Origin: Stenotrophomonas maltophilia R551-3
Lineage (GTDB): Bacteria; Pseudomonadota; Gammaproteobacteria; Xanthomonadales; Xanthomonadaceae
Length of the DNA: 64,000 nt
Direction of reading: 5' to 3'
Assembly (NCBI RefSeq): GCF_000020665.1
Contig: NC_011071.1
Span: 3,338,501 to 3,402,500 of the forward strand
Shown: positions 1 through 64,000 of the stretch, in pieces
Position numbering within the stretch: position 1 is the first letter of the stretch
Layout: each line of letters opens with the position of its first letter
Position numbers and translations under genes: made by a program
The notes under the pieces: model-generated
Told to the model about the DNA's origin: nothing
Databases searched by the model: none
The model's input: the letters and a program-made list of their open reading frames with translations, nothing else

Positions 1-1431
1 AAGCAGCTCGACGCCTGGCAGGGCTGGCACAGCACCACCAAGAGCATGCGCGGCGACTACCAGAAGTTTGTCGGCCTGGTGAACGAAGGTGCCAAGGGCA
101 TGGGCTTCACCGATGCCGGGCAGATGTGGCGCAGCGGCTACGACATGCCGCCGGAGCAGATCGGCCCGGAAACCGACCGCCTGTGGGAACAGGTCAAGCC
201 GATGTACGAGCAGCTGCACTGCTATGCACGCGGCAAGCTGGACAAAACCTACGGCAAGGACAAGGCCGAAGTGGGCAACGGCCTGATCGCCGCGCACCTG
301 CTGGGCAACATGTGGCAGCAGGACTGGTCGAACCTGTGGGACCAGCTGGAACCGTACCCGGGTGCCGGCAGCCTGGACATCACCGCTGCGCTTGAAAAGC
401 AGTACCAGACCAATCTGAGCGCGGCGCTGGCCAAGGCCGGCAAGGATGCCAACGTAGCGGCGCAGTACAAGGCGCAGCGCGAGGCCGAACTGCGCACCGC
501 CAAGCAGATGACCGAGCGCGCGCAGGACTTCTACGTGTCGCTGGGCATGCCATCGCTGCCGCAGTCCTACTGGGAAAAAACCCAGTTCATCAAGCCCGAT
601 GACCGCGACGTGGTCTGCCACGCCAGTGCCTGGGACATGAACATGGAAGGCGATGTGCGCACCAAGATGTGCATCAAGCCGAACGAAGAGAACTTCACCA
701 CCATCTACCACGAGCTGGGCCACATCTATTACGACCTGGCCTACAACCCGCTGCCGCCGCTGTTCCAGGGCGGTGCCAACGATGGCTTCCATGAAGCAAT
801 CGGTGACACCATCGTGCTGGCGATGACGCCCAAGTACCTCAGCTCGATCGGCCTGGTCGATGCGCCGACCGAAAGCCGCGAGGCGGTCATCAACAACCAG
901 ATGCGCATGGCGCTGTCGGGCGTGTCGTTCCTGCCGTTCGGGCTGATGATCGACCGCTGGCGCTGGGGCGTGTTCGATGGCTCCATCACCGCCGACAACT
1001 ACAACAAGGCGTGGTGGGACCTGAAGGCCAAGTACCAGGGCGTGGCCCCGGCAAGCACGCGAGGCGAGGAGTTCTTCGATCCAGGCGCGAAGTACCACGT
1101 GCCGGGCAACACCCCGTACACCCGCTACTTCCTGGCGCGCATCCTGCAGTTCCAGTTCTACAAGGGCCTGTGCGATGCCTCCGGCTACAAGGGCCCGTTG
1201 CATGAGTGCACCTTCTACGGCAACAAGGAAGCCGGCCAGAAGTACTGGGCGATGCTGAGCAAGGGTGCCAGCCAGCCGTGGCAGGCCACACTGAAGGAGC
1301 TGACCGGTACCGACAAGCTCGATGCCGGCCCGATGATCGAGTACTTCAGCCCGGTCAACGAATGGCTGAAACAGCAGAACGAAGGCCAGATGTGCGGCTG
1401 GCAGGCCAACGCGGCCCCGGCGGCGAAATGA
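1..1431 (+). CDS. M2 family zinc dipeptidyl carboxypeptidase (ACE-like), 3' part
   Basis: The reading frame is open from base 1 and the gene begins upstream of the window; 476 codons are visible. The family (peptidyl-dipeptidase A, ACE-like) removes C-terminal dipeptides from peptides and in bacteria is usually periplasmic or a lipoprotein. Seen directly: the zinc motif HELGH, followed about 27 residues later by the third-ligand segment HEAIGD, the spacing and sequence typical of M2 peptidases. The C-terminal half is intact and ends in Ala/Lys-rich residues. The N-terminus, including any signal peptide, is outside the window. A strong hairpin terminator follows directly. Family assignment is firm; the physiological substrate is not known from sequence. 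Confidence 0.93.
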   Translation, partial: KQLDAWQGWHSTTKSMRGDYQKFVGLVNEGAKGMGFTDAGQMWRSGYDMPPEQIGPETDRLWEQVKPMYEQLHCYARGKLDKTYGKDKAEVGNGLIAAHLLGNMWQQDWSNLWDQLEPYPGAGSLDITAALEKQYQTNLSAALAKAGKDANVAAQYKAQREAELRTAKQMTERAQDFYVSLGMPSLPQSYWEKTQFIKPDDRDVVCHASAWDMNMEGDVRTKMCIKPNEENFTTIYHELGHIYYDLAYNPLPPLFQGGANDGFHEAIGDTIVLAMTPKYLSSIGLVDAPTESREAVINNQMRMALSGVSFLPFGLMIDRWRWGVFDGSITADNYNKAWWDLKAKYQGVAPASTRGEEFFDPGAKYHVPGNTPYTRYFLARILQFQFYKGLCDASGYKGPLHECTFYGNKEAGQKYWAMLSKGASQPWQATLKELTGTDKLDAGPMIEYFSPVNEWLKQQNEGQMCGWQANAAPAAK

Positions 1432-1466
1432 AAAAAGGGGCGGATCCGCGAGGATCCGCCCCTTTC
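1432..1466 (+). terminator. Rho-independent terminator of the M2 peptidase gene
   Basis: A perfect 11-bp stem (GGGGCGGATCC, 1437-1447, with its complement at 1452-1462) has a four-base GCGA loop. It is preceded by a run of A and followed by CTTTC-like T-rich sequence, immediately after the stop codon. Confidence 0.85.
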
Positions 1467-1468
1467 TG

Positions 1469-1539
1469 GTAGTGCCGGCCGCTGACCGGCAATCGCGCGA
1501 TGAAGACCCAACGGGCAGCCGGCCAGCGGCCGGCTCTAC
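1469..1539. repeat. Inverted pair of SMAG (GTAG) palindromic repeats
   Basis: Two REP-like palindromes face each other: GTAG followed by a TGCCGGCC/GGCCGGCA-type stem at 1469-1491, and its mirror ending in CTAC at 1517-1539. SMAG elements are known in S. maltophilia as 22-25 bp palindromes with GTAG at one end. Such inverted pairs can fold into one long hairpin in RNA and often sit between convergent genes, as here. Confidence 0.85.
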
Positions 1540-1550
1540 CGAAATGCCTG

Positions 1551-1943
1551 TCAGCTGTTCTTCTTCGCGGCCATCGCGGCGGCCAGCTCGGCCTTGAATT
1601 CCTCGAAGGACTGGCCCTTCTCCTTCGCTTCGGCCTGCGCAGCATCACGCAGTGCATCCGAGTACACCAGGCGCACCGGCGTGCCGTTGCGTTCGTGCAG
1701 TTCACCGGCCTGCATGATCAGGGCCAGCACCTGGGCAGCACTCTCGCTCTGGCCGGCGATGCGGCCATCCATGCCCAGCACCCATTCGCCGTCACGGCGC
1801 ACGACACCGGCCAGCAGGGTGCGCTGCGCATCGCGCAGTTCGGCATGCGGCTCCACCGGCGAGGCCTGCGCGGCTGCCTTGTTGGCGGCCTGCTTTTCCT
1901 GGCGACGGCGCTGGTCGCGGCGGATCTTGGAGCTGGTGGACAT
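1551..1943 (-). CDS. Conserved hypothetical protein, charged, coiled-coil-like N-terminus
   Basis: This is a 130-residue soluble protein with no signal peptide or membrane segment. The N-terminal 30 residues are very basic and rich in Arg, Lys, Gln and Ala, with the look of a short charged helix. The middle carries a compact region with GEWVLGMDGRI, and the C-terminus is an acidic/Lys-Ala helix ending in AAKKNS. I chose the ATG at 1943 because it begins at MSTSSKIRR; the upstream extension reads into low-complexity sequence with no ribosome site. I do not recognise a named domain, and no function is proposed. It stands alone between convergent repeats and the siderophore-interacting protein gene. 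Confidence 0.7.
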   Translation of the reverse strand: MSTSSKIRRDQRRRQEKQAANKAAAQASPVEPHAELRDAQRTLLAGVVRRDGEWVLGMDGRIAGQSESAAQVLALIMQAGELHERNGTPVRLVYSDALRDAAQAEAKEKGQSFEEFKAELAAAMAAKKNS

Positions 1944-2012
1944 GGTGCGGTACCGCTGCGAGGGGGGCGCAAGGATAACGCACCCCGCCCGCAGCACCGC
2001 TTCACGCCCCGC

Positions 2013-2909
2013 TCAGTCCAGCACTTTTCCGTGCCGCCAGTAGCCCATGAAGGTGATGGCGCGGCGGTCCAGTCCGCAGTCACGCACCAGATGGCGGCGG
2101 ATCGCCATCACCGCACCCGCCTCGCCGGCCACCCAGGCATACAGCGGTCCGGCCACGCTGGCATCGGCCTGCTCCCAGAGGATCTGCGCATCGACGTCGA
2201 TCTCGTCCAAAGCATCACCATCGGCCACGCTCGAGGTCGCTGCCAGCCGTTCCTGGACCGCCTGCAACAGCGGCTGGCCATAGGCGGCCTGCCCACGCGG
2301 CAACCACACCAGCTCGGCCGTGCCCGGCGCTTTCAACGGCACCGCATCGCCGGCCTGGGCCACTTCCAGCAATGCCAGCGTGCGCGGCGGATCAGGCATG
2401 GCCGCCAGTTCTTCGAGAATGCCCGCCACCGCAGGCAACGCCGTTTCATCGGCCACCAGCAGTACCTGACCGACACTGGCCGGTGGCTTCCATTCCCAAC
2501 CTTCACTGCTGTCGGCACAGTCGGCATCGGGGGCCAGCAGCACGACGCGGTCGCCCGGCCGTGCATGCATGGCCCAGCGCGAAGCGGGTCCGGTCACGCC
2601 GTGGATGACGAAATCGACGTCGACCTCGCCCTGCTCGGCGCGCAGCTGGCGGATGGTGTAGGTGCGCATCGGCGGCCGCAGCTCATCAGGCAGGGCCCGG
2701 TAGCGCGGATACCAGTCCTCGCCGCTGGGCACCTGTGGCACCTCCTGGCCGGGCAAGGGGAAGAACACCTTGATCCGCTGGTCCGGGCCTTCGGTCTTCA
2801 TCCGCGCCACGTCGGCACCGGTGAACACCATGCGGTCCAGGGAAGGGGAAAGAACGCGGCGCTCCTTCAGCGCCACCTCGAACAGGCGGTAGGTCTGCTG
2901 CGCAGCCAT
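2013..2909 (-). CDS. Siderophore-interacting protein (FAD/NAD(P)H ferric-siderophore reductase family)
   Basis: This 298-residue protein has the layout of the SIP (ViuB/YqjH-like) family. An N-terminal FAD-binding beta-barrel carries the flavin motif MRTYTIR near residue 90, and a C-terminal NAD(P)H-binding half contains a GEAGAVMAIRRHL helix near residue 260. The family reduces ferric siderophores in the cytoplasm to release iron. The start at 2909 is supported by a GAGGT ribosome site upstream and by the typical N-terminal segment with RVLSPSLDRMVF. There is no Fur-box-like sequence that I can see in the short upstream region, and no siderophore transport or synthesis genes are adjacent. 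The next gene upstream (an MFS exporter) is on the same strand about 140 bases away. Confidence 0.88.
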   Translation of the reverse strand: MAAQQTYRLFEVALKERRVLSPSLDRMVFTGADVARMKTEGPDQRIKVFFPLPGQEVPQVPSGEDWYPRYRALPDELRPPMRTYTIRQLRAEQGEVDVDFVIHGVTGPASRWAMHARPGDRVVLLAPDADCADSSEGWEWKPPASVGQVLLVADETALPAVAGILEELAAMPDPPRTLALLEVAQAGDAVPLKAPGTAELVWLPRGQAAYGQPLLQAVQERLAATSSVADGDALDEIDVDAQILWEQADASVAGPLYAWVAGEAGAVMAIRRHLVRDCGLDRRAITFMGYWRHGKVLD

Positions 2910-3051
2910 GGGGGTACCTCATGCGACGACATCGGATTGGCTGGCTGTCGTGCATCCACGCACCGGCTGGCTGGAATGCCCAGCCTAATCCGGTTGTCCG
3001 CGGCTGCAAGGATGTGCCGGCATCCCCGTCCGCCCTACCCCTGCGCGCTGC

Positions 3052-4278
3052 TCAATGGCCCGTGCAGGCTGCCTGCGCCGCGCGCTCGCGCTGGTGTTCC
3101 CAGTACCAGAACACGAAGCCGGCGCCGAAGAACGCGGCCTGGCCCAGTGCCAGGTGCAGCGGGCTGGCACTGAGCAGCGGCGACACCACGCCGGCCACCA
3201 CGGTGCTGATCATCAGCTGCACGAAGGCCTGCAGCGAGGACGCCAGGCCACGCTGGTGCGGATACATGTCCAGCACCGCCAGCGCCAGGATCGGGAAGAT
3301 CAGCGCCATGCCCATGCCGCCCAGGAAGATCGGCATCACCGCCCACGGCAGTGCGAACTGTGGCGCCAGGCCGACGTAGCCGATGTTCAGCAGCACCGAC
3401 AACGCACACAGGCCGAAACCGATGGCGACCTGTCGCGTGGGGCTGCTGTGCCCGGCCATGCGCCCGGACAGGAACGAGCCGGTGGTCATGCCGCCGATGG
3501 TGGGAATGAACAGCCAGGCGAAACCGCCCTCGCCCAGGTGCAGGTGCTGCATCACGAACACCGGCGCCGAGGAGATGTACAGGAACACGCCACCGAAGCC
3601 GATGCTGCCGGCCAACGCCAGGCGCAGGAAACGCGGATTGAAGCCGATGCGAACGTAGTCGCGCAGCAGCACGCGCGGTGACAACGGCACGCGCGCCTCG
3701 ACCGGATGGGTTTCCGGCAGGTAGCGTGCAGTGGCCGCCAGCAGCACCAGCGCGAACACCACCAGGAACCAGAAGATCAACGGCCAGCCAGCGCCGCTGA
3801 GCAGGATCCAGCCACCGATGATCGGGGCGATCGCCGGGGCGATGCCGAACAGCATCGACACCTGGCTCATCAGCCGCTGTGCGTCATGGCCGTGGTACAG
3901 GTCGCGGATCACCGCTCGGCCGACGATCATGCCGACACCTGCCGACAAGCCCTGCAGTGCGCGGAAGCCCAGCAGCGTGGTCAGGTCAGTGGACAGCGCA
4001 CAGCCGACTGAGGCGCCGACGAATATCACCAGGCCGCCGAGGATCACCCGCTTGCGGCCCCAGGCGTCGGACAGCGGTCCATGGGCCAGGCTCATCAGGC
4101 CGTAGAACAGCAGGTACACGCTGATGGTCTGCTGCACCGCCACTTCGTCCACCGCCAGGCGCTGGGCCAGCTGCGGGAACGCCGGGAAGATGGTGTCGAT
4201 CGAGAACGGACCGAACATGGCCAGGCCAGCAAGCAGCAGGGCCATGCGGCGGGTGGAAGGAGCAACAGCGGCGGTCAT
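3052..4278 (-). CDS. MFS multidrug exporter, Bcr/CflA (DHA1) family
   Basis: This 408-residue inner-membrane protein has about 12 predicted membrane segments. After the short N-terminus MTAAVAPSTRRM, the first helix (residues about 12-32) leads into the typical Bcr/CflA segment with FSIDTIFPAFPQL. The MFS motif A (GPLSDAWGRKRVILGG) lies between helices 2 and 3, and the drug/H+ antiporter motif C region (GIAPAIAPIIGGWIL) is in helix 5. Known members expel bicyclomycin, chloramphenicol, sulfonamides or small peptides; the substrate here cannot be told. The ATG at 4278 was chosen because longer frames add a non-hydrophobic, unrelated N-terminus. The gene is divergent from the riboswitch-controlled gcvP. 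Confidence 0.9.
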   Translation of the reverse strand: MTAAVAPSTRRMALLLAGLAMFGPFSIDTIFPAFPQLAQRLAVDEVAVQQTISVYLLFYGLMSLAHGPLSDAWGRKRVILGGLVIFVGASVGCALSTDLTTLLGFRALQGLSAGVGMIVGRAVIRDLYHGHDAQRLMSQVSMLFGIAPAIAPIIGGWILLSGAGWPLIFWFLVVFALVLLAATARYLPETHPVEARVPLSPRVLLRDYVRIGFNPRFLRLALAGSIGFGGVFLYISSAPVFVMQHLHLGEGGFAWLFIPTIGGMTTGSFLSGRMAGHSSPTRQVAIGFGLCALSVLLNIGYVGLAPQFALPWAVMPIFLGGMGMALIFPILALAVLDMYPHQRGLASSLQAFVQLMISTVVAGVVSPLLSASPLHLALGQAAFFGAGFVFWYWEHQRERAAQAACTGH

Positions 4279-4489
4279 GGAGAGGCGTCCGGCAGGGCCA
4301 TGCGCGGCACGCACGGCGGGCGCCAGTCCCCTGAAACAGGGACAGCGCCAGATGAATTCGGGTATCCGCTCATCATAGGTGGGGATTGCGCCCCGCGCCA
4401 TGCACGGATGCACAAAACGCACGGCCGGGCCATCGGCCATTCAGGCGCAGCGGCGCCCCCCGGGAGCGGCCGGCCGGCGCGCAACGGGC

Positions 4490-4495
4490 TATAAT
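4490..4495 (+). promoter_or_regulatory. -10 promoter element of the gcvP riboswitch transcript
   Basis: A perfect TATAAT sits in an otherwise extremely GC-rich stretch. It places transcription initiation within a few bases of the 5' end of the glycine riboswitch. No convincing -35 hexamer is visible at the expected spacing. Confidence 0.6.
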
Positions 4496-4503
4496 CGGCG
4501 GGC

Positions 4504-4672
4504 AACACGGTGGGAGAAGCGGAACACCGCTGCCGAAGGCGCAACGCCCGTAATCGCTCAGGCCCGATACCACCCGTAACAGAACTCTGGAGAGACCGGT
4601 TCAATCCGGCGCCGAAGGGGCAAGAAGCTGCGGTCCGCCGCGCTTTCAAACTCTCAGGCAAAAGGACAGAGG
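4504..4672 (+). promoter_or_regulatory. Tandem (two-aptamer) glycine riboswitch upstream of gcvP
   Basis: Two glycine-aptamer cores are visible. The first has GCCGAAGG at 4532-4539 and CTCAGG at 4557-4562. The second has GCCGAAGGGGCAA at 4611-4623, CTCTCAGGCAAAAGGACAG from 4651, and an outer helix pairing CTCTG (4585-4589) with CAGAG (4667-4671). The linker between aptamers is short, as in known tandem glycine riboswitches. The riboswitch lies about 70 bases before the gcvP start codon, so glycine is expected to turn on the cleavage enzyme. A CCGCC/GGCGG hairpin at 4686-4699 follows without a U-run, so the switch may act on translation or by another fold rather than by a classical terminator; that is inference. 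Confidence 0.93.
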
Positions 4673-4741
4673 GGCGCCCCGCAGACCGCCGACCGGCGGC
4701 TTGTGCCCGTGCGTGTGCCCTTTCCTGACGGATCCTTCGCC

Positions 4742-7609
<2,868 letters not shown>

Positions 7610-7632
7610 GCCATCGCGGCATCGGAAATGAG

Positions 7633-7664
7633 AACGGCCCGCGCAAGCGGGCCGTTTTTGTTTT
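7633..7664 (+). terminator. Rho-independent terminator of gcvP
   Basis: A perfect 10-bp stem (AACGGCCCGC at 7633-7642, complement 7647-7656) with a GCAA tetraloop is followed by TTTGTTTT. Confidence 0.93.
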
Positions 7665-7667
7665 CCG

Positions 7668-7690
7668 GTAGCGCCGGGCCATGCCCGGCG
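7668..7690. repeat. SMAG element (GTAGCGCCGGGC subfamily)
   Basis: GTAG is followed by the palindrome CGCCGGGC-CAT-GCCCGGCG, between the gcvP terminator and the convergent VOC gene. The same subfamily recurs at 8197, 19590, 49522 and 62171. Confidence 0.85.
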
Positions 7691-7709
7691 AGCGCAGCGA
7701 CAGAACGCA

Positions 7710-8120
7710 TCACGGATCCGGCATCTGCCCCAGGCTCAGCTGCCACGACACGCCGAAGCGGTCCTGCACCCAGCCGTAGCGGTTGCTGAAATCGTAGTCA
7801 CCCACCGGCATCAGCCAGTGGCCCCCCTCGCCCAGCACCCGCGCGGCACGCTCGAACTGCTCGGCGCCGGAACACTCCACGAACAGCGAGATCGACGGCG
7901 AGAATGTGAAATCGTGCACATCCAGGCTGTCAAAGCACAGGTAATGGGTGCCGCCGAGCAGGAAGATGGCCTGGCGCACCTGCCCGGGCACGCCGGCGCC
8001 GGCTCCCTCGGGGTGCCGTTGCAGGGCCAGCAGGCGGAAGTCGGCAAAGGCTTCGGCGTACAGGGCCAGGGCGGGCTCGGCCTGGCCGGTGAACATCAGG
8101 AAGGGGCGACTGCGCAACAT
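7710..8120 (-). CDS. VOC superfamily protein, PhnB/YjdN-like
   Basis: This 136-residue cytoplasmic protein of the vicinal-oxygen-chelate fold resembles PhnB/YjdN-type proteins (3-demethylubiquinone-9 methyltransferase-like annotation in databases, without proven activity). Visible features are the opening segment with FLMFTGQAEPALALYAEAF, the internal SISLFVECSGAEQFERA, and the closing motif YGWVQDRFGVSWQL that is typical of this group. The ATG at 8120 has an AGGAG ribosome site seven bases upstream, which decides the start against an upstream in-frame candidate. It is a lone gene flanked by two SMAG elements. Metal dependence and substrate are unknown. Confidence 0.85.
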   Translation of the reverse strand: MLRSRPFLMFTGQAEPALALYAEAFADFRLLALQRHPEGAGAGVPGQVRQAIFLLGGTHYLCFDSLDVHDFTFSPSISLFVECSGAEQFERAARVLGEGGHWLMPVGDYDFSNRYGWVQDRFGVSWQLSLGQMPDP

Positions 8121-8196
8121 GCGGTACTCCTGGTCGACGGGCCGCTGACGGCCCATAGGGTCAGGATGGCATGCCGCATGTGCGCAGGGTGTATCG

Positions 8197-8219
8197 GTAG
8201 CGCCGGGCCATGCCCGGCG
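8197..8219. repeat. SMAG element (GTAGCGCCGGGC subfamily)
   Basis: The GTAG-headed palindrome is identical in its core to the one at 7668-7690. The two copies bracket the VOC gene in direct orientation. Confidence 0.85.
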
Positions 8220-8226
8220 ACATCAA

Positions 8227-9594
8227 TCACGCCTCGCGCATGCGCCGTGCGATGGCGCTGCTGGCGGCGATCGTGGCAGTCAGCGCCACCATCGACAGGA
8301 ACTGCAGGCGGGTGTGCGATTCGCTCAGCAGCAGGCCGAAGATCAGTGCCAGGATCGCCAGCGCACAGACGGTCAGCCACGGGAATCCGGCCATGCGGAA
8401 CGGCAGGCGGGTACCCAGTCGGTCGGCACGGCGGCGCAGCACCAGCTGCGAAACCAGCGACAGCGTCCACACCAGCAGACAGGTGGAACCGACGATGTTC
8501 AGCAGCACCGGCAGCACCCGATCCGGGAACAGCAGTTCCATCACCGTGGCGGCAAAGCCGAACAGCACGCTGGCCAGCACGGCGATCACCGGTACCTGGC
8601 GCGGGTCGGTCCAGCCCAACACGGCCGGGGCTTCGCGGCGCTGCGCCAGCGAGTACATCATGCGCGAGGCGCCGTAGAGGTTGGCATTGAGCGCCGACAA
8701 CAGCGCGATCACCGCGATCAGGGTGATGGCCGTACCCGCGCCCGGAATGCGGGCGATATCCAGCACCGCAGCGAACGGCGACTTCAGCGCCTCGCTGGTC
8801 CACGGCACCACGGCGATGATCACGCTCAGCGAGCCGATGTAGAACACCAGGATGCGCCAGGCCACGGTACGAATGGCACGGGCAATGCTGCGCTCCGGAT
8901 CTTCGGTCTCGGCCGCCGCAACGGCCACGATCTCGGTGCCACCGAAGGCAAAAACGACAACCAGCAACGCCGCACCGATCCCGGCCAGGCCCTTCGGGGC
9001 GAAGCCACCGTGTTCGGTGAAGTTGCTCAGGCCCGGCGAGGTCACCTGCGGCAGCCAGCCCATCAGCAGCGCCACGCCGATGGCGATGAAGGCCAGGATC
9101 GCCGCCACCTTGAGGATGGCGAACCAGAATTCGAACTCGCCGAAGTTCTTCACTCCCAGCAGGTTGATCGCGGTGAAGAACAGCATGAAGGCCAACGCGG
9201 CCATCGGCACCGGTATCACCGGCCAGACCGAGGCCAGCAGCCCGGCCGCGCCGACGGCTTCGGCGGCGATCACGATCACCAGCTGCACCCACCACAGCCA
9301 GCCCACGGTAGCGCCGGCGGTAGCGCCCATGGCGTCGGCTGCATATACCGAGAACGCACCACTGGTTGGTTTGGCCGCCGCCATCTCGCCCAGTGCGTTC
9401 ATCACGATGATCACCAGAGCACCAGCGACCAGATACGACACCAGCACCGCCGGGCCGGCCGCCTGCACACCCACGCCCGAGCCGAGGAACAGGCCGGCGC
9501 CGATGGCGCTGCCCAGGCCCATCATGATCAGCTGGCGGGGCTTGAGCGAATGTCCGAGGCGGGACGGCGAAGCGGTCGGAATCGAGTTGGGCAT
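8227..9594 (-). CDS. Amino-acid permease (APC superfamily, AAT family)
   Basis: This 455-residue inner-membrane transporter has about 12 hydrophobic segments. The N-terminus (LKPRQLIMMGLGSAIGAGLF) is the signature of proton-coupled amino-acid permeases such as AnsP, GabP and ProY, with the conserved unwound helix-1 motif GSAIGAGLFLGSG. Helix 3 carries ALGEMAA, and the conserved acidic helix 6 region is present as FAFGGTEIVAVAAAETEDP. The ATG at 9594 was chosen because upstream codons encode a basic non-membrane leader absent from the family. No strong ribosome site is visible. The PAS-AraC regulator gene lies 82 bases upstream on the same strand, so they may form a regulatory pair. The transported amino acid cannot be told from sequence. 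Confidence 0.9.
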   Translation of the reverse strand: MPNSIPTASPSRLGHSLKPRQLIMMGLGSAIGAGLFLGSGVGVQAAGPAVLVSYLVAGALVIIVMNALGEMAAAKPTSGAFSVYAADAMGATAGATVGWLWWVQLVIVIAAEAVGAAGLLASVWPVIPVPMAALAFMLFFTAINLLGVKNFGEFEFWFAILKVAAILAFIAIGVALLMGWLPQVTSPGLSNFTEHGGFAPKGLAGIGAALLVVVFAFGGTEIVAVAAAETEDPERSIARAIRTVAWRILVFYIGSLSVIIAVVPWTSEALKSPFAAVLDIARIPGAGTAITLIAVIALLSALNANLYGASRMMYSLAQRREAPAVLGWTDPRQVPVIAVLASVLFGFAATVMELLFPDRVLPVLLNIVGSTCLLVWTLSLVSQLVLRRRADRLGTRLPFRMAGFPWLTVCALAILALIFGLLLSESHTRLQFLSMVALTATIAASSAIARRMREA

Positions 9595-9676
9595 CGGCAG
9601 GGCTGGCGGCGGGCTACAGGGGCGACACCTTACCCTGTCCCATGCCCGCGGGGATAGGCACAGCGCAGCAGGCGGC

Positions 9677-10399
9677 TCAGGCCAGCGCCGGCTCGCCGAC
9701 ACTGCCACCAATGCGGGCGCGGTAGGCGCGCGGCGAGAAACCGGTTTCAGCCTTGAACTTGCGGGTGAAGGCACTCTGGTCGCTGAAACCGCAGGCCTGG
9801 CCGATGCAGGCGATGCTGTCGTCGCCGTGCAGCAGGTGCATGGCCATCTGGATCCGCAGCCGGGTCAGCACCTGCTGCGGGGTCATCTGGAACACCTTGC
9901 GGAAGCTGCGCTCCAACTTGGACAGCGAGAAACCGGTGATGTCCAGCAGGGTCTGCATGCGCACGTTTTCGGCGTAGTGCGCGTTGAGATGGGCCAGCGC
10001 CAGCCGCAGCTGCTCGTACTGCGTGCCCAGGCTGTCCTTCTGGCCAAGGTCGCGGGAAATGCCGATCAGGCCCTCGATCGCCCCATCGACCACCAGCGGC
10101 CGTTTGCAGGTCAGGCACCAGCCCGGTTCGCGGTTGGCGAACAGGTGCAGCTCCATCAGGTTCTCGATCACCTCGCCGGACAGCACGCGGGCGTCCTGAT
10201 CGACATAGTCCGCGCTGAGGCCGGTCGGGTAGATCTCAGCCGCGGTGCGCCCGATCACGTCCTTGCGCGCGCGCAGGCCCAGCCGCCGCAGCATGGTCTG
10301 GTTGACGTGGGTGTAACGCCCCTGCCGGTCCTTGATGAAGAACAGCACATCCGGGATGGCGTCGAACAGGGCTTCGATGTCGGCGGGCTCGACTCGCAT
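9677..10399 (-). CDS. PAS-domain AraC-family transcriptional regulator
   Basis: This 240-residue protein has an N-terminal PAS domain (residues about 5-120, with IPDVLFFIKDRQGRYTHVN and a later EPGWCLTCKRPLVVDG strand) joined to a C-terminal AraC/XylS double helix-turn-helix (residues about 135-232). The latter shows LSKLERSFRKVFQMTPQQ and the family signature ACGFSDQSAFTRKFK. PAS domains bind small ligands or cofactors, so the protein probably senses a metabolite or redox signal; this is inference. The ATG at 10399 starts the PAS domain directly; longer frames add Pro/Ser-rich sequence that looks non-coding. The amino-acid permease gene follows on the same strand and is the obvious candidate target. 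Confidence 0.88.
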   Translation of the reverse strand: MRVEPADIEALFDAIPDVLFFIKDRQGRYTHVNQTMLRRLGLRARKDVIGRTAAEIYPTGLSADYVDQDARVLSGEVIENLMELHLFANREPGWCLTCKRPLVVDGAIEGLIGISRDLGQKDSLGTQYEQLRLALAHLNAHYAENVRMQTLLDITGFSLSKLERSFRKVFQMTPQQVLTRLRIQMAMHLLHGDDSIACIGQACGFSDQSAFTRKFKAETGFSPRAYRARIGGSVGEPALA

Positions 10400-10506
10400 G
10401 CGGCAAGCATAGCCGAGGCACCTTGCCGGTGCGATCACCCTTGCGGGACTTGCGCTTAACGCCGCCAGGCCCACCGTGAGAACCCGCCCCCACCGGAGAA
10501 CCGGCC

Positions 10507-10893
10507 ATGCCCCGCGGTGACAAGTCCGCCTATACCGAAAAGCAGAAGCGCCAGGCCGAGCACATCGAGGACAGCGAGCGCGAGCGCGGTGCCAGCGAAA
10601 GCACCGCCGAGCGCATCGCGTGGGCCACGGTGAACAAGCAGGATGGCGGTGGCAAGCGCAGCGGCAGTGGGCGCAAGGCGGCGAAGAAGGCACCGGCGAA
10701 AAGGGCCGCCAGCAAGACCGCTGCAAAGAAAACAACGGCGAAGAAGGCAACAAAGAGGACGGTGGCCAAGAAGGCCAGCACTCCTGCCTCGCGTAGTGCT
10801 GCCGCGAAGAAGGCAGCGAAGACCCGTGCGGCAAAGAAGACCGTGCGCAAGGTGGCGGCGAAGAAAGCAGCACGTACCCGCGCGCGCGGCTGA
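10507..10893 (+). CDS. Small basic protein with Lys/Ala-rich histone-like tail
   Basis: This 128-residue protein has an N-terminal region of about 50 residues (YTEKQKRQAEHIEDSERERG, then AERIAWATVNKQ) that matches small proteins often labelled plasmid-stabilisation-like in Xanthomonads. It is joined to a tail of about 75 residues made almost wholly of Lys, Ala, Thr and Arg with repeated AKKA/AAKK units. The tail resembles the C-terminus of histone H1-like bacterial proteins and is likely to bind DNA or RNA nonspecifically. A GGAGAA ribosome site precedes the ATG. Despite the database-style label there is no partner toxin or plasmid gene nearby, and a nucleoid-associated role is only an inference. 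Confidence 0.8.
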   Translation: MPRGDKSAYTEKQKRQAEHIEDSERERGASESTAERIAWATVNKQDGGGKRSGSGRKAAKKAPAKRAASKTAAKKTTAKKATKRTVAKKASTPASRSAAAKKAAKTRAAKKTVRKVAAKKAARTRARG

Positions 10894-10902
10894 GCCCGTC
10901 GA

Positions 10903-11616
10903 TCAGGGCGACAGCGTCCTCATCCACGCGGCAACTTCGGCTGCAGCTGCGTCGGCGCGCGCCTGCAGCAGCAGATGTGCCCCCTCCAACGACACATGGC
11001 GGGCATCGGGCAACAGGGCCTGCAGCTCGGCCACGCTGGGCGGCCACAGCAGGCGGTCCTGCAGGGCATGCAGGCACAGCGTCGGCAACACGAGTTCCGG
11101 CAGCAGTGCACGAACGTCCACCTGCAGCGTCGCCGCAGCACGCTGGCGCAGGGTTGCAGCCGGCACCTGCGCGATTGCGAGGCGCAGCTCATGCAGGTTC
11201 GCGCGCGTCCGCCATTGCCCCAGCAACAACCGGGCCATCAATGCGAGCGGCGGCAAGGGCCACGCCGGAGCCAGTATCCGTGCGCTCGCCGCTGGCAGCG
11301 GTAGCGGCCGCCGTGCGAAGGTCGTACTCAGTACCAACCCATGCAATCCAGGCTGCCCGGCCACCGCCAGTTCGATGGCCAGTGGCCCGGCGAACGATTC
11401 GGCCAACAGCACAAAGGGAGATGCAGGAAGCCGCGGGCGCAGAGTCGACGCCAACGTGGTGTAGTCCTGTGGCCCCTGCGCGGGCATCGGCAGTACCTGC
11501 ATCTGCATGCCCCGCGCCTGCATCGCCTCTACGAAGTGCGCCGACAGCAGGCCGGTGCCATCCAGTCCTGGCAGCATCACGACCGGCAGCATCACTGCAT
11601 TCATCACGTTGATCAC
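10903..11616 (-). CDS. Alpha/beta hydrolase family protein
   Basis: This 237-residue cytoplasmic protein has the alpha/beta-hydrolase pattern: the oxyanion strand PVVMLPGLDGTG near the N-terminus, a nucleophile elbow LLAESFAGP (G-x-S-x-G-like, with Ala in place of the first Gly) near residue 72, an acid after the strand LPTLCLHALQDRLL, and the C-terminal histidine in LEGAHLLLQ. The substrate is unknown. The frame opens with a GTG at 11616; an ATG four codons later (11604) is an equally plausible start, as neither has a clear ribosome site. The gene converges on the Lys/Ala-rich protein gene with only nine bases between stop codons. Confidence 0.82.
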   Translation of the reverse strand: MINVMNAVMLPVVMLPGLDGTGLLSAHFVEAMQARGMQMQVLPMPAQGPQDYTTLASTLRPRLPASPFVLLAESFAGPLAIELAVAGQPGLHGLVLSTTFARRPLPLPAASARILAPAWPLPPLALMARLLLGQWRTRANLHELRLAIAQVPAATLRQRAAATLQVDVRALLPELVLPTLCLHALQDRLLWPPSVAELQALLPDARHVSLEGAHLLLQARADAAAAEVAAWMRTLSP

Positions 11617-11736
11617 CCATCAGGTTTCTTCGCACGGCTCCCCGCCTGCAGCTTCACTCATTGGCTCGGCCCAAGGAAGTGCACGGCGGCGCACGCGGCG
11701 CTACGCTGGTAGTCCCCACGGAACGGAGAAGGCGGC

Positions 11737-12024
11737 ATGCGCAAGTCACGCTGGCTCAGCTGGACCGGCCTAGCCGTATGCGCACTCTATCTCGCGTTGA
11801 CCACTTGGCTGGTGCTCGATGCCCAGGCCAACAGCGACCCCAAGAGCGCCTACATCCTCATGCAGCTGCCGGTGATGCTGCAGACCGCAGCACTCAACGT
11901 CATCGGCATGGGTGGGTGGCTATCCGGAAAGACCTGGACGACCGTCTACCTGCTGGTGATGCCTCCTACCCTGGTCGTGCTGTATGCGGTGGGGGCCATG
12001 CTCGGCAGTGTTCTTGAACAATGA
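11737..12024 (+). CDS. Small integral membrane protein, unknown function
   Basis: This 95-residue protein is made of three hydrophobic stretches (about residues 8-28, 42-60 and 68-90) with a basic N-terminus (MRKSRWLSW), so the N-terminus is likely cytoplasmic. A good GGAGAAGG ribosome site precedes the ATG. It resembles short uncharacterised membrane proteins of Xanthomonads; no catalytic or transport motif is visible. It stands between the divergent hydrolase gene and the convergent chemoreceptor gene. Confidence 0.75.
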   Translation: MRKSRWLSWTGLAVCALYLALTTWLVLDAQANSDPKSAYILMQLPVMLQTAALNVIGMGGWLSGKTWTTVYLLVMPPTLVVLYAVGAMLGSVLEQ

Positions 12025-12057
12025 TGGCGGTGTGTCGGCCTGTCTGAGCAGGCAACG

Positions 12058-12088
12058 GGAATACGGCCGCTCAGGGCGGCCGTATTCC
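12058..12088. terminator. Bidirectional hairpin between convergent genes
   Basis: A perfect 13-bp stem (GGAATACGGCCGC at 12058-12070 with its complement at 12076-12088) and a 5-base loop lie between the convergent membrane-protein gene and the chemoreceptor gene. There is no long T-run on either side, so the terminator role is likely rather than certain. Confidence 0.65.
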
Positions 12089-12110
12089 TGTCACGGGTTC
12101 AGCAGTCTGC

Positions 12111-14234
12111 TCAGGCTGCGCGACGCGTCACGGCGGAAGCTGCTGCGCCTTCCACCTTGAACACCGACACCGACGTGGTCAGTGCATGCGCCTGTTCTTC
12201 CAGTGCGCGGCTGGCGGCAGTGGCTTCTTCCACCAGCGCGGCGTTCTGCTGGGTCACCTGGTCCATCTGCACCACCACCTGGTTGACCTGCTCGATACCG
12301 GCGGCCTGTTCCTTGCTGGCCGCTGCGATGTCGCTCATCAGCTGGGTGGTTCGCGAGCTGGCCTGGGCCACGCGCGCGATCGCGGCTTCCGATTCAACGG
12401 TCACCGCCAAGCCACTCTTCACCTTGGCAGCGGCGTCTTCGATCAGCTCCTTGATCTCCTTGGCGGCGACACCGGCACGCTGTGCGAGCGTGCGCACTTC
12501 GCTGGCAACCACGGCAAAACCACGGCCCTGCTCGCCTGCACGCGCGGCTTCCACTGCAGCATTCAGCGCCAGGATGTTGGTCTGGAACGCGATGCCGTCG
12601 ATCACCGTGGAGATTTCCGAGATGCGTGCCGAGGACTGGTCGATCTCGCCCATCACCGATGCCATCTGTGCCATCGCCTGCTCGGTCTCGCGTACGGCGG
12701 CACCGGCGGCATGCGCTTCACTGTCGGCCTGACGCGCCAGCTCGGCGTTCTGGCGCACGGTGGAGGTCAGTTCCTCCATCGATGCAGCAGCCTCTTCCAG
12801 ATTGGCTGCCTGCTGCTCGGTGCGGCGCGACAGGTCGTTGTTGCCGGCGGCCAATTCCTGCGCCGCGTTGTTGATGCTGTCGGCAGCCACCTGGATGCCC
12901 CGCACGATGCCGGTCAGCTGTGCGGTGGTGGTGTTGGCGTCGTCGCGCATGCGCGCGAACACTCCGTCGTACTCGCCGTCCATGCGTGCGGTCAGGTCGC
13001 CGTGCGAGATCGCGCGCAGCACGTCGGAGACATCGGCGATGCTGGCCTGCGAACTGGCCATCATGCCGTTGAGGTGTTCGACCATCGCCTTGAACTGGTA
13101 CTGGAACGCAGCGGCGTCGCCACGCATGCTGAAATCACCGGCGCGCGCGGCCCGAGCCAGCTCATCGATCTGCGCGTTGATCGCCATCAGGCTCTGCTTC
13201 ACTGCGGCCAGGGTACGGGTCAGCGTGCCCTTCTCGCCCGGGTAGTCGGGCAGGTCACGGCTGAGGTCGCCGATGGCGTAGCGCTGCATCACCTCGGCCA
13301 TCAGCAGTTCCACCTGCACGTGCGACTCGACCAAGCTGTTGGTGGCCTGCACCATGCGACCGAAGTCACCGGGGAATGCACTGGCGTCCATGCGATAGCG
13401 GATCGCACCGGCCTCGTGCTGTTCGGCCATCTGCAGCTGCGCGCCGATCGCCGCCTGCACGCTCTGGCGCACACTGGCCATGGCTTCACCCAGCTGAGTC
13501 AGTTCATCGCGGCCACCAAGGCGGAACTCCTGGTCCAGCAGTCCCTTGGACAGACGCTCGGCCAGGTTCACCGCGCGGGCCAGCGGACCGGTCAAGCTGC
13601 GGCCGATCATCACCGAGGCACCGATGCCCACCAACAGCGCGACGCCGCCCAGCACCAGCAGCTGCAGCAGGCTGCGCTCGCCCAAGCGGATTGCCTCGGC
13701 GGCGGCATCACGGCTTTCCTTCTCCTCAAAGTCCACGCCATCGGACAGCGCCTTGTTCCAGCCATTGGCCGCTTCCTGCACCGGGCCCAGGGTCAGCGCC
13801 ACGGCGCCCGGGTAGTCACCCTGCTCCATCAGTTCGCTGGTCTGCTTGTTGAGCGGGCGCGCAATGGCACGCTTGGCGGCGATGGTTTCGGCAATGGCCT
13901 TGCCGTCGGCGTCGCTGGGCAGCGCCTGGTAGGCGGTCCAGCTGGCCTCGTAGCGCTTCACCAGATCAGCGATGCGCTGCTCGTCGTGGCCACGGTCTTC
14001 ACCCTGGCGGATCAGCATCTCGCGGCGCACCACCATCATCTGGTTGTTGGCATCGAGCATCTGCGACAACAGGCGCACCTTGGCCACGCTGACGTCGACC
14101 ACCTGCTGCATCGCGCGCTTCTGCACGACACTGGCGGTGGCGCCGGTGGCCACCACGGCGGCAACCAGCAGCAGCAACAGGCCAAAGCCCAGCCCAAGAC
14201 GCCAGGCAACCCTGACGTTCCTCAAGTAGTTCAT
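12111..14234 (-). CDS. Methyl-accepting chemotaxis protein
   Basis: This 707-residue chemoreceptor has a first membrane segment (about residues 12-33, [18 protein letters not shown]), a periplasmic four-helix-like sensor region of about 150 residues, and a second membrane segment (about 188-212, [17 protein letters not shown]) followed by a HAMP domain. A long linker with further HAMP-like helices follows. The C-terminal signalling domain has the invariant hairpin tip with [19 protein letters not shown] and downstream methylation helices. There is no C-terminal CheR-binding pentapeptide. The start at 14234 (MNYLRNVR) gives the usual basic cytoplasmic leader; a TTG four codons upstream is less likely. 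A sigma-28-type -10 box precedes the gene. No other chemotaxis gene is adjacent, so this is an orphan receptor; its ligand is unknown. Confidence 0.94.
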
Positions 14235-14263
14235 GGGGGTATCCAAAACGGGGGGATGCGCCC

Positions 14264-14291
14264 TTATCGGCCACGGTCCGGCTGGGCTTGA
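14264..14291 (-). promoter_or_regulatory. Probable sigma-28 (FliA) promoter of the chemoreceptor gene
   Basis: On the minus strand an exact GCCGATAA (-10 consensus for sigma-28) lies at 14271-14264, 29 bases before the start codon. A partial -35 (TCAAG, 14291-14287) lies upstream, one base beyond ideal spacing. FliA control is usual for chemoreceptor genes. Confidence 0.55.
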
Positions 14292-14385
14292 TGGGGGCTG
14301 CCGCCCCCGGCCGGGTGCGGTTCAGAGAGGTGATGGCGGCAAGTGCTGGCGCAACCAACCCTAAAGTTATCCCCCCCGCTGCCAA

Positions 14386-14410
14386 GGGTGCCCGCCTGCA
14401 GCGGGCGCCC
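14386..14410. other. GC-rich hairpin just upstream of the McrB-like gene
   Basis: A ten-pair stem (GGGTGCCCGC at 14386-14395 with GCGGGCGCCC at 14401-14410, one G-U pair, 5-base loop) is followed by TTAGAAT. It could insulate the mcrBC-like pair from upstream transcription or lie within its promoter; TAGAAT at 14412-14417 is a possible -10 but no -35 is evident. Confidence 0.45.
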
Positions 14411-14451
14411 TTAGAATCGAATCGACCCTTGAAGATCAATGGATACATCTG

Positions 14452-15801
14452 ATGAGCCACGGTTTTCCCCACCAGTTGATCATTTTCGGCCCACCGGGAA
14501 CCAGCAAGAGTTACAAGGCCCGGCATGAGAAGACGCCGATGCTCGGCATTCGCCCGGGCGAGGTCATCCCCGTGACGTTCCACGCCGAGTTTGGCTATGG
14601 CGATTTCGTCTCCCGCCTGCTGCCATTGTCCGAGGGCAACAGGGTCAATTATGAAGTGCATGCCGGCCCCTTCATCCGCGCGTTGGCACTTGCCCTCCAT
14701 CGTTCAGAGCACGGCACGGCCGATTCGCCGCCTCGCAACGTTGTCCTGCTCATTGACGAAATCAACCGCGGCAACTGCGCGGAAATCTTCGGCGACATCT
14801 TCCAGCTGCTGGACCGTGACGATGACGGACAATCCAGCTATTCCGTCTGTGCCTCGAAACTGACGGTGCAGGCGCTGATCAACGAGATCCGCGAACTTGA
14901 AGCTCGCGATGACAGAGACTCCTCCACGCTGATCGGACGTATCGAAAATGAGCGCATGCTGAGGCTTCCGGCGAATCTCTACCTGATCGGGACCATGAAC
15001 ACTGGCGACGAGTCGATCTTCTTCATGGATTCGGCATTCAAGCGCCGCTGGAACTTCGAATTCAGTCCAGCCGAGTTCAACGCGGTTCCCGCAGCGCAGG
15101 CCAATGCAACGATCGAAGGCCACCCGTCGGTCACCTGGAAGATGCTGGTGGATGATCTCAATGCGATGATCGTCGAGAAATGCGCCTCTCCGAATCTCGA
15201 CGACAAACTGATCGGCCCCTGGTTCATCAAGGCGCGGTCCGTCGCTGCGAGGACACCGCCTGCGACCCTGGAACAGACGCACGCAGCATCGATTGCCGAA
15301 CTGCGCCTGCTTGCCCCGGGGGCTGCGAAGAGCATGCAGGGCGCGGACTTCAGCCAAAGGTTCGACAAAGAGTTCTGCAAGCTTCGGGAATCCTGCAATA
15401 GCGAGACCCTGAAGGCGATCGACACGCTCTCGGGCTTTGACGAATCCGCCGAGCGCAGATTGAAGGCCATTGCCTTCGCCATCAGCGGTAGCTCTCCCTA
15501 CTACAAGTCAAAGAAAAACTTCCCGAGGACCAAGGACGGGATGCTCATCGAGGATTTCGTCGAAGCGCTTGCTGGGACACAGGAAGTCCACCCCACCGCT
15601 CACCATATCGCCGCCGGTGATATCGAGGGGAAGCTCTTTCTCTACCTGTGGGACAACGTTTTCGAGAGGGACAAGTCCCCGCTCGCAGAATGGCTTGGCA
15701 TTCCCGCGGAGTCACTGAGGACCTTCGGACAGTTTGCTGCCCGGCGCGATGAATTCATCCGCAGCTTCACTGTCTCGGCAGAGCTGCATGCAGCTGCATG
15801 A
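14452..15801 (+). CDS. McrB-like AAA+ NTPase of a two-gene McrBC-type restriction system
   Basis: This 449-residue protein has the hallmarks of the McrB family: Walker A GPPGTSKS (residues 13-20), Walker B with the McrB signature LLIDEINRGN (99-108) followed by AEIFGDIFQLL, the sensor GTMNTGDES (180-188), and the arginine-finger segment DSAFKRRW (193-200). McrB subunits form hexameric GTPase rings that drive DNA translocation for the McrC nuclease in modification-dependent restriction. Unlike E. coli McrB there is no N-terminal DNA-binding domain: the ATPase begins at residue 8. Instead about 200 residues follow the core, and they may hold the target-recognition part (inference). Its stop overlaps the start of the nuclease gene by 14 bases, showing translational coupling. 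Codon use looks somewhat less GC-biased than neighbours, consistent with acquisition by transfer. Confidence 0.88.
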   Translation: MSHGFPHQLIIFGPPGTSKSYKARHEKTPMLGIRPGEVIPVTFHAEFGYGDFVSRLLPLSEGNRVNYEVHAGPFIRALALALHRSEHGTADSPPRNVVLLIDEINRGNCAEIFGDIFQLLDRDDDGQSSYSVCASKLTVQALINEIRELEARDDRDSSTLIGRIENERMLRLPANLYLIGTMNTGDESIFFMDSAFKRRWNFEFSPAEFNAVPAAQANATIEGHPSVTWKMLVDDLNAMIVEKCASPNLDDKLIGPWFIKARSVAARTPPATLEQTHAASIAELRLLAPGAAKSMQGADFSQRFDKEFCKLRESCNSETLKAIDTLSGFDESAERRLKAIAFAISGSSPYYKSKKNFPRTKDGMLIEDFVEALAGTQEVHPTAHHIAAGDIEGKLFLYLWDNVFERDKSPLAEWLGIPAESLRTFGQFAARRDEFIRSFTVSAELHAAA

Positions 15802-17170
15802 CGTCAGCGTCGTCGCGGCCGGGTCCAGCGCTGTGGGCCTGTTCGTGGAAGATGGCCGCACCGAGCTTCGCGTGCCGCATGGCATGCCAACCTGCACCGC
15901 GCCCCGCGACGCATTCCGTCTGCTCTACATGGCGTTTGCGGCCTTCAGCAATGTCCAGTCCAATGTCGCGCACACACAGCAACAGGATGGCGTCGAGGCA
16001 GGCAGTGTCGGGCGAGGGCTGGCAAAGGCCCCTGCCTCGTTCGTCGACGCGTATGGCATTGATTCGCTGTTCAACCGGTCAAACCCATTGCGGCTGCTGT
16101 CACTTCGTCCACAGATGGCACGACGGCAGGATGGCGATCTGAAGCATGCAGACCGCCACCTCCACCATGCGTTGTTCAACGTCGACGACGCCCCTTTTTT
16201 CCCGAAGCTTCCCACTCGCCGAAGCGTATGCGAACGCGGGACCGCCGACATCGTCGGCCTGTATTTTTTCCTGGCTGAGGACTTCTACCGCAGTCTGCTG
16301 CGGATCGATCCCGGCGTCATCTGGGGGCGCTTCACCATGGATGCCCTGCAGCGTGCGACGGACTTCCGCCATCGCCATCTGCGCCCGGGCGACTCGCTGC
16401 ATGAAGGTGATGGATGGGCACAGGAGCTGCTGCAGCGGCGACTCCAGCAGCTCCTGAGAACGTGCTACAGGCAGGCAACGCTGCGCAGTACAGAGTTCCT
16501 TGCCCTTTACGCAGCACTGGAGCGCTACCTTCATCCTGCACTCGCAGGCAGCGTGCAGCAGGGTCAGGTCTGGGGCATGCGGGATTTCTGGCCCGTCTGG
16601 GAATCCATGTGCCTGCATGAAGCCCTGCAGCAGGCCAGCGACACGCAGGACACTTCCATCGTCACCTGTGACGGCACCCATCTCCCACACCATCCCATGG
16701 CCGTCGAACACCGCGACACCTGGAATCAGCTTCAGCATTCAATGTTCGCCCACAACGGAATCTGCCGCCGGCCCGACCTGCTGCTGCAACGGGGACCCGA
16801 GTACGCCGTGGTCGATTTCAAGTACTACCCCATCGCACCCGACTGGCAGTGGCGACGCAACCGGGAAGAGGACGACAGAACCCGGCCCGTGAAAGAGAAG
16901 GCGCAGAAGGATCTGGACAACATCGAGTTGTATGGGCTTCTGTTGCATCGCCACCTCGCTGCAACGGAGCGCGTGTTGCCAACGATCACCCTGGAGTTCT
17001 GGCTCCCCGGAGAGGAAGCGGAGCGGAGTGACATCCGCAGTTCGCCGGCCTGGAATCCCCCCCTGTCGGTGGTGACACTTCCTTTGCTGGACGTGATCAG
17101 GCGCTATGGTGAGCGCCATGCGTTTGCGATGCGAACCCGCAGCATGCCCGGAGCCGCCAAGGCGGCGTGA
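15788..17170 (+). CDS. McrC-like PD-(D/E)XK nuclease partner of the McrB-like ATPase
   Basis: This 460-residue protein has an N-terminal and middle region (about 1-310) of unrecognised sequence, as is usual for McrC relatives. A C-terminal nuclease core follows: RRPDLLLQ with Asp330, then YAVVDFKYY with Asp343 and Lys345 (the PD...D-x-K catalytic pattern), then KAQKDLDNIELYGLLL, the motif-IV-like helix of McrC/RecB-type nucleases. By analogy McrC binds the McrB ring and cuts DNA when translocation is blocked. The ATG at 15788 was chosen because it overlaps the upstream stop and starts a plausible N-terminus (MQLHDVSVV); an earlier in-frame start would lie well inside the ATPase gene. A weak hairpin with TTTT at 17177-17201 may end the operon. 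The target specificity is unknown. Confidence 0.82.
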   Translation: MQLHDVSVVAAGSSAVGLFVEDGRTELRVPHGMPTCTAPRDAFRLLYMAFAAFSNVQSNVAHTQQQDGVEAGSVGRGLAKAPASFVDAYGIDSLFNRSNPLRLLSLRPQMARRQDGDLKHADRHLHHALFNVDDAPFFPKLPTRRSVCERGTADIVGLYFFLAEDFYRSLLRIDPGVIWGRFTMDALQRATDFRHRHLRPGDSLHEGDGWAQELLQRRLQQLLRTCYRQATLRSTEFLALYAALERYLHPALAGSVQQGQVWGMRDFWPVWESMCLHEALQQASDTQDTSIVTCDGTHLPHHPMAVEHRDTWNQLQHSMFAHNGICRRPDLLLQRGPEYAVVDFKYYPIAPDWQWRRNREEDDRTRPVKEKAQKDLDNIELYGLLLHRHLAATERVLPTITLEFWLPGEEAERSDIRSSPAWNPPLSVVTLPLLDVIRRYGERHAFAMRTRSMPGAAKAA

Positions 17171-17259
17171 AGGTAGAGGCTCAGGTCTGGGTCAGCCTTT
17201 TCACGCGGGCTGCTCGTGCTCGGCTGGCATGGTGGAAGGGCATTCCCTTGGAGCCCCCC

Positions 17260-18216
17260 ATGCTTTCAGCCCGCGTCGCTGTGCTGTCCCTCACCCTGCT
17301 GTCGCCTGCTGCCTTTGCGCAGGTCGCGTCGCCCGCCCTGCCCGCCCCCATCGCCGAAAGGGCCGGCCCGGATGTCGGACCACGCTCCGCCCTGCACGCC
17401 CAGGTGCTGCTGGATCGCGCGAATTTCTCTCCCGGCCAGATCGATGGCGAAGTGGGCAGCAACCAGCGGCGCGCAGTGTCGGGCTTCCAGGCGGCGCACG
17501 GATTGACCGTAACGGGTGAAGTGGATGACCCCACCTGGAAGGCCCTGCAGGCTGATACGGTCGAGCCGCTGGCCAGTTATACGCTGACCAGCGAGGATGT
17601 CGCCGGCCCGTTCCAGGCCATACCGAAAGGCCCCGCCGCACAGGCCAGGCTGAAATCGCTGGGCTTCAGCAGTGTGGAAGAAGCCCTGGGCGAGCGTTTC
17701 CACGCCTCCCCTGAGCTGCTGAAGGCGCTCAATCCGGGCATAGATCTGGCCAAGGCAGGCAGCCGCATCCAGGTACCCAACATCGCCCCGGCGGCATTGC
17801 CGAAGGCGGCGAAGATCGTGGTCGACAAATCCGACTCCACCCTGCAGCTGCTGGACGCGCAGGGCAAGCTGATCGCGCAGGTGCCGGTGTCATCCGGCAG
17901 CCAGCACGACCCGTTGCCGATCGGGGAATGGAAGATCCTGGGCGTGTACCGCGACCCGCCGTTCCACTACAACCCGAAGCTGTTCTGGGATGCCCGCAAG
18001 GGCGAAAAGAAGGCCACGCTGCCGCCAGGCCCGAACAATCCGGTCGGACGGGTCTGGATCGATCTGTCCAAGCCGCATTACGGCCTGCACGGCACGCCTG
18101 AACCCGGCCACGTGGGCAAGACCGAATCACATGGCTGTGTGCGCATGACCAACTGGGATGCAGTGCGCGTGGCCGATGCAGTCGATACCTCGGTACCCGT
18201 GGTGATGCAGGAGTGA
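17260..18216 (+). CDS. L,D-transpeptidase (YkuD domain) with peptidoglycan-binding domain
   Basis: This 318-residue exported protein has a signal peptide (MLSARVAVLSLTLL then AAFAQ), a peptidoglycan-binding domain of helix-turn type (residues about 48-95, with GEVGSNQRRAVSGFQAAHGL), and a LysM-like middle section (ELLKALNPGIDL). The C-terminal YkuD domain carries the catalytic motif HGTPEPG followed by SHGCVRMTN, with the nucleophilic cysteine. Such enzymes make 3-3 cross-links or attach proteins to peptidoglycan in the periplasm. The ATG at 17260 has a GGAG site seven bases upstream and begins the signal peptide, so the longer frame to 17167 is rejected. The M23 peptidase gene follows after four bases, so the two are surely cotranscribed. 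Confidence 0.93.
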   Translation: MLSARVAVLSLTLLSPAAFAQVASPALPAPIAERAGPDVGPRSALHAQVLLDRANFSPGQIDGEVGSNQRRAVSGFQAAHGLTVTGEVDDPTWKALQADTVEPLASYTLTSEDVAGPFQAIPKGPAAQARLKSLGFSSVEEALGERFHASPELLKALNPGIDLAKAGSRIQVPNIAPAALPKAAKIVVDKSDSTLQLLDAQGKLIAQVPVSSGSQHDPLPIGEWKILGVYRDPPFHYNPKLFWDARKGEKKATLPPGPNNPVGRVWIDLSKPHYGLHGTPEPGHVGKTESHGCVRMTNWDAVRVADAVDTSVPVVMQE

Positions 18217-18220
18217 GCCG

Positions 18221-18892
18221 ATGCGTCTTTCGCAGCTGATCGTGCTGGGTGTTCTGCTGGGGTTGGGTGCAGGCTGGTGGTTGCACCGCGATGCGAGTGG
18301 GCCGGTAGCCGCCTCGCTTCCGGAAGCAGCGCCGGGGGCCGCTGCGACGGTGAAGGAACCAGTAGCGCCTCGCGCAACAGCCCCACCCGGCGCCACTGCG
18401 CCGTCGGCCGCGCAGGCTGCGGATGCGCCGTCCGGCCTGCTGCTGCCGGTGCAGGGCATCCTGACCTCCCAGCTGCGCGATACGTTCACCGATGCACGCA
18501 GCGAAGGCCGCGTGCACGATGCCATCGACATCATGGCCGATACCGGTACGCCGGTGCTGGCGGTGGCCGATGGAACGGTGGAAAAACTGTTCGACAGCGA
18601 GCGCGGCGGCTTGACGATCTACCAGTTCGAGCCCAGCGGGCGCTGGTGCTACTACTACGCGCATCTGCAGCGCTACGCCGATGGCCTGGCGGAGAAGCAG
18701 GTGATCAAGCGCGGAGAGGTGATCGGTTACGTGGGCAGCACAGGCAATGCCAGTGACGATGCGCCGCACCTGCACTTTGAGGTGCACGTGCTGGGCCCGG
18801 AAAAGCAGTGGTGGAAGGGCGAATCGATCAATCCGTATCCGCTACTGAAATCGGCTGCTTCGATGCCCGACGCTGCCAACGCCGCAAGGTGA
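18221..18892 (+). CDS. M23 family peptidoglycan endopeptidase, membrane-anchored
   Basis: This 223-residue protein has an N-terminal membrane anchor (residues about 5-22), a Pro/Ala-rich linker of 50 residues and an LytM/M23 zinc peptidase domain. The metal-binding residues are seen in VHDAIDIMAD (first His and Asp) and in PHLHFEVH (H-x-H), with the intermediate YYYAHL strand. It likely cleaves peptide stems or cross-bridges of peptidoglycan in the periplasm, complementing the L,D-transpeptidase encoded four bases upstream. An AGGAG ribosome site overlaps the end of that gene. Its last 65 bases overlap the 3' end of the convergent membrane-protein gene. Confidence 0.93.
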   Translation: MRLSQLIVLGVLLGLGAGWWLHRDASGPVAASLPEAAPGAAATVKEPVAPRATAPPGATAPSAAQAADAPSGLLLPVQGILTSQLRDTFTDARSEGRVHDAIDIMADTGTPVLAVADGTVEKLFDSERGGLTIYQFEPSGRWCYYYAHLQRYADGLAEKQVIKRGEVIGYVGSTGNASDDAPHLHFEVHVLGPEKQWWKGESINPYPLLKSAASMPDAANAAR

Positions 18893-19496
18893 TGGTGAAT
18901 ACCGCCAAGGCAGCCCCCGGAATCAGCAGGAACAGCGCGGCCACCTTCCAGAAAAAGAACGGCCACAACCACACATAGTCCAGGTCGGTCAGCTTCAGCA
19001 CGTCCATCGGCGGCAGCAGTTCCACCGAGGCCACGCGCCCCGCCAGCGCGGGCTCGACCTCCAGAACGGTCACCCGCAGCCACGAACGCCCGCGCGGCAG
19101 CGCATCCCCCCGGCCATAACCGAAGTACGAGGCGGCAAATCCAGCAGGCTCAACCGATTCCAGCGCGCGGGTGATGCCGGAGCCCGGCACGCCCGAACGC
19201 GTTTCGGCGCGGAAGTCGGCCTGATCTGTCGGGGTTTCCGCGCGCAGGCGCACCTCAGGATCGATCGCCGTGGAAGTACCGTCATCCGCGTAACGCAGGC
19301 GCAGCCGCAATTGGTCATCGATGAAGCGGTAGACCGTGACCTCGGCCGTCGCACCCGGGCTCAGCACCAGAGGCAGCACCTGCGTGCGTGAGGCCATGTG
19401 GTTGGCGATCGCGCCCAGCACCAGCACCGCGCAGGCAAGCGCCCACAGGCTCCACAGCACCCACAGGGTGATCCGCACCACCGTTACGCCCTTCAC
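18828..19496 (-). CDS. DUF3592-like or uncharacterised two-helix membrane protein
   Basis: This 222-residue protein has a membrane segment at the N-terminus (about residues 8-30) and another near the C-terminus (about 180-202), enclosing a domain of about 150 residues that is rich in beta-strand and charged residues and probably periplasmic. The layout resembles DUF3592-type membrane proteins but I cannot confirm membership. It begins with GTG at 19496, supported by GGATGT upstream. Its 3' end overlaps the convergent M23 peptidase gene by 65 bases. The C-terminal tail is basic (RRWQRRASK) and cytoplasmic by the positive-inside rule. No function is proposed. Confidence 0.72.
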   Translation of the reverse strand: MKGVTVVRITLWVLWSLWALACAVLVLGAIANHMASRTQVLPLVLSPGATAEVTVYRFIDDQLRLRLRYADDGTSTAIDPEVRLRAETPTDQADFRAETRSGVPGSGITRALESVEPAGFAASYFGYGRGDALPRGRSWLRVTVLEVEPALAGRVASVELLPPMDVLKLTDLDYVWLWPFFFWKVAALFLLIPGAALAVFTITLRRWQRRASKQPISVADTD

Positions 19497-19550
19497 GCTG
19501 ACATCCGGGTCATCACGTCACCTCCCTGCTGGCCGTGCCGACACAGTAAC

Positions 19551-19577
19551 GAAAAAGCCCCGCTTTCGCGGGGCTCT
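19551..19577 (-). terminator. Rho-independent terminator of purA
   Basis: Read on the minus strand, a 7-bp stem GCCCCGC / GCGGGGC with a four-base loop (19557-19574) is followed by TTTTTC, downstream of the purA stop codon. Confidence 0.88.
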
Positions 19578-19589
19578 TCCTGTCACCTA

Positions 19590-19612
19590 CGCCGGGCAGC
19601 GCCCGGCGCTAC
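19590..19612. repeat. SMAG element (GTAGCGCCGGGC subfamily), reversed
   Basis: The palindrome ends in CTAC, one base from the purA stop codon and before its terminator, so it is transcribed in the purA 3' end. Confidence 0.82.
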
Positions 19613-19613
19613 C

Positions 19614-21068
<1,455 letters not shown>

Positions 21069-21118
21069 TTATCCGGGTTTCCGGGGTCCGGTGCCACCTT
21101 TCCGACGGGCGGCTTCAC

Positions 21119-21390
21119 CGGCCGGTCAGGCGCCCCGCCCGGTGGTGCCGGCCGCTGGCCGGCAATGCCAACCAAGGTTGGCATCTACCAGAGCCGGGCC
21201 ACGCATGTGCCGGCCAGTCAGACGCCTCCCGGTAGTGCCGGCCGCTGGCCGGCAATGCCAACCAAGGTTGGCATCTACCAGAGCCGGGCCACGCATGTAC
21301 CGGCCGGTCAGGCGCCTCCCGGTAGTGCCGGCCGCTGGCCGGCAATGCCAACCAAGGTTGGCATCTACCAGAGCCGGGCCACGCATGTGA
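21119..21390. repeat. Three 90-bp tandem repeats, each holding two different SMAG palindromes
   Basis: The period is exactly 90 bases, shown by GCCGCTGGCC recurring at 21151, 21241 and 21331. Each unit holds a TGCCGGCCGCTGGCCGGCA palindrome, then ATGCCAACCAAGGTTGGCAT followed by CTAC, then a near-identical spacer with GAGCCGGGCCACGCATGT. The units differ by a few bases. Because 90 is a multiple of three, open frames run through it on both strands, but they only translate the repeat. Confidence 0.9.
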
Positions 21391-21422
21391 ACGCAGGCGG
21401 CCGCTGGTGGGCAATCCCAGGT

Positions 21423-21445
21423 TGCCGGCCAGCGGCCGGCACTAC
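21423..21445. repeat. SMAG element (GTAGTGCCGGCC subfamily), reversed
   Basis: The palindrome TGCCGGCC-AGC-GGCCGGCA ends in CTAC, in opposite orientation to the tandem array just before it and five bases from the DUF2065 stop. Confidence 0.82.
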
Positions 21446-21449
21446 CCTT

Positions 21450-21635
21450 TCAATGACGCGCCCACCACAGCAGGCTCAGGCCGGCCAGCAGCACCAGCCC
21501 GCCGAAGCTGCGCAGGGCTGGGCTGGGCAGGTCCAGCAGGCGCTCGGCCATGCGCTTCCAGGCGAACGGAGCGACGAACAGGAACAGGCCTTCCAGCACC
21601 GCCACCAGGCAGACGGCGGCGAACAGATCTTTCAT
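21450..21635 (-). CDS. DUF2065 small membrane protein
   Basis: This 61-residue protein has two membrane segments (about residues 3-20 and 40-57) separated by a short charged loop containing WKRMAERLLDLP. Length, the loop sequence and the place between hflC and purA fit the DUF2065 (YjeT-like) family, conserved in proteobacteria and of unknown function; an association with the HflKC complex has been suggested only from gene order. The ATG at 21635 has a GGAG site upstream; the upstream in-frame start is rejected. A terminator-like hairpin ends in T-rich bases that abut this ribosome site. Confidence 0.85.
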   Translation of the reverse strand: MKDLFAAVCLVAVLEGLFLFVAPFAWKRMAERLLDLPSPALRSFGGLVLLAGLSLLWWARH

Positions 21636-21648
21636 GGGGGACTCCGGA

Positions 21649-21684
21649 AAAAGCACGGGGCCCGGCATCTGGCCGGGCCCCGTG
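21649..21684 (-). terminator. Terminator-like hairpin between hflC and DUF2065 gene
   Basis: A 13-bp perfect stem (CACGGGGCCCGGC at 21654-21666 with 21672-21684) is followed on the minus strand by CTTTTT, directly before the DUF2065 ribosome site. It should reduce read-through from hflKC into DUF2065. Confidence 0.78.
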
Positions 21685-21702
21685 GGGTACTGCCCTGCGA
21701 CC

Positions 21703-22566
21703 TCAGCGGTCGTTCTTCAGGTACTGCAGGAACGGGTCATTCTTGTCGAGCACGATCACGCCGTTGCCGTCGGTCATGGAGCCACGGTAGGCCTCCAGGC
21801 TGCGGTAGAACGCATAGAACGACGGATCGGCCGAGCCGGCCTTGCCGTAGATGCGCGCCGCATCGGCATCGCCTTCACCGCGCAGGCGCTGCGCATCACG
21901 CTCGGCTTCGGCGATCAGCACGGTGCTGTCACGGTCGGCCTGGGCACGGATGGTCAGCGACTGCTCCTCGCCCTCCGCGCGCAGCTTGGCGGCTTCCTGC
22001 TTGCGCTGGGCGCGCATGCGCTCGTACACGTCGTTGATCACTTGGCTGTCGGTCGGCAGGTCCACCTGCTTGATGCGCAGGTCGATCATCTGCATGCCCA
22101 GCCCGGCCACGGCCTCGTTGATCCCCTTCAGCTGCTCGGCGATCAGCTCGCTGCGGTCGCCGGAGACCAGCTGCTGCAGGGTGCGCGAGTTGATCTGGTT
22201 GCGCAGCGAGTCGGTGATGATCGGGGCCAGGCGGGCGTTGGCCACGCGCGGATCGCCACCGGTGGCACGGAAGTAGTCACCCACGTTGGAGATGTAGCCG
22301 ATGGCGAAGAAGTCGACGCTGACGTCCTTCTGCTCGGCGGTGAAGTAGCGCGCCGGGGCGGTGTCGAGCACCTGGAAGCGGCGGTCGAAGACCTTCACCG
22401 TTTCCACCACCGGCACCTTGAAGTGCAGGCCCGGCTTGATGTCCGAACGCACCACCTTGCCCAGGTTCAGGACCATGGCGGTCTGGTCCTCACGGACCAC
22501 GTACACCGAGCCGAGCAGGCCCAGCACCACCGCCACGATCACGGCGATCCAGATAGGACTCTTCAT
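21703..22566 (-). CDS. hflC: HflC, membrane-bound modulator of FtsH protease
   Basis: This 287-residue SPFH/prohibitin-family protein is anchored by one N-terminal membrane segment (about residues 5-22), with the bulk in the periplasm. HflC and HflK form a large cage around FtsH and limit its degradation of membrane proteins. The SPFH domain spans about residues 22-190, followed by a Gln/Glu/Ala/Arg-rich coiled coil (about 190-250, EAERDAQRLRGEGDADAARI) and a short C-terminal tail with FLQYLKN. Its ATG overlaps the hflK stop in an ATGA junction, so the two subunits are translationally coupled. Confidence 0.96.
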   Translation of the reverse strand: MKSPIWIAVIVAVVLGLLGSVYVVREDQTAMVLNLGKVVRSDIKPGLHFKVPVVETVKVFDRRFQVLDTAPARYFTAEQKDVSVDFFAIGYISNVGDYFRATGGDPRVANARLAPIITDSLRNQINSRTLQQLVSGDRSELIAEQLKGINEAVAGLGMQMIDLRIKQVDLPTDSQVINDVYERMRAQRKQEAAKLRAEGEEQSLTIRAQADRDSTVLIAEAERDAQRLRGEGDADAARIYGKAGSADPSFYAFYRSLEAYRGSMTDGNGVIVLDKNDPFLQYLKNDR

Positions 22567-23696
22567 CGGCTGCCCTCCTCACGGCCGCTCGGTCGCCCGG
22601 TCGGGCGGCCCACCGGCCGGCCCGGATCACGGGAAGCTTCCACCGCTGCGCCCGGCAGCGACGGCATCACCACCTCCGGATTGGTCACCCCCGGCGGGGC
22701 CGAGGTAGTGGGACGGGTATCGCCGGTCATCGGCACATAGATCAGCTGGCGGCCATCGCCACCGATCACCTTGCGGTTCTCGCTCAACACCTGCTGCACG
22801 GTCTCCAGCCACAGGCGCTTGCGGGTCACTTCCGGGGCGTCCTTGTACTGGGCCTGCAGCAGGCTGAAGCGCTGCGCGTCACCCTCGGCCTTGGACACCA
22901 CGGCCTGCTTGTAGCCTTCGGCAGTGGTACGGGCACGCGAGGCCTGGCCTCGGGCTTCCGGCACGACCTTGGCGGCATAGGCCTGGGCTTCGTTGATCAG
23001 GCGTTCCTTGACCTGCTGGGCACCGTTGACCTCGTCGAAGGCCGGCTTCACTTCCTCCGGCGGACGGGCGTCCTGCAGGGTCAGGCCGGTCACGGTCAGG
23101 CCGGTCTTGAACGCCTTCAGCAGCGCCTGCAGGCGCTCCTCGGCGGCCACGGCCAGCGGGCCACGGTTGTTCAGTACCGCGTTGAGGTCGGCACGGCCGA
23201 CTTCCTCGCGCACCGCGCTCTGCGCCGACTGCTCCAGCACCTGGTTGGCATCAACCGTGCCGAACAGGTACTGCTGCGGGTCGTCGATGCGGTACTGGAC
23301 GTTCAGCGAGACGTTGACGATGTTCTCGTCGCGGGTCAGCACCGGCACCTGGATCGAGAACGTCTTGATCTCGGTGGCGTTGACCTTGGTGACCGATTCG
23401 ATCGGCCACGGCAACTTGAAGTTCGGACCTGGGGTGAGGATGCGCGAGAACTGGCCGAAGCGCAGCACCACGCCACGCTGCTGTTCGCCGATCAGCTGGA
23501 AGCTGGAGAACAGCACCAGCAACACCACCGCTGCCGCCACCCAACGCAGGATGCCACCGTCGAACAGATCCTTCAGCGGCCCGGGCAGTCCGCCCCAGCC
23601 ACCGCCATTGCCACCGCCGCGCGTGCCGAAAGGCCCACGTCGCTTGTCCTCGGGGCCTTGTCCGCCCTTGTTGCCGCCGGGTGTATTCCAGGCCAT
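22563..23696 (-). CDS. hflK: HflK, membrane-bound modulator of FtsH protease
   Basis: This 377-residue partner of HflC has a Gly-rich cytoplasmic N-terminus of about 45 residues (GGGNGGGWGGLPGP), one membrane segment (about 52-70), an SPFH domain (about 70-235, with EQQRGVVLRFGQFSRIL) and a long coiled coil with EARGQASRARTTAEG. The C-terminal tail ends in an unusual repeat of Gly-Arg-Pro units (GRPVGRPTGRPSGREEG), which is low complexity and may vary between strains. It is the first gene of the hflKC operon and divergent from the YhdH/AcuI reductase gene. TATGAT at 23771-23766 on the minus strand is a possible -10. Confidence 0.96.
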   Translation of the reverse strand: MAWNTPGGNKGGQGPEDKRRGPFGTRGGGNGGGWGGLPGPLKDLFDGGILRWVAAAVVLLVLFSSFQLIGEQQRGVVLRFGQFSRILTPGPNFKLPWPIESVTKVNATEIKTFSIQVPVLTRDENIVNVSLNVQYRIDDPQQYLFGTVDANQVLEQSAQSAVREEVGRADLNAVLNNRGPLAVAAEERLQALLKAFKTGLTVTGLTLQDARPPEEVKPAFDEVNGAQQVKERLINEAQAYAAKVVPEARGQASRARTTAEGYKQAVVSKAEGDAQRFSLLQAQYKDAPEVTRKRLWLETVQQVLSENRKVIGGDGRQLIYVPMTGDTRPTTSAPPGVTNPEVVMPSLPGAAVEASRDPGRPVGRPTGRPSGREEGSR

Positions 23697-23849
23697 GCAC
23701 GCTCCATCAAGATTTGGGCTGCGGCGCGGGCCCTTCCCGCAACGCCAGCCGTGAAACCATTACCGATCATACAAGATGGGGCGGACCGGCAGGATTGAAA
23801 GGGGCTCGACGGGGTAAGGTGGCGTTTTCCTCGAAGTCAGGCAACGCCG

Positions 23850-24845
23850 ATGGCCCCCACCACCCCGTTTACAGCCTTCCGCATCGAAAATGACGATGCC
23901 GGTTACCGCGCCGGCCTGGCCCAGATCACTGTCGACGACCTCAACCCCGGCCAGGTGCTGATCCGCGCCCAGTGGTCTTCGGTCAACTACAAGGACGCGC
24001 TGGCGGGCACCGGCAAGGGCAGGATCCTGCGCCGCTTCCCGCTGGTCGGCGGGATCGATGTGGCCGGCACCGTGGTGGCATCCACCGACCCGGCCTGGCG
24101 TGAAGGCGATGCGGTACTGGCCACCGGCTGCGGCCTCAGCGAAACCCGGGATGGGGGCTACAGCCAGTACGTGCGGCTGCAATCGAGCGCGGTGATCGCG
24201 CAGCCGGCCGGGCTGAGCCCGCGCGAGGCGATGGTGCTGGGCACCGCCGGCTTCACGGCAGCGTTGGCCCTGCTGCGCCTGCAAGACAACCGGCAGACCC
24301 CGGAGCTCGGCCCGCTGGCAGTCACCGGCGCCAGCGGCGGTGTGGGCGCGCTGGCGCTGTCCATCTTCAGCCGTGCCGGCTACACGGTGCACGCGGTCAG
24401 CGGCAAGCCTGAGCAGTCGGACTTCCTGCGCGGCATCGGCGCCGCCGAGGTGCTGCCACGCTCGGCGTTGGCCGATACCGGCCCACTGCAATCGGCCCGC
24501 TTCGGCGGGGGCCTCGACAATGCCGGAGGCGACATGCTGGCCAGCCTGCTGGCGCAGACCGTGCCCTATGGCAGCGTGGTCAGCGCCGGCCTCGCGGCGA
24601 GCCCGAAACTGGACATGACGGTGATGCCGTTCATCCTGCGCGGCGTGTCACTGCTGGGCGTGTCCTCGGCCAACGCACCGCGCGGGCTGCGCGAAGCAGT
24701 GTGGGCGCGGCTGGGCAATGAGTGGAAGCCGCAACACCTGGACCGCATCTGTACCGCCGAAGTCGGCCTGGACGGCCTGCCGGCGGTGTTCGAGCGGATG
24801 CTGGCCGGCGGTTCGCTGGGCCGCACCGTGGTGCGGATCGACTGA
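23850..24845 (+). CDS. YhdH/AcuI-type quinone oxidoreductase (zinc-less MDR family)
   Basis: This 331-residue NADPH-dependent medium-chain reductase has a GroES-like N-terminal domain with SSVNYKDALAGTGKG and PLVGGIDVAGTVV, and a Rossmann domain with the dinucleotide-binding motif VTGASGGVGALALSIFSRAGY near residues 157-177. No zinc-ligand cysteines are visible. Members reduce acryloyl-CoA (AcuI) or quinones (YhdH). Acryloyl-CoA reduction gives propionyl-CoA, which would feed the methylcitrate cycle encoded 12-20 kb away, but that link is only speculation. It starts at 23850 with MAPTTPFTAFRIE, the usual family N-terminus, and is divergent from hflK. Confidence 0.9.
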   Translation: MAPTTPFTAFRIENDDAGYRAGLAQITVDDLNPGQVLIRAQWSSVNYKDALAGTGKGRILRRFPLVGGIDVAGTVVASTDPAWREGDAVLATGCGLSETRDGGYSQYVRLQSSAVIAQPAGLSPREAMVLGTAGFTAALALLRLQDNRQTPELGPLAVTGASGGVGALALSIFSRAGYTVHAVSGKPEQSDFLRGIGAAEVLPRSALADTGPLQSARFGGGLDNAGGDMLASLLAQTVPYGSVVSAGLAASPKLDMTVMPFILRGVSLLGVSSANAPRGLREAVWARLGNEWKPQHLDRICTAEVGLDGLPAVFERMLAGGSLGRTVVRID

Positions 24846-24933
24846 ACGTTGCAGGCAGGCGACGGACGGCAGATGCGGCCCTCCCACCGGTAATGAGCCC
24901 GCACTACACTGCGGGCATTACATGGGGAACAAC

Positions 24934-25305
24934 ATGGCACGCATTCTGATCGTCGACGACTCACCGTCGCAGCTGTTGGGGATACAGCGCATCGTCGAGA
25001 AGCTCGGGCACCAGATCCTGACCGCCACCGATGGCGCCGCCGGGGTCGAAACCGCCAAGGCCGAGCTGCCCGACCTGGTCCTGATGGACGTGGTGATGCC
25101 CAACCTCAATGGCTTCCAGGCCACCCGCACGCTTGCCCGCGACGAGGCGACCCGGCACATCCCGGTGATCCTGGTGACCACCAAGGACCAGGACACCGAC
25201 CGCATGTGGGGCATGCGCCAGGGTGCCAAGGCCTACATCACCAAGCCGTTCTCGGAAGACGAGCTGTCCGAGGTGCTGGAGCGGGTGTTCGCCGGGCAGG
25301 GCTGA
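24934..25305 (+). CDS. pilH: Single-domain response regulator, PilH-like
   Basis: This 123-residue CheY-like receiver has nothing attached. It starts MARILIVDDSPSQ (acidic pair Asp9-Asp10), with the phospho-acceptor Asp in LVLMDVVMPNLNGFQATR near residue 53, the switch Thr in VTTKDQDTD and Lys in ITKPFSE. The TTKDQDTDRMWGMRQGA segment is characteristic of PilH, which controls type IV pilus twitching with PilG. Here it is not beside other pil chemotaxis genes, so the name rests on similarity alone. The ATG at 24934 is preceded by GGGGA; a closer upstream ATG at 24922 has no such site. An inverted SMAG pair follows and separates it from convergent cbpA. Confidence 0.82.
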   Translation: MARILIVDDSPSQLLGIQRIVEKLGHQILTATDGAAGVETAKAELPDLVLMDVVMPNLNGFQATRTLARDEATRHIPVILVTTKDQDTDRMWGMRQGAKAYITKPFSEDELSEVLERVFAGQG

Positions 25306-25315
25306 GACGCGCGCG

Positions 25316-25391
25316 GTAGTGCCGGCCGCTGGCCGGCAACCACGCATCACCGTCCCGGGTCATGAAATTGCCGGCCAGCGGCCGGCACTAC
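25316..25391. repeat. Inverted pair of SMAG elements between convergent genes
   Basis: GTAGTGCCGGCC-type palindromes lie at 25316-25338 (forward) and 25369-25391 (reverse). Together they can form one 23-bp-arm hairpin and probably act as a bidirectional terminator for pilH and cbpA. Confidence 0.85.
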
Positions 25392-25403
25392 CGCAAGGCA
25401 TGC

Positions 25404-26291
25404 TCAGATTGACTCGCCGAACGCCTTGGCCAGATTGCGGTAGGCCTTCTTCTGCGCCTCGTCGGTCGCGGCCGGGGCCACGATCTCGATTTCAACAATC
25501 TGGTCGCCATCCGGGCTGCCTGGCAGCCCACGGCCACGCAGGCGCAGCTTGCGGCCGGCATCGGAATCGGCCGGAATCTTCAATTCCACCGCTCCACCCA
25601 GGGTCGGCACGCTGATGCTCGTACCCAGCGCGGCCTGCCACGGCGTGACCGGCAGCGTGTAGAGGATGTTGCGGCCATCGACCTCGAACTGCGGGTGGGC
25701 GGCGTATTCCACTTCCAGCAGCAGGTTACCGCCGTGGTTGCCCTGCCCGGCCAGCCGGATCACCTGGCCCGGGCGGATACCCTTGGGCACGCGTACATCC
25801 AGCTGCTTGCCGTTGACCGTGATGCGCAGGCTGTCGCCGCTGTAGGCCGCTTCCAGCGGCACCGACAGCTTGGCGCGGGTATCACGATTGGGCGCATGGC
25901 CCTGGCTGCTGAAACCCGGCCCCGGACCGGCACCGCCACGCTGGCGCGCGAACAGGCTCTCGAAGAAGTCACTGAAGCCGCCATTGGGGCCGCCACCGCC
26001 GAACACTTCCTCGAAGTTGAAGCCACCGGCACCACCGTAGTTCGGCGGTACGTTGAATTCCTCGCCCGGGCGATAGCCCTGTGCGCGCAGCTGGTCGTAG
26101 GCCGCGCGCTTCTCCGGGTCACGCAGCGCCTCGTAGGCCTCGTTGACCGCCTTGAACTTGTCTTCGGCCCCGGCCTCCTTGCTGACGTCCGGGTGGTACT
26201 TGCGTGCCAGCCGGCGGTAGGCGGTCTTGATTTCCGCCTCGCCCGCGCTCGGTTCCACCCCCAGGGTGGCGTAGTAATCCTTGAATTCCAT
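25404..26291 (-). CDS. cbpA: DnaJ-family co-chaperone, CbpA-like
   Basis: This 295-residue type II J-protein has a J-domain at residues 4-69 with the invariant HPD motif (YHPDVSKEAG), a Gly/Phe-rich linker (residues about 80-130, GGAGGFNFEEVFGGGGPNGG) and two C-terminal substrate-binding beta domains (about 135-285), with no zinc-finger cysteines. This is the architecture of CbpA/curved-DNA-binding protein, which stimulates DnaK and binds DNA. It starts at 26291 with MEFKDYYATLGV, the normal N-terminus. No CbpM modulator gene is adjacent. Confidence 0.93.
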   Translation of the reverse strand: MEFKDYYATLGVEPSAGEAEIKTAYRRLARKYHPDVSKEAGAEDKFKAVNEAYEALRDPEKRAAYDQLRAQGYRPGEEFNVPPNYGGAGGFNFEEVFGGGGPNGGFSDFFESLFARQRGGAGPGPGFSSQGHAPNRDTRAKLSVPLEAAYSGDSLRITVNGKQLDVRVPKGIRPGQVIRLAGQGNHGGNLLLEVEYAAHPQFEVDGRNILYTLPVTPWQAALGTSISVPTLGGAVELKIPADSDAGRKLRLRGRGLPGSPDGDQIVEIEIVAPAATDEAQKKAYRNLAKAFGESI

Positions 26292-26552
26292 CCAGCTACC
26301 TCGATCTGCTTCGGCCGCGCCGGTGGCGCCGCCCCGGGTTCATTCTACGCGCCGGCGATGCTACGCCGCCCCTCGTGCGGCCCCGGTGAGGCCGACTGAT
26401 CCTGCGCAATGCGGCTGCCATCCCCATGCGCCACGCTGTGGCTGGAAGCCCCTGCCGCAAAGCCTGAAGATGGGGCCTGCACACGGGTTTTCCAATGTCT
26501 TGACGCCCCTGTCCCATCCGGCCCACTAGCCTGCCCCAGCAAGGAGTTCCCC

Positions 26553-27035
26553 ATGACCATCCATGTCGGCGACCGCATTCCGGAAGTGACCCTCAAGCGC
26601 ATCCGCGAGGGCATCGAAACGCTCGATACGCATTCGCTGTTCGACGCGCGCAAGGTGGTGCTGTTCGCCGTGCCCGGCGCGTTCACCCCGACCTGCTCGG
26701 CGCGCCACCTGCCCGGCTACGTCGAAAAGTTCGAGGCGTTCCGTCAGCGCGGTATCGACGTCTACTGCGTGGCAGTCAACGACCCGTTCGTGATGAAGGC
26801 TTGGGCGGCCGAACAGGACGTGCCCGCCGGCCTGATGATGCTGTCCGACGGCAACGCCGAACTGACCCGCGCGCTCGGCCTGGAACTCGATGCCAGCGCC
26901 TCGGGCATGGGCATCCGTTCGCGCCGCTTTGCCCTGTACGTGGTCGACGGCGTGGTGCGCGCGGCCTGGATCGAGCAGCCCGGCCAGTTCGAGGTGTCTT
27001 CGGCCGAGTACGTGCTGGAGCATCTGCCAACCTGA
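26553..27035 (+). CDS. Peroxiredoxin, Prx5/hybrid type
   Basis: This 160-residue thiol peroxidase of the PRX5 (AhpC/TSA-redoxin) family has a thioredoxin fold with peroxidatic Cys48 in the motif PGAFTPTCSARHLP, and IDVYCVAVNDPFVMKAW typical of the group. It reduces hydrogen peroxide and alkyl hydroperoxides using glutathione/glutaredoxin or thioredoxin. No second conserved resolving cysteine in the C-terminal arm is obvious; a further Cys lies at VYCVAV. The start at 26553 has an AGGAG ribosome site; the frame extends upstream but that part is not coding-like. The ferritin-like gene follows after 29 bases, suggesting a two-gene oxidative/iron-stress unit. Confidence 0.93.
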   Translation: MTIHVGDRIPEVTLKRIREGIETLDTHSLFDARKVVLFAVPGAFTPTCSARHLPGYVEKFEAFRQRGIDVYCVAVNDPFVMKAWAAEQDVPAGLMMLSDGNAELTRALGLELDASASGMGIRSRRFALYVVDGVVRAAWIEQPGQFEVSSAEYVLEHLPT

Positions 27036-27064
27036 TCTTTCACCGCAAGAGGAAACGGCCAGCC

Positions 27065-27640
27065 ATGTCCACCAAGCCAGCCAAAGCCGCAAAGCCTGCC
27101 GCAAAGGTGCCCGGCATCAGTGACCGCAAGACCCTGCGCGAACGCGCGCGGCGCAACATCGAAGACGGGGCGATCACCGACAGCTACAGCGCCGACCGCA
27201 AGGTCGTGATCAAGCTGCTCAACGATGCACTGGCCACCGAGTACGTATGCGTGCTGCGCTACTACCGGCACTACTTCATGGCCAAGGGCATGTTGGCCGA
27301 CGCGGTGAAAGCCGAATTCCTCGAGCATGCACAGCAGGAACAGGCGCACGCCGGCAAGCTGGCCGAGCGCATCGTCCAGCTCGGCGGCGAGCCGGACTTC
27401 AACCCCGACACGCTGACCGCGCGCTCGCATGCCGAGTACAAGGAAGGCAGCGACCTGCGCGACATGGTCCGCGAGAACCTGGTGGCCGAACGCATCGCCA
27501 TCGACAGCTACCGCGAGATGATCAACTTCATCGGCGACCGCGATACCACCACCAAGCGCGTCCTTGAAGAGATCCTCGCGCAGGAAGAGGAACACGCCGA
27601 CGAATTCGCCGACCTGCTGGATGGGTGGATCGGGGAATGA
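27065..27640 (+). CDS. Ferritin-like (bacterioferritin-type) protein
   Basis: This 191-residue protein has a Lys/Ala/Pro-rich leader of about 20 residues and a four-helix ferritin fold. Metal-binding glutamates and histidines are seen in ATEYVCVLRYYRHY (helix A), EHAQQEQAH (helix B), ERIAIDSYREM (helix C) and EEEHADEF (helix D), the di-iron pattern of bacterioferritin/Dps-like ferritins. It probably stores or oxidises iron in the cytoplasm, protecting against Fenton chemistry along with the peroxiredoxin gene just upstream. The ATG at 27065 has a GAGGAA site. No heme-binding Met or Bfd gene is evident, so it is not a classical bacterioferritin. Confidence 0.9.
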   Translation: MSTKPAKAAKPAAKVPGISDRKTLRERARRNIEDGAITDSYSADRKVVIKLLNDALATEYVCVLRYYRHYFMAKGMLADAVKAEFLEHAQQEQAHAGKLAERIVQLGGEPDFNPDTLTARSHAEYKEGSDLRDMVRENLVAERIAIDSYREMINFIGDRDTTTKRVLEEILAQEEEHADEFADLLDGWIGE

Positions 27641-27644
27641 TCCG

Positions 27645-27757
27645 GTAGATGCCCACCTTGGTGGGCGCTTCGCCGCGTGCCAACCAAGGTTGGCACCTAC
27701 CAGAGCACAAAGGTGTTGTTGGCGCTGGACCGAGTGCCGACCAAGGTCGGCATCTAC
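27645..27757. repeat. Cluster of three SMAG palindromes (GTAGATGCC subfamily)
   Basis: The elements lie at 27645-27666 (forward, GTAGATGCCCACC type), 27677-27700 (reverse) and 27734-27757 (reverse, GCCGACC variant). The first two can pair as a hairpin between the ferritin-like gene and convergent pbpC; the last one overlaps the pbpC stop region. Confidence 0.82.
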
Positions 27758-30135
27758 CTGAGAACGTTGAACCGCACCTGCGTCCACGCGCCATCGGCCG
27801 CCAGCGCGGTCAGGGTGTGTGCGCCCGGCTCGGCGAATTCGCGCTGCATCAACTGCGCGCCATGGGTCTGCGCGATCCAGCGTCCATCCAGCAACCAGTC
27901 CACTGCCTGCTCGCTGCCCAGCGCGCGCAGTTGCAGGCGCACGCCATGTTCGGCATTGGGTGCGCGCGCCAGGGTAGCGCCGTTGTTGAGACCGTCGATG
28001 TGCAGCGCCACGCTGGCATCGCGTCCGTCTTCGCGGCAATCCGGTGACAGCGCTGGCAACTGCGAGGCCTCGCGCGTGGCCTTGGGTAACCATGGCGACA
28101 ACAGCGCCGGCCAGCGCGCGATCTCACGCGCGACTTCCTCATGCGGCAAACGGCAATCAGCAGATACACGCAGACCGGTCCGCGCATCGGCCAGGTAACG
28201 CTGCCGGCCCGGCTGCCAGCGCCGCGCCTCGCGCTCGGGGAAGGTCGGTGGTGCTGCGCCGTCCAGCAGGTAGGCCGACATCCGCCGCTGGCACAGTGCC
28301 GCGGGCAGCCCCTCGGCACGTTCGCCGGTCGGCCAGCAGATGTCTTCCTGGCTGACACTGGCCGGCATCGGCGCAGCAGCGGAATCGCCACGCTGGCGCG
28401 GCAGGCTGTCGACCACTTCGAACATCAGCGGCAGTGCAGTGACCGCACCGTACTGGCCCGGCAACGGCGTGCCGTCCGGTCGGCCCACCCACACGCCTAC
28501 CGTGTAGTGGCGGGTGCTGCCAATCGCCCACGCATCGCGATAGCCATAGCTGGTACCGGTCTTCCAGGCCACGCGCGGGCGGCCACCGATATCGAAGGTA
28601 CCGACGCTGTAGCCCGGTCGTGGGTTCGATTCCAGCATCTCGCGCACGATCCAGCTGGCGCCCGGCGACGCCAGGCGCCGCTCGATCATCGGTTCGTCAT
28701 CGGTGTAGCGCACGCGTCCGGCAATGCCGTTGCGGTTCAGCGCCGCGAACGCGCCGACCAGATCTTCCAGCCGCGCGCCGGTGCCGCCCAGAATCAGTGA
28801 CAGGTTGGGCGTGCTGCCCGGCGGGAAGCGCAGCTGGATGCCGGAGTGCGAAAGCCGTGCAGCAAAGCGCGCGGCCCCGACCCGCTGCAGCAGGTCCACC
28901 GAGGGCACGTTGAGCGACAGGCGCAATGCGCTGGACGCGCCGATCGGCCCATTGAAGGCCATGTCGAAATTGCCGGGCCGGTAGCTACCGAAACTCTGTG
29001 GCGCATCGACCAGCAGGCTTTCCGAATGGATCAAGCCATCGTCCAGCGCCATCGCATACAGGAACGGCTTGAGCGTGGAGCCCGGCGAGCGCCAGGCCTG
29101 CACCATGTCGACGTGGCCGAGCCGCTGGCGGTCACCAAAGGACAACGTACCGACGTAGGCACGCGCCTGCAGGGTCTGGTTGTCGACCACCAGCAAGGCC
29201 GCCGAAGTACGCTCGGGCAGCGTCGAGAAATAGCTGGCCACGCGCTCTTCCAGCGTGCGCTGCAGGCCGATGTCGATGCTGCTCTGGATGCGCGCCTGTC
29301 CTGGATGCGCCGAATGCAGTCGCTGCGCAAGCAATGCGGCATGCAGCGGCGGCCGCAGCGAGCGCGCCACCACGTTCTCGATACGCGCGTCCTGCACTTC
29401 TTCCGGCGTCCACGCGCCCAGTTCGGCCATGCGTGACAGCACCTTGTCCCGCGCCTTCTGCGCGGCTTCCGGGTGGCGGTCCGGGCGCAGCCGGCTTGGT
29501 GCCTGTGGCAGTACCGCCAGCAACGCGGCCTCGGCATGTGACAGCTGCGCCGCCGGCTTGCCCAGATAGGCCCAGCTGGCCGCTTCCACGCCCTCGATGG
29601 TGCCACCGTAGGGCGCGCGCTCCAGATACAGGGCCAGGATCTGCCGCTTGCTCAGGTGAACTTCCAGCTGCACCGCGCGCAGCATCTGCTTGAGCTTTCC
29701 CCAGGGCGTGCGCGTATGCGGGTCGAGGATGCGCGCGACCTGCATGGTCAGGGTCGAGCCGCCGGAAACGATGCGACCACCGCGCAGCAGCTGGCCGCTG
29801 GCACGCAGGATCGCCAGCGGGTTGATGCCCGGATGGCGCCAGAACCAGCGGTCTTCGTAGGTCAGCAGCGCCTGCAGGTACAGCGGCGAGACGCTGTCGA
29901 TCGATGCCGGATAGCGCCACACGCCCTCGGCATCGGCAAACGCACGCAACGGCGTGCCGTCGGCGGCGACCACCAGGGTGCTGGTATCGCGTTGCTTCGG
30001 CAGCGGTGGCGGGAAGGCGAAATCCAGCACCAGCAGCAGTGCCAGCAGGGCCGCCGTACCCCAGCGCAGCCACGGCCACAGCGGCCGCAGCCAGCGGCGC
30101 AGGGCCGCCAGCCGGGTCGACATCGTCTTCTTCAT
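27754..30135 (-). CDS. pbpC: Penicillin-binding protein 1C (bifunctional class A)
   Basis: This is a 793-residue periplasmic enzyme with one N-terminal membrane anchor (about residues 22-44). A glycosyltransferase domain follows (about 60-230; motif EDRWFWRHPGI with the catalytic Glu, then the SGGSTLTMQ helix). The transpeptidase domain has the SxxK box SPGSTLKPF, a later SLN and KTGTSYG, and a C-terminal domain of about 100 residues typical of PBP1C. E. coli PBP1C is about 770 residues. It follows the alpha-2-macroglobulin gene with 64 bases between, the arrangement seen in E. coli and many other bacteria, where the macroglobulin is thought to trap proteases that breach the envelope and PBP1C to repair peptidoglycan. 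The start is ATG 30135; 30123 is an alternative. Confidence 0.95.
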   Translation of the reverse strand: MKKTMSTRLAALRRWLRPLWPWLRWGTAALLALLLVLDFAFPPPLPKQRDTSTLVVAADGTPLRAFADAEGVWRYPASIDSVSPLYLQALLTYEDRWFWRHPGINPLAILRASGQLLRGGRIVSGGSTLTMQVARILDPHTRTPWGKLKQMLRAVQLEVHLSKRQILALYLERAPYGGTIEGVEAASWAYLGKPAAQLSHAEAALLAVLPQAPSRLRPDRHPEAAQKARDKVLSRMAELGAWTPEEVQDARIENVVARSLRPPLHAALLAQRLHSAHPGQARIQSSIDIGLQRTLEERVASYFSTLPERTSAALLVVDNQTLQARAYVGTLSFGDRQRLGHVDMVQAWRSPGSTLKPFLYAMALDDGLIHSESLLVDAPQSFGSYRPGNFDMAFNGPIGASSALRLSLNVPSVDLLQRVGAARFAARLSHSGIQLRFPPGSTPNLSLILGGTGARLEDLVGAFAALNRNGIAGRVRYTDDEPMIERRLASPGASWIVREMLESNPRPGYSVGTFDIGGRPRVAWKTGTSYGYRDAWAIGSTRHYTVGVWVGRPDGTPLPGQYGAVTALPLMFEVVDSLPRQRGDSAAAPMPASVSQEDICWPTGERAEGLPAALCQRRMSAYLLDGAAPPTFPEREARRWQPGRQRYLADARTGLRVSADCRLPHEEVAREIARWPALLSPWLPKATREASQLPALSPDCREDGRDASVALHIDGLNNGATLARAPNAEHGVRLQLRALGSEQAVDWLLDGRWIAQTHGAQLMQREFAEPGAHTLTALAADGAWTQVRFNVLR

Positions 30136-30199
30136 TGCAGCGTGCCGGATTGGAGCTTGCCAGCGGGACGGGCCGCGCCCTCGCGGCCCGTCCGCGCGG

Positions 30200-33100
30200 T
30201 CACGGCTGTACCACCGTGATCGTGGTCGGGTTGCTGCGGCCGACGCCACGCAGCTGCGGCCGGTACATGTCCTCCACCAGCGGCGGCGGCACCGAGTAAG
30301 TACCCGGGGTCACCGCGCGCACCAGATAGAACACGTTGGCCTTGCTGCCACGCGAGAGCTTCAGCGCGGCCACATAGCGGTCGTCGCGGAACTCCTCATG
30401 CTTGGTGTCGGCGGCTTCACCGCGGTCGCTGATGGTGATGCCATCAACCACCACATCGGCCCACTGCTTGGCGTCGCCCAGATTGAAGTTCTCGATCTCC
30501 AGACCCGCCGGCAACAGGTCGGTCAGCAGGGCATCGGGCATCGTGGTGTCGGCGGTGACCGTCACGCGCACGATCAGGGCTTCGCCTTCCTTCAGCGGAC
30601 GCGGCGACCACGGCTTGCCATCGGTGCCGTAGTAGCTGCGCTCAATGCCCAGCACACTGTTGTCCGGTGCCGGCGCGCTGCGCGGGATGCCGGCCACGTC
30701 GATGCTGGCGAACATCGGCGGCTGGCCCTGCGGGGTGAAGCGCACGCCGCTGGCCAGCTCACTGGCGCTGAAGTTGCGGCCGAACAGCTTTCGCTCGCCG
30801 ATGGCTTCGGTGTTGCCACCAATCACCAGTTCACCGGCCACCAGTGCCTTCTGGTTGGCGGCCAGGGCCTTGCCAAGACGGGCGATGGCCACCTGCTCCT
30901 GCGTGCTCAGCCACATCCAGCCGGCATTGCGGCGCGCATCCAGGCCACGGCCGAGATCCACCGCACGCGCGTCCCACGCGGGCTTGGCCAGCTTGTTTTC
31001 GTGGGTCAGCGCGATCATCAGCGCGTCATCACGGATCGCACTGCCGTAGTCGCCGAAGTACGACGGGCGTTCGCTGCTGGACTTGGCGAAGGCCGCGGCC
31101 AGCGCGGCCTGACCGCGCTTGGCATCGCCCTGCAGCGACAGCGCCACGCCCAGATGGACCAGCGACAGGCCGCCGACCGCCTTGCTGCGCTCGTTGTCGT
31201 ACAGCGTGCGCAGGGTACCCAGCGGCGCACGGTTGACCCGGGCCAGCACGTAGCCCGAATACGCCTGGTTGGCGAACTTCAGCTTTTCGCGGTCGTCCTG
31301 GCCGTAGAACTGGTTGCCACCGGACAACAGATCCTCGCTGAGACGGTTCAGTGCCTTCTGCAGCACGTTGTCGGGCACCGCGAAGCCGGCATCCTTGGCA
31401 TCGAGCAGGAACTCGGTGATGTACGGGGTCAGCCACGGGTTCACATAGCCGTCGTCCCCCCACATCGAGAAGTTGCCATTGGCCACCTGCATCGACGCCA
31501 GGCGGCCGAATGCGCCTTCCATGCGCTCGCGGCGGGTCTTGGCATCCAGCCCGTCGGCACCGAGCATCGACGACGTCGCCTGGTCCAGGATCAGCGCGGC
31601 GTAGCCCTTGCTGGTGGTCTGCTCGGCACAGCCGTACGGGTAGTTCAGCGCGCCCTGCAGCGCACTGGCGAACGGGATCGGCGGCAGCGGGCTGACCAGC
31701 AGGCGGGCATTCACCGACTCGGACATCAGGCCATCGGTCAGGCTGTTGTCGAGACTGACCGCTGCCAGCGGATCCAGCGTGCGCACCTGCGAACGCAGCA
31801 CCTGCGGCCACGCCGCACGCACCGGCAGCTCGTAGCGGCGATCAGCCTTGAAGCCGTTGCCGTCCACACGTACGCGCACCTTGGCCACGCTGTGGCCCTC
31901 ACGCGCCGACAGCGGGAAACTCAGCGTTGTCTTGGCATCAGCATTCAACTGCACGCTGCGGCTGCCCTCGCCCAGGTTCAGCGGGCCTTCGCTTTCCACC
32001 TTCACGTTGAACTGGCCCGGCTTGCCGGTGAAGTTCTGCACGTCCAGGGTCACGGTGCTGCGGTCGCCCGGGGCGAGCACGCGCGGCATGCTGGCTTCGG
32101 CCAGGATCGGCGCGCGCACCACGGTTTCCACATCGCGCTTGCCGTACTGGTCATCGCTGTAGACCAGTGCCGACACCCGCAGCGTGCCGTTGAAGTCCGG
32201 CACCTTCAGGCGGATGCGGGCGATGCCCTTGGCATCGAGCTGCACCGGGCCGGAGAACAGGTCCACGGTCTGCACGCGCGCGGTCGGGCGCTTGGCCTGC
32301 GGCAATGCCTGCAACGCCATGTCGCCACCGAACTTCAGCTTGCCGGCACCGCCATCAAAGCTCTCGATCACCCGGCTGTAGATGTCGTAGGCATCGATGC
32401 CGAGGCGACGCTGGGCGAAGAAGTGCGCACCGGCATCGGGCACCGGGAAGCGGGTGATGTTGAGGATGCCCACGTCCACCGCCGAGACGGTGACGTGCGC
32501 CATCTTGCCGGCCAGCTGCGGTGCACTGACCGTCACCGGCAGGTCCTGCTCCGGGCGCATCTGCTTGGGCGCCACCAGGCCGACCGCCACGGTGCGGCCC
32601 TTGCGGTCCATCGGCACATGCACCACGCCCACAGCACGGGCCGGGGTGATCTTGCTCGGCGCGCTGCCGCCGCGGAACACCAGTGCGGTGATGTAGACGT
32701 CGTGGCGCTCCCAATCGGCGGTGACCGGAATCTTGAAGGTCGAACCCGGCTTGGCCTCGATGTCCTGCACGTACAGCATGCGGTCGGTCTCGACCATCAG
32801 GATGCCCTTGCCGGCATGCGGCGGGGTCACCGTCACTTCCAGGGTGTCACCGGCCTTGTAGCCGGTCTTGTCCAGGCCCAGCTTGACCTTGTCCGGGCGT
32901 GCATCCAGGCCACGGTTGTCATCGCCCCAGCTCCAGCCGGCGCGGAACGGGTAACGGCTGGTCAGGCCGGTGGACGGATCGAACACGTCCACCCGGTACT
33001 CGCCCCACTCCACCGGGAAATCGAAGGCGACCGCGCTGCTGCCGGCATCGACGGTGCGGGTTTCCTTGTTCTCGAAACGGCGGGTGAAATCGTAGTCCCA

Positions 33101-35107
33101 GCGGTTGTCGTTGAAGGTCCAGTGGTAGTCGCGCAGTTCGCGCACCAGGGTGATCTTCAGGCCATTGGCCGGCTGCGGCTTGCCGGCGGCATCCACGCGC
33201 ATCAGCTCGAAGCGCGCATTGCCGTTGGAGTCGGCACCATCCTCGGGGTTGAACAGCGGGCGCACGCCAACCAGCGCGTTGGCCGGCCACATCACCCGCT
33301 TCAGGGTACGGGTGACGGTACGGCCACCGGTTTCATACAGGCTGCCGGACAGCACCACGGCGATCGGTGCCTTGGCCTTGGCGGCCTCTTCCGGCAATGC
33401 CACATCCTCACGCAGCTGGCCGTTGCCCGGCAGCGTGGAGTCGATCACGTCCTTGGCTTCGCGCGGCAGCTGCAGGGTCGGGTCACCGAAGAAGTAGCCC
33501 GGCAGGCCTTCGACTGGCTGCTGTTCGGCGGCCACCGCCATGCGCGCAGTGAAACGGTTGCCGTCGGCCGGCGCACCGTACAGGTAGGCACCATTGGCCT
33601 GCAGGCGCAGGTCCTCGCCCGGCTTCAGCGTCTTCTGCGCGCTGTCCAGGTCCAGCTTCATGCGCTCGGGCAGGAACTCCTCGATGCGCAGGGTCATGCC
33701 CTGGATCGCTTCCTTGCTGGCCGGATCGGTGCGGAACTCGACCTGCCAGCGCCCGGTCGGCGCCTCGGCGGGGATCACCTGCTCGAAGTTGATGTAGCCC
33801 TGCTCGCCCGGCTGCAGGCGGGTCTCGCGGAAGGTCTTGCCGTCGGGCTGCTTCAGGCGCAGGAACACCGGCTGTGCCTTGACCGGCTTGCCATCGTTGT
33901 CGCGCAGCAGGGCGGACAGGCGCACGGTCTCGCCCGGGCGGTACAGGTCACGGCCGGACCAGGCGTAAACGTCGAACCAGGCATTGTCACGACCGGCCAC
34001 GGCAAATTCGCTCAGGTCCAGCGCCGGCTGGTTGAACGGCAGGAAGCTGGTGTCCTTGCCCGTGCTGGCGACCAGCACGTGGGTGGCATCCAGCGTGTAG
34101 TTCAGCAGCGCATTGCCGTTGCCGTCGGTGCTGCCCTTCAGCACCACCTCGCCCTTGGCGTCGAGCACGCGCAGGTCGATGCCCTTCAGCGGCGCACCGT
34201 CCTTGAGGCCGGCGGTGTGCACGAACAGCTTGTCCTTGTAGGCGCGGGTATGCAGGCCGATGTCGCTGACCGAGAAGAACGCGGTATCGAACTCGCCTTC
34301 ATAGTCGCCGGTACGCTTGAGCAGGGCGAAGTACAGGCCTGGCTCCTGCAGTTCCTTGATGTCCTGGGTCGGCAGGTAGGTCAGCACCCGCTCGTTCTTC
34401 TTGCCACCAAGGATGAAGCGGTTGACGTAGACCGGCTCGGCCAGCTTGTTGATCGGGCTGCGCTCGTAGTCACTGCTCAGCTCCCAGCTGCCGCGGCGGC
34501 CACCGCGCTGGTACTGGCTGAAGAAAGTCGGCAGGTCCTTCTCGCGCACGCGCAGGAATTCAACATCAACCTCGGGCACGTTCACCGAGACCACCGGCAG
34601 GCCACGGCTGTCCTTGGCCGGCAGAACGCTGCCCTGCGAGGCGAAACCGACCACCGGCTTCAGCTCGCCGCTGAACACCTTCTGCTTCAGTTCCTTGCCC
34701 AGGCGGCTGCCATCGGCGGCCAGCAGGTCCGGCGAGACCACCAGGCTGAACTCCTTGCCAGCCTCGACGAACGGGTAACGCAGGGTCAGGCCGTCATCGG
34801 ACAGCGTCCAGCTGCTGTCGTCGGTGCCGACCTTCTCTTCGAAGCGCACCAGCTTGTCGAAATCCTGGGTGCCGACCAGCGGGCGCGAGAACTCCAGCGC
34901 CAGCGACAGGCCTTCATTCTTCCGGTCCGGGTAAGCGCGCAGCAGGGTGAATTCCTTCACCTGCTCGGCCTTGGTGGTGATGGCCTCACCGCTGCTCTTG
35001 GGCAGCTGCCCGCTGTCGTTGCGGCAGCCGGCCAGGCCCAGCAACAGGCCTCCTGCCAGTACCGCCGCCGCCCATCCCCACCGCTTCCGCCGTGCCGGAC
35101 CGCTCAT
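30200..35107 (-). CDS. Alpha-2-macroglobulin lipoprotein (YfhM-like)
   Basis: This 1635-residue periplasmic lipoprotein has a signal peptide with lipobox LAGC (lipidated Cys at residue 28, in GLLLGLAGCRNDSG). Many MG (macroglobulin) beta domains follow. The bait-like region and thioester domain contain the thioester motif PYGCAEQTT (Cys1160 to Gln1163), which forms an internal bond that captures attacking proteases. The receptor-binding-like C-terminal domain ends near residue 1630. Bacterial homologues inhibit proteases in the periplasm and pair with PBP1C, encoded next. An AAGGAG ribosome site precedes the start at 35107. No break or frameshift is seen over its full length. Confidence 0.96.
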   Translation of the reverse strand: MSGPARRKRWGWAAAVLAGGLLLGLAGCRNDSGQLPKSSGEAITTKAEQVKEFTLLRAYPDRKNEGLSLALEFSRPLVGTQDFDKLVRFEEKVGTDDSSWTLSDDGLTLRYPFVEAGKEFSLVVSPDLLAADGSRLGKELKQKVFSGELKPVVGFASQGSVLPAKDSRGLPVVSVNVPEVDVEFLRVREKDLPTFFSQYQRGGRRGSWELSSDYERSPINKLAEPVYVNRFILGGKKNERVLTYLPTQDIKELQEPGLYFALLKRTGDYEGEFDTAFFSVSDIGLHTRAYKDKLFVHTAGLKDGAPLKGIDLRVLDAKGEVVLKGSTDGNGNALLNYTLDATHVLVASTGKDTSFLPFNQPALDLSEFAVAGRDNAWFDVYAWSGRDLYRPGETVRLSALLRDNDGKPVKAQPVFLRLKQPDGKTFRETRLQPGEQGYINFEQVIPAEAPTGRWQVEFRTDPASKEAIQGMTLRIEEFLPERMKLDLDSAQKTLKPGEDLRLQANGAYLYGAPADGNRFTARMAVAAEQQPVEGLPGYFFGDPTLQLPREAKDVIDSTLPGNGQLREDVALPEEAAKAKAPIAVVLSGSLYETGGRTVTRTLKRVMWPANALVGVRPLFNPEDGADSNGNARFELMRVDAAGKPQPANGLKITLVRELRDYHWTFNDNRWDYDFTRRFENKETRTVDAGSSAVAFDFPVEWGEYRVDVFDPSTGLTSRYPFRAGWSWGDDNRGLDARPDKVKLGLDKTGYKAGDTLEVTVTPPHAGKGILMVETDRMLYVQDIEAKPGSTFKIPVTADWERHDVYITALVFRGGSAPSKITPARAVGVVHVPMDRKGRTVAVGLVAPKQMRPEQDLPVTVSAPQLAGKMAHVTVSAVDVGILNITRFPVPDAGAHFFAQRRLGIDAYDIYSRVIESFDGGAGKLKFGGDMALQALPQAKRPTARVQTVDLFSGPVQLDAKGIARIRLKVPDFNGTLRVSALVYSDDQYGKRDVETVVRAPILAEASMPRVLAPGDRSTVTLDVQNFTGKPGQFNVKVESEGPLNLGEGSRSVQLNADAKTTLSFPLSAREGHSVAKVRVRVDGNGFKADRRYELPVRAAWPQVLRSQVRTLDPLAAVSLDNSLTDGLMSESVNARLLVSPLPPIPFASALQGALNYPYGCAEQTTSKGYAALILDQATSSMLGADGLDAKTRRERMEGAFGRLASMQVANGNFSMWGDDGYVNPWLTPYITEFLLDAKDAGFAVPDNVLQKALNRLSEDLLSGGNQFYGQDDREKLKFANQAYSGYVLARVNRAPLGTLRTLYDNERSKAVGGLSLVHLGVALSLQGDAKRGQAALAAAFAKSSSERPSYFGDYGSAIRDDALMIALTHENKLAKPAWDARAVDLGRGLDARRNAGWMWLSTQEQVAIARLGKALAANQKALVAGELVIGGNTEAIGERKLFGRNFSASELASGVRFTPQGQPPMFASIDVAGIPRSAPAPDNSVLGIERSYYGTDGKPWSPRPLKEGEALIVRVTVTADTTMPDALLTDLLPAGLEIENFNLGDAKQWADVVVDGITISDRGEAADTKHEEFRDDRYVAALKLSRGSKANVFYLVRAVTPGTYSVPPPLVEDMYRPQLRGVGRSNPTTITVVQP

Positions 35108-35245
35108 GTCGTCACTCCTTGATCGAGGTGGCCATTATAGGCAGGCCGCGTCAAGGTGTTGACGCGAATTCGGCAGGAATGCATCGGAACGGTCGCACCG
35201 GGCCGCGCCCGGCTGGATCGGATCCGTGCCGACCAAGGCGGTCCC

Positions 35246-35302
35246 GATAGCCGCCAACCTTGGTTGGCGTTGGGCCCGTGCCAACCAAGGTTGGCACCCA
35301 CC
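35246..35302. repeat. Two facing SMAG-type palindromes (CCAACCAAGGTTGG core)
   Basis: Degenerate elements lie at 35246-35269 (GATAGCCGCCAACC form) and 35278-35302. Their ends differ from the GTAG/CTAC norm (GATAG and CCACC). They lie between the alpha-2-macroglobulin and prpD genes. Confidence 0.7.
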
Positions 35303-35311
35303 AAAGCGTTG

Positions 35312-36772
35312 CTACCCCGGCAGGTACAGGTCCACGTAATCGGTCACCGGCATCGCCGCCAGCGCCACCGGGTCCAGCGATGCCGCCAGGATGCGCTGCT
35401 GCTGGGCGGTCGGGAAGCGATGGGCCAGGTGCCGGCGGAACTTGTCCTTCAGCAGCGGAATGCCTTCCTCGCGGCGCCGGGCATGGCCGAGCGGGTACTC
35501 CACCAGCACCTCCGGCAGTTCGCTGCCATCGTTGAAGCGCACGCTGAGGCCGTTGGCGATGCTGCGCTTGTCCGGGTCCAGGTAGTCGGCGCTGAGCTGC
35601 GGATCCTCGTGGCAGGCCATCTTTGCGCGCAATGCGTCGATGCGCGGATCGGCGGCGACGTCGTCCTCATAGTCCTCGGCCACCAGCCGCCCATGCAGCA
35701 GCGCGATGGCGATCATGTACTGCACGCAGTGGTCGCGGTCGGCCGGATTGTGCAGCGGGCCCTGCTTGTCGATGATGCGGATGCAGGCGTCCTGGGTCCG
35801 GATCGCGATGTGTTCGATGTCCTCGGCGCGCCGCCCGGCCACGCGCAATTGCTGGTGCAGCGTAATCGCTGCCTCCACTGCGGTCTGGCCGTGGAACTCG
35901 GCCGGGTAGCTGATCTTGAACAGCACGTTCTCCATCACATAGCTGCCCAGCGGTCTCTCCAGCGTCAATGCCTGGCCATGCATGGACACTGCCTCGAAGC
36001 CCCAGGTCGGTGCACTGAGCACGCTCGGATAGCCCATTTCACCCGTTGCCGCGATCAGCGCCAGGCGCACGCCACGGCTGGTGGCATCGCCGGCGGCCCA
36101 GCTCTTGCGCGAGCCGGTGTTGGGCGCGTGCCGGTAGGTCCGCAGCGCCTGGCCATCGACCCAGGCCAGCGACACTGCATTGAGCATGCGTTCGCGATCA
36201 AGCCCGAGCAGCTGCGCTACCACGGCGGTGGTCGCCACCTTGACCAGCACCACATGGTCCAGCCCGACCCGGTTGAACGAATTCTTCAGCGCCAACACGC
36301 CCTGGATCTCATGCGCCTTGATCATCGCCAGCAGCACGTCCTGCACGGTCGGCGGCGGGCGGCGCAGGGCCTGCGCATTGCGTCCCAGCCAATCGCAGAC
36401 GGCGAGGATGCCGCCGAGGTTGTCCGACGGGTGGCCCCATTCGGCGGCCAGCCATGTGTCGTTGAAATCCAGCCAGCGCACCATCGCGCCCAGGTTGAAG
36501 GCGGCCTGCACCGGGTCCAGCACGTAGTGCGTGCCCGGTACGCGCGCGCCGTTGACCACGCTGATGCCCGGCACCAGAGGACCGAGCAGCTTGCTGCAGG
36601 CCGGGAAGGACAGCGCTTCCAAACCGCAGCCCAGCGTGTCGAGCAGGCAGTGGTGCGCGGTCTGGAACGCCAGGGGTGAGTCGATGCGCGCGTCGCGCAC
36701 GTAGTCGACGATGTCCACCAGCAGCGCATCCCACGCTGCACGCTCGTTGGATGGGGTGTGGTTATCGGACAT
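35312..36772 (-). CDS. prpD: 2-methylcitrate dehydratase
   Basis: This 486-residue MmgE/PrpD-family enzyme dehydrates 2-methylcitrate to 2-methylaconitate in propionate breakdown. Landmarks are TLGCGLEAL near residue 50, FNDTWLAAEWGHPSDNLG (about 102-119), the GSRKSWAAGDATSRGVRLAL segment near 220, and a C-terminal half beginning about residue 290. Length matches bacterial PrpD. It is the last gene of the prp operon here. Where AcnD and PrpF occur they can replace PrpD, so this strain carries both routes. The 152-base gap from prpF contains a SMAG hairpin. Confidence 0.96.
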   Translation of the reverse strand: MSDNHTPSNERAAWDALLVDIVDYVRDARIDSPLAFQTAHHCLLDTLGCGLEALSFPACSKLLGPLVPGISVVNGARVPGTHYVLDPVQAAFNLGAMVRWLDFNDTWLAAEWGHPSDNLGGILAVCDWLGRNAQALRRPPPTVQDVLLAMIKAHEIQGVLALKNSFNRVGLDHVVLVKVATTAVVAQLLGLDRERMLNAVSLAWVDGQALRTYRHAPNTGSRKSWAAGDATSRGVRLALIAATGEMGYPSVLSAPTWGFEAVSMHGQALTLERPLGSYVMENVLFKISYPAEFHGQTAVEAAITLHQQLRVAGRRAEDIEHIAIRTQDACIRIIDKQGPLHNPADRDHCVQYMIAIALLHGRLVAEDYEDDVAADPRIDALRAKMACHEDPQLSADYLDPDKRSIANGLSVRFNDGSELPEVLVEYPLGHARRREEGIPLLKDKFRRHLAHRFPTAQQQRILAASLDPVALAAMPVTDYVDLYLPG

Positions 36773-36816
36773 CGTCGATCTCCTCTTCAGAAAAGCAGGT
36801 CAGGCCGCGCCTCCCG

Positions 36817-36892
36817 GTAGTCGCCAACCTTGGTTGGCGCTGGACATTGCCCGGGCGGTGCCAATGCCATGCCAACCAAGGTTGGCATCTAC
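36817..36892. repeat. Inverted SMAG pair inside the prp operon (prpF-prpD gap)
   Basis: GTAGTCGCCAACC-type forward element at 36817-36839 and reverse element at 36869-36892 lie between prpF and prpD. The mRNA hairpin they form could stabilise the upstream part or attenuate prpD. Confidence 0.82.
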
Positions 36893-36924
36893 CGAAGCGT
36901 GTGATGCCAGCGCCGACCTGCTGG

Positions 36925-38103
36925 TTACTCGGCCGGCACCCGCACCTTGCCTTCCATCAGCACGCGGGCGCTGCGGCTCATGATGGCCTTGGTCACCGTC
37001 CACTGGCCGTCAACGAGACCGGCCTGCGCGCCCACGCGCAGCGTGCCGGAGGGGTGGCCGAAGGTCACCGCCTCGCGCTCGCCACCACCGGCCGCACGAT
37101 TGACCAGAGTGCCCGGAATCGCCGCGGCAGTGCCGATCGCCACGGCGGCGGTGCCCATCATCGCGTGGTGCAGCTTGCCCATCGACAGTGCGCGCGCATG
37201 CAGGTCGATGGCCGAGGCCGGAATGGCCTTGCCGCTGGATGACACATAGTCCTGCGCCGGCGCCACGAAGGCGACCTTCGGCGTGTGCTGGCGGGTTGCC
37301 GCATCTTCCAGGTTCTTGATCAGACCCATGCGCAGCGCGCCATGCGCGCGGATGGTCTCGAACTTCTGCAGTGCGGCCTTGTCCTCATTGATCGCCGGCT
37401 GCAGCTCGGTGCCGCTGTAGCCCAGATCGGCAGCGTTGAGGAAGATCGTCGGGATGCCAGCGGTGATCATGGTCACCTCGAAGCTGCCCACGCCGGGCAC
37501 TTCCAGGGTATCGACCAGATTGCCGGTCGGGAACATCGCACCCGCATCGCCGTCATCGGACGGATCGATGAATTCCAGCTGGATCTCGGCCGCCGGGAAG
37601 GTCACGCCGTCCAGCTCGAAATCGCCGATCTCCTGCACTTCGCCATCGCGCATCGGCACGTGGGCGATGATGGTCTTGCCGATGTTGGCCTGCCAGATGC
37701 GTACGGTGCACAGGCCGTCACGCGGTACCCGGGCCGGATCGATCAGACCGTTGGCGATTGCGAACGGACCCACCGCAGTGCTGAGATTGCCGCAGTTGCC
37801 GCTCCAATCGACGAAGGCGGTGTCGATCGCCACCTGACCGTACAGATAGTCGACATCGTGATCCGGCACAGAGGCAGTGGAGATGATCACGCACTTGCTG
37901 GTGCTGGAGGTGGCGCCGCCCATGCCATCGGTCTGCTTGCCATACGGATCGGGCGAACCGATCACGCGCATCAGCAGCGCGTCACGCGCGGCGCCCGGCA
38001 CCTGCGCGGCCTCGGGCAGGTCCTGCAGGCGGAAGAACACGCCCTTGCTGGTGCCGCCGCGCATGTAGGTGGCGGGAATTCGGAGTTGCGGAAGAAAATT
38101 CAT
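36925..38103 (-). CDS. prpF: 2-methylaconitate isomerase, AcnD-accessory protein
   Basis: This 392-residue protein of the PrpF family has the diaminopimelate-epimerase fold and isomerises 2-methylaconitate so that AcnD products enter the methylcitrate cycle. Conserved stretches are TYMRGGTSKGVFF near the N-terminus, GSPDPYGKQTDGMGGATSSTSK (about 52-72), DWSGNCGNLS (about 98-107, with a catalytic-type Cys) and the GKLHHAMMGTAAV segment near residue 310. The ATG at 38103 is preferred over a TTG four codons upstream. It follows the parDE module with a 23-base gap and precedes prpD, in the same direction as the whole operon. Confidence 0.95.
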   Translation of the reverse strand: MNFLPQLRIPATYMRGGTSKGVFFRLQDLPEAAQVPGAARDALLMRVIGSPDPYGKQTDGMGGATSSTSKCVIISTASVPDHDVDYLYGQVAIDTAFVDWSGNCGNLSTAVGPFAIANGLIDPARVPRDGLCTVRIWQANIGKTIIAHVPMRDGEVQEIGDFELDGVTFPAAEIQLEFIDPSDDGDAGAMFPTGNLVDTLEVPGVGSFEVTMITAGIPTIFLNAADLGYSGTELQPAINEDKAALQKFETIRAHGALRMGLIKNLEDAATRQHTPKVAFVAPAQDYVSSSGKAIPASAIDLHARALSMGKLHHAMMGTAAVAIGTAAAIPGTLVNRAAGGGEREAVTFGHPSGTLRVGAQAGLVDGQWTVTKAIMSRSARVLMEGKVRVPAE

Positions 38104-38126
38104 CGTCGGATCCAAGCGTTTGGATT

Positions 38127-38453
38127 TCAGGAAATGTCTTGCATCAGTGCGTCAAGGCCACGATCAACGCACCACACCCGCATGACGTCCACGCGGTCCG
38201 GCAGATCGAGGTAGTAGACGAGATAGCGTTCAAAGCCCGGAACCTGCATGAAGCGCAGGAGTGCCGGCAACTGTGCGGCGAGGTCGGCATGGCGGACGGA
38301 ACCTGACGCAGGGAACATCGCAATACGTTGAAGCGTGGCCTCCAGCTCGGCGAGAAAGCGCTGACCCAGTGCCAGCCCTCCCTGTCGTGCGTACCACAGC
38401 GCGGCGTCGGCTGCGTCTGTCTCGGCCCGGGGCCTCCATTCAATCGCCTTCAC
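38127..38453 (-). CDS. parE: ParE/RelE-family toxin
   Basis: This 108-residue protein has the ParE/RelE fold. The N-terminus EWRPRAETDAADAALWYARQ is the first helix pair, followed by the helix with FLAELEATLQRIAMFP. The central beta strands contain LPALLRFMQVPGFERYLVYYLD, typical of ParE, and the closing DVMRVWCVDRGLDALMQD is near the end. ParE toxins poison DNA gyrase; RelE relatives cleave mRNA, and the sequence looks closer to ParE. Its start overlaps the antitoxin gene by 14 bases, as in most such modules. It sits inside the prp operon, between acnD and prpF. Confidence 0.87.
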   Translation of the reverse strand: MKAIEWRPRAETDAADAALWYARQGGLALGQRFLAELEATLQRIAMFPASGSVRHADLAAQLPALLRFMQVPGFERYLVYYLDLPDRVDVMRVWCVDRGLDALMQDIS

Positions 38454-38697
38454 GCTCCATCCTTTCGGTCAGCTCGCGACGCATCCGCTCGAATGTGGCC
38501 GCAGTCACCGGAACGGCAGGCCCAGAAGCCAGCCCCTCGGCAATCAGCTGCTTGAGCAGCTCTTCAGCCTTGCTGCGCTGGCGCTGGCGGATCAGGTCAC
38601 GCACATAGTCCGACGTGCTGGAGTAGCCGCCTTCGCGCACTTCTTCGTCCACGAACTGCTTGAGCGGATCGGTCAGCGAAATGTTCATGGTGGCCAT
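38440..38697 (-). CDS. parD: ParD-type antitoxin, ribbon-helix-helix
   Basis: This 85-residue protein has an N-terminal ribbon-helix-helix DNA-binding fold: MATMNISLTDPLKQFVDEEV forms the beta ribbon and first helix, and GYSSTSDYVRDLIRQ the second helix, a ParD signature. The C-terminal helix, rich in Glu and Arg, is the toxin-binding tail. It has a strong AAGGAGAG ribosome site at 38702-38708. A palindrome overlapping its leader is a likely autoregulatory operator. The gene belongs to a parDE pair embedded in the propionate operon; it may use the operon promoter as well as its own. Confidence 0.88.
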   Translation of the reverse strand: MATMNISLTDPLKQFVDEEVREGGYSSTSDYVRDLIRQRQRSKAEELLKQLIAEGLASGPAVPVTAATFERMRRELTERMEREGD

Positions 38698-38708
38698 GAA
38701 ACTCTCCT

Positions 38709-38725
38709 TTGGCAGTTTTTGCCAA
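38709..38725 (-). promoter_or_regulatory. Palindromic operator candidate upstream of parD
   Basis: TTGGCA and TGCCAA form a 6-bp dyad with a 5-base spacer (38709-38714 and 38720-38725), 12 bases before the parD start and adjacent to its ribosome site. The minus-strand TTGGCA resembles a -35 hexamer. Autorepression by ParD is an inference. Confidence 0.45.
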
Positions 38726-38797
38726 GTCAGTGTGCGCCCTGCCCTGGTGTCGGACAAGCCCGCCCCCGGCCTCCGGGGGCAGGCATTCAGTCCGGCA

Positions 38798-41416
38798 TCA
38801 CGCCACCTTGGCGCCTTCCAGGAAGTCCTGGGCGAAGCGCTGCAGCACACCGCCGGCTTCGTAGATCGCCACTTCCTCGTCGCTGTCCAGGCGGCAGGTG
38901 ACCGGCACGATCACGTCCTGGCCGTCGCGGCGGTGGATGACCAGGGTCAGGTCGGCGCACGGGGTGCGCTCGCCGATCACGTCGAAGGTCTCGGTGCCAT
39001 CGATGCCCAGGGTCAGGCGGGTGGTGCCCGGCTTGAACTCCAGCGGCAGCACGCCCATGCCGATCAGGTTGGTACGGTGAATCCGTTCGAAGCCTTCGGC
39101 CGCGATCGCCTCCACGCCGGCCAGGCGCACGCCCTTGGCGGCCCAGTCACGCGAGCTGCCCTGGCCGTAGTCGGCACCGGCGATGATGATCAGCGGCTGC
39201 TTGCGGTCCATGTAGGTTTCGATCGCTTCCCACATGCGCATGACCTTGCCTTCCGGCTCCACGCGCGCCAGCGAACCCTGCTTCACGCTGCCGTCGTCGT
39301 TGCGCACCATCTCGTTGAACAGCTTCGGGTTGGCGAAGGTGGCGCGCTGCGCGGTCAGGTGGTCACCGCGGTGGGTGGCGTAGGAATTGAAGTCCTCTTC
39401 CGGCAGGCCCATCTTCGCCAGGTACTCACCGGCGGCACTGGACGCCAGGATCGCGTTGGACGGCGACAGGTGGTCGGTGGTGATGTTGTCCGGCAGCACC
39501 GCCAATGCGCGCATGCCAGACAGCGTACGCTCACCGGCCAGCGCGCCCTCCCAGTACGGCGGGCGACGGATGTAGGTGCTATGCGGGCGCCAGTCGTACA
39601 GCGGGCTGACCGCCGCACCGTGCTCCACACGCACGTTGAACATCGGGTTGTAGACCTTGCGGAACTGCTCGGGCTTCACCGAAGCCTTCACCACAGCATC
39701 AATCTCGGCATCGGTCGGCCAGATGTCCTTCAGGCGCACCTCGTTGCCATCGGCATCCACACCCAGCACGTCCTTCTCGATGTCGAAGCGCACGGTGCCG
39801 GCGATGGCATAGGCGATCACCAGCGGCGGCGAAGCCAGGAAGGCCTGCTTCGCATACGGGTGGATGCGGCCATCGAAGTTGCGGTTGCCCGACAACACGG
39901 CGGTGGAATACAGGTCACGGTCGATGATCTCCTGCTGGATCGCCGGATCCAGCGCGCCACTCATGCCGTTGCAGGTGGTGCAGGCGAAGGCGACGATGCC
40001 GAAGCCGAGCTTTTCCAGGTCCGGCAGCAGGCCGGCCTCTTCCAGGTACAGCTGCACCGCCTTCGAGCCCGGCGCCAGCGACGACTTCACCCACGGCTTG
40101 CGCAGCAGGCCACGTTCGTTGGCCTTGCGCGCCAGCAGTGCGGCGGCGATCACGTTGCGCGGGTTGGACGTATTGGTGCAGCTGGTGATGGCGGCGATGA
40201 TCACCGCGCCATCGGGCATCAGCCCCTGCGCCTGCTCGGCCTTGCCCGCTTCCAGCTTGGCTTCGTCGGCGATGCCGCGCTCGGCCAGCTCGGCGGTGGC
40301 CACGCGCTTGTGCGGGTTGGACGGGCCGGCCATGTTGCGCACCACGCTGGACAGATCGAAGCGCAGCACGCGCTCGTACTGTGCGGTGGCCAGGTCATCG
40401 GCCCACAGGCCGGTGGTACGAGCGTAGTTCTCCACCAGCGCCACCTGCGATTCCTCGCGGCCGGTCAGGCGAAGGTAATCGATGGTCTGCCCGTCGATGT
40501 AGAACATCGCGGCGGTCGCGCCGTACTCCGGGCACATGTTGGAAATGGTGGCGCGGTCACCGATGGTCAGTGCCGCGGCACCCTCGCCGAAGAATTCAAG
40601 CCACGCACCGACCACGCGTTCCTTGCGCAGGAATTCGGTCAGGGCCAGCACCACATCGGTGGCGGTGATGCCCGGCTGAGGGCGGCCACTCAGTTCGACA
40701 CCGACGGTGTCGGGCAGGCGCATCCAGGACGCGCGGCCCAGCATCACGTTCTCCGCTTCCAGGCCGCCCACACCAATCGCGATCACGCCCAGCGCATCCA
40801 CGTGCGGGGTGTGGCTGTCGGTGCCCACGCAGGTATCCGGGAAGGCCACCCCGTTCTGCACGTAGATCACCGGCGACATCTTCTCCAGGTTGATCTGGTG
40901 CATGATGCCGTTGCCCGGCGGAATCACGTCCACGTTCTCGAAGGCCAGCTTGGTCCAGTCGATGAAGTGGAAACGGTCTTCGTTGCGGCGATCCTCGATG
41001 GCGCGGTTCTTCTCGAACGCCTGCGGATCGTAACCACCGCATTCCACCGCCAGCGAGTGATCGACGATCAGCTGCACCGGCACCACCGGATTGACCTTAG
41101 CCGGATCACCACCCTTGTCGGCGATCGCATCACGCAGGCCAGCCAGGTCGACCAACGCGGTTTGGCCGAGGATGTCATGGCACACCACGCGCGCGGGGAA
41201 CCAGGGGAAATCCAGGTCGCGACGGCGCTCGATCAGCTGCTTCAGCGAATCGGTCAGCGTGGCCGGATCACAACGACGCACCAGGTTTTCGGCCAGCACG
41301 CGCGACACGTACGGCAGCGTGGCATAGGCGCCCGGCTGGATCGCATCGACAGCGGCACGCGCGTCGAAATAATCCAGCGAGCTGCCGGGGAGGTTCTTGC
41401 GGTAATCGGTATTCAT
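38798..41416 (-). CDS. acnD: Fe-S 2-methylcitrate dehydratase, AcnD type
   Basis: This 872-residue aconitase-superfamily enzyme has a swivel domain at the C-terminus and a [4Fe-4S] core. Cluster-ligand Cys motifs are visible as SCTNTSNPRN (near residue 413) and ACTTCNGMSG (near residue 479), and a catalytic-type loop as CVGTDSHTPHVDALG (near 196-210). The length and C-terminal ADYGQGSSRDWAAKG (near 750-764) fit AcnD, which dehydrates 2-methylcitrate to the isomer that PrpF converts. The order prpC-acnD-...-prpF is the normal one except for the inserted parDE. It starts at 41416 (MNTDYRKNLPGS), 97 bases after prpC. Confidence 0.96.
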   Translation of the reverse strand: MNTDYRKNLPGSSLDYFDARAAVDAIQPGAYATLPYVSRVLAENLVRRCDPATLTDSLKQLIERRRDLDFPWFPARVVCHDILGQTALVDLAGLRDAIADKGGDPAKVNPVVPVQLIVDHSLAVECGGYDPQAFEKNRAIEDRRNEDRFHFIDWTKLAFENVDVIPPGNGIMHQINLEKMSPVIYVQNGVAFPDTCVGTDSHTPHVDALGVIAIGVGGLEAENVMLGRASWMRLPDTVGVELSGRPQPGITATDVVLALTEFLRKERVVGAWLEFFGEGAAALTIGDRATISNMCPEYGATAAMFYIDGQTIDYLRLTGREESQVALVENYARTTGLWADDLATAQYERVLRFDLSSVVRNMAGPSNPHKRVATAELAERGIADEAKLEAGKAEQAQGLMPDGAVIIAAITSCTNTSNPRNVIAAALLARKANERGLLRKPWVKSSLAPGSKAVQLYLEEAGLLPDLEKLGFGIVAFACTTCNGMSGALDPAIQQEIIDRDLYSTAVLSGNRNFDGRIHPYAKQAFLASPPLVIAYAIAGTVRFDIEKDVLGVDADGNEVRLKDIWPTDAEIDAVVKASVKPEQFRKVYNPMFNVRVEHGAAVSPLYDWRPHSTYIRRPPYWEGALAGERTLSGMRALAVLPDNITTDHLSPSNAILASSAAGEYLAKMGLPEEDFNSYATHRGDHLTAQRATFANPKLFNEMVRNDDGSVKQGSLARVEPEGKVMRMWEAIETYMDRKQPLIIIAGADYGQGSSRDWAAKGVRLAGVEAIAAEGFERIHRTNLIGMGVLPLEFKPGTTRLTLGIDGTETFDVIGERTPCADLTLVIHRRDGQDVIVPVTCRLDSDEEVAIYEAGGVLQRFAQDFLEGAKVA

Positions 41417-41513
41417 GGGCTGGCGGAGTGCTTGAGGCGGGCCGGGTGCCGGCGGTGCGGCGGCGAAAGCATCCGGCCGGCACGCGGCCGGCCGGATGGG
41501 TACAGCAGGTGGA

Positions 41514-42671
41514 TCAGACGCGCTTGTCGATGGCGACGAAGTCGCGGTCTTCCGGACCGATGTAGTTGGCGCTCGGGCGGATGATCTTGCCGTCGATGCG
41601 CTGCTCGACGATGTGCGCGCTCCAGCCGGCGGTGCGGGCGATCACGAACAGGGGGGTGAACATCGCGGTCGGCACGCCCATCATGTGGTAGCTGACGGCG
41701 CTGAACCAGTCCAGGTTCGGGAACATCTTCTTGATGTCCCACATGACCGTTTCCAGGCGCTCGGCAATGTCGTACATCTTCAGGCTGGACTGCTCTTCGG
41801 ACAGCTCGCGGGCCACGTCCTTGATCACCTTGTTGCGCGGATCGGACACGGTGTAGACCGGGTGGCCGAAACCAATCACCACTTCCTTGCGCTCCACGCG
41901 GGCCTTGATGTCTTCCTCGGCCTCGTCGGGATTGTCGTAGCGCTTCTGCACCTCGAAGGCCACTTCATTGGCACCGCCATGCTTGGGACCGCGCAGCGCA
42001 CCGATGCCACCGCAGATCGCGCTGTACATGTCGCTGCCGGTGCCGGCGATGACGCGGCAGGCGAAGGTGGAGGCATTGAATTCGTGCTCGGCGTACAGGA
42101 TCAGCGAGGTGTGCATCGCCTTCACCCACGAATCCTGCGGCTTCTCGCCATGCAGCAGGTGCAGGAAGTGACCTCCGATCGAGTCATCGTCGGTTTCCAC
42201 GTCGATGGCACGGCCGTTGTGGCTCCAGTGGTACCAGTACAGCAGCATCGAGCCGAGGCAGGCCATCAGCTTGTCGGCGATGTCGCGCGCGCCCGGATGG
42301 TTGTGGTCGTCCTTTTCCGGCGACACGCAGCCGAGCACGGACACGCCAGTGCGCATCACGTCCATCGGGTGCGCCGACGGCGGCAGCTCTTCCAGCGCCG
42401 CCTTCACCGCGGCCGGAATGCCACGCAGCGACTTCAGCTTGGCCTTGTACGAAACCAGCTCGGCGCGGGTCGGCAGCTTGCCGTGCACCAGCAGGTAGGC
42501 GATTTCCTCGAACTCGCTGGTGTTGGCCAGGTCCAGGATGTCGTAGCCACGGTAGTGCAGATCGTTGCCGCTGCGGCCCACGCTGCACAGCGCAGTGTTG
42601 CCGGCAGCAGTGCCGGACAGGGCGACGGACTTCTTCGGCTTGAAGGTCGGGGTTGCGGTCGTATCGTTCAT
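41514..42671 (-). CDS. prpC: 2-methylcitrate synthase
   Basis: This 385-residue citrate-synthase family enzyme condenses propionyl-CoA and oxaloacetate. Catalytic-type residues are His in [20 protein letters not shown] and GPKHGGANE (residues about 232-240), and Asp in the C-terminal third around [20 protein letters not shown]. PrpC also acts as a side-activity citrate synthase in many bacteria. A GGAGGG ribosome site precedes the ATG at 42671, 36 bases after prpB. It belongs to the prpBC part of the sigma-54-controlled operon. Confidence 0.97.
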
Positions 42672-42707
42672 GTTTTCCCTCCGAAAACTGATGGTGCAGG
42701 GTACTGC

Positions 42708-43601
42708 TTATTTCTTGGCGGCGAACAGTGCATCGAGCTGCTGCTCGAAGGCGTGGTAGCCGATGCGGTCATACAGCTCTTCGCGCGTCTGCATGCTCTC
42801 CACCACATTGCGCTGATGGCCATCGCGGCGCACCGCCTGGTAGACATTTTCGGCGGCCTTGTTGGCCGCACGGAACGCTGACAGCGGGAACAGCTGGATG
42901 GCCACGCCGGCCGAGGCCAGTTCATCGCGGCTGAACAGCGGGGTGGCACCGAATTCGGTGATGTTGGCCAGCACCGGTACCTTCACCGCGTCGACGAAGC
43001 GGCGGTAGGTGTCCAGGTCGTAGGCGGCCTCGGCGAAGATGCCGTCGGCACCCGCCTCAACGCAGGCGATGGCGCGCTCGATGGCCTTGTCCACGCCGTC
43101 CACCTGGATGGCGTCGGTGCGCGCGATCAGGAAGAAGTCCGGATCGGTCTTGGCATCGGCAGCCGCCTTCACGCGGTCGACCATTTCACCCTGCGAGACG
43201 ATCTCCTTGCCGGGGCGGTGACCGCAGCGCTTGGCGCCGACCTGGTCCTCGATGTGGCAGGCGGCCGCGCCGGCCTTGATCAGCGACTTCACGGTGCGCG
43301 CGATGTTGAACGCGCTCGGGCCGAAACCGGTATCGATGTCGACCATCAGCGGCAGGTCGCAGACATCGGTGATGCGCCGCACGTCGATCAGCACGTCTTC
43401 CAGGGTGTTGATACCCAGGTCCGGCAGGCCCAGCGAACCAGCGGCAACGCCGCCGCCGGACAGGTAGATGGCACGGAAGCCAGCGCGCTTGGCCAGCAGC
43501 GCATGGTTGGCGTTGATCGCGCCGATCACCTGCAGCGGCGATTCGGCAGCCAGCGCCTCACGGAAGCGGGCACCGGCGGAGAATGGGGCGGAAGCGGTCA
43601 T
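42708..43601 (-). CDS. prpB: 2-methylisocitrate lyase
   Basis: This 297-residue enzyme of the isocitrate lyase/PEP mutase superfamily splits 2-methylisocitrate to pyruvate and succinate. The flexible active-site loop with the catalytic Cys is [11 protein letters not shown] (near residues 118-128, in KRCGHRPGK), and magnesium-binding Asp residues lie in [12 protein letters not shown] (near 78-90). The start at 43601 ([11 protein letters not shown]) is preferred; the longer frame reads into the promoter. It is the first gene of the prp operon, 35 bases after a -24/-12 promoter element. Confidence 0.97.
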
Positions 43602-43635
43602 GCGGCAATCCAGGTTGAAGAACGGGAAGGTAGGC

Positions 43636-43650
43636 GCAAGCACCATGCCA
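43636..43650 (-). promoter_or_regulatory. Sigma-54 (-24/-12) promoter of prpB
   Basis: On the minus strand TGGCATG, four bases, then TTGC (43650 down to 43636) matches the RpoN consensus TGGCACG-N4-TTGCW with one change and exact spacing. It points to prpB, whose regulator PrpR is a sigma-54 activator. Confidence 0.85.
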
Positions 43651-43694
43651 AGCTGCAAGCGGTTGATTTCACGGGGATGACCGGCACGCAACGG

Positions 43695-43734
43695 TGAAAC
43701 AAATAAAACATTGAAACGGATGTATCATGAAACA
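43695..43734. promoter_or_regulatory. Upstream activating sequence candidate for PrpR
   Basis: Three TGAAAC hexamers lie at 43695-43700, 43712-43717 and 43728-43733, spaced 17 and 16 bases. The last lies in the near-perfect palindrome TGTATCATGAAACA. They sit in an AT-rich patch 55-95 bases upstream of the prpB sigma-54 box and just before prpR. Binding is inferred from position and repetition. Confidence 0.55.
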
Positions 43735-43754
43735 CCCCACCCGAACCCGCCGCC

Positions 43755-45338
43755 ATGTACCTGCCCCGATCACCCCTGCGCCACGCCGATACCGACCCCG
43801 GCCGCCCGGTGATCTGGACCGTCAGCGTCTCGCGGCTGACCGGCCTGCTCGGCGACGTCATTCCCGAGTTCGACCGCCGCGCACGCATCGAGCAGATCAA
43901 CCTCGGCTTCGAGGAAGCGGTGGACGTGATCGGGCAGCGCCTGCGTCGCGAGCACTGCGATGTGGTGATCGCCGGCGGCTCCAATGCGGCGTGGCTGCGT
44001 GGTCGGCTGGAGCTGCCGCTGGTGCCGATCCAGGCCAACGGCTTCGACCTGATGGAAGCACTGGCGCGCGCGCGACGCATCGCTCCGCGCATCGGCCTGG
44101 TCACCCACGCCAGCGATGTACCAGTGTTCAGCAACTTCCAGCAGAGTTTCGGCCTGGATATCGAACATCGCCGCTTCGTCACCCGCGAGGACGCACGAGA
44201 CTGCATCGCCGACCTGCGCGCCAACGGCATCGAGGTGATCGTCGGCACCGGCATGGCCATCGACCATGCAGAACAGGCCGGTCTGCCCGGGGTGCTGCTG
44301 TATTCGGCCGACTCGGTGCGGCAGGCGTTCGAACATGCGCTGGAACTGACCCAGACCCTGGCACGTTCCGGCAGCAACCGCCCTGCCCCGCGCCGGCGCC
44401 CGGCAGCGCGTGCCGATGCGCATGAACTACTCGGCGACAGCGACGCGATGGCGCAGGTGCGCGCGCAGATCGCGCTCTACGCCCCACATGACAGCACCGT
44501 GCTGGTCAGCGGCGAAACCGGCACCGGCAAGGAACTGGTGGCGCGCCAGCTGCACGCCGCCAGCGGTCGTCGCGGACGCTTCGTGGCACTGAACTGCGGC
44601 GCGATCAGCGAATCGCTGCTGGAAGCGGAGCTGTTCGGCTACAGCGATGGCGCCTTCACCGGCGCGCGGCGTGGTGGCCGTGTTGGCCTGGTCGAGGCGG
44701 CAGATGGCGGCACCCTGTTCCTGGACGAAATCGGCGAACTGCCGCTACCGCTGCAGACCCGACTGCTGCGGGTGCTGGAGGAACGCGAAGTGCTGCGCGT
44801 CGGCGCCACCGAACCCACGCCCGTGGATCTGCGCGTCGTCGCTGCCACGCTGCAGTCACTGGAACAACGTGCCGCCGCCGGAAGTTTCCGCCGTGATCTG
44901 TATTACCGCCTGGCCGCGCTGCGTATCGCGCTGCCTTCGCTGCGTGCGCGGCACAGCGATATCCCGCTGTTGGCGCAGCACTTCTTCCGCCAGCTGCGTG
45001 GCATCGATGCGCCACTGGATGAGGATGCGCTGGCGGTGCTGACCGCCGCACGTTGGCCCGGCAACGTGCGCGAACTACGCAATCTGGTGGATCGCCTGCG
45101 CATCCACTGGCAGCCCGGTGAAGGGCTGATTGATGCCGCGCGACTACTGCAGCTGGCGCCCGAACTGGTGAATGAAGGCGTTTCAGCATTGCCGGTGGAA
45201 AGCAACGGCAAGCGCCCACCGCGTGCGCAACTGGAAACGCTGCTGCAGGAACATCGCAATGATCGCGAGGGGATGGCGCAGGCGCTGGGTGTATCGCGCA
45301 CCACGCTGTGGCGCTGGCTGCGCGCGGAAGGCCTGTAG
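43755..45338 (+). CDS. prpR: Propionate catabolism operon regulator, sigma-54 activator
   Basis: This 527-residue bEBP has an N-terminal PrpR_N sensor domain (about 15-205, with two Rossmann-like halves), an AAA+ domain (about 225-455) with Walker A GETGTGKE, Walker [11 protein letters not shown] and the sigma-54 contact loop GAFTGA, and a C-terminal Fis-type helix-turn-helix (about 480-527, [17 protein letters not shown]). PrpR binds 2-methylcitrate and opens RpoN promoters. It is divergent from prpB over a 153-base region holding a -24/-12 box and repeats, as expected of the activator of the adjacent cluster. Its stop codon TAG is part of the GTAG of a SMAG element. Confidence 0.95.
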
Positions 45339-45399
45339 AGCCGAGCCCATGCTCGGCTGATCTTCCCGCAGAAGCAGCCGAGCATGGGCTCGGCTCTAC
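45335..45399. repeat. Inverted SMAG pair overlapping the prpR stop codon
   Basis: Forward element GTAGAGCCGAGCCCATGCTC begins at 45335 and contains the prpR stop codon. The reverse partner lies at 45376-45399. The pair forms a long hairpin that probably ends prpR transcription. Confidence 0.88.
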
Positions 45400-45412
45400 A
45401 GGGTGCGTGCCG

Positions 45413-45874
45413 TCAGCGTGACCAACGCGCCTCTATCGCAAACCGGCCACTCCCCACCGCCGCAATCCAAAGCAGCAGCACCCCAAGCGGCACTTCGCTG
45501 AGGTAGAAGAACCAGCTCAACCAATCCGGCACGCTCAGCCCGGCCGGAATGCGTGCGATGCCATCGGTCAATGCGGCCACCGCGCAGATGCCCGCCAGCA
45601 GCAATGCCGAAGGGCGACTGAGCAGCCCCAGCACCAGCAGTCCACCGGCAATCCATTCAATCACACCCAGCACCGGCGCACTGAATACCGGGAACGGAAT
45701 CCCCGCATCGACCAACGTATGCACCATGCGCTCGCGCCCGGCGTCGGTGAACACCTTGTTCCAGCCGGAGACGCAGAACATCACACCGGCGACGATGCGG
45801 GCAAGCAGCAGCAGGTAAGCCTCCACGCCACGACGCGGTGATGGCACCGCAAACAGGCAACGCCAGGAGGGCAT
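45413..45874 (-). CDS. DoxX family membrane protein
   Basis: This 153-residue protein has four membrane segments in the DoxX layout, starting at YLLLLARIVAGVMFCVSGWNKVF (residues about 20-42), with the conserved small-residue motif VIEWIAGGLLVLGLLSRPSAL in the second and third. DoxX proteins are thought to help redox reactions at the membrane or interact with superoxide dismutase; the role here is unknown. A GGAG ribosome site precedes the ATG at 45874. It is a single gene between the prpR hairpin and another SMAG pair. Confidence 0.85.
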   Translation of the reverse strand: MPSWRCLFAVPSPRRGVEAYLLLLARIVAGVMFCVSGWNKVFTDAGRERMVHTLVDAGIPFPVFSAPVLGVIEWIAGGLLVLGLLSRPSALLLAGICAVAALTDGIARIPAGLSVPDWLSWFFYLSEVPLGVLLLWIAAVGSGRFAIEARWSR

Positions 45875-45973
45875 GGCAACTCCACAGATTGAAGGCTTCG
45901 ATTGGAGTGTGCCCGCCAGCTACCTGCTCATACATGAAGCTGACCAGTCCACTCGCAAAAAGCGTGGACTTCT

Positions 45974-46038
45974 GTAGAGCCGAGCCCGCGCTCAGCTGAT
46001 GCTCTCGAAGAAGCAGCCGAGCGTGGGCTCGGCTCTAC
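45974..46038. repeat. Inverted SMAG pair (GTAGAGCCGAGC subfamily)
   Basis: A forward element at 45974-45997 and a reverse one at 46015-46038, the same subfamily as the pair after prpR. They lie downstream of pdxH (stop at 46080) and upstream of the DoxX gene start, so the hairpin is likely to limit pdxH transcription into the DoxX gene. Confidence 0.85.
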
Positions 46039-46079
46039 AACAGGCCTCCAACAACCAGCAGGCGTTGCATCGGGCAGCC

Positions 46080-46679
46080 TTACGGATACAGCAGGCGCTT
46101 GCTCCAGCGCCCTTCAGCCCCGGCCTCATAGCACCAGCGCTCATGCAGGCGGAATTGCGCGCCGTACCAGAACTCGATGCGGTCGGGCACCACGCGCAGG
46201 CCGCTCCAGCCATCCGGGCGCGGCACGTCCTTGCCTTCGAAGCGGGCTTCGATCTCGGCCACGCGTGCGTCGAATTCCTCGCGCGTCGACAGCGTCTTCG
46301 ACTGCTGCGAGGCCCAGGCGCCGACCTGGCTCAAGCGCGGGCGGCTGGCGAAGTAGGCATCAGCCTCGGCATCAGCGACCTGCTCGACACGGCCTTCGAT
46401 GCGCACCTGGATGCCGGCCTCGCGCAGGCTGCGCCACAGGAACAGCAGTGCGGCCTGCGGATTGGCCTGAAGTTCCTGGCCCTTGTGGCTGTCCAGATGG
46501 GTGTAGAAGACAAAGCCACGCTCGTCGAAGGCCTTCAGCAGCACGGTACGCGCCGAGGGACGGCCCTGCGTATCGGCGGTGGCCACGGTCATCGCATTCG
46601 GCTCGACCTCGCGGCTCTGCTTGGCCTCCTCGAACAGGCCGGCAAACGTGGACAGGGCTTCGGCGTACAGGTCGCTCAT
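46080..46679 (-). CDS. pdxH: Pyridoxamine 5'-phosphate oxidase
   Basis: This 199-residue FMN-dependent enzyme makes pyridoxal phosphate from the pyridoxine or pyridoxamine phosphates. The FMN- and substrate-binding motifs are intact: [19 protein letters not shown] (about 44-62), [11 protein letters not shown] and [19 protein letters not shown] (about 78-96), then the PLP-contact segment with [17 protein letters not shown] (about 111-127) and the C-terminal W-S-K-R-L-L-Y-P end that is invariant in PdxH. GAGAAG precedes the ATG. It is divergent from the P-loop kinase gene with 40 bases between starts. Confidence 0.97.
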
Positions 46680-46719
46680 GATTGCGTTCTTCTCACACGG
46701 ATTGGGCTATTGTGGCTGC

Positions 46720-47547
46720 ATGGTCGCTGCTGCGTATATGCCCCAGGTGAAAGGATTCCCCGAAACATTGGCCGAACAGGCGCTGGACGATGCGCTGGCC
46801 AGCGATGCAGCAGTTCCAGTATTGGCGATCAGCGGTCTGCAGGGGAGCGGCAAATCGACGCTGGCCGCGCAGGTGGTGGCGCGCGCCCAGGCACGTGGCC
46901 TGAACGCGGCCACGCTGTCGATCGATGATGTCTACCTGACCCGCGCACAGCGCCAACGGCTGGCCCGCCAGGTGCACCCATTGCTGATCACCCGCGGCCC
47001 GCCCGGCACCCACGACCTGCCGCTGGCCCACGCCGTACTGGACGCGGTGGCCGCACGCCAGCCCTTCGCGATGCCGCGCTTCGACAAGCTCGCCGACGAG
47101 CGCCTGCCCGAGGCTCAGTGGCCGCAGCTGCAGCAGCCATTGGACCTGCTGGTGTTCGAAGGCTGGTTCCTCGGCACACCGGCGCAGGATGACAACGCAC
47201 TGGACAGCCCGTTGAACGCGCTGGAACGCGAGGCCGACGCCGATGGTCGTTGGCGCCGCTGGTGCAACCAGGCACTGGCCCGCGACTACCCGGCGTTGTG
47301 GCAGCGCTGCGACCGCCTGTGGTTCCTGCAGCCGCCGGATTTTTCGGTGGTGCCGCGCTGGCGCTGGCAGCAGGAGCAGAACCTGCAGGCGGCGCAGCCG
47401 GGCCGGCACGGCATGAGCCGGCCGCAGCTGGAGCGCTTCGTGCAGTATTACGAGCGGGTCAGCCGGCAGGCACTGCATGCCCTGCCCGGCCTGGCCGACC
47501 ACGTGGTGGTGCTGGACGGCCAGCGCCAGGTGCAGGCGGTGCGCTGA
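46720..47547 (+). CDS. P-loop kinase, glycerate 3-kinase/Tda10-like
   Basis: This 275-residue protein has a Walker A motif at ISGLQGSGKSTLAAQV (about 39-54) and SIDDVYLTRAQR (about 68-79), an LLVFEGWFLGTP strand (about 145-156), and the typical RWRWQQEQNL segment near 205-214 that marks the plant glycerate 3-kinase (GLYK) and yeast Tda10 group. The GLYK group phosphorylates D-glycerate, but bacterial relatives are mostly untested, so the substrate is uncertain. ATG 46720 and ATG 46738 are both possible starts; no clear ribosome site decides. It faces pdxH. Confidence 0.82.
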   Translation: MVAAAYMPQVKGFPETLAEQALDDALASDAAVPVLAISGLQGSGKSTLAAQVVARAQARGLNAATLSIDDVYLTRAQRQRLARQVHPLLITRGPPGTHDLPLAHAVLDAVAARQPFAMPRFDKLADERLPEAQWPQLQQPLDLLVFEGWFLGTPAQDDNALDSPLNALEREADADGRWRRWCNQALARDYPALWQRCDRLWFLQPPDFSVVPRWRWQQEQNLQAAQPGRHGMSRPQLERFVQYYERVSRQALHALPGLADHVVVLDGQRQVQAVR

Positions 47548-47553
47548 GGGCGC

Positions 47554-47757
47554 CTATTCCACCAGGAACGTCACCCGCAGATTGACCCGCCATTCGGTGA
47601 TTTCGCCGTTGCCATCGGTCACCACCTTGGTTTCGTTGATCCAGGCGCCCTGGATGCCCTTGACCGTCCCGGATACCTTCTTCAAGCCACTGCGCACGGC
47701 ATCCTCCACGCTCTTGGGCGAGGACGCATTGATTTCGATGACCTTGGCGACCGTCAT
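47554..47757 (-). CDS. Dodecin, flavin-binding protein
   Basis: This 67-residue protein has the beta-alpha-beta-beta dodecin fold: MTVAKVIEINASSPKSVEDA, then SGLKKVSGTVKGIQGAW with the flavin-stacking Trp, and a last strand pair with RVNLRVTFLVE. Dodecins form dodecameric shells that store flavins or act as flavin buffers. The start at 47757 has a GGAG site ten bases upstream. It is a single gene, convergent with the kinase gene (6 bases apart) and divergent from aroK. Confidence 0.9.
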   Translation of the reverse strand: MTVAKVIEINASSPKSVEDAVRSGLKKVSGTVKGIQGAWINETKVVTDGNGEITEWRVNLRVTFLVE

Positions 47758-47856
47758 GACTGCTGCTCCGTCAGGCGCGGGAGAGCCCCGCAGTAACGCC
47801 CAGCTTGACGTGAAGAACGTAAAGGCCAAGGCACGGAGGTGTTAGGATCAGAGGGC

Positions 47857-48399
47857 ATGAATCCTGCTCCGAACCTGATCCTGATCGGCCCGATGGGCGC
47901 CGGTAAAACCTGCATCGGCCGCCGCCTGGCCGAGCGCTTCACGCTGGACTTCGTCGATGTCGACCAGGCCATCGTCGATGCCGCCGGCGCCAGCATCCCG
48001 ACGATCTTCGAGCACTCGGGCGAAACCGGCTTCCGCAGCCATGAGCGTGAGGCGCTTGCTCGCGTACTGGAAGGCCGTGGCCAGCTGGTCTCCACCGGTG
48101 GCGGCGCCGTACTGGATCCGGACAACCGTGCACTGATCGCCCGGCGCGGCTTCGTGGTCTACCTCCGGGTCAGCGTGGCCGAACAGCTGGAGCGCCTGGC
48201 CCGCGACAAGGGCCGGCCGCTGCTGCAGCGCCCTGACCGCGAGCAGGTGCTGCACGATCTGGCCGCACACCGCGACCCGCTGTACCGCGAGCTGGCCGAC
48301 CTCATCCTCGATACCGACCCGTACACCGCTGCCGATGCGACCGCCCAGCTGGTGGTCAAGCTGGCCACGCAATGGCAGCGCCAGGACCTGACCGCATGA
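47857..48399 (+). CDS. aroK: Shikimate kinase
   Basis: This 180-residue enzyme phosphorylates shikimate with ATP on the chorismate pathway. It has the P-loop [20 protein letters not shown] (residues 8-27), the shikimate-binding [11 protein letters not shown] (about 33-43), and [12 protein letters not shown] near 58-69 with GGGAVLD near 79-85. Length is normal. The ATG at 47857 begins [11 protein letters not shown]. Its stop overlaps the aroB start in an ATGA junction, so aroK-aroB form an operon. Confidence 0.97.
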
Positions 48400-49508
48400 C
48401 TTCCCCCGCCCTGTTGCAGGTCGCCGTTGGCGGCGACCGCCCCTACTCCATCACCATCGGCGCTGGCGCGCAGGCCGACGGCACCGCGCTGGCCTCGCAT
48501 GTGCGCGGCCGCCATGTGCTTTTGCTCAGCGACAGCGAAGTGGCTCCACGCTACCTGGCCGCCGTGAAGCAGACGCTGCTGGCCGCACGCCCCGACCTGA
48601 TCGTCGGCGAGCACGTGCTGGCCGCCGGCGAAGCCTCCAAGACCCTGGCCGAATTCGGCCGCACGATCGAAGCGCTGGCCGCGCTCGGCGCCACCCGAGA
48701 TGCCTGCGTGTTCGCCCTCGGCGGCGGCGTGGTTGGTGACCTCGCCGGATTCGCCGCCGCCTGCTGGATGCGCGGCGTGGACTGCGTGCAACTGCCGACC
48801 ACCCTGCTGGCGATGGTCGATTCGTCGGTGGGCGGCAAGACCGCGGTCGACATTCCAGCCGGCAAGAACCTGGTCGGCGCGTTCCATCCCCCCCGCGCGG
48901 TGATCGCCGATACCCTCGTGCTGGCCACCCTGCCGTCGCGCGAACTGCGCGCTGGCCTGGCCGAAGTGGTGAAGTACGGTGCACTGGGCGACGCGGTGTT
49001 CTTCGAATGGCTGCAGCAGCACGCCGATGCGCTGCTGGCCGGCGAGGATGCAGTGCTGGCCGAGGCCATCGCGCGCAGCTGCCGGCACAAGGCCGCCATC
49101 GTCGAGCGCGATCCGTTCGAGAAAGGCGAGCGCGCCCTTCTCAACCTTGGCCACACCTTCGGCCACGCCATCGAGACCGAACAGGGCTACTCCGCTCCCG
49201 GCCGCGATGCACTGAACCATGGCGAGGCGGTGGCGGTGGGCATGGTGCTGGCGGCGAAGCTGTCCACCGACCTGGGCCTGGCCGAGGATGCCGACCGTGC
49301 ACGCCTGCAGATGCTGCTGGAACGCCTCGGCCTGCCGGTGGCGATCCCGGCCGGACTGGACCCGCAGGCCCTGCTCGGCCGCATGCGGCTGGACAAGAAG
49401 AACGTGGCCGGCCGCCTGCGCCTGGTGCTGTGGCGCGGCATCGGCCGTGCTGAAGTGGTGCCGGACGTGGACGAGGCGGCGGTGCTGAAGGTGCTGGGCG
49501 CGGCCTGA
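48396..49508 (+). CDS. aroB: 3-dehydroquinate synthase
   Basis: This 370-residue NAD+- and metal-dependent enzyme converts DAHP to 3-dehydroquinate, the second step of the shikimate pathway. Landmarks are [19 protein letters not shown] (about 105-123), the substrate-binding [18 protein letters not shown] (about 134-151) and the metal-ligand region [11 protein letters not shown] (about 252-262) with a further His in [10 protein letters not shown]. All are intact and the length is normal. It is translationally coupled to aroK. A SMAG element sits in the 3' intergenic region. Confidence 0.97.
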
Positions 49509-49521
49509 CCGTTTCCGTGTT

Positions 49522-49586
49522 CGCCGGGCATGGCCCGGCGCTACCGGGGAGGTTTCATGAAGTTGCCGGCCAACGGCCGGCACGAC
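49522..49586. repeat. Two SMAG elements after aroB, one degenerate
   Basis: A reverse GTAGCGCCGGGC-type element lies at 49522-49544. A second TGCCGGCCAACGGCCGGCA palindrome follows at 49564-49586, whose end is CGAC rather than CTAC, in the same orientation. Confidence 0.75.
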
Positions 49587-49630
49587 CGCGTTGCGGCCGG
49601 GGTCACCCTGGCCCCGCTACAATCGGCGCC

Positions 49631-49870
49631 ATGCACGTTTACCTGCAACATCCCGACGCCGGTGCGCAGGCACCGCGCTTCCTGCGCCTGAGCCTGCAGC
49701 CGGACCTGTTCGGCGGCTGGGAGCTGCTGCGCGAGAGCGGTCGCGCCGGTGGTCGCTCGCAGCTGCGGCGCGAGCTGTACCTGCAGGCCGATGAAGCCCG
49801 CCACGCTTTCGAGAAGGCCCGTGATGCCGAACTGCATCGCGGCTTCCAGATTCTTCCGCACGGCGACTGA
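49631..49870 (+). CDS. Short WGR-domain-like protein
   Basis: This 79-residue protein resembles a stand-alone WGR domain: [20 protein letters not shown] then [14 protein letters not shown], with a helix [18 protein letters not shown]. The usual Trp-Gly-Arg centre is altered (ESGRAGG). WGR domains are best known from PARP and are common in Xanthomonad proteins of unknown role. The start at 49631 follows the upstream end-of-gene repeats. It is 35 bases before hemE and in the same direction, possibly cotranscribed. Function unknown. Confidence 0.75.
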
Positions 49871-49905
49871 CGCCGCTGCCAACTTTCGCCCAAGGAATGC
49901 CCATC

Positions 49906-50979
49906 GTGACCAGCCCTCTCCGCAACGATCGCCTGCTGCGCGCCCTGCGCCGCGAACCGGTGGACTGCACCCCCGTCTGGCTGATGCGCCAGGCCGGCCG
50001 CTACCTGCCGGAGTACCGCGCGACCCGGGCCAAGGCCGGCAGCTTCCTGGCCATGGCCAAGAACCCGGAGATCGCCTGCGAAGTCACCCTGCAGCCGCTG
50101 CGCCGCTTCCCGCTGGACGCTGCGATCCTGTTCTCGGACATCCTCACCATTCCCGATGCGATGGGCCTGGAGCTGTACTTCGTCGAAGGCGAAGGCCCGA
50201 AGTTCCGCCACCCGGTGCGTGATGAAGCCGCCATCGCCAAACTGGCGGTGCCGGACATGGAACAGGACCTGGGTTACGTGATGGACGCAGTGCGTCTGAT
50301 CCGCCGCGAACTGGACGGCCAGGTACCGCTGATCGGCTTCTCCGGCAGCCCCTGGACGCTGGCCTGCTACATGGTGGAAGGCGGCGGCAGCAAGGATTTC
50401 GCGCGCATCAAGGCGATGGCACTGAACCATCCGCAGGCCCTGCACCGCCTGCTGGAAGTCACCACCGAGGCGGTGATCGCCTACCTCGGCGCGCAGCGCG
50501 CGGCCGGTGCACAGGCACTGCAGGTGTTCGATACCTGGGGCGGCGTGCTGTCGCCGTCGATGTATCGCGAGTTCTCGCTGCGCTACCTGCAGCGCATCGC
50601 CGAGGGCCTGGAGCGCGGCGAAGGCAACGAGCGCACGCCGCTGATCCTGTTCGGCAAGGGTACCGGCCTGCACCTGGAGGCGCTGTCGCAGACCGGTGCC
50701 GATGCACTGGGCCTGGACTGGACGCTGGACCTGGACGAAGCGATGCGCCGCACCGGTGGCCGCGTCGCCCTGCAGGGCAACCTCGACCCGACCACGCTGT
50801 ACGCCTCGCCGGATGCGATCGCCGCCGCAGCAGCACGCGTGCTCGACACCTATGCCGCCGGCAATGGCGGCTCGCGCGAGGGCCATGTGTTCAACCTCGG
50901 CCACGGCATGTCGCCGGACATGGACCCGGCGCACGTGCAGGTGCTGGTCGACGCGGTGCACGCGCACAGCCAGCGCTGA
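49906..50979 (+). CDS. hemE: Uroporphyrinogen decarboxylase
   Basis: This 357-residue enzyme of heme synthesis decarboxylates uroporphyrinogen III to coproporphyrinogen III. The substrate-binding segment [11 protein letters not shown] (about 26-36), [17 protein letters not shown] and [16 protein letters not shown] are intact, and the C-terminal [15 protein letters not shown] is the family hallmark. I prefer the GTG at 49906, giving [14 protein letters not shown], because AAGGA (49892-49896) is nine bases before it; the in-frame ATG at 49897 touches this site. Length is normal either way. A GC-rich hairpin follows. Confidence 0.97.
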
Positions 50980-50998
50980 GCATTGCGCATGCGGTTGC

Positions 50999-51018
50999 GG
51001 CGCGATGTTGATCGCGCC
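50999..51018. terminator. Hairpin downstream of hemE
   Basis: An 8-bp perfect stem GGCGCGAT / ATCGCGCC with a GTTG loop follows the hemE stop. No T-run follows, so it may be a processing or weak termination site. Confidence 0.45.
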
Positions 51019-51071
51019 GTGACCCGCGGTGCGCGATCATGGCGTCCCCCACGCTGCACCGGCCACACCCC

Positions 51072-52481
51072 ATGTCCACATCGCCATCGACCTACACCCG
51101 CCAGCGCCCCTTGCTGTGGCTGGTTTCGTTGGCGATCTTCATGCAGATGCTGGACTCGACCATCGTCAACACGGCCTTGCCGGCGATGGCGGCCAGCCTG
51201 GGCGAAAGCCCGCTGCAGATGCAGTCGGTGGTGTTCAGCTACGCGCTGGCGGTGGCCACTTTCATCCCTGCCTCCGGCTGGATTGCCGACCGCTACGGCA
51301 CGCGTCGTACCTTCCTGGTAGCGATCATCCTGTTCACCCTCGGCTCGCTGGCCTGCGCGCTGGCCCAGCACCTGCACCAGCTGGTTGGGGCACGTGTGCT
51401 GCAGGGTATCGGCGGTGCAATGCTGCTGCCGGTCGGCCGCTTGGCAGTGATGCGTTCGGTGCCACGCGAGGACTTCCTGCGCGCGATGAGCTTCATCGCC
51501 ATCCCCGCGCTGGTCGGCCCGTTGATCGGCCCGACGTTGGGTGGCTGGCTGGTCGAGATCGCATCGTGGCACTGGGTGTTCCTGATCAACCTGCCGATCG
51601 GCGTGATCGGTTTCATCGCCGCGATGAAGATCATGCCCGACCACTACGCCAGCCATCGCACCCGTTTCGACCTGCGCGGCTACATCATGCTGGCCTTCGC
51701 GATGGTGGTGCTGTCGCTGGCGCTGGACGGCATCTCCGGGCTCGGTACGCCACACGCGTTGGTGATGCTGATGACCGTGGCCGGCCTGGCGGCGCTGGTG
51801 GGTTACTGGCTGCACGCCGCCAACTCGACCGCGCCGTTGTTCTCGCTGGCGCTGTTCCGCGTGCCCAGCTACCGCATCGGCATCCTTGGCAATCTGTTCT
51901 CACGCATCGGCAGCAGCGCCATGCCGATGCTGATCCCGTTGCTGCTGCAGGTCGGCCTCGGCCTCGGCCCGATGAACGCAGGACTGATGATGGTGCCGGT
52001 GGCGGCCGCCGGCATGGTCTCAAAGAAGCTGGCGGTGAAGCTGGTCGAGCGCTACGGCTACCGCCGCGTGCTGATGGTCAACACCGTGCTGGTGGGCCTG
52101 GCGATGGCCAGCTTCATCCTGATGACGCCCGGCCAGCACCTGGCCTGGCGCCTGCTGCAGCTGGCCTTCTTCGGCGCGGTCAATTCGCTGCAGTTCACCG
52201 TGATGAACACCGTGACCCTGCGTGATCTGGACCGCGAATTCGCCAGTTCCGGCAACAGCCTGCTGTCGATGGTGATGATGCTCGCAGCCGGTTTCGGTGC
52301 CGCCGCCGCCGGCAGCCTGCTGGCCGCGTTCGGCAGTCACCTGGACAGCGACAGTGCGACGTCGGCGCTGCACGCCACCTTCCTGTGCGTGGGTGCGATC
52401 ACCCTGACCTCGACGATGATCTTCTGGCAGCTGCCCGATACCAAGCCGGAGCCACGGCAGGTCGAGCACGTCGCGGAGTGA
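51072..52481 (+). CDS. DHA2-family MFS drug exporter (MdtD/EmrB-like)
   Basis: This 469-residue inner-membrane transporter has about 14 membrane segments. The N-terminal helix contains the DHA2 motif LDSTIVNTALPAMA, the first loop carries motif A (GWIADRYGTRRTF), and motif C is seen as PALVGPLIGPTLGGWL. The best match is the MdtD subgroup of E. coli, about 471 residues. The ATG at 51072 gives this length; a longer start at 51039 adds eleven unlikely residues. No adaptor or TolC gene is adjacent. The substrates are unknown. Confidence 0.9.
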   Translation: MSTSPSTYTRQRPLLWLVSLAIFMQMLDSTIVNTALPAMAASLGESPLQMQSVVFSYALAVATFIPASGWIADRYGTRRTFLVAIILFTLGSLACALAQHLHQLVGARVLQGIGGAMLLPVGRLAVMRSVPREDFLRAMSFIAIPALVGPLIGPTLGGWLVEIASWHWVFLINLPIGVIGFIAAMKIMPDHYASHRTRFDLRGYIMLAFAMVVLSLALDGISGLGTPHALVMLMTVAGLAALVGYWLHAANSTAPLFSLALFRVPSYRIGILGNLFSRIGSSAMPMLIPLLLQVGLGLGPMNAGLMMVPVAAAGMVSKKLAVKLVERYGYRRVLMVNTVLVGLAMASFILMTPGQHLAWRLLQLAFFGAVNSLQFTVMNTVTLRDLDREFASSGNSLLSMVMMLAAGFGAAAAGSLLAAFGSHLDSDSATSALHATFLCVGAITLTSTMIFWQLPDTKPEPRQVEHVAE

Positions 52482-52568
52482 GGGGGTTCGGCAGGGTTGC
52501 ACCCTGCGCCCGCAGAGGCCCAACCCGAAGCAACAGCAACAGCAACAGCGAGCATTCCGTGGGATGGC

Positions 52569-52666
52569 GGGGCGGTGTGGGCTTGCAGGACACGCCGTAA
52601 ACCCGTCCATGGGGGCTCGATGGCGCCATCCATGGCGCCAACGGTCCTGCAAGCCCACACCGCCCC
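52569..52666. repeat. Cruciform-forming repeat with 23-bp arms and inner palindrome
   Basis: GGGGCGGTGTGGGCTTGCAG at 52569 onward, through 52591, is exactly complementary to 52644-52666. The loop of 52 bases carries a perfect inner palindrome TGGCGCCATCCATGGCGCCA at 52621-52640. Confidence 0.9.
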
Positions 52667-52725
52667 ACCTCTGACAGGTTCACGCGGCTGTGGGTAACGG
52701 CGACTGTTGGAACGCGCGGTTGTTG

Positions 52726-52749
52726 GTAGGTGTCGACCTTGGTCGACAC
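52726..52749. repeat. SMAG element (GTAGGTGTCGACC subfamily)
   Basis: GTAG followed by the palindrome GTGTCGACC-TT-GGTCGACAC, a variant not seen elsewhere in the window. Confidence 0.8.
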
Positions 52750-52775
52750 ATCTGTCAGATATCGAATTCCAGATT

Positions 52776-52814
52776 GGGGTCAGAGCCCGTTGCGCGCCAA
52801 CGGGATCCGACCCC
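52776..52814. repeat. GGGGTCAGA...CCGACCCC hairpin repeat
   Basis: Near-perfect 17-bp arms (GGGGTCAGAGCCCGTTG and CAACGGGATCCGACCCC) surround a 5-base loop. Related sequences of the form GGGTCGGATCC...GGGATCTGACCC are familiar intergenic repeats in Stenotrophomonas and Xanthomonas genomes. Confidence 0.75.
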
Positions 52815-53031
52815 GTGCTCCGACAGATCGCGGAAAACTGTCGAAGGCGGAGAGGGTCCGGTTGCGGGAGTGTCCGCTGCATGGATGCCGCGGCCAAGTT
52901 CCGGGGGTCACTTCATGGACGGGTTTACGGCGTCTCCCGCCACCGGACCCACCCCGCCATCGCATGGAATGCACGCTTTTGACGTTGACGTTGATCCGGC
53001 GGGTGCAGGGCCGCAGGCCCTGCCGAACCCT

Positions 53032-56000
53032 CTACCGTCCCATGATCCTGGCAATCGCTTCCACCAGCAGCTCCCCGGTCACCGGCTTGCGCAGGAAGCC
53101 ACCGATACCGGCCGCTTCCACCTGCTGCTGCAGGTCCGGGTCGGTACGCGCGGTCACCGCCAGCAGCGGCAGCATGTAGCCCTGGTTGCGCAGGTGCTGG
53201 GCCAGCTCGAAACCACTCAGTCCCGGCAGGTCCAGGTCCAGCAGGCCGACGTCGAAGTCACCGGCACTGATCTCGCGCAACGCCGCCAGCGCGTGGCCGG
53301 CATGTACCACGTCATGCCCACGCGCGCTCAACAGTCCGCGCACCACGTCGGCCACGGTGGCGTCGTCCTCCACCAGCAGCACCCGCAACGGCGGCATGTT
53401 CGCCGCTTCCTCGCGGTGCGCTTCGCCAGCGGCTTCGGCGTCGGCGTCGACCACCAGCGGCAACGGCAGGGTCACGCCGAAACAGGTGCCCCGCCCCAGC
53501 TGGCTCTCGACCTGGATCCGGCCCTGCATGGCCTGCGCCAGCTCGCGGCAGATTGCCAGGCCCAGGCCGCTGCCGCCGTACTGCGCGGCGGTGCGCGCAC
53601 CATCGGCCTGCTCGAAGCGGCGGAACAGGCGTTGCTGTTGTTCCTGGCTGATGCCCGGACCGGTATCGCGTACCTCGAAGTGCAGCGCGCGCAGTTCGCC
53701 ATCGCTGCGCGCGTGCAGGGTGATGGTGCCGCGGCTGGTGAACTTCACCGCGTTCGACAGCAGGTTGAGCAGGATCTGGCGGACCCGCATCGCATCACCG
53801 GTCGCCTGCAGCCCCGGTGGCAACTGGTTGTCCAGGGTGAAGCGCAGGCCCTTCTGCGCGGCCAGCGGTCCCATCAACGCGGCCAGGTCCTGCAGCAGGC
53901 GACTCAACGCGAACGGCTTGGACTGCAGTTCCAGCCTGCCCGATTCGATCCGCGCCAGGTCCAGCGCATCATTGACCAGATGCAGCAGGTGTTCACCGGC
54001 GTGGCGGATCGACTGCGTGTAGCCGCGCTGCTGCGGATCCAGCGGCGAGGCCAGCAGCAGTTCGCTCATGCCCAGCACACCGGTCATCGGCGTGCGGATC
54101 TCATGGCCGAGGTTGGCCAGGAAACGGGTCTTGGCGGCGGAGGCCTGTTCGGCCAGCTCCTGCTTGTGCAGCGCCAGCTGGTAGGCATGGCGACGCTGCA
54201 GGCGGCGGCGATACAGCCAGGCGAACCAGCTGGTCAGCAGCAGTGCGATCGACGCCAGCACCAGCAACCCGGACAGGCTGCGCCACCACGGCGGCTGCAC
54301 GCGAAACTCCAGGCTCTGCACCCGAGACCAGACATGGTCGGCCGAGCGCGCCTGCACTTCCAGGCGATAGCTGCCCGGTGGCAGCCGCGAGAACAGGCGC
54401 TCACCGGCCGGCCCCACTTCAACCCAATCCGGGTCGTAGCCGGCCAGCCGGTAGCGATAGGTGTTGGAGGCCGAATCCGCAAACGACAGCAGGCGCGCGA
54501 CGATGCGCAGGTCGCGGTCGCCATCGGCAATCTGCAACGGGGTGTCATGGGTCAGGTCCAGCACCTGCTCGTTGCGGCGCACCTCGACACGCTCGATCAC
54601 CAGCGGTGCACGCCGCACCGACGGCCGCACCTGTTCCGGGTCGAACACCACCACGCCGGCCGGCGTGCCCGCCACCAGGTGCCCGTCGCCCGAGGTCGTC
54701 AGTGTGTGCTCGCGGAATTCCTGGCTGGGCAGGCCGTCGTGCACGCCATACAGACGCACGCTCTGGCCATCGGCACCCACCCGCACCAGCCCACGTGCAC
54801 TGGTTGCCCAGGCCACGCCCTGCGCGTCGACCACCAGGCCAGAGGCGGAGATCGCCGGATAGCCCTGCTCGGCACCGATCACAGCCTGCCGTTCCAGGCG
54901 CCCCTGGCTCCAGCGATAACGCGACAGACGCCCGTCTTCGGACAGCCAGACCTGGCCATCGCGGCCCACGTGCAGTGCGTGGATCGCCGTGGCCGGTGCA
55001 CCGGGCACCGGCTGGAATCGTTCGCTCTCCGGCAACCACTGCAGCAGGCCACGGCTGCTGGCCAGCCAGATGTGGTCCTGCGGGCCGCATTCCACGTCGA
55101 GGTTGAGTTGCCCCTGCTGCAATCCACGCTGGCCATTGTCCAGCTGCCGGCGCAGGCGCCCATCCAGATCACGCTGCTGCAGGCCGGCCGGCAGCATCAG
55201 CCAGAGGCTGTCGCCATCGCAGGTCATCATCGATTCGATGACCCCTTCCATGGTCGCGTCGGCGCCAGCGTCACGGCCCCACCGGCGCAGGTCGCGACGC
55301 TTGGGGTCGTAGCGCATCAGCGCGTCGGTCGAGCCGATCCAGACCTGGCCACGCCGGTCCTCGCGCACCGAGGTCAGCCAGTACATGCCATTGACCCAGG
55401 TGCGGTGCTGCTCGATCCTGCCGGTCTTCGGGTCGAAACGGTCCAGCGCGCCGTGGCTGCCCACCGTCCAGATGCCGCCATTGCTGGAGGGACTGGTCCC
55501 GAGCACGAAAGCATTGCGCAGCGAACTGGCATCGTCCTCCAGCCGCGACAGCACCGAGAACTGCCACCAGCGCGGCAGCAGGTGCCACAGGCCTGCATTG
55601 GTGCTGGCCAGCCAGATGCCGCCTTCGCGGTCCTCGTAGGCGCCGGTCCAGTTCGGCCGTACCGGGCCGCGCGCAACCGCGCTGTACAGCGGAACGGTCT
55701 GGTACTGGCCGTCCACGGCCCGGCCCAGGCCACTGCGGGTATCCAGCCAATGCCCGCCCTGCTCGTCGCGCAGCATCATGCCGAGCACCTGTTCGCCCTG
55801 CGGCAGCTTCCACGGCAATGTTTCGAAACGACCATCGGGACGACGCACGGTGGCGCCGGCCATCGTGCTGATCCACAGGCTGCCATCGGGTTCGCTGGTC
55901 AGGCCGTTGATCAGCAGGCTGGGAATCACGTCGGCGCCGATGCGCTCGAAATCGGTGCCGGTCCAGCGCGCCACGCCATGCTTGGTACCAACCCACAGGC

Positions 56001-56613
56001 TGCCATCGGCCAGCGTGACCAGGTACGGCACCGACGCAGCAGGCAGGCTGCGCGGATTGTTCGCCTCCGGCAGGAAGCGCTGCAGGCGGTCCTGGCTGTC
56101 CAGGCGGTACAGGCCGCCTTCGTGGGTACCGAACCAGATCGAGCCGTCAGGCGTGGTTGCCAGGCTCCAGATGGTGTTGGTGCCCATCAGCGGCTGGCTG
56201 CTGCGGTCGTAGAAATGCAGTTGCCGGCGGTCGGCCGACATCCGCACCAGGCCGGCGTTCTCGGTACCGATCCAGAGTTGGTTGCGCGCATCCACCAGCA
56301 CCGTCCAGATGCGGTTGTCGCGCAGCCCGTCTTCCGAGCGCCAGATCCGGTAGTTGCGGCCGTCGTAGCGGGCCAGACCGTCGTTGGTGGCGATCCACAG
56401 GTAGCCGTAGCGGTCCTCGGCCATGCGGTTGACGGTATTGGATGGCAGGCCATCGAACACGGTGACCTGGCGCGGGCTCGGCGGCACCGGCTGCGCCGCA
56501 GCAGGCGACAGGCAGCACAGGAGGACCAGCAGCAGCATCGCCGCCCGCAGATACACCACCGATTGCCTCCTCACGCTGCTTCTGATGGATTCCCGCGCTG
56601 CGGGCGTCGGCAT
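53032..56613 (-). CDS. Hybrid histidine kinase with beta-propeller sensor (paralogue 1)
   Basis: This is a 1193-residue membrane sensor. After a signal sequence (LLLVLLCCLSPAAAQ) comes a long periplasmic region of propeller blades with repeated LWIGT/IWFGT motifs (about residues 50-660), a Y_Y_Y immunoglobulin-like domain (about 670-760), one membrane segment (about 770-795), and a HisKA domain with the phosphorylated His837 in FLANLGHEIRTPMTG. A HATPase follows, with N-box NLLSNAVKFT, DTGPGIS and [12 protein letters not shown], and then a receiver with Asp1126 in LLDLDLPG. No AraC or other DNA-binding output and no Hpt domain follow. The start at ATG 56613 precedes a plausible signal sequence; an earlier TTG adds an atypical basic region. 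It lies 43 bases after its paralogue and is probably cotranscribed. Confidence 0.92.
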   Translation of the reverse strand: MPTPAARESIRSSVRRQSVVYLRAAMLLLVLLCCLSPAAAQPVPPSPRQVTVFDGLPSNTVNRMAEDRYGYLWIATNDGLARYDGRNYRIWRSEDGLRDNRIWTVLVDARNQLWIGTENAGLVRMSADRRQLHFYDRSSQPLMGTNTIWSLATTPDGSIWFGTHEGGLYRLDSQDRLQRFLPEANNPRSLPAASVPYLVTLADGSLWVGTKHGVARWTGTDFERIGADVIPSLLINGLTSEPDGSLWISTMAGATVRRPDGRFETLPWKLPQGEQVLGMMLRDEQGGHWLDTRSGLGRAVDGQYQTVPLYSAVARGPVRPNWTGAYEDREGGIWLASTNAGLWHLLPRWWQFSVLSRLEDDASSLRNAFVLGTSPSSNGGIWTVGSHGALDRFDPKTGRIEQHRTWVNGMYWLTSVREDRRGQVWIGSTDALMRYDPKRRDLRRWGRDAGADATMEGVIESMMTCDGDSLWLMLPAGLQQRDLDGRLRRQLDNGQRGLQQGQLNLDVECGPQDHIWLASSRGLLQWLPESERFQPVPGAPATAIHALHVGRDGQVWLSEDGRLSRYRWSQGRLERQAVIGAEQGYPAISASGLVVDAQGVAWATSARGLVRVGADGQSVRLYGVHDGLPSQEFREHTLTTSGDGHLVAGTPAGVVVFDPEQVRPSVRRAPLVIERVEVRRNEQVLDLTHDTPLQIADGDRDLRIVARLLSFADSASNTYRYRLAGYDPDWVEVGPAGERLFSRLPPGSYRLEVQARSADHVWSRVQSLEFRVQPPWWRSLSGLLVLASIALLLTSWFAWLYRRRLQRRHAYQLALHKQELAEQASAAKTRFLANLGHEIRTPMTGVLGMSELLLASPLDPQQRGYTQSIRHAGEHLLHLVNDALDLARIESGRLELQSKPFALSRLLQDLAALMGPLAAQKGLRFTLDNQLPPGLQATGDAMRVRQILLNLLSNAVKFTSRGTITLHARSDGELRALHFEVRDTGPGISQEQQQRLFRRFEQADGARTAAQYGGSGLGLAICRELAQAMQGRIQVESQLGRGTCFGVTLPLPLVVDADAEAAGEAHREEAANMPPLRVLLVEDDATVADVVRGLLSARGHDVVHAGHALAALREISAGDFDVGLLDLDLPGLSGFELAQHLRNQGYMLPLLAVTARTDPDLQQQVEAAGIGGFLRKPVTGELLVEAIARIMGR

Positions 56614-56656
56614 GGTAAACCGAAAGTCACGCCGTTCGCGTCCGGCACCGACGCTT

Positions 56657-59600
56657 TCAATGTGGGACCTGTCGTTTTGCGCGAGCCTGGGCAATCGCGG
56701 TCACCAGCAGGTCGCCGGTGACCGGCTTGCGCAGGAAACCATCGAAACCGGCCGCAAGCACCTGGCTTTCGGCATAGGCGTCGGAGCGTGCGGTAACCGC
56801 CACCAGCGGTAGTTCATAGCCCATGGTGCGCAGCTGGCGGGCGATCGCGGTTCCATCCAGGGCAGGCAGGTCGAGGTCGAGCAGGCCGACATCGAAGCCA
56901 TCGGTAGCGATCTCGGACAAGGCTCCCAGCCCATGCAGCACATGCACCACCTCGTGGCCACGGCCACGCAGCAGGCCGGCGATGACCTCGGCCACGGTGG
57001 CATCGTCTTCGACCAGCAGGATGCGCAAGGGCGGCAGTACCGGCATCGCCGGAGAGTCGCCCTGCGCGTTGGCCGCCTGCCGGGTCCACGGCAACGGCAG
57101 GCGCACCTGGAAGCGCGCGCCCTTGCCCGGCTGGCTGTCCACTTCGATGCGCCCGCCCATCGCCACCGCCAGTTCCTGGCAGATCGCCAGGCCCAGGCCG
57201 CTGCCACCATAGCGCGACGCCGTGCGCGGCCCCTCGGCCTGCTCGAAGCGATGGAACAAGCGCTCCTGCTGCTCGGCATTGATACCCGGACCACTGTCGT
57301 GCACCTCGAAGCAGAGGCCAGCACCGTTGTCATCCAGGCGCACGGCCAGGCCAACGTGGCCACGTTCAGTGAACTTGATCGCATTGCCCAGCAGGTTGAG
57401 CAGGATCTGGCGCACGCGCATCTCATCACCGCTGACGCTGATCGGCCCGGGCGGATCGTCGCCCCGCTGGAAAGCCAGCTGACGCTGCCGTGCCATCGGC
57501 TGCATCAGGGCCTGCACCTGGTCGAGCAGGCCGGCCAGGTCGAACGGACGCAGGTCCAGCTCCAGCCGCCCAGCCTCGATGCGGGCCAGGTCCAGCGCGT
57601 CGTTGACCAGCCGCAACAGGTGGCTGCCCGCCTGCTGGATCGAGCCGGCGTAACTGCGCTGCACCGGGTCCAGCGGCGTGGCCAGCAGCAGCTCGCTCAT
57701 GCCCAGCACGCCCGTCATCGGTGTGCGCACTTCGTGGCCCAGTGTGGCCAGGAAACGGCTCTTGGCCTGCGACGCCTGCTCGGCCAGCTGCTGCTTGTGC
57801 ACGGTCAGCTGCCACTGCTGGCGGCGACGCAGGCGCGCCCGGATCGACCACACCAGGGTCACCAGCAGCAACGAACCAAGCAGGATATAGCCGAAGATCG
57901 CCATGCCGCTGCGCCACCACGGCGGCAGCACCTTCACCTGCAGTCGCTGTGATGGTGTCCATGCGCCGCTGGCGGTCGCCGCCTGCACTTCGATGACATA
58001 ACTGCCGGTGGGCAACCGCGAGAGCGTACGCTGGCCGTCGCCGCCCTGCTCGACCCAGTTCTGGTCGTAGCCGCGCACCCGGAAGCGATAGCGGTTGCCC
58101 TGCGGGTTGGCATAGGACAGCAACCGTGCATCGATCTGCAGATCACGATCATCCGGCCCCAGCAGCAGGGTGCCGGTGTTAGGCAGCGGCTGCCAGCCGC
58201 GGGCATCGTCACGGCGCACGCGTACCTCGGCAATCACCAACGACGAAGGCGGCAGCACCGCGTCGACCGAGTTCACATCGAATGCGACCAGGCCGGTCTG
58301 GCTCACCGCCAGCACACGACCATCGGCATTCACCGCCGGCGGCCGGCTGGTGAACTCGGCATCGGACAGGCCATCGCGTTCGTTGAACTGCTGCAGGCGC
58401 CGCGCCTTGGGATCCCAGCGCAGCAGGCCGCGCGGCGTGGTTGCCCACAGGCGGCCGTCATCGGCCAGCGCCAGCCCGCCCATGCTGACCGCGGGCACAC
58501 CGGCACCGCCATCAACACGCTGGATCAGGCGCAGGCTCATGCCATCCCACTGGTAGCGCTCGAGCGCGCCCTGCCGGGCCAGCCACAACTGTTGCGGATC
58601 AATCCATACCAGGTCGTAGATGAGCCCACGCGAGACACCTGGCACTGCTTCAAATCGTCCCGCGTGCTCGCGCCAGAGGCCCATGTCGCCCATCACCCAG
58701 GCCTGGCCATGGGCGTCGAAACGGATCTGCTCGATCGGTGAATCGGCGGTGCCACGGATGTCATCCAGCGGGAAACTGCGCAGCAGCCGGCCGTCGGCGC
58801 TGCGCTGCTGCAGGCCCAGGTTCATCACCGACAGCCAGACCGTGCCATCCGGCGCCTGCCGCATCAGATCGATGCGCTGGCGCAGGTCGGCGCCGCCATC
58901 GATGCGCCAGTCGTGCAGCGCACGGGTGGCCGGATCGTACACGCTGATGCGGCCCGCGCGGCCCAGCCACAGGCCCCCGTCCGGTCGCGGCAGCACCGAC
59001 CACACCGCCCCGCTGCCGATCTCGCGATCGCTGGCCAGCAGGCGCAGCGTGCCCTGAGCATCCAACTGGTACACGCCATGCGCTGAGCCGACGTAGTAAT
59101 TCCGGCCATCACTGGCTGCACTCAGCAGGTACTGGCTGTCCAGCGGCTTGCCGTCAAGCTGGTTCCAGATCGAAAACCGGCGCCAGTCCGGCGGCAGGTA
59201 GGCCAGGCCCTGGGTCAGCAGCGCCACCCACAGTCCCCCTTCATGGTCCTGCAGCAGATCAAGCACACCGCTTTGCGCGGTCAGGAAGCCGCTGCCACGG
59301 TCCCCCTCGAGCCGGCGCAGCGTGCCGGCATCGCCGCGCAGCAGGCCATCGGACGTACCGGCCCAGTAGCCGCCCTGGCGATCGGCCAGCACCAGTGCCG
59401 AACGCAGGCTGGCGCTGTCGGCCCAGCGCGGACGACTGACCCGGTCCTGCGCATCGATGCGGTACAGGCCCTCGTTCTGGCTGCCGACCCAGATCGAGCC
59501 GTCAGGATCCCGGCTCAGCCGCAGCACGCTCAGCGTACCCAGCTCGCGTGGGGCCACCGCCTCGAAGCTGCTGCCGTTCCAGCGCGCCAACCCCGCTTCG

Positions 59601-60202
59601 GTGCCGATCCACAGACGGCCCTTTGCATCGACCAGGCTGCTGAAGATGGTGTTGCTGGGCAGTCCACCGGGATGCCCCGGATCATGCTGGAAGAAGCGCA
59701 GGCTGCCGTCCTCGCCGAAACGGCAGACACCATGGCCGCTGGTACCGATCCAGAGGGCATCCTCGGCATAGGCCAGGGTCCAGAACTGGCTCATGCACGG
59801 GCCATTGACCGTGTCGAAGGTCTTGAAGCGCTCGCGATCGGCATCCAGGCGCGCCACGCCCTTGCCGTTGATACCCACCCATACGCGATCCAGCGGATCG
59901 ACCAGCAGGGTCTCGATCTCGTTGCCGGGCAGCGAGCCCGGCTGATCCGGATCGTGCTCCCAGACCCTCAGGCCGCCCCCGTCGTAGCGCACCAGGCCGC
60001 CGTCGGTAGCCGCCCAGATATGCCCCTGGCGATCCTCTGCCAGGGCCAGCACCATGCGCGACGGCAAGCCTTCGGCGGCACCAAAGCGGCGCAGGCGTGG
60101 TGTTTCCGCCATGTCCAAGGTGGCAGCTGCCACGGCAAACGCCATCAGCAGCAGCCCCGTACCCGCGATGCCTTGGCACCACAGGCGCCAGCCGCTCGTC
60201 AT
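56657..60202 (-). CDS. Hybrid histidine kinase with beta-propeller sensor (paralogue 2)
   Basis: This 1181-residue paralogue of the next gene has the same order: a signal sequence (residues 5-27), propeller blades with repeated LWIGT/IWVGS motifs, a Y_Y_Y domain (about 660-750), a membrane helix (about 765-785), a HisKA with His823 in [15 protein letters not shown], a HATPase ([13 protein letters not shown]), and a receiver with Asp1109 in [11 protein letters not shown]. It ends without an output domain. The receiver domains of the two share long identical stretches ([10 protein letters not shown]), whereas the propellers differ more, suggesting duplication followed by divergence of ligand range. 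The start at 60202 has AGGGGG and GTTCAGG just upstream. The ligand is unknown; in Bacteroides similar sensors bind oligosaccharides. Confidence 0.92.
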
Positions 60203-60367
60203 CCTGAACCCCCTGTCCTGTCCCGATTGTCACACAGGGCCAGGTCCATCGCTGCAACAGCCTGTTTCCAGAGGCAATACCACCACGAACTGTTGCAGCC
60301 GTGCACGCAACGTTGGCAGGGGGCTATGCGTATGATCGCAGCGTCCCCCTTCCGGAGCCCGCCATCG

Positions 60368-61000
60368 ATGCGTCCCTGCCTGGCCCTGCTGCCGATGCTG
60401 CTCGCCACCGCGCCCGCCTGGGCGGACGCAGACACCTATCGCCTCGACCCAGTGCATACGCGGGTGCTGTTCGCCATCGACCACGCCGGCTATTCGCAGG
60501 CGATGGGGACGGTCTCCGGCAGTGAGGGCCGCCTGCAGTTCGATCCCGACAACTGGCGCGAGGCTACGCTCGACGTCGAAGTCCCCGTGTCGCGATTGGA
60601 CCTTGGCGATGCCAAGTGGAACCAGGCCACGCTGGCCCGCAGCCTGCTCGATGGCGAGCGCTTCCCGAGCGCGCGCTTCGTCTCCACCCGGGTTGAACCG
60701 ATCGATGCCAAGCGCGCCCACGTGATCGGCACCCTGACCCTGCGCGGGGTCAGCCAGGAGGTCACGCTGGACGTGACCCTCAACGCCATCAAGCGCTACC
60801 CGCTGCCCCCGTTCCGACGCACCGCCGGTTTTTCCGCCAGCACCACGCTGAGCCGGCGTGCGTTCGGCATCACCGCCTGGCCGGGCGTCATCGGTGATGC
60901 AGTACAGCTGAGGATCGAGGCTGAAGCCACCCTCGACCGCAGCGACGCCCCGGGAACTCCCGCTCCCGTTCCGCACTCCGACCCCAAGACGGCCCCCTAG
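60368..61000 (+). CDS. YceI-family periplasmic protein (first copy)
   Basis: This 210-residue protein has a signal peptide (MRPCLALLPMLLATAPAWADA) and a YceI lipocalin-like beta-barrel that binds isoprenoid-type lipids. Motifs are YRLDPVHTRVLFAIDHAGYS near the mature N-terminus, SRLDLGDAKWNQATLARSLL and VIGTLTLRGVSQEVTLDVTL. It opens a three-gene unit with cytochrome b561 and a second YceI gene. The start at 60368 gives the signal peptide; an in-frame ATG at 60326 is an alternative. It is divergent from the hybrid kinase, over 165 bases in which I see no clear motif. Confidence 0.92.
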   Translation: MRPCLALLPMLLATAPAWADADTYRLDPVHTRVLFAIDHAGYSQAMGTVSGSEGRLQFDPDNWREATLDVEVPVSRLDLGDAKWNQATLARSLLDGERFPSARFVSTRVEPIDAKRAHVIGTLTLRGVSQEVTLDVTLNAIKRYPLPPFRRTAGFSASTTLSRRAFGITAWPGVIGDAVQLRIEAEATLDRSDAPGTPAPVPHSDPKTAP

Positions 61001-61010
61001 AGGACCTTTC

Positions 61011-61583
61011 ATGACCGCCAAGAACACCCCCGCCGCCTGGGGGAGTGTCAGCCAGATCCTGCATTGGTTGATCGCACTGCTGATCCTCGCCCTGGGCGTG
61101 GTCGGCCTGACCATGGGCGAGCTGCCCAAGACCCCCAAGTACTTCTGGGTCTACACCGCGCACAAGTCGATCGGCATCACCGTATTGGCGCTGGTGCTGT
61201 TCCGCCTCGGCTGGCGTGTGTATGCCGGTGCGCCCAAGCCGGTGCCGGGCGTGCCCAGCTGGCAGGAACGCATCGCCAGTGCCACCCACGTGCTGCTCTA
61301 CGTGCTGATGTTCGCCATCCCGCTGTCGGGCTGGCTGTACGACTCGGCCAGCGGCCTGCGTCCGTTCCGCTGGTTCGGCCTGGTTGACGTGCCGAAGCTG
61401 AGTGGCCCGGACCCGCAGGTCGTCGCGGTGTCCCATGCCATCCACGAATACGGCTTCTGGCTGTTGATCGCGGTGGTGCTGGCCCATGCCGGCGCTGCCT
61501 TCTACCACCACCTGTTCCAGCGCGATGCAACGTTGTCCCGCATGTTGCCGCGCGGCTGGCTCGCCTCCCCTCAGAAGGACTGA
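61011..61583 (+). CDS. Cytochrome b561 family protein
   Basis: This 190-residue inner-membrane protein has four membrane helices in the bacterial cytochrome b561 (CybB) pattern. Candidate heme-ligand His residues are in SQILHWLIALL (helix 1), YTAHKSIGITVLAL (helix 2), and in helix 4 within VVLAHAGAAFYHHLF. It probably carries electrons between quinol and a periplasmic acceptor. AGAGGA precedes the ATG. It lies 10 bases after one YceI gene and 3 bases before another, so the three proteins likely act together, with YceI perhaps carrying quinone-like lipids. Confidence 0.93.
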   Translation: MTAKNTPAAWGSVSQILHWLIALLILALGVVGLTMGELPKTPKYFWVYTAHKSIGITVLALVLFRLGWRVYAGAPKPVPGVPSWQERIASATHVLLYVLMFAIPLSGWLYDSASGLRPFRWFGLVDVPKLSGPDPQVVAVSHAIHEYGFWLLIAVVLAHAGAAFYHHLFQRDATLSRMLPRGWLASPQKD

Positions 61584-61586
61584 TCG

Positions 61587-62159
61587 ATGAACCTGAAACT
61601 GACCACTCCGGCCGCCGTGGCCGCCGCCCTTGCCGGCATGCTGGCCACCGCCCCGGTGCTCGCCGCCGACTACGCGCAGGCGCCCGGCGCCGGCTCGATC
61701 CTGGTGTTCGCCACCAAGTACGACGGCGAAGTGTTCACCGGCAGCTTCCCGGGCTTCGCCACCAAGCTCAGCTTCGACCCGGCCAATCCGGCCGCCGGTT
61801 CGCTGGACGTGGTGATCCCGCTGGCCGGCGCCAAGAGTGGCAACAGTGATCGCGACTCGACCCTGCAGACCGCTGACTTCTTCAACGTCGGCAAGTTCGC
61901 CACCGCACGCTACACCGCCAAGGGCTTCCGCGCGGTGGGCAACGACCAGTTCGCCGCCGACGGCACACTGGAACTGCGCGGCGTCAGCAAGCCGGTCACC
62001 CTCACCTTCACCTGGAAGCCCGGCACCCAGCCGGTGCTGACCGGCAAGGCCACGGTCAAGCGCCTCGACTTCGGCGTTGGCGGCGGCGACTGGGCCGACA
62101 CCAAGACCATTCCGGACGAAACCGCGATCAGCACGATCGTGAAGTTCGACGCGAAATAA
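61587..62159 (+). CDS. YceI-family periplasmic protein (second copy)
   Basis: This 190-residue protein has a signal peptide (VAAALAGMLATAPVLAAD) and a YceI beta-barrel domain: SILVFATKYDGEVFTGSFPG, DRDSTLQTADFFNVGKFATARY and GTLELRGVSKPVTLTFTWKP. It differs clearly from the first copy, so the two are ancient paralogues or bind different lipids. It follows cytochrome b561 by three bases. A SMAG hairpin pair lies directly after. Confidence 0.92.
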   Translation: MNLKLTTPAAVAAALAGMLATAPVLAADYAQAPGAGSILVFATKYDGEVFTGSFPGFATKLSFDPANPAAGSLDVVIPLAGAKSGNSDRDSTLQTADFFNVGKFATARYTAKGFRAVGNDQFAADGTLELRGVSKPVTLTFTWKPGTQPVLTGKATVKRLDFGVGGGDWADTKTIPDETAISTIVKFDAK

Positions 62160-62170
62160 GACGGGTGTGC

Positions 62171-62235
62171 CGCCGGGCATGGCCCGGCGCTACCGCAGAA
62201 CGGTGACACAGGGTAGCGCCGGGCCATGCCCGGCG
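62171..62235. repeat. Inverted SMAG pair after the YceI operon
   Basis: A reverse GTAGCGCCGGGC-type element at 62171-62193 and a forward one at 62213-62235 lie between convergent genes and can form a long hairpin. The forward copy touches the 3' end of the glutaredoxin-like gene. Confidence 0.87.
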
Positions 62236-62238
62236 GAT

Positions 62239-62466
62239 TCAACCCGCAGCCAGCCAGGCCTGAACCGTGGCCGCGTCGAACGGCCAGTCCAGCTCGCGGT
62301 CAGCGCCCTCGTCACGCAGCACCGGCACCCGCGCGCCGTAGCGCGATTCCAGCGCCGGCTGGTCATCCAGGAATACCGATTCGAACTCCGGCGCCCGCGC
62401 TTTGGCCAGTTCGGCCAGGGCCATGTCGCACAGGTGGCAGTCGTCACGCTGGATCAGGGTCAACAC
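62239..62466 (-). CDS. Glutaredoxin-like (DUF836-type) thioredoxin-fold protein
   Basis: This protein of about 75 residues has the redox motif CHLC in LIQRDDCHLCDMAL near the N-terminus, and a cis-Pro region with GARVPVLRD near residue 52, as in small glutaredoxin-like proteins. I favour the GTG at 62466, eight bases after GGGAG, giving the compact 75-residue form. A longer frame beginning with ATG 62568 would overlap the sdaA start codon on the other strand and carries a non-homologous leader. Function in thiol exchange is inferred from fold only. Confidence 0.75.
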   Translation of the reverse strand: MLTLIQRDDCHLCDMALAELAKARAPEFESVFLDDQPALESRYGARVPVLRDEGADRELDWPFDAATVQAWLAAG

Positions 62467-62505
62467 CGGTTGGGCTCCCGTGGTGGAAATGCTGCGCCGC
62501 AGCCA

Positions 62506-62537
62506 TTGAAGTGCGGCGTGAACCGCTAGAATAGCGG
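62506..62537 (+). promoter_or_regulatory. Possible sdaA promoter with overlapping hairpin
   Basis: TTGAAG (62506-62511) and TAGAAT (62527-62532) form -35/-10-like boxes, though with a short spacer of 15 bases. The -10 lies in the hairpin CCGCTA-GAA-TAGCGG (62523-62537). Read as a candidate only. Confidence 0.35.
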
Positions 62538-62566
62538 TCTCTTCCGGTACCCGCAGTACGGCAACC

Positions 62567-63949
62567 ATGGCTGTCAGCACGTTCGACGTTTTCAAGATCG
62601 GCATTGGCCCGAGCTCCTCGCACACCGTCGGGCCGATGAAGGCCGCCGAGCGATTCATCCACCGCTGGCTGCTCGACCCGGGCCGCCTGCACGAGGTCGC
62701 GCGCATCCGTGCCGACGTCTACGGATCGCTGGCGCTGACCGGCCGCGGCCATGGTACCGACAAGGCGATCCTGCTCGGCCTGGAAGGGCAGCGGCCGAAC
62801 CTGATCGACCCGGACATCATCCCGGCGACGCTGGAGCGCATCCGCAGCAGCAAGCGCATCCAGCTGATGGGCCAGCACGAGATCGCCTTCGACGAGAAGC
62901 GCGACCTCGGCATGAACAAGCGCCAGAAGCTGCCGTACCACACCAACGGCATGCGCTTCACCGCGTACAACGCCGACGACGAAGTGCTCGCCACCCGCGA
63001 TTACTACTCGGTCGGCGGTGGCTTCGTGGTCAACCAGGACGACGCGGCTGATGACCGCATCGTGCCCGACGAAACCCCGCTGCCTTACCCGTTCAAGAGC
63101 GGCGACGAGCTGCTGGCGCAGACCGCGCGCAGCGGCCTGAGCATCGCCCAGCTGATGTTCGAGAACGAGAAGTGCTGGCGCAGCGAAGACGAGATCCGCG
63201 CCAACCTGCGCGAGATCTGGAGCGCGATGCAGTCGTGCGTCAGCCGCGGGATCCGCGAAGAAGGCGTGCTGCCGGGTGGCTTGAAGGTGGGCCGTCGTGC
63301 ACCGGCGCTGTACCGCGAGCTGTCGTCGAAGCCGGAAGCGGCGATGCGCGATCCGCTGACCACGCTGGACTGGGTCAATCTGTATGCGCTGGCGGTGAAC
63401 GAGGAAAACGCGGCCGGTGGCCGCGTAGTGACCGCACCGACCAACGGTGCAGCCGGCGTACTGCCTGCGGTGCTGCATTACTTCGACCGTTTCTGCCCGG
63501 GCGCGAACGAGCAGCGCGTGTTCGACTTCCTGTTGACCTCGGCGGCGATCGGCATCCTGTACAAGGAAAACGCCTCGATCTCCGGCGCCGAAGTCGGCTG
63601 CCAGGGCGAAGTGGGCGTAGCCTGTTCGATGGCGGCCGGTGGCCTGGTGGCGGCGCTGGGTGGCAACCCCAGCCAGATCGAGAATGCTGCGGAAATCGGC
63701 ATGGAGCACAACCTCGGCCTGACCTGCGACCCAATCGGCGGCCTGGTGCAGATTCCGTGCATCGAGCGCAACGCGATGGGTGCGGTGAAGGCGATCAATG
63801 CCTCGCGCATGGCGATGCGTGGCGACGGCAAGCACAAGGTGTCACTGGACAAGGTGATCAAGACCATGCGCGATACCGGCCGCGACATGCAGGACAAGTA
63901 CAAGGAAACCAGCCGCGGTGGCCTGGCGGTGAACGTCATCGAGTGCTGA
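62567..63949 (+). CDS. sdaA: L-serine ammonia-lyase (L-serine dehydratase)
   Basis: This 460-residue single-chain iron-sulfur enzyme deaminates L-serine to pyruvate. It has an N-terminal beta domain with [18 protein letters not shown] (about 10-28), and an alpha domain with Fe-S ligand cysteines in [19 protein letters not shown] (about 341-359) and [18 protein letters not shown] (about 385-402). Length is normal for the SdaA/SdaB type. The ATG at 62567 starts the conserved [12 protein letters not shown]. With the glycine-inducible gcvP it suggests an ability to use glycine and serine as carbon sources. The downstream end lies at the window edge. Confidence 0.96.
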
Positions 63950-63986
63950 GCTCGACCGGGCTCGGCGCGATGGCGCCGGGCCACAG

Positions 63987-64000
63987 GTAGAGTCAACTGT
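63987..64000. repeat. SMAG element cut by the window end (tentative)
   Basis: GTAGAGTCAACTGT begins with GTAG followed by the first half of a possible palindrome. The other half is beyond the window, so this is a guess from pattern. Confidence 0.35.

Follow-up and report, generated by a model that had tools for sequence, protein, structure and literature searches.

The BsuMI system of Bacillus subtilis has, besides its YdiS-YdjA pair, methylases and a third restriction gene, YdiR. Related motor-nuclease systems are McrBC, LlaJI and the CoCoNuTs. According to passages of PMC7680126, the motor of McrBC is a hexamer, the nuclease reaches into the pore with a finger domain and thereby stimulates NxxD-dependent hydrolysis, and cutting occurs once the motor is activated. 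LlaJI-type enzymes, as described in parts of PMC12707154 and PMC7680126, read an unmodified site via an N-terminal B3 domain. R1.LlaJI is presented in sections of PMC1459862 as the specificity subunit of LlaJI, with no intrinsic GTPase activity in vitro, which is a warning against assuming a GTP-driven translocase for the motor analyzed here. The CoCoNuTs are characterized in portions of PMC11090510 by an NxD motif and coiled-coil fusions; the census in those portions took RE_LlaJI as an alias of McrC, and relatives of the present pair may therefore be included in it. In the literature searched, no description was found of this pair, nor of a McrB lid insert acting as target reader.

The motor and nuclease genes

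The analyzed window is a stretch of 64,000 bases (G000 C1:3338501-3402500) of a closed genome of 4.57 Mb, and its relevant features are collected in Table 1. The initial annotation had described an overlapping two-gene unit, placed between a chemoreceptor and cell-wall genes and with no integrase. The overlap and both flanks were borne out, and no integrase was found among the immediate neighbours of the pair. Judging from the sequence, the shared bases are likely to reflect translational coupling of motor and nuclease.

Table 1. Features of the locus, in window positions
Feature	Positions	Strand	Basis
Motor: McrB-type AAA+ protein, 449 aa (ORF A)	14452..15801	+	Motif positions; Pfam/NCBIfam/PDB matches
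Nuclease: McrC/YdjA/LlaJI-R2-like, 460 aa (ORF B)	15788..17170	+	ORF B from ATG 15788
Lid insert, motor residues ~262-388, alpha+beta (predicted)	15235..15615	+	Motif spacing, model pLDDT, divergence
Two-frame overlap, 14 bp	15788..15801	+	Sequence
Chemoreceptor gene, left flank, outside the system	12111..14246	-	Pfam MCPsignal 7.1e-44
L,D-transpeptidase (YkuD), right flank, outside the system	17260..18216	+	Pfam YkuD 8.6e-21

The ATG was preferred as start of the nuclease over a mechanical TTG at 15734, and the same initiator methionine was present in all seven aligned homologues. The L,D-transpeptidase frame covers 17167-18216, its actual start being probably the tabulated ATG, as judged by eye. 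A sigma-70 promoter scan found none, and a palindrome upstream of the pair (14377-14419) was dropped, being absent as a conserved feature in S. pavanii. Further along the window, a 90-base direct repeat (21118-21389; three copies, 94% alike) was observed between the genes for adenylosuccinate synthetase and a Band_7 (HflC-like) protein.

The motifs initially reported for the motor were all confirmed in place: GPPGTSKS (Walker A) from residue 13, IDEINRGN at 101-108 and GTMNTGDES at 180-188, with a signature of the NxxD type (NTGD). Its assignment to the McrB-family ring ATPases is supported by matches to Pfam AAA_5 (4.5e-7), to solved McrB chains in a sequence search of the PDB (about 1e-16 to 1e-15) and to NCBIfam McrB (5.4e-15, yet with 55 of 637 bits, far under the model cut-off). 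Among 8000 scored candidates, 2891 motor relatives were obtained at E<=0.001, far above chance. The motor carries neither a modified-base-binding domain at its N-terminus, as Walker A starts at residue 13 and no extended frame was listed upstream, nor a site-specific N-terminal domain of the R1.LlaJI kind. The lack of an N-terminal domain therefore held as annotated, but it has a precedent: the best structural match of the motor model, ahead of TgMcrB and EcMcrB, was YdiS of the YdjA-YdiS complex, a chain of 343 residues whose alignment begins at residue 27.

The catalytic residues of the nuclease (Asp330, Asp343 and Lys345) had been placed exactly, and showed no variation across the 25 rows of alignment A6. 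The N-terminal ~260 residues of this protein are McrC-like and are followed by the C-terminal PD-(D/E)xK core. The view of its N-terminus as uncharacterised was not upheld, as structural matches of the model extend over residues 4-444 for YdjA and over 5-439 for archaeal McrC, at a large rmsd; YdjA (YdjA-YdiS) was the best match, followed by TgMcrC and EcMcrC. Two segments, ~59-82 and ~107-148, were poorly modelled.

The nuclease escapes standard annotation, with no Pfam or PADLOC match at E up to 1 and a chance-level hit in NCBIfam (0.15), and such pairs are consequently easy to overlook among defence systems. PF10117 (McrC) was matched neither in the nuclease nor in the window genome, solved structures searched by sequence, with the nuclease by itself or with its profile, yielded nothing credible, phage records gave no match and no relative was confirmed in viral contigs. 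The profile search found 28 relatives, likewise far above chance, and reached proteins annotated as "LlaJI family restriction endonuclease". PF09563 (RE_LlaJI) was matched by 4 of the 27 members of the wider nuclease alignment (best 8.1e-6, E limit 10), with no match in the window nuclease itself or its genome; B. subtilis was the sole PF09563-positive genome among 14 controls. In hhalign comparisons with LlaJI R2, the wide alignment reached a probability of 90 over 74 nuclease-core columns and the narrow alignment A1 one of 11.2, and the nuclease against the single E. coli McrC sequence gave 2.7. The putative kinship with McrC and LlaJI is drawn from the wider alignment and the structure matches, and from these only. 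Additionally, S. pavanii has a canonical McrC (PF10117; L140, G053 C9:75125-75970) elsewhere from its pair.

The lid insert and other candidates for target reading

In the motors of the window and of another carrier of the pair, G457, ~130 residues separate the G..F lid motif from the terminal lid helix. A short linker occupies the same spot in E. coli McrB, R1.LlaJI and the Acinetobacter, Nostoc, Hymenobacter, Geminocystis and G776 proteins. Target reading had been suggested for the 200 residues after the ATPase core; it could indeed lie there, but the stretch is really a ~127-residue insert inside the lid region plus terminal lid helices that belong to the AAA+ fold. Almost every block of the insert from residue 271 onward was modelled at a pLDDT of about 90 or higher (76 for 261-270), with predicted helices at 278-292, 297-314, 317-327 and 366-374 and predicted strands at 342-345, 348-351 and 383-386. 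No credible match to it was found in Pfam or among PDB sequences, and the best PDB hit, TIP20 (0.0074 over 40 residues), was taken as chance.

The insert diverges much faster than the core. Mean identity across 24 near-clade sequences, the window's included, was 31% for the insert vs 62% for the core, and insert identity was the lower of the two in 276 of 276 pairs; G297, S301, F304, I340, Y350 and Y351 were invariant. Between the window and S. pavanii, dN was 0.092 in the insert vs 0.023 in the core, about fourfold. Layouts were then classed by motif spacing in the best 120 of the 2891 motor relatives listed, 112 of which could be classified and 8 not. Among these 112, a short N-terminus with a lid insert was found in 88, an N-terminus extended by at least 60 residues but no insert in 13, neither in 11 and both in none. 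The 11 motors with neither weigh against a strict swap of the N-terminal domain for the lid insert. Two McrB-like relatives of the motor, P0070 and P0080, carry a cold-shock domain (PF00313) at the N-terminus and lack the lid insert.

The reading preferred here, with a probability of roughly 0.53, is that of a methylase-free two-gene restriction pair of the LlaJI/BsuMI branch in which the lid insert is the most likely reader. The analysis establishes the homology of both proteins, their predicted folds and intact motifs, the overlap of the genes, their patchy occurrence and the absence of methylases of the families searched. By analogy with McrBC, the motor would form an AAA+ ring, probably a hexamer, driven by an NTP that may be GTP or ATP. 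The N-terminal half of the nuclease would plug into this ring as McrC does, with a finger in the pore stimulating hydrolysis, and its C-terminal PD-(D/E)xK domain would cut DNA once the motor is activated. The ordered lid insert would select the target, and the pair would presumably have an anti-phage role. GTPase domains often hold insertions likely encoding specificity domains according to portions of PMC11090510, in which their placement is not given. The idea of an insert as specificity element is thus already in print in a general form, and its application to the present LlaJI/BsuMI-like lineage is proposed here.

Alternatively, the nuclease could read the target, by its McrC-like N-terminal part or by the two poorly modelled segments, with the insert merely shaping the ring or docking the nuclease. 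This would agree with the Nostoc, Hymenobacter and Geminocystis loci, whose motors lack both the N-terminal domain and the lid insert and whose nucleases are longer (521, 567 and 581 aa vs 460 in the window), and with the fast divergence of the C-terminal part of the window nuclease (dN 0.15 for residues 261-460, window vs S. pavanii). However, the N-terminal part of the nuclease is better conserved (dN 0.066) and resembles the ring plug of McrC, and the specificity of LlaJI sits in the motor subunit, as stated in sections of PMC1459862. A reader located in the nuclease is considered unlikely.

In all seven loci in which the two genes were examined (window, S. pavanii, G457, Nostoc, Hymenobacter, Geminocystis and G776), a motor lacking an N-terminal domain is immediately followed by a nuclease of this lineage; therefore, the pairing is old. 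The Geminocystis and G776 partners strengthen it, but also add loci without the lid insert. In four sister motors that lack the N-terminal domain as well as the insert (P0130, P0132, L052 5989-7092 and L011 1297-2352) the stretch from Walker B to NxxD measures 95-108 residues, and in window-type motors it is shorter, 80 residues; the longer stretch is another possible place for an extra function. The distant pairs on the Nostoc plasmid pNOS3756_2 (L006 6713-13942) and on a Hymenobacter plasmid (L007 3558-10693) lie near a gene for a HerA-type (DUF87) or FtsK/SpoIIIE-type ATPase and further hypothetical genes, and these loci may represent an expanded form of the system with additional genes.

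In viral contigs, 97 distant relatives of the motor ATPase were confirmed. The best 80 of these loci were kept and joined to seven others in a rough tally of 87, from which 18 without a fitting ATPase frame were left out. An N-terminal extension was present in 60 of the 69 tallied loci, 28 of them having a cytosine-methylase match at some point of the sequence retrieved, and nine had short motors, two of them with such a match. This tally carries no weight, the short group being small and partly hand-chosen and the methylase queries being three.

Distribution and the search for a methylase

Of the 91 genomes of the genus, two carry the nuclease, one of them being that of the window. With the motor profile (E<=1e-60), 3 of 297 family genomes and 2 of 398 phylum-sample genomes were found, and with the single motor sequence (E<=1e-40) 2 of 369 class-sample genomes. 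In S. pavanii (G053) the pair lies on a contig of 743,850 bases, between the same flanks as in the window. In G457 it lies elsewhere, with glycogen-metabolism genes (starch synthase and GlgB domains) on one side and a gene of the isochorismatase family on the other. The strain comparison proposed with the initial annotation thus gave a patchy distribution, and not a pair held by all strains.

The flanking L,D-transpeptidase was found in 64 of the 91 genus genomes, and 30 listed loci from these were examined. The interval 14247-17260 is a small variable site in them. The pair occupies this chemoreceptor/transpeptidase site in 2 of the 30 loci, and the flanks lie within about 210 bp of each other in 20 (unaligned transpeptidase N-termini allowed for). 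A gap of 0.76-0.99 kb was observed in six, two of which were read and contain genes for an Ion_trans_2 channel (L046) and a MerR-type regulator (L047). The last two loci hold larger genes, for a CARDB protein (L044) and a DUF6602 protein (L045). When the window was compared with seven loci that are empty and one that holds a small gene, homology ended at 14271-14351 and restarted at 17191-17309. The G+C of the two genes (0.587 and 0.628) was below that of the eight neighbouring genes measured, and their GC3 was 0.74 vs 0.76-0.91 in those neighbours, a composition that is as expected if the pair was acquired.

The methylase search covered four families, PF00145, PF01555, PF02086 and PF02384, which were detected in 10, 11, 4 and 13 of the 14 control genomes, respectively. 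No methylase of the first three was found in the closed window genome, and its only gene of the four families is a Type I-like PF02384 methylase (G000 C1:1188572-1189618). None of the four families was found in S. pavanii G053 (99% complete, about 20 contigs). In G457, genes of PF00145 and PF02086 are present, of which the closest one on the contig of the pair is ~241 kb away, and no family of the four is common to the three carriers. Since no methylase of these families is shared, a mode with a protective methylase appears unlikely, and one that depends on modification or senses foreign DNA more likely. For the same reason, the targets of the pair are probably modified or otherwise foreign-looking DNA, as in Type IV systems.

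In another reading, the pair may be Type II-like, with a protective methylase that is unlinked or of another family, or may be a LlaJI-type system that decays after methylase loss. Cytosine methylases adjoin both the LlaJI genes of pNP40 and the LlaJI-like system of Acinetobacter. The single PF02384 gene and the restriction of the search to four families also leave some room for this explanation. Against it stand the methylase results for the window genome and S. pavanii and the state of the pair, both genes being intact, with dN/dS between window and S. pavanii of 0.19 for the motor and 0.21 for the nuclease and thus no sign of decay. Moreover, by established restriction-modification biology, methylase loss with an active Type II enzyme should be lethal to the host. 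A hidden methylase or a decaying system is thus judged quite improbable.

An RNA-directed, abortive or housekeeping role instead of DNA restriction, for which the predicted action on RNA of the CoCoNuTs, also McrBC relatives, could be invoked (portions of PMC11090510), is very improbable given the NxxD motif, the intact PD-(D/E)xK core, nearest characterised relatives that are DNA restriction enzymes and, for housekeeping, the presence in so few congeneric genomes.

A more far-reaching version of the preferred reading is that a LlaJI/BsuMI-type lineage moved its reader from the N-terminus to the AAA+ lid and dropped its methylases, giving a methylase-free, modification-dependent defence. This remains tentative and well below even odds, because the sister loci have no insert. 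If true, a Type II module would have turned into a two-gene defence with recognition in the part of the motor that moves at each hydrolysis step, and reading and translocation would be directly coupled. More generally, if the insert is the reader, the family would offer a small system, of just two proteins, for testing target choice, motor and cutting with few components, and it would show McrBC-like enzymes shifting between Type II (methylase-protected) and Type IV (modification-dependent) lifestyles.

Comparison with described systems

The suggestion of an uncharacterised McrBC-like subtype stands as regards a variant without methylase and with a lid insert, but the LlaJI/BsuMI branch to which it belongs is already known. 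As in E. coli McrBC (Type IV), the motor has a McrB AAA+ domain with the NxxD signature, and the nuclease a McrC-like fold with a PD-(D/E)xK core. Unlike E. coli and Thermococcus McrBC, the motor has no N-terminal modified-base reader and does have a lid insert, and the nuclease gives no PF10117 match. The CoCoNuTs are likewise derived from McrBC; membership in this group was ruled out by NxxD in the motor, with no long coiled coil in the model. Of the two known subtypes against which the pair had to be checked, it is accordingly not a CoCoNuT, but it can be assigned to the LlaJI/BsuMI branch.

LlaJI R1/R2 of Lactococcus pNP40 shares the arrangement of a McrB-like motor and a PD-(D/E)xK partner in adjacent genes. 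The nuclease cores are linked by hhalign with the wide alignment, and MNTxD and the lid motif (D/E)DK..G..F are common to the motors. By contrast, R1.LlaJI has 270 residues ahead of Walker A and a short lid linker, and two cytosine methylases are adjacent in LlaJI, with none adjoining the window pair.

BsuMI differs in that the 343-residue YdiS would leave little room for a lid insert, and its YdiR and methylases have no counterpart at the window locus, the window genome being without PF00145. Nevertheless, YdiS too has almost nothing ahead of the AAA+ core, the YdjA fold is predicted to be shared by the window nuclease, and YdiS-YdjA (integrative model 9a5m) is the best structural match of both window proteins.
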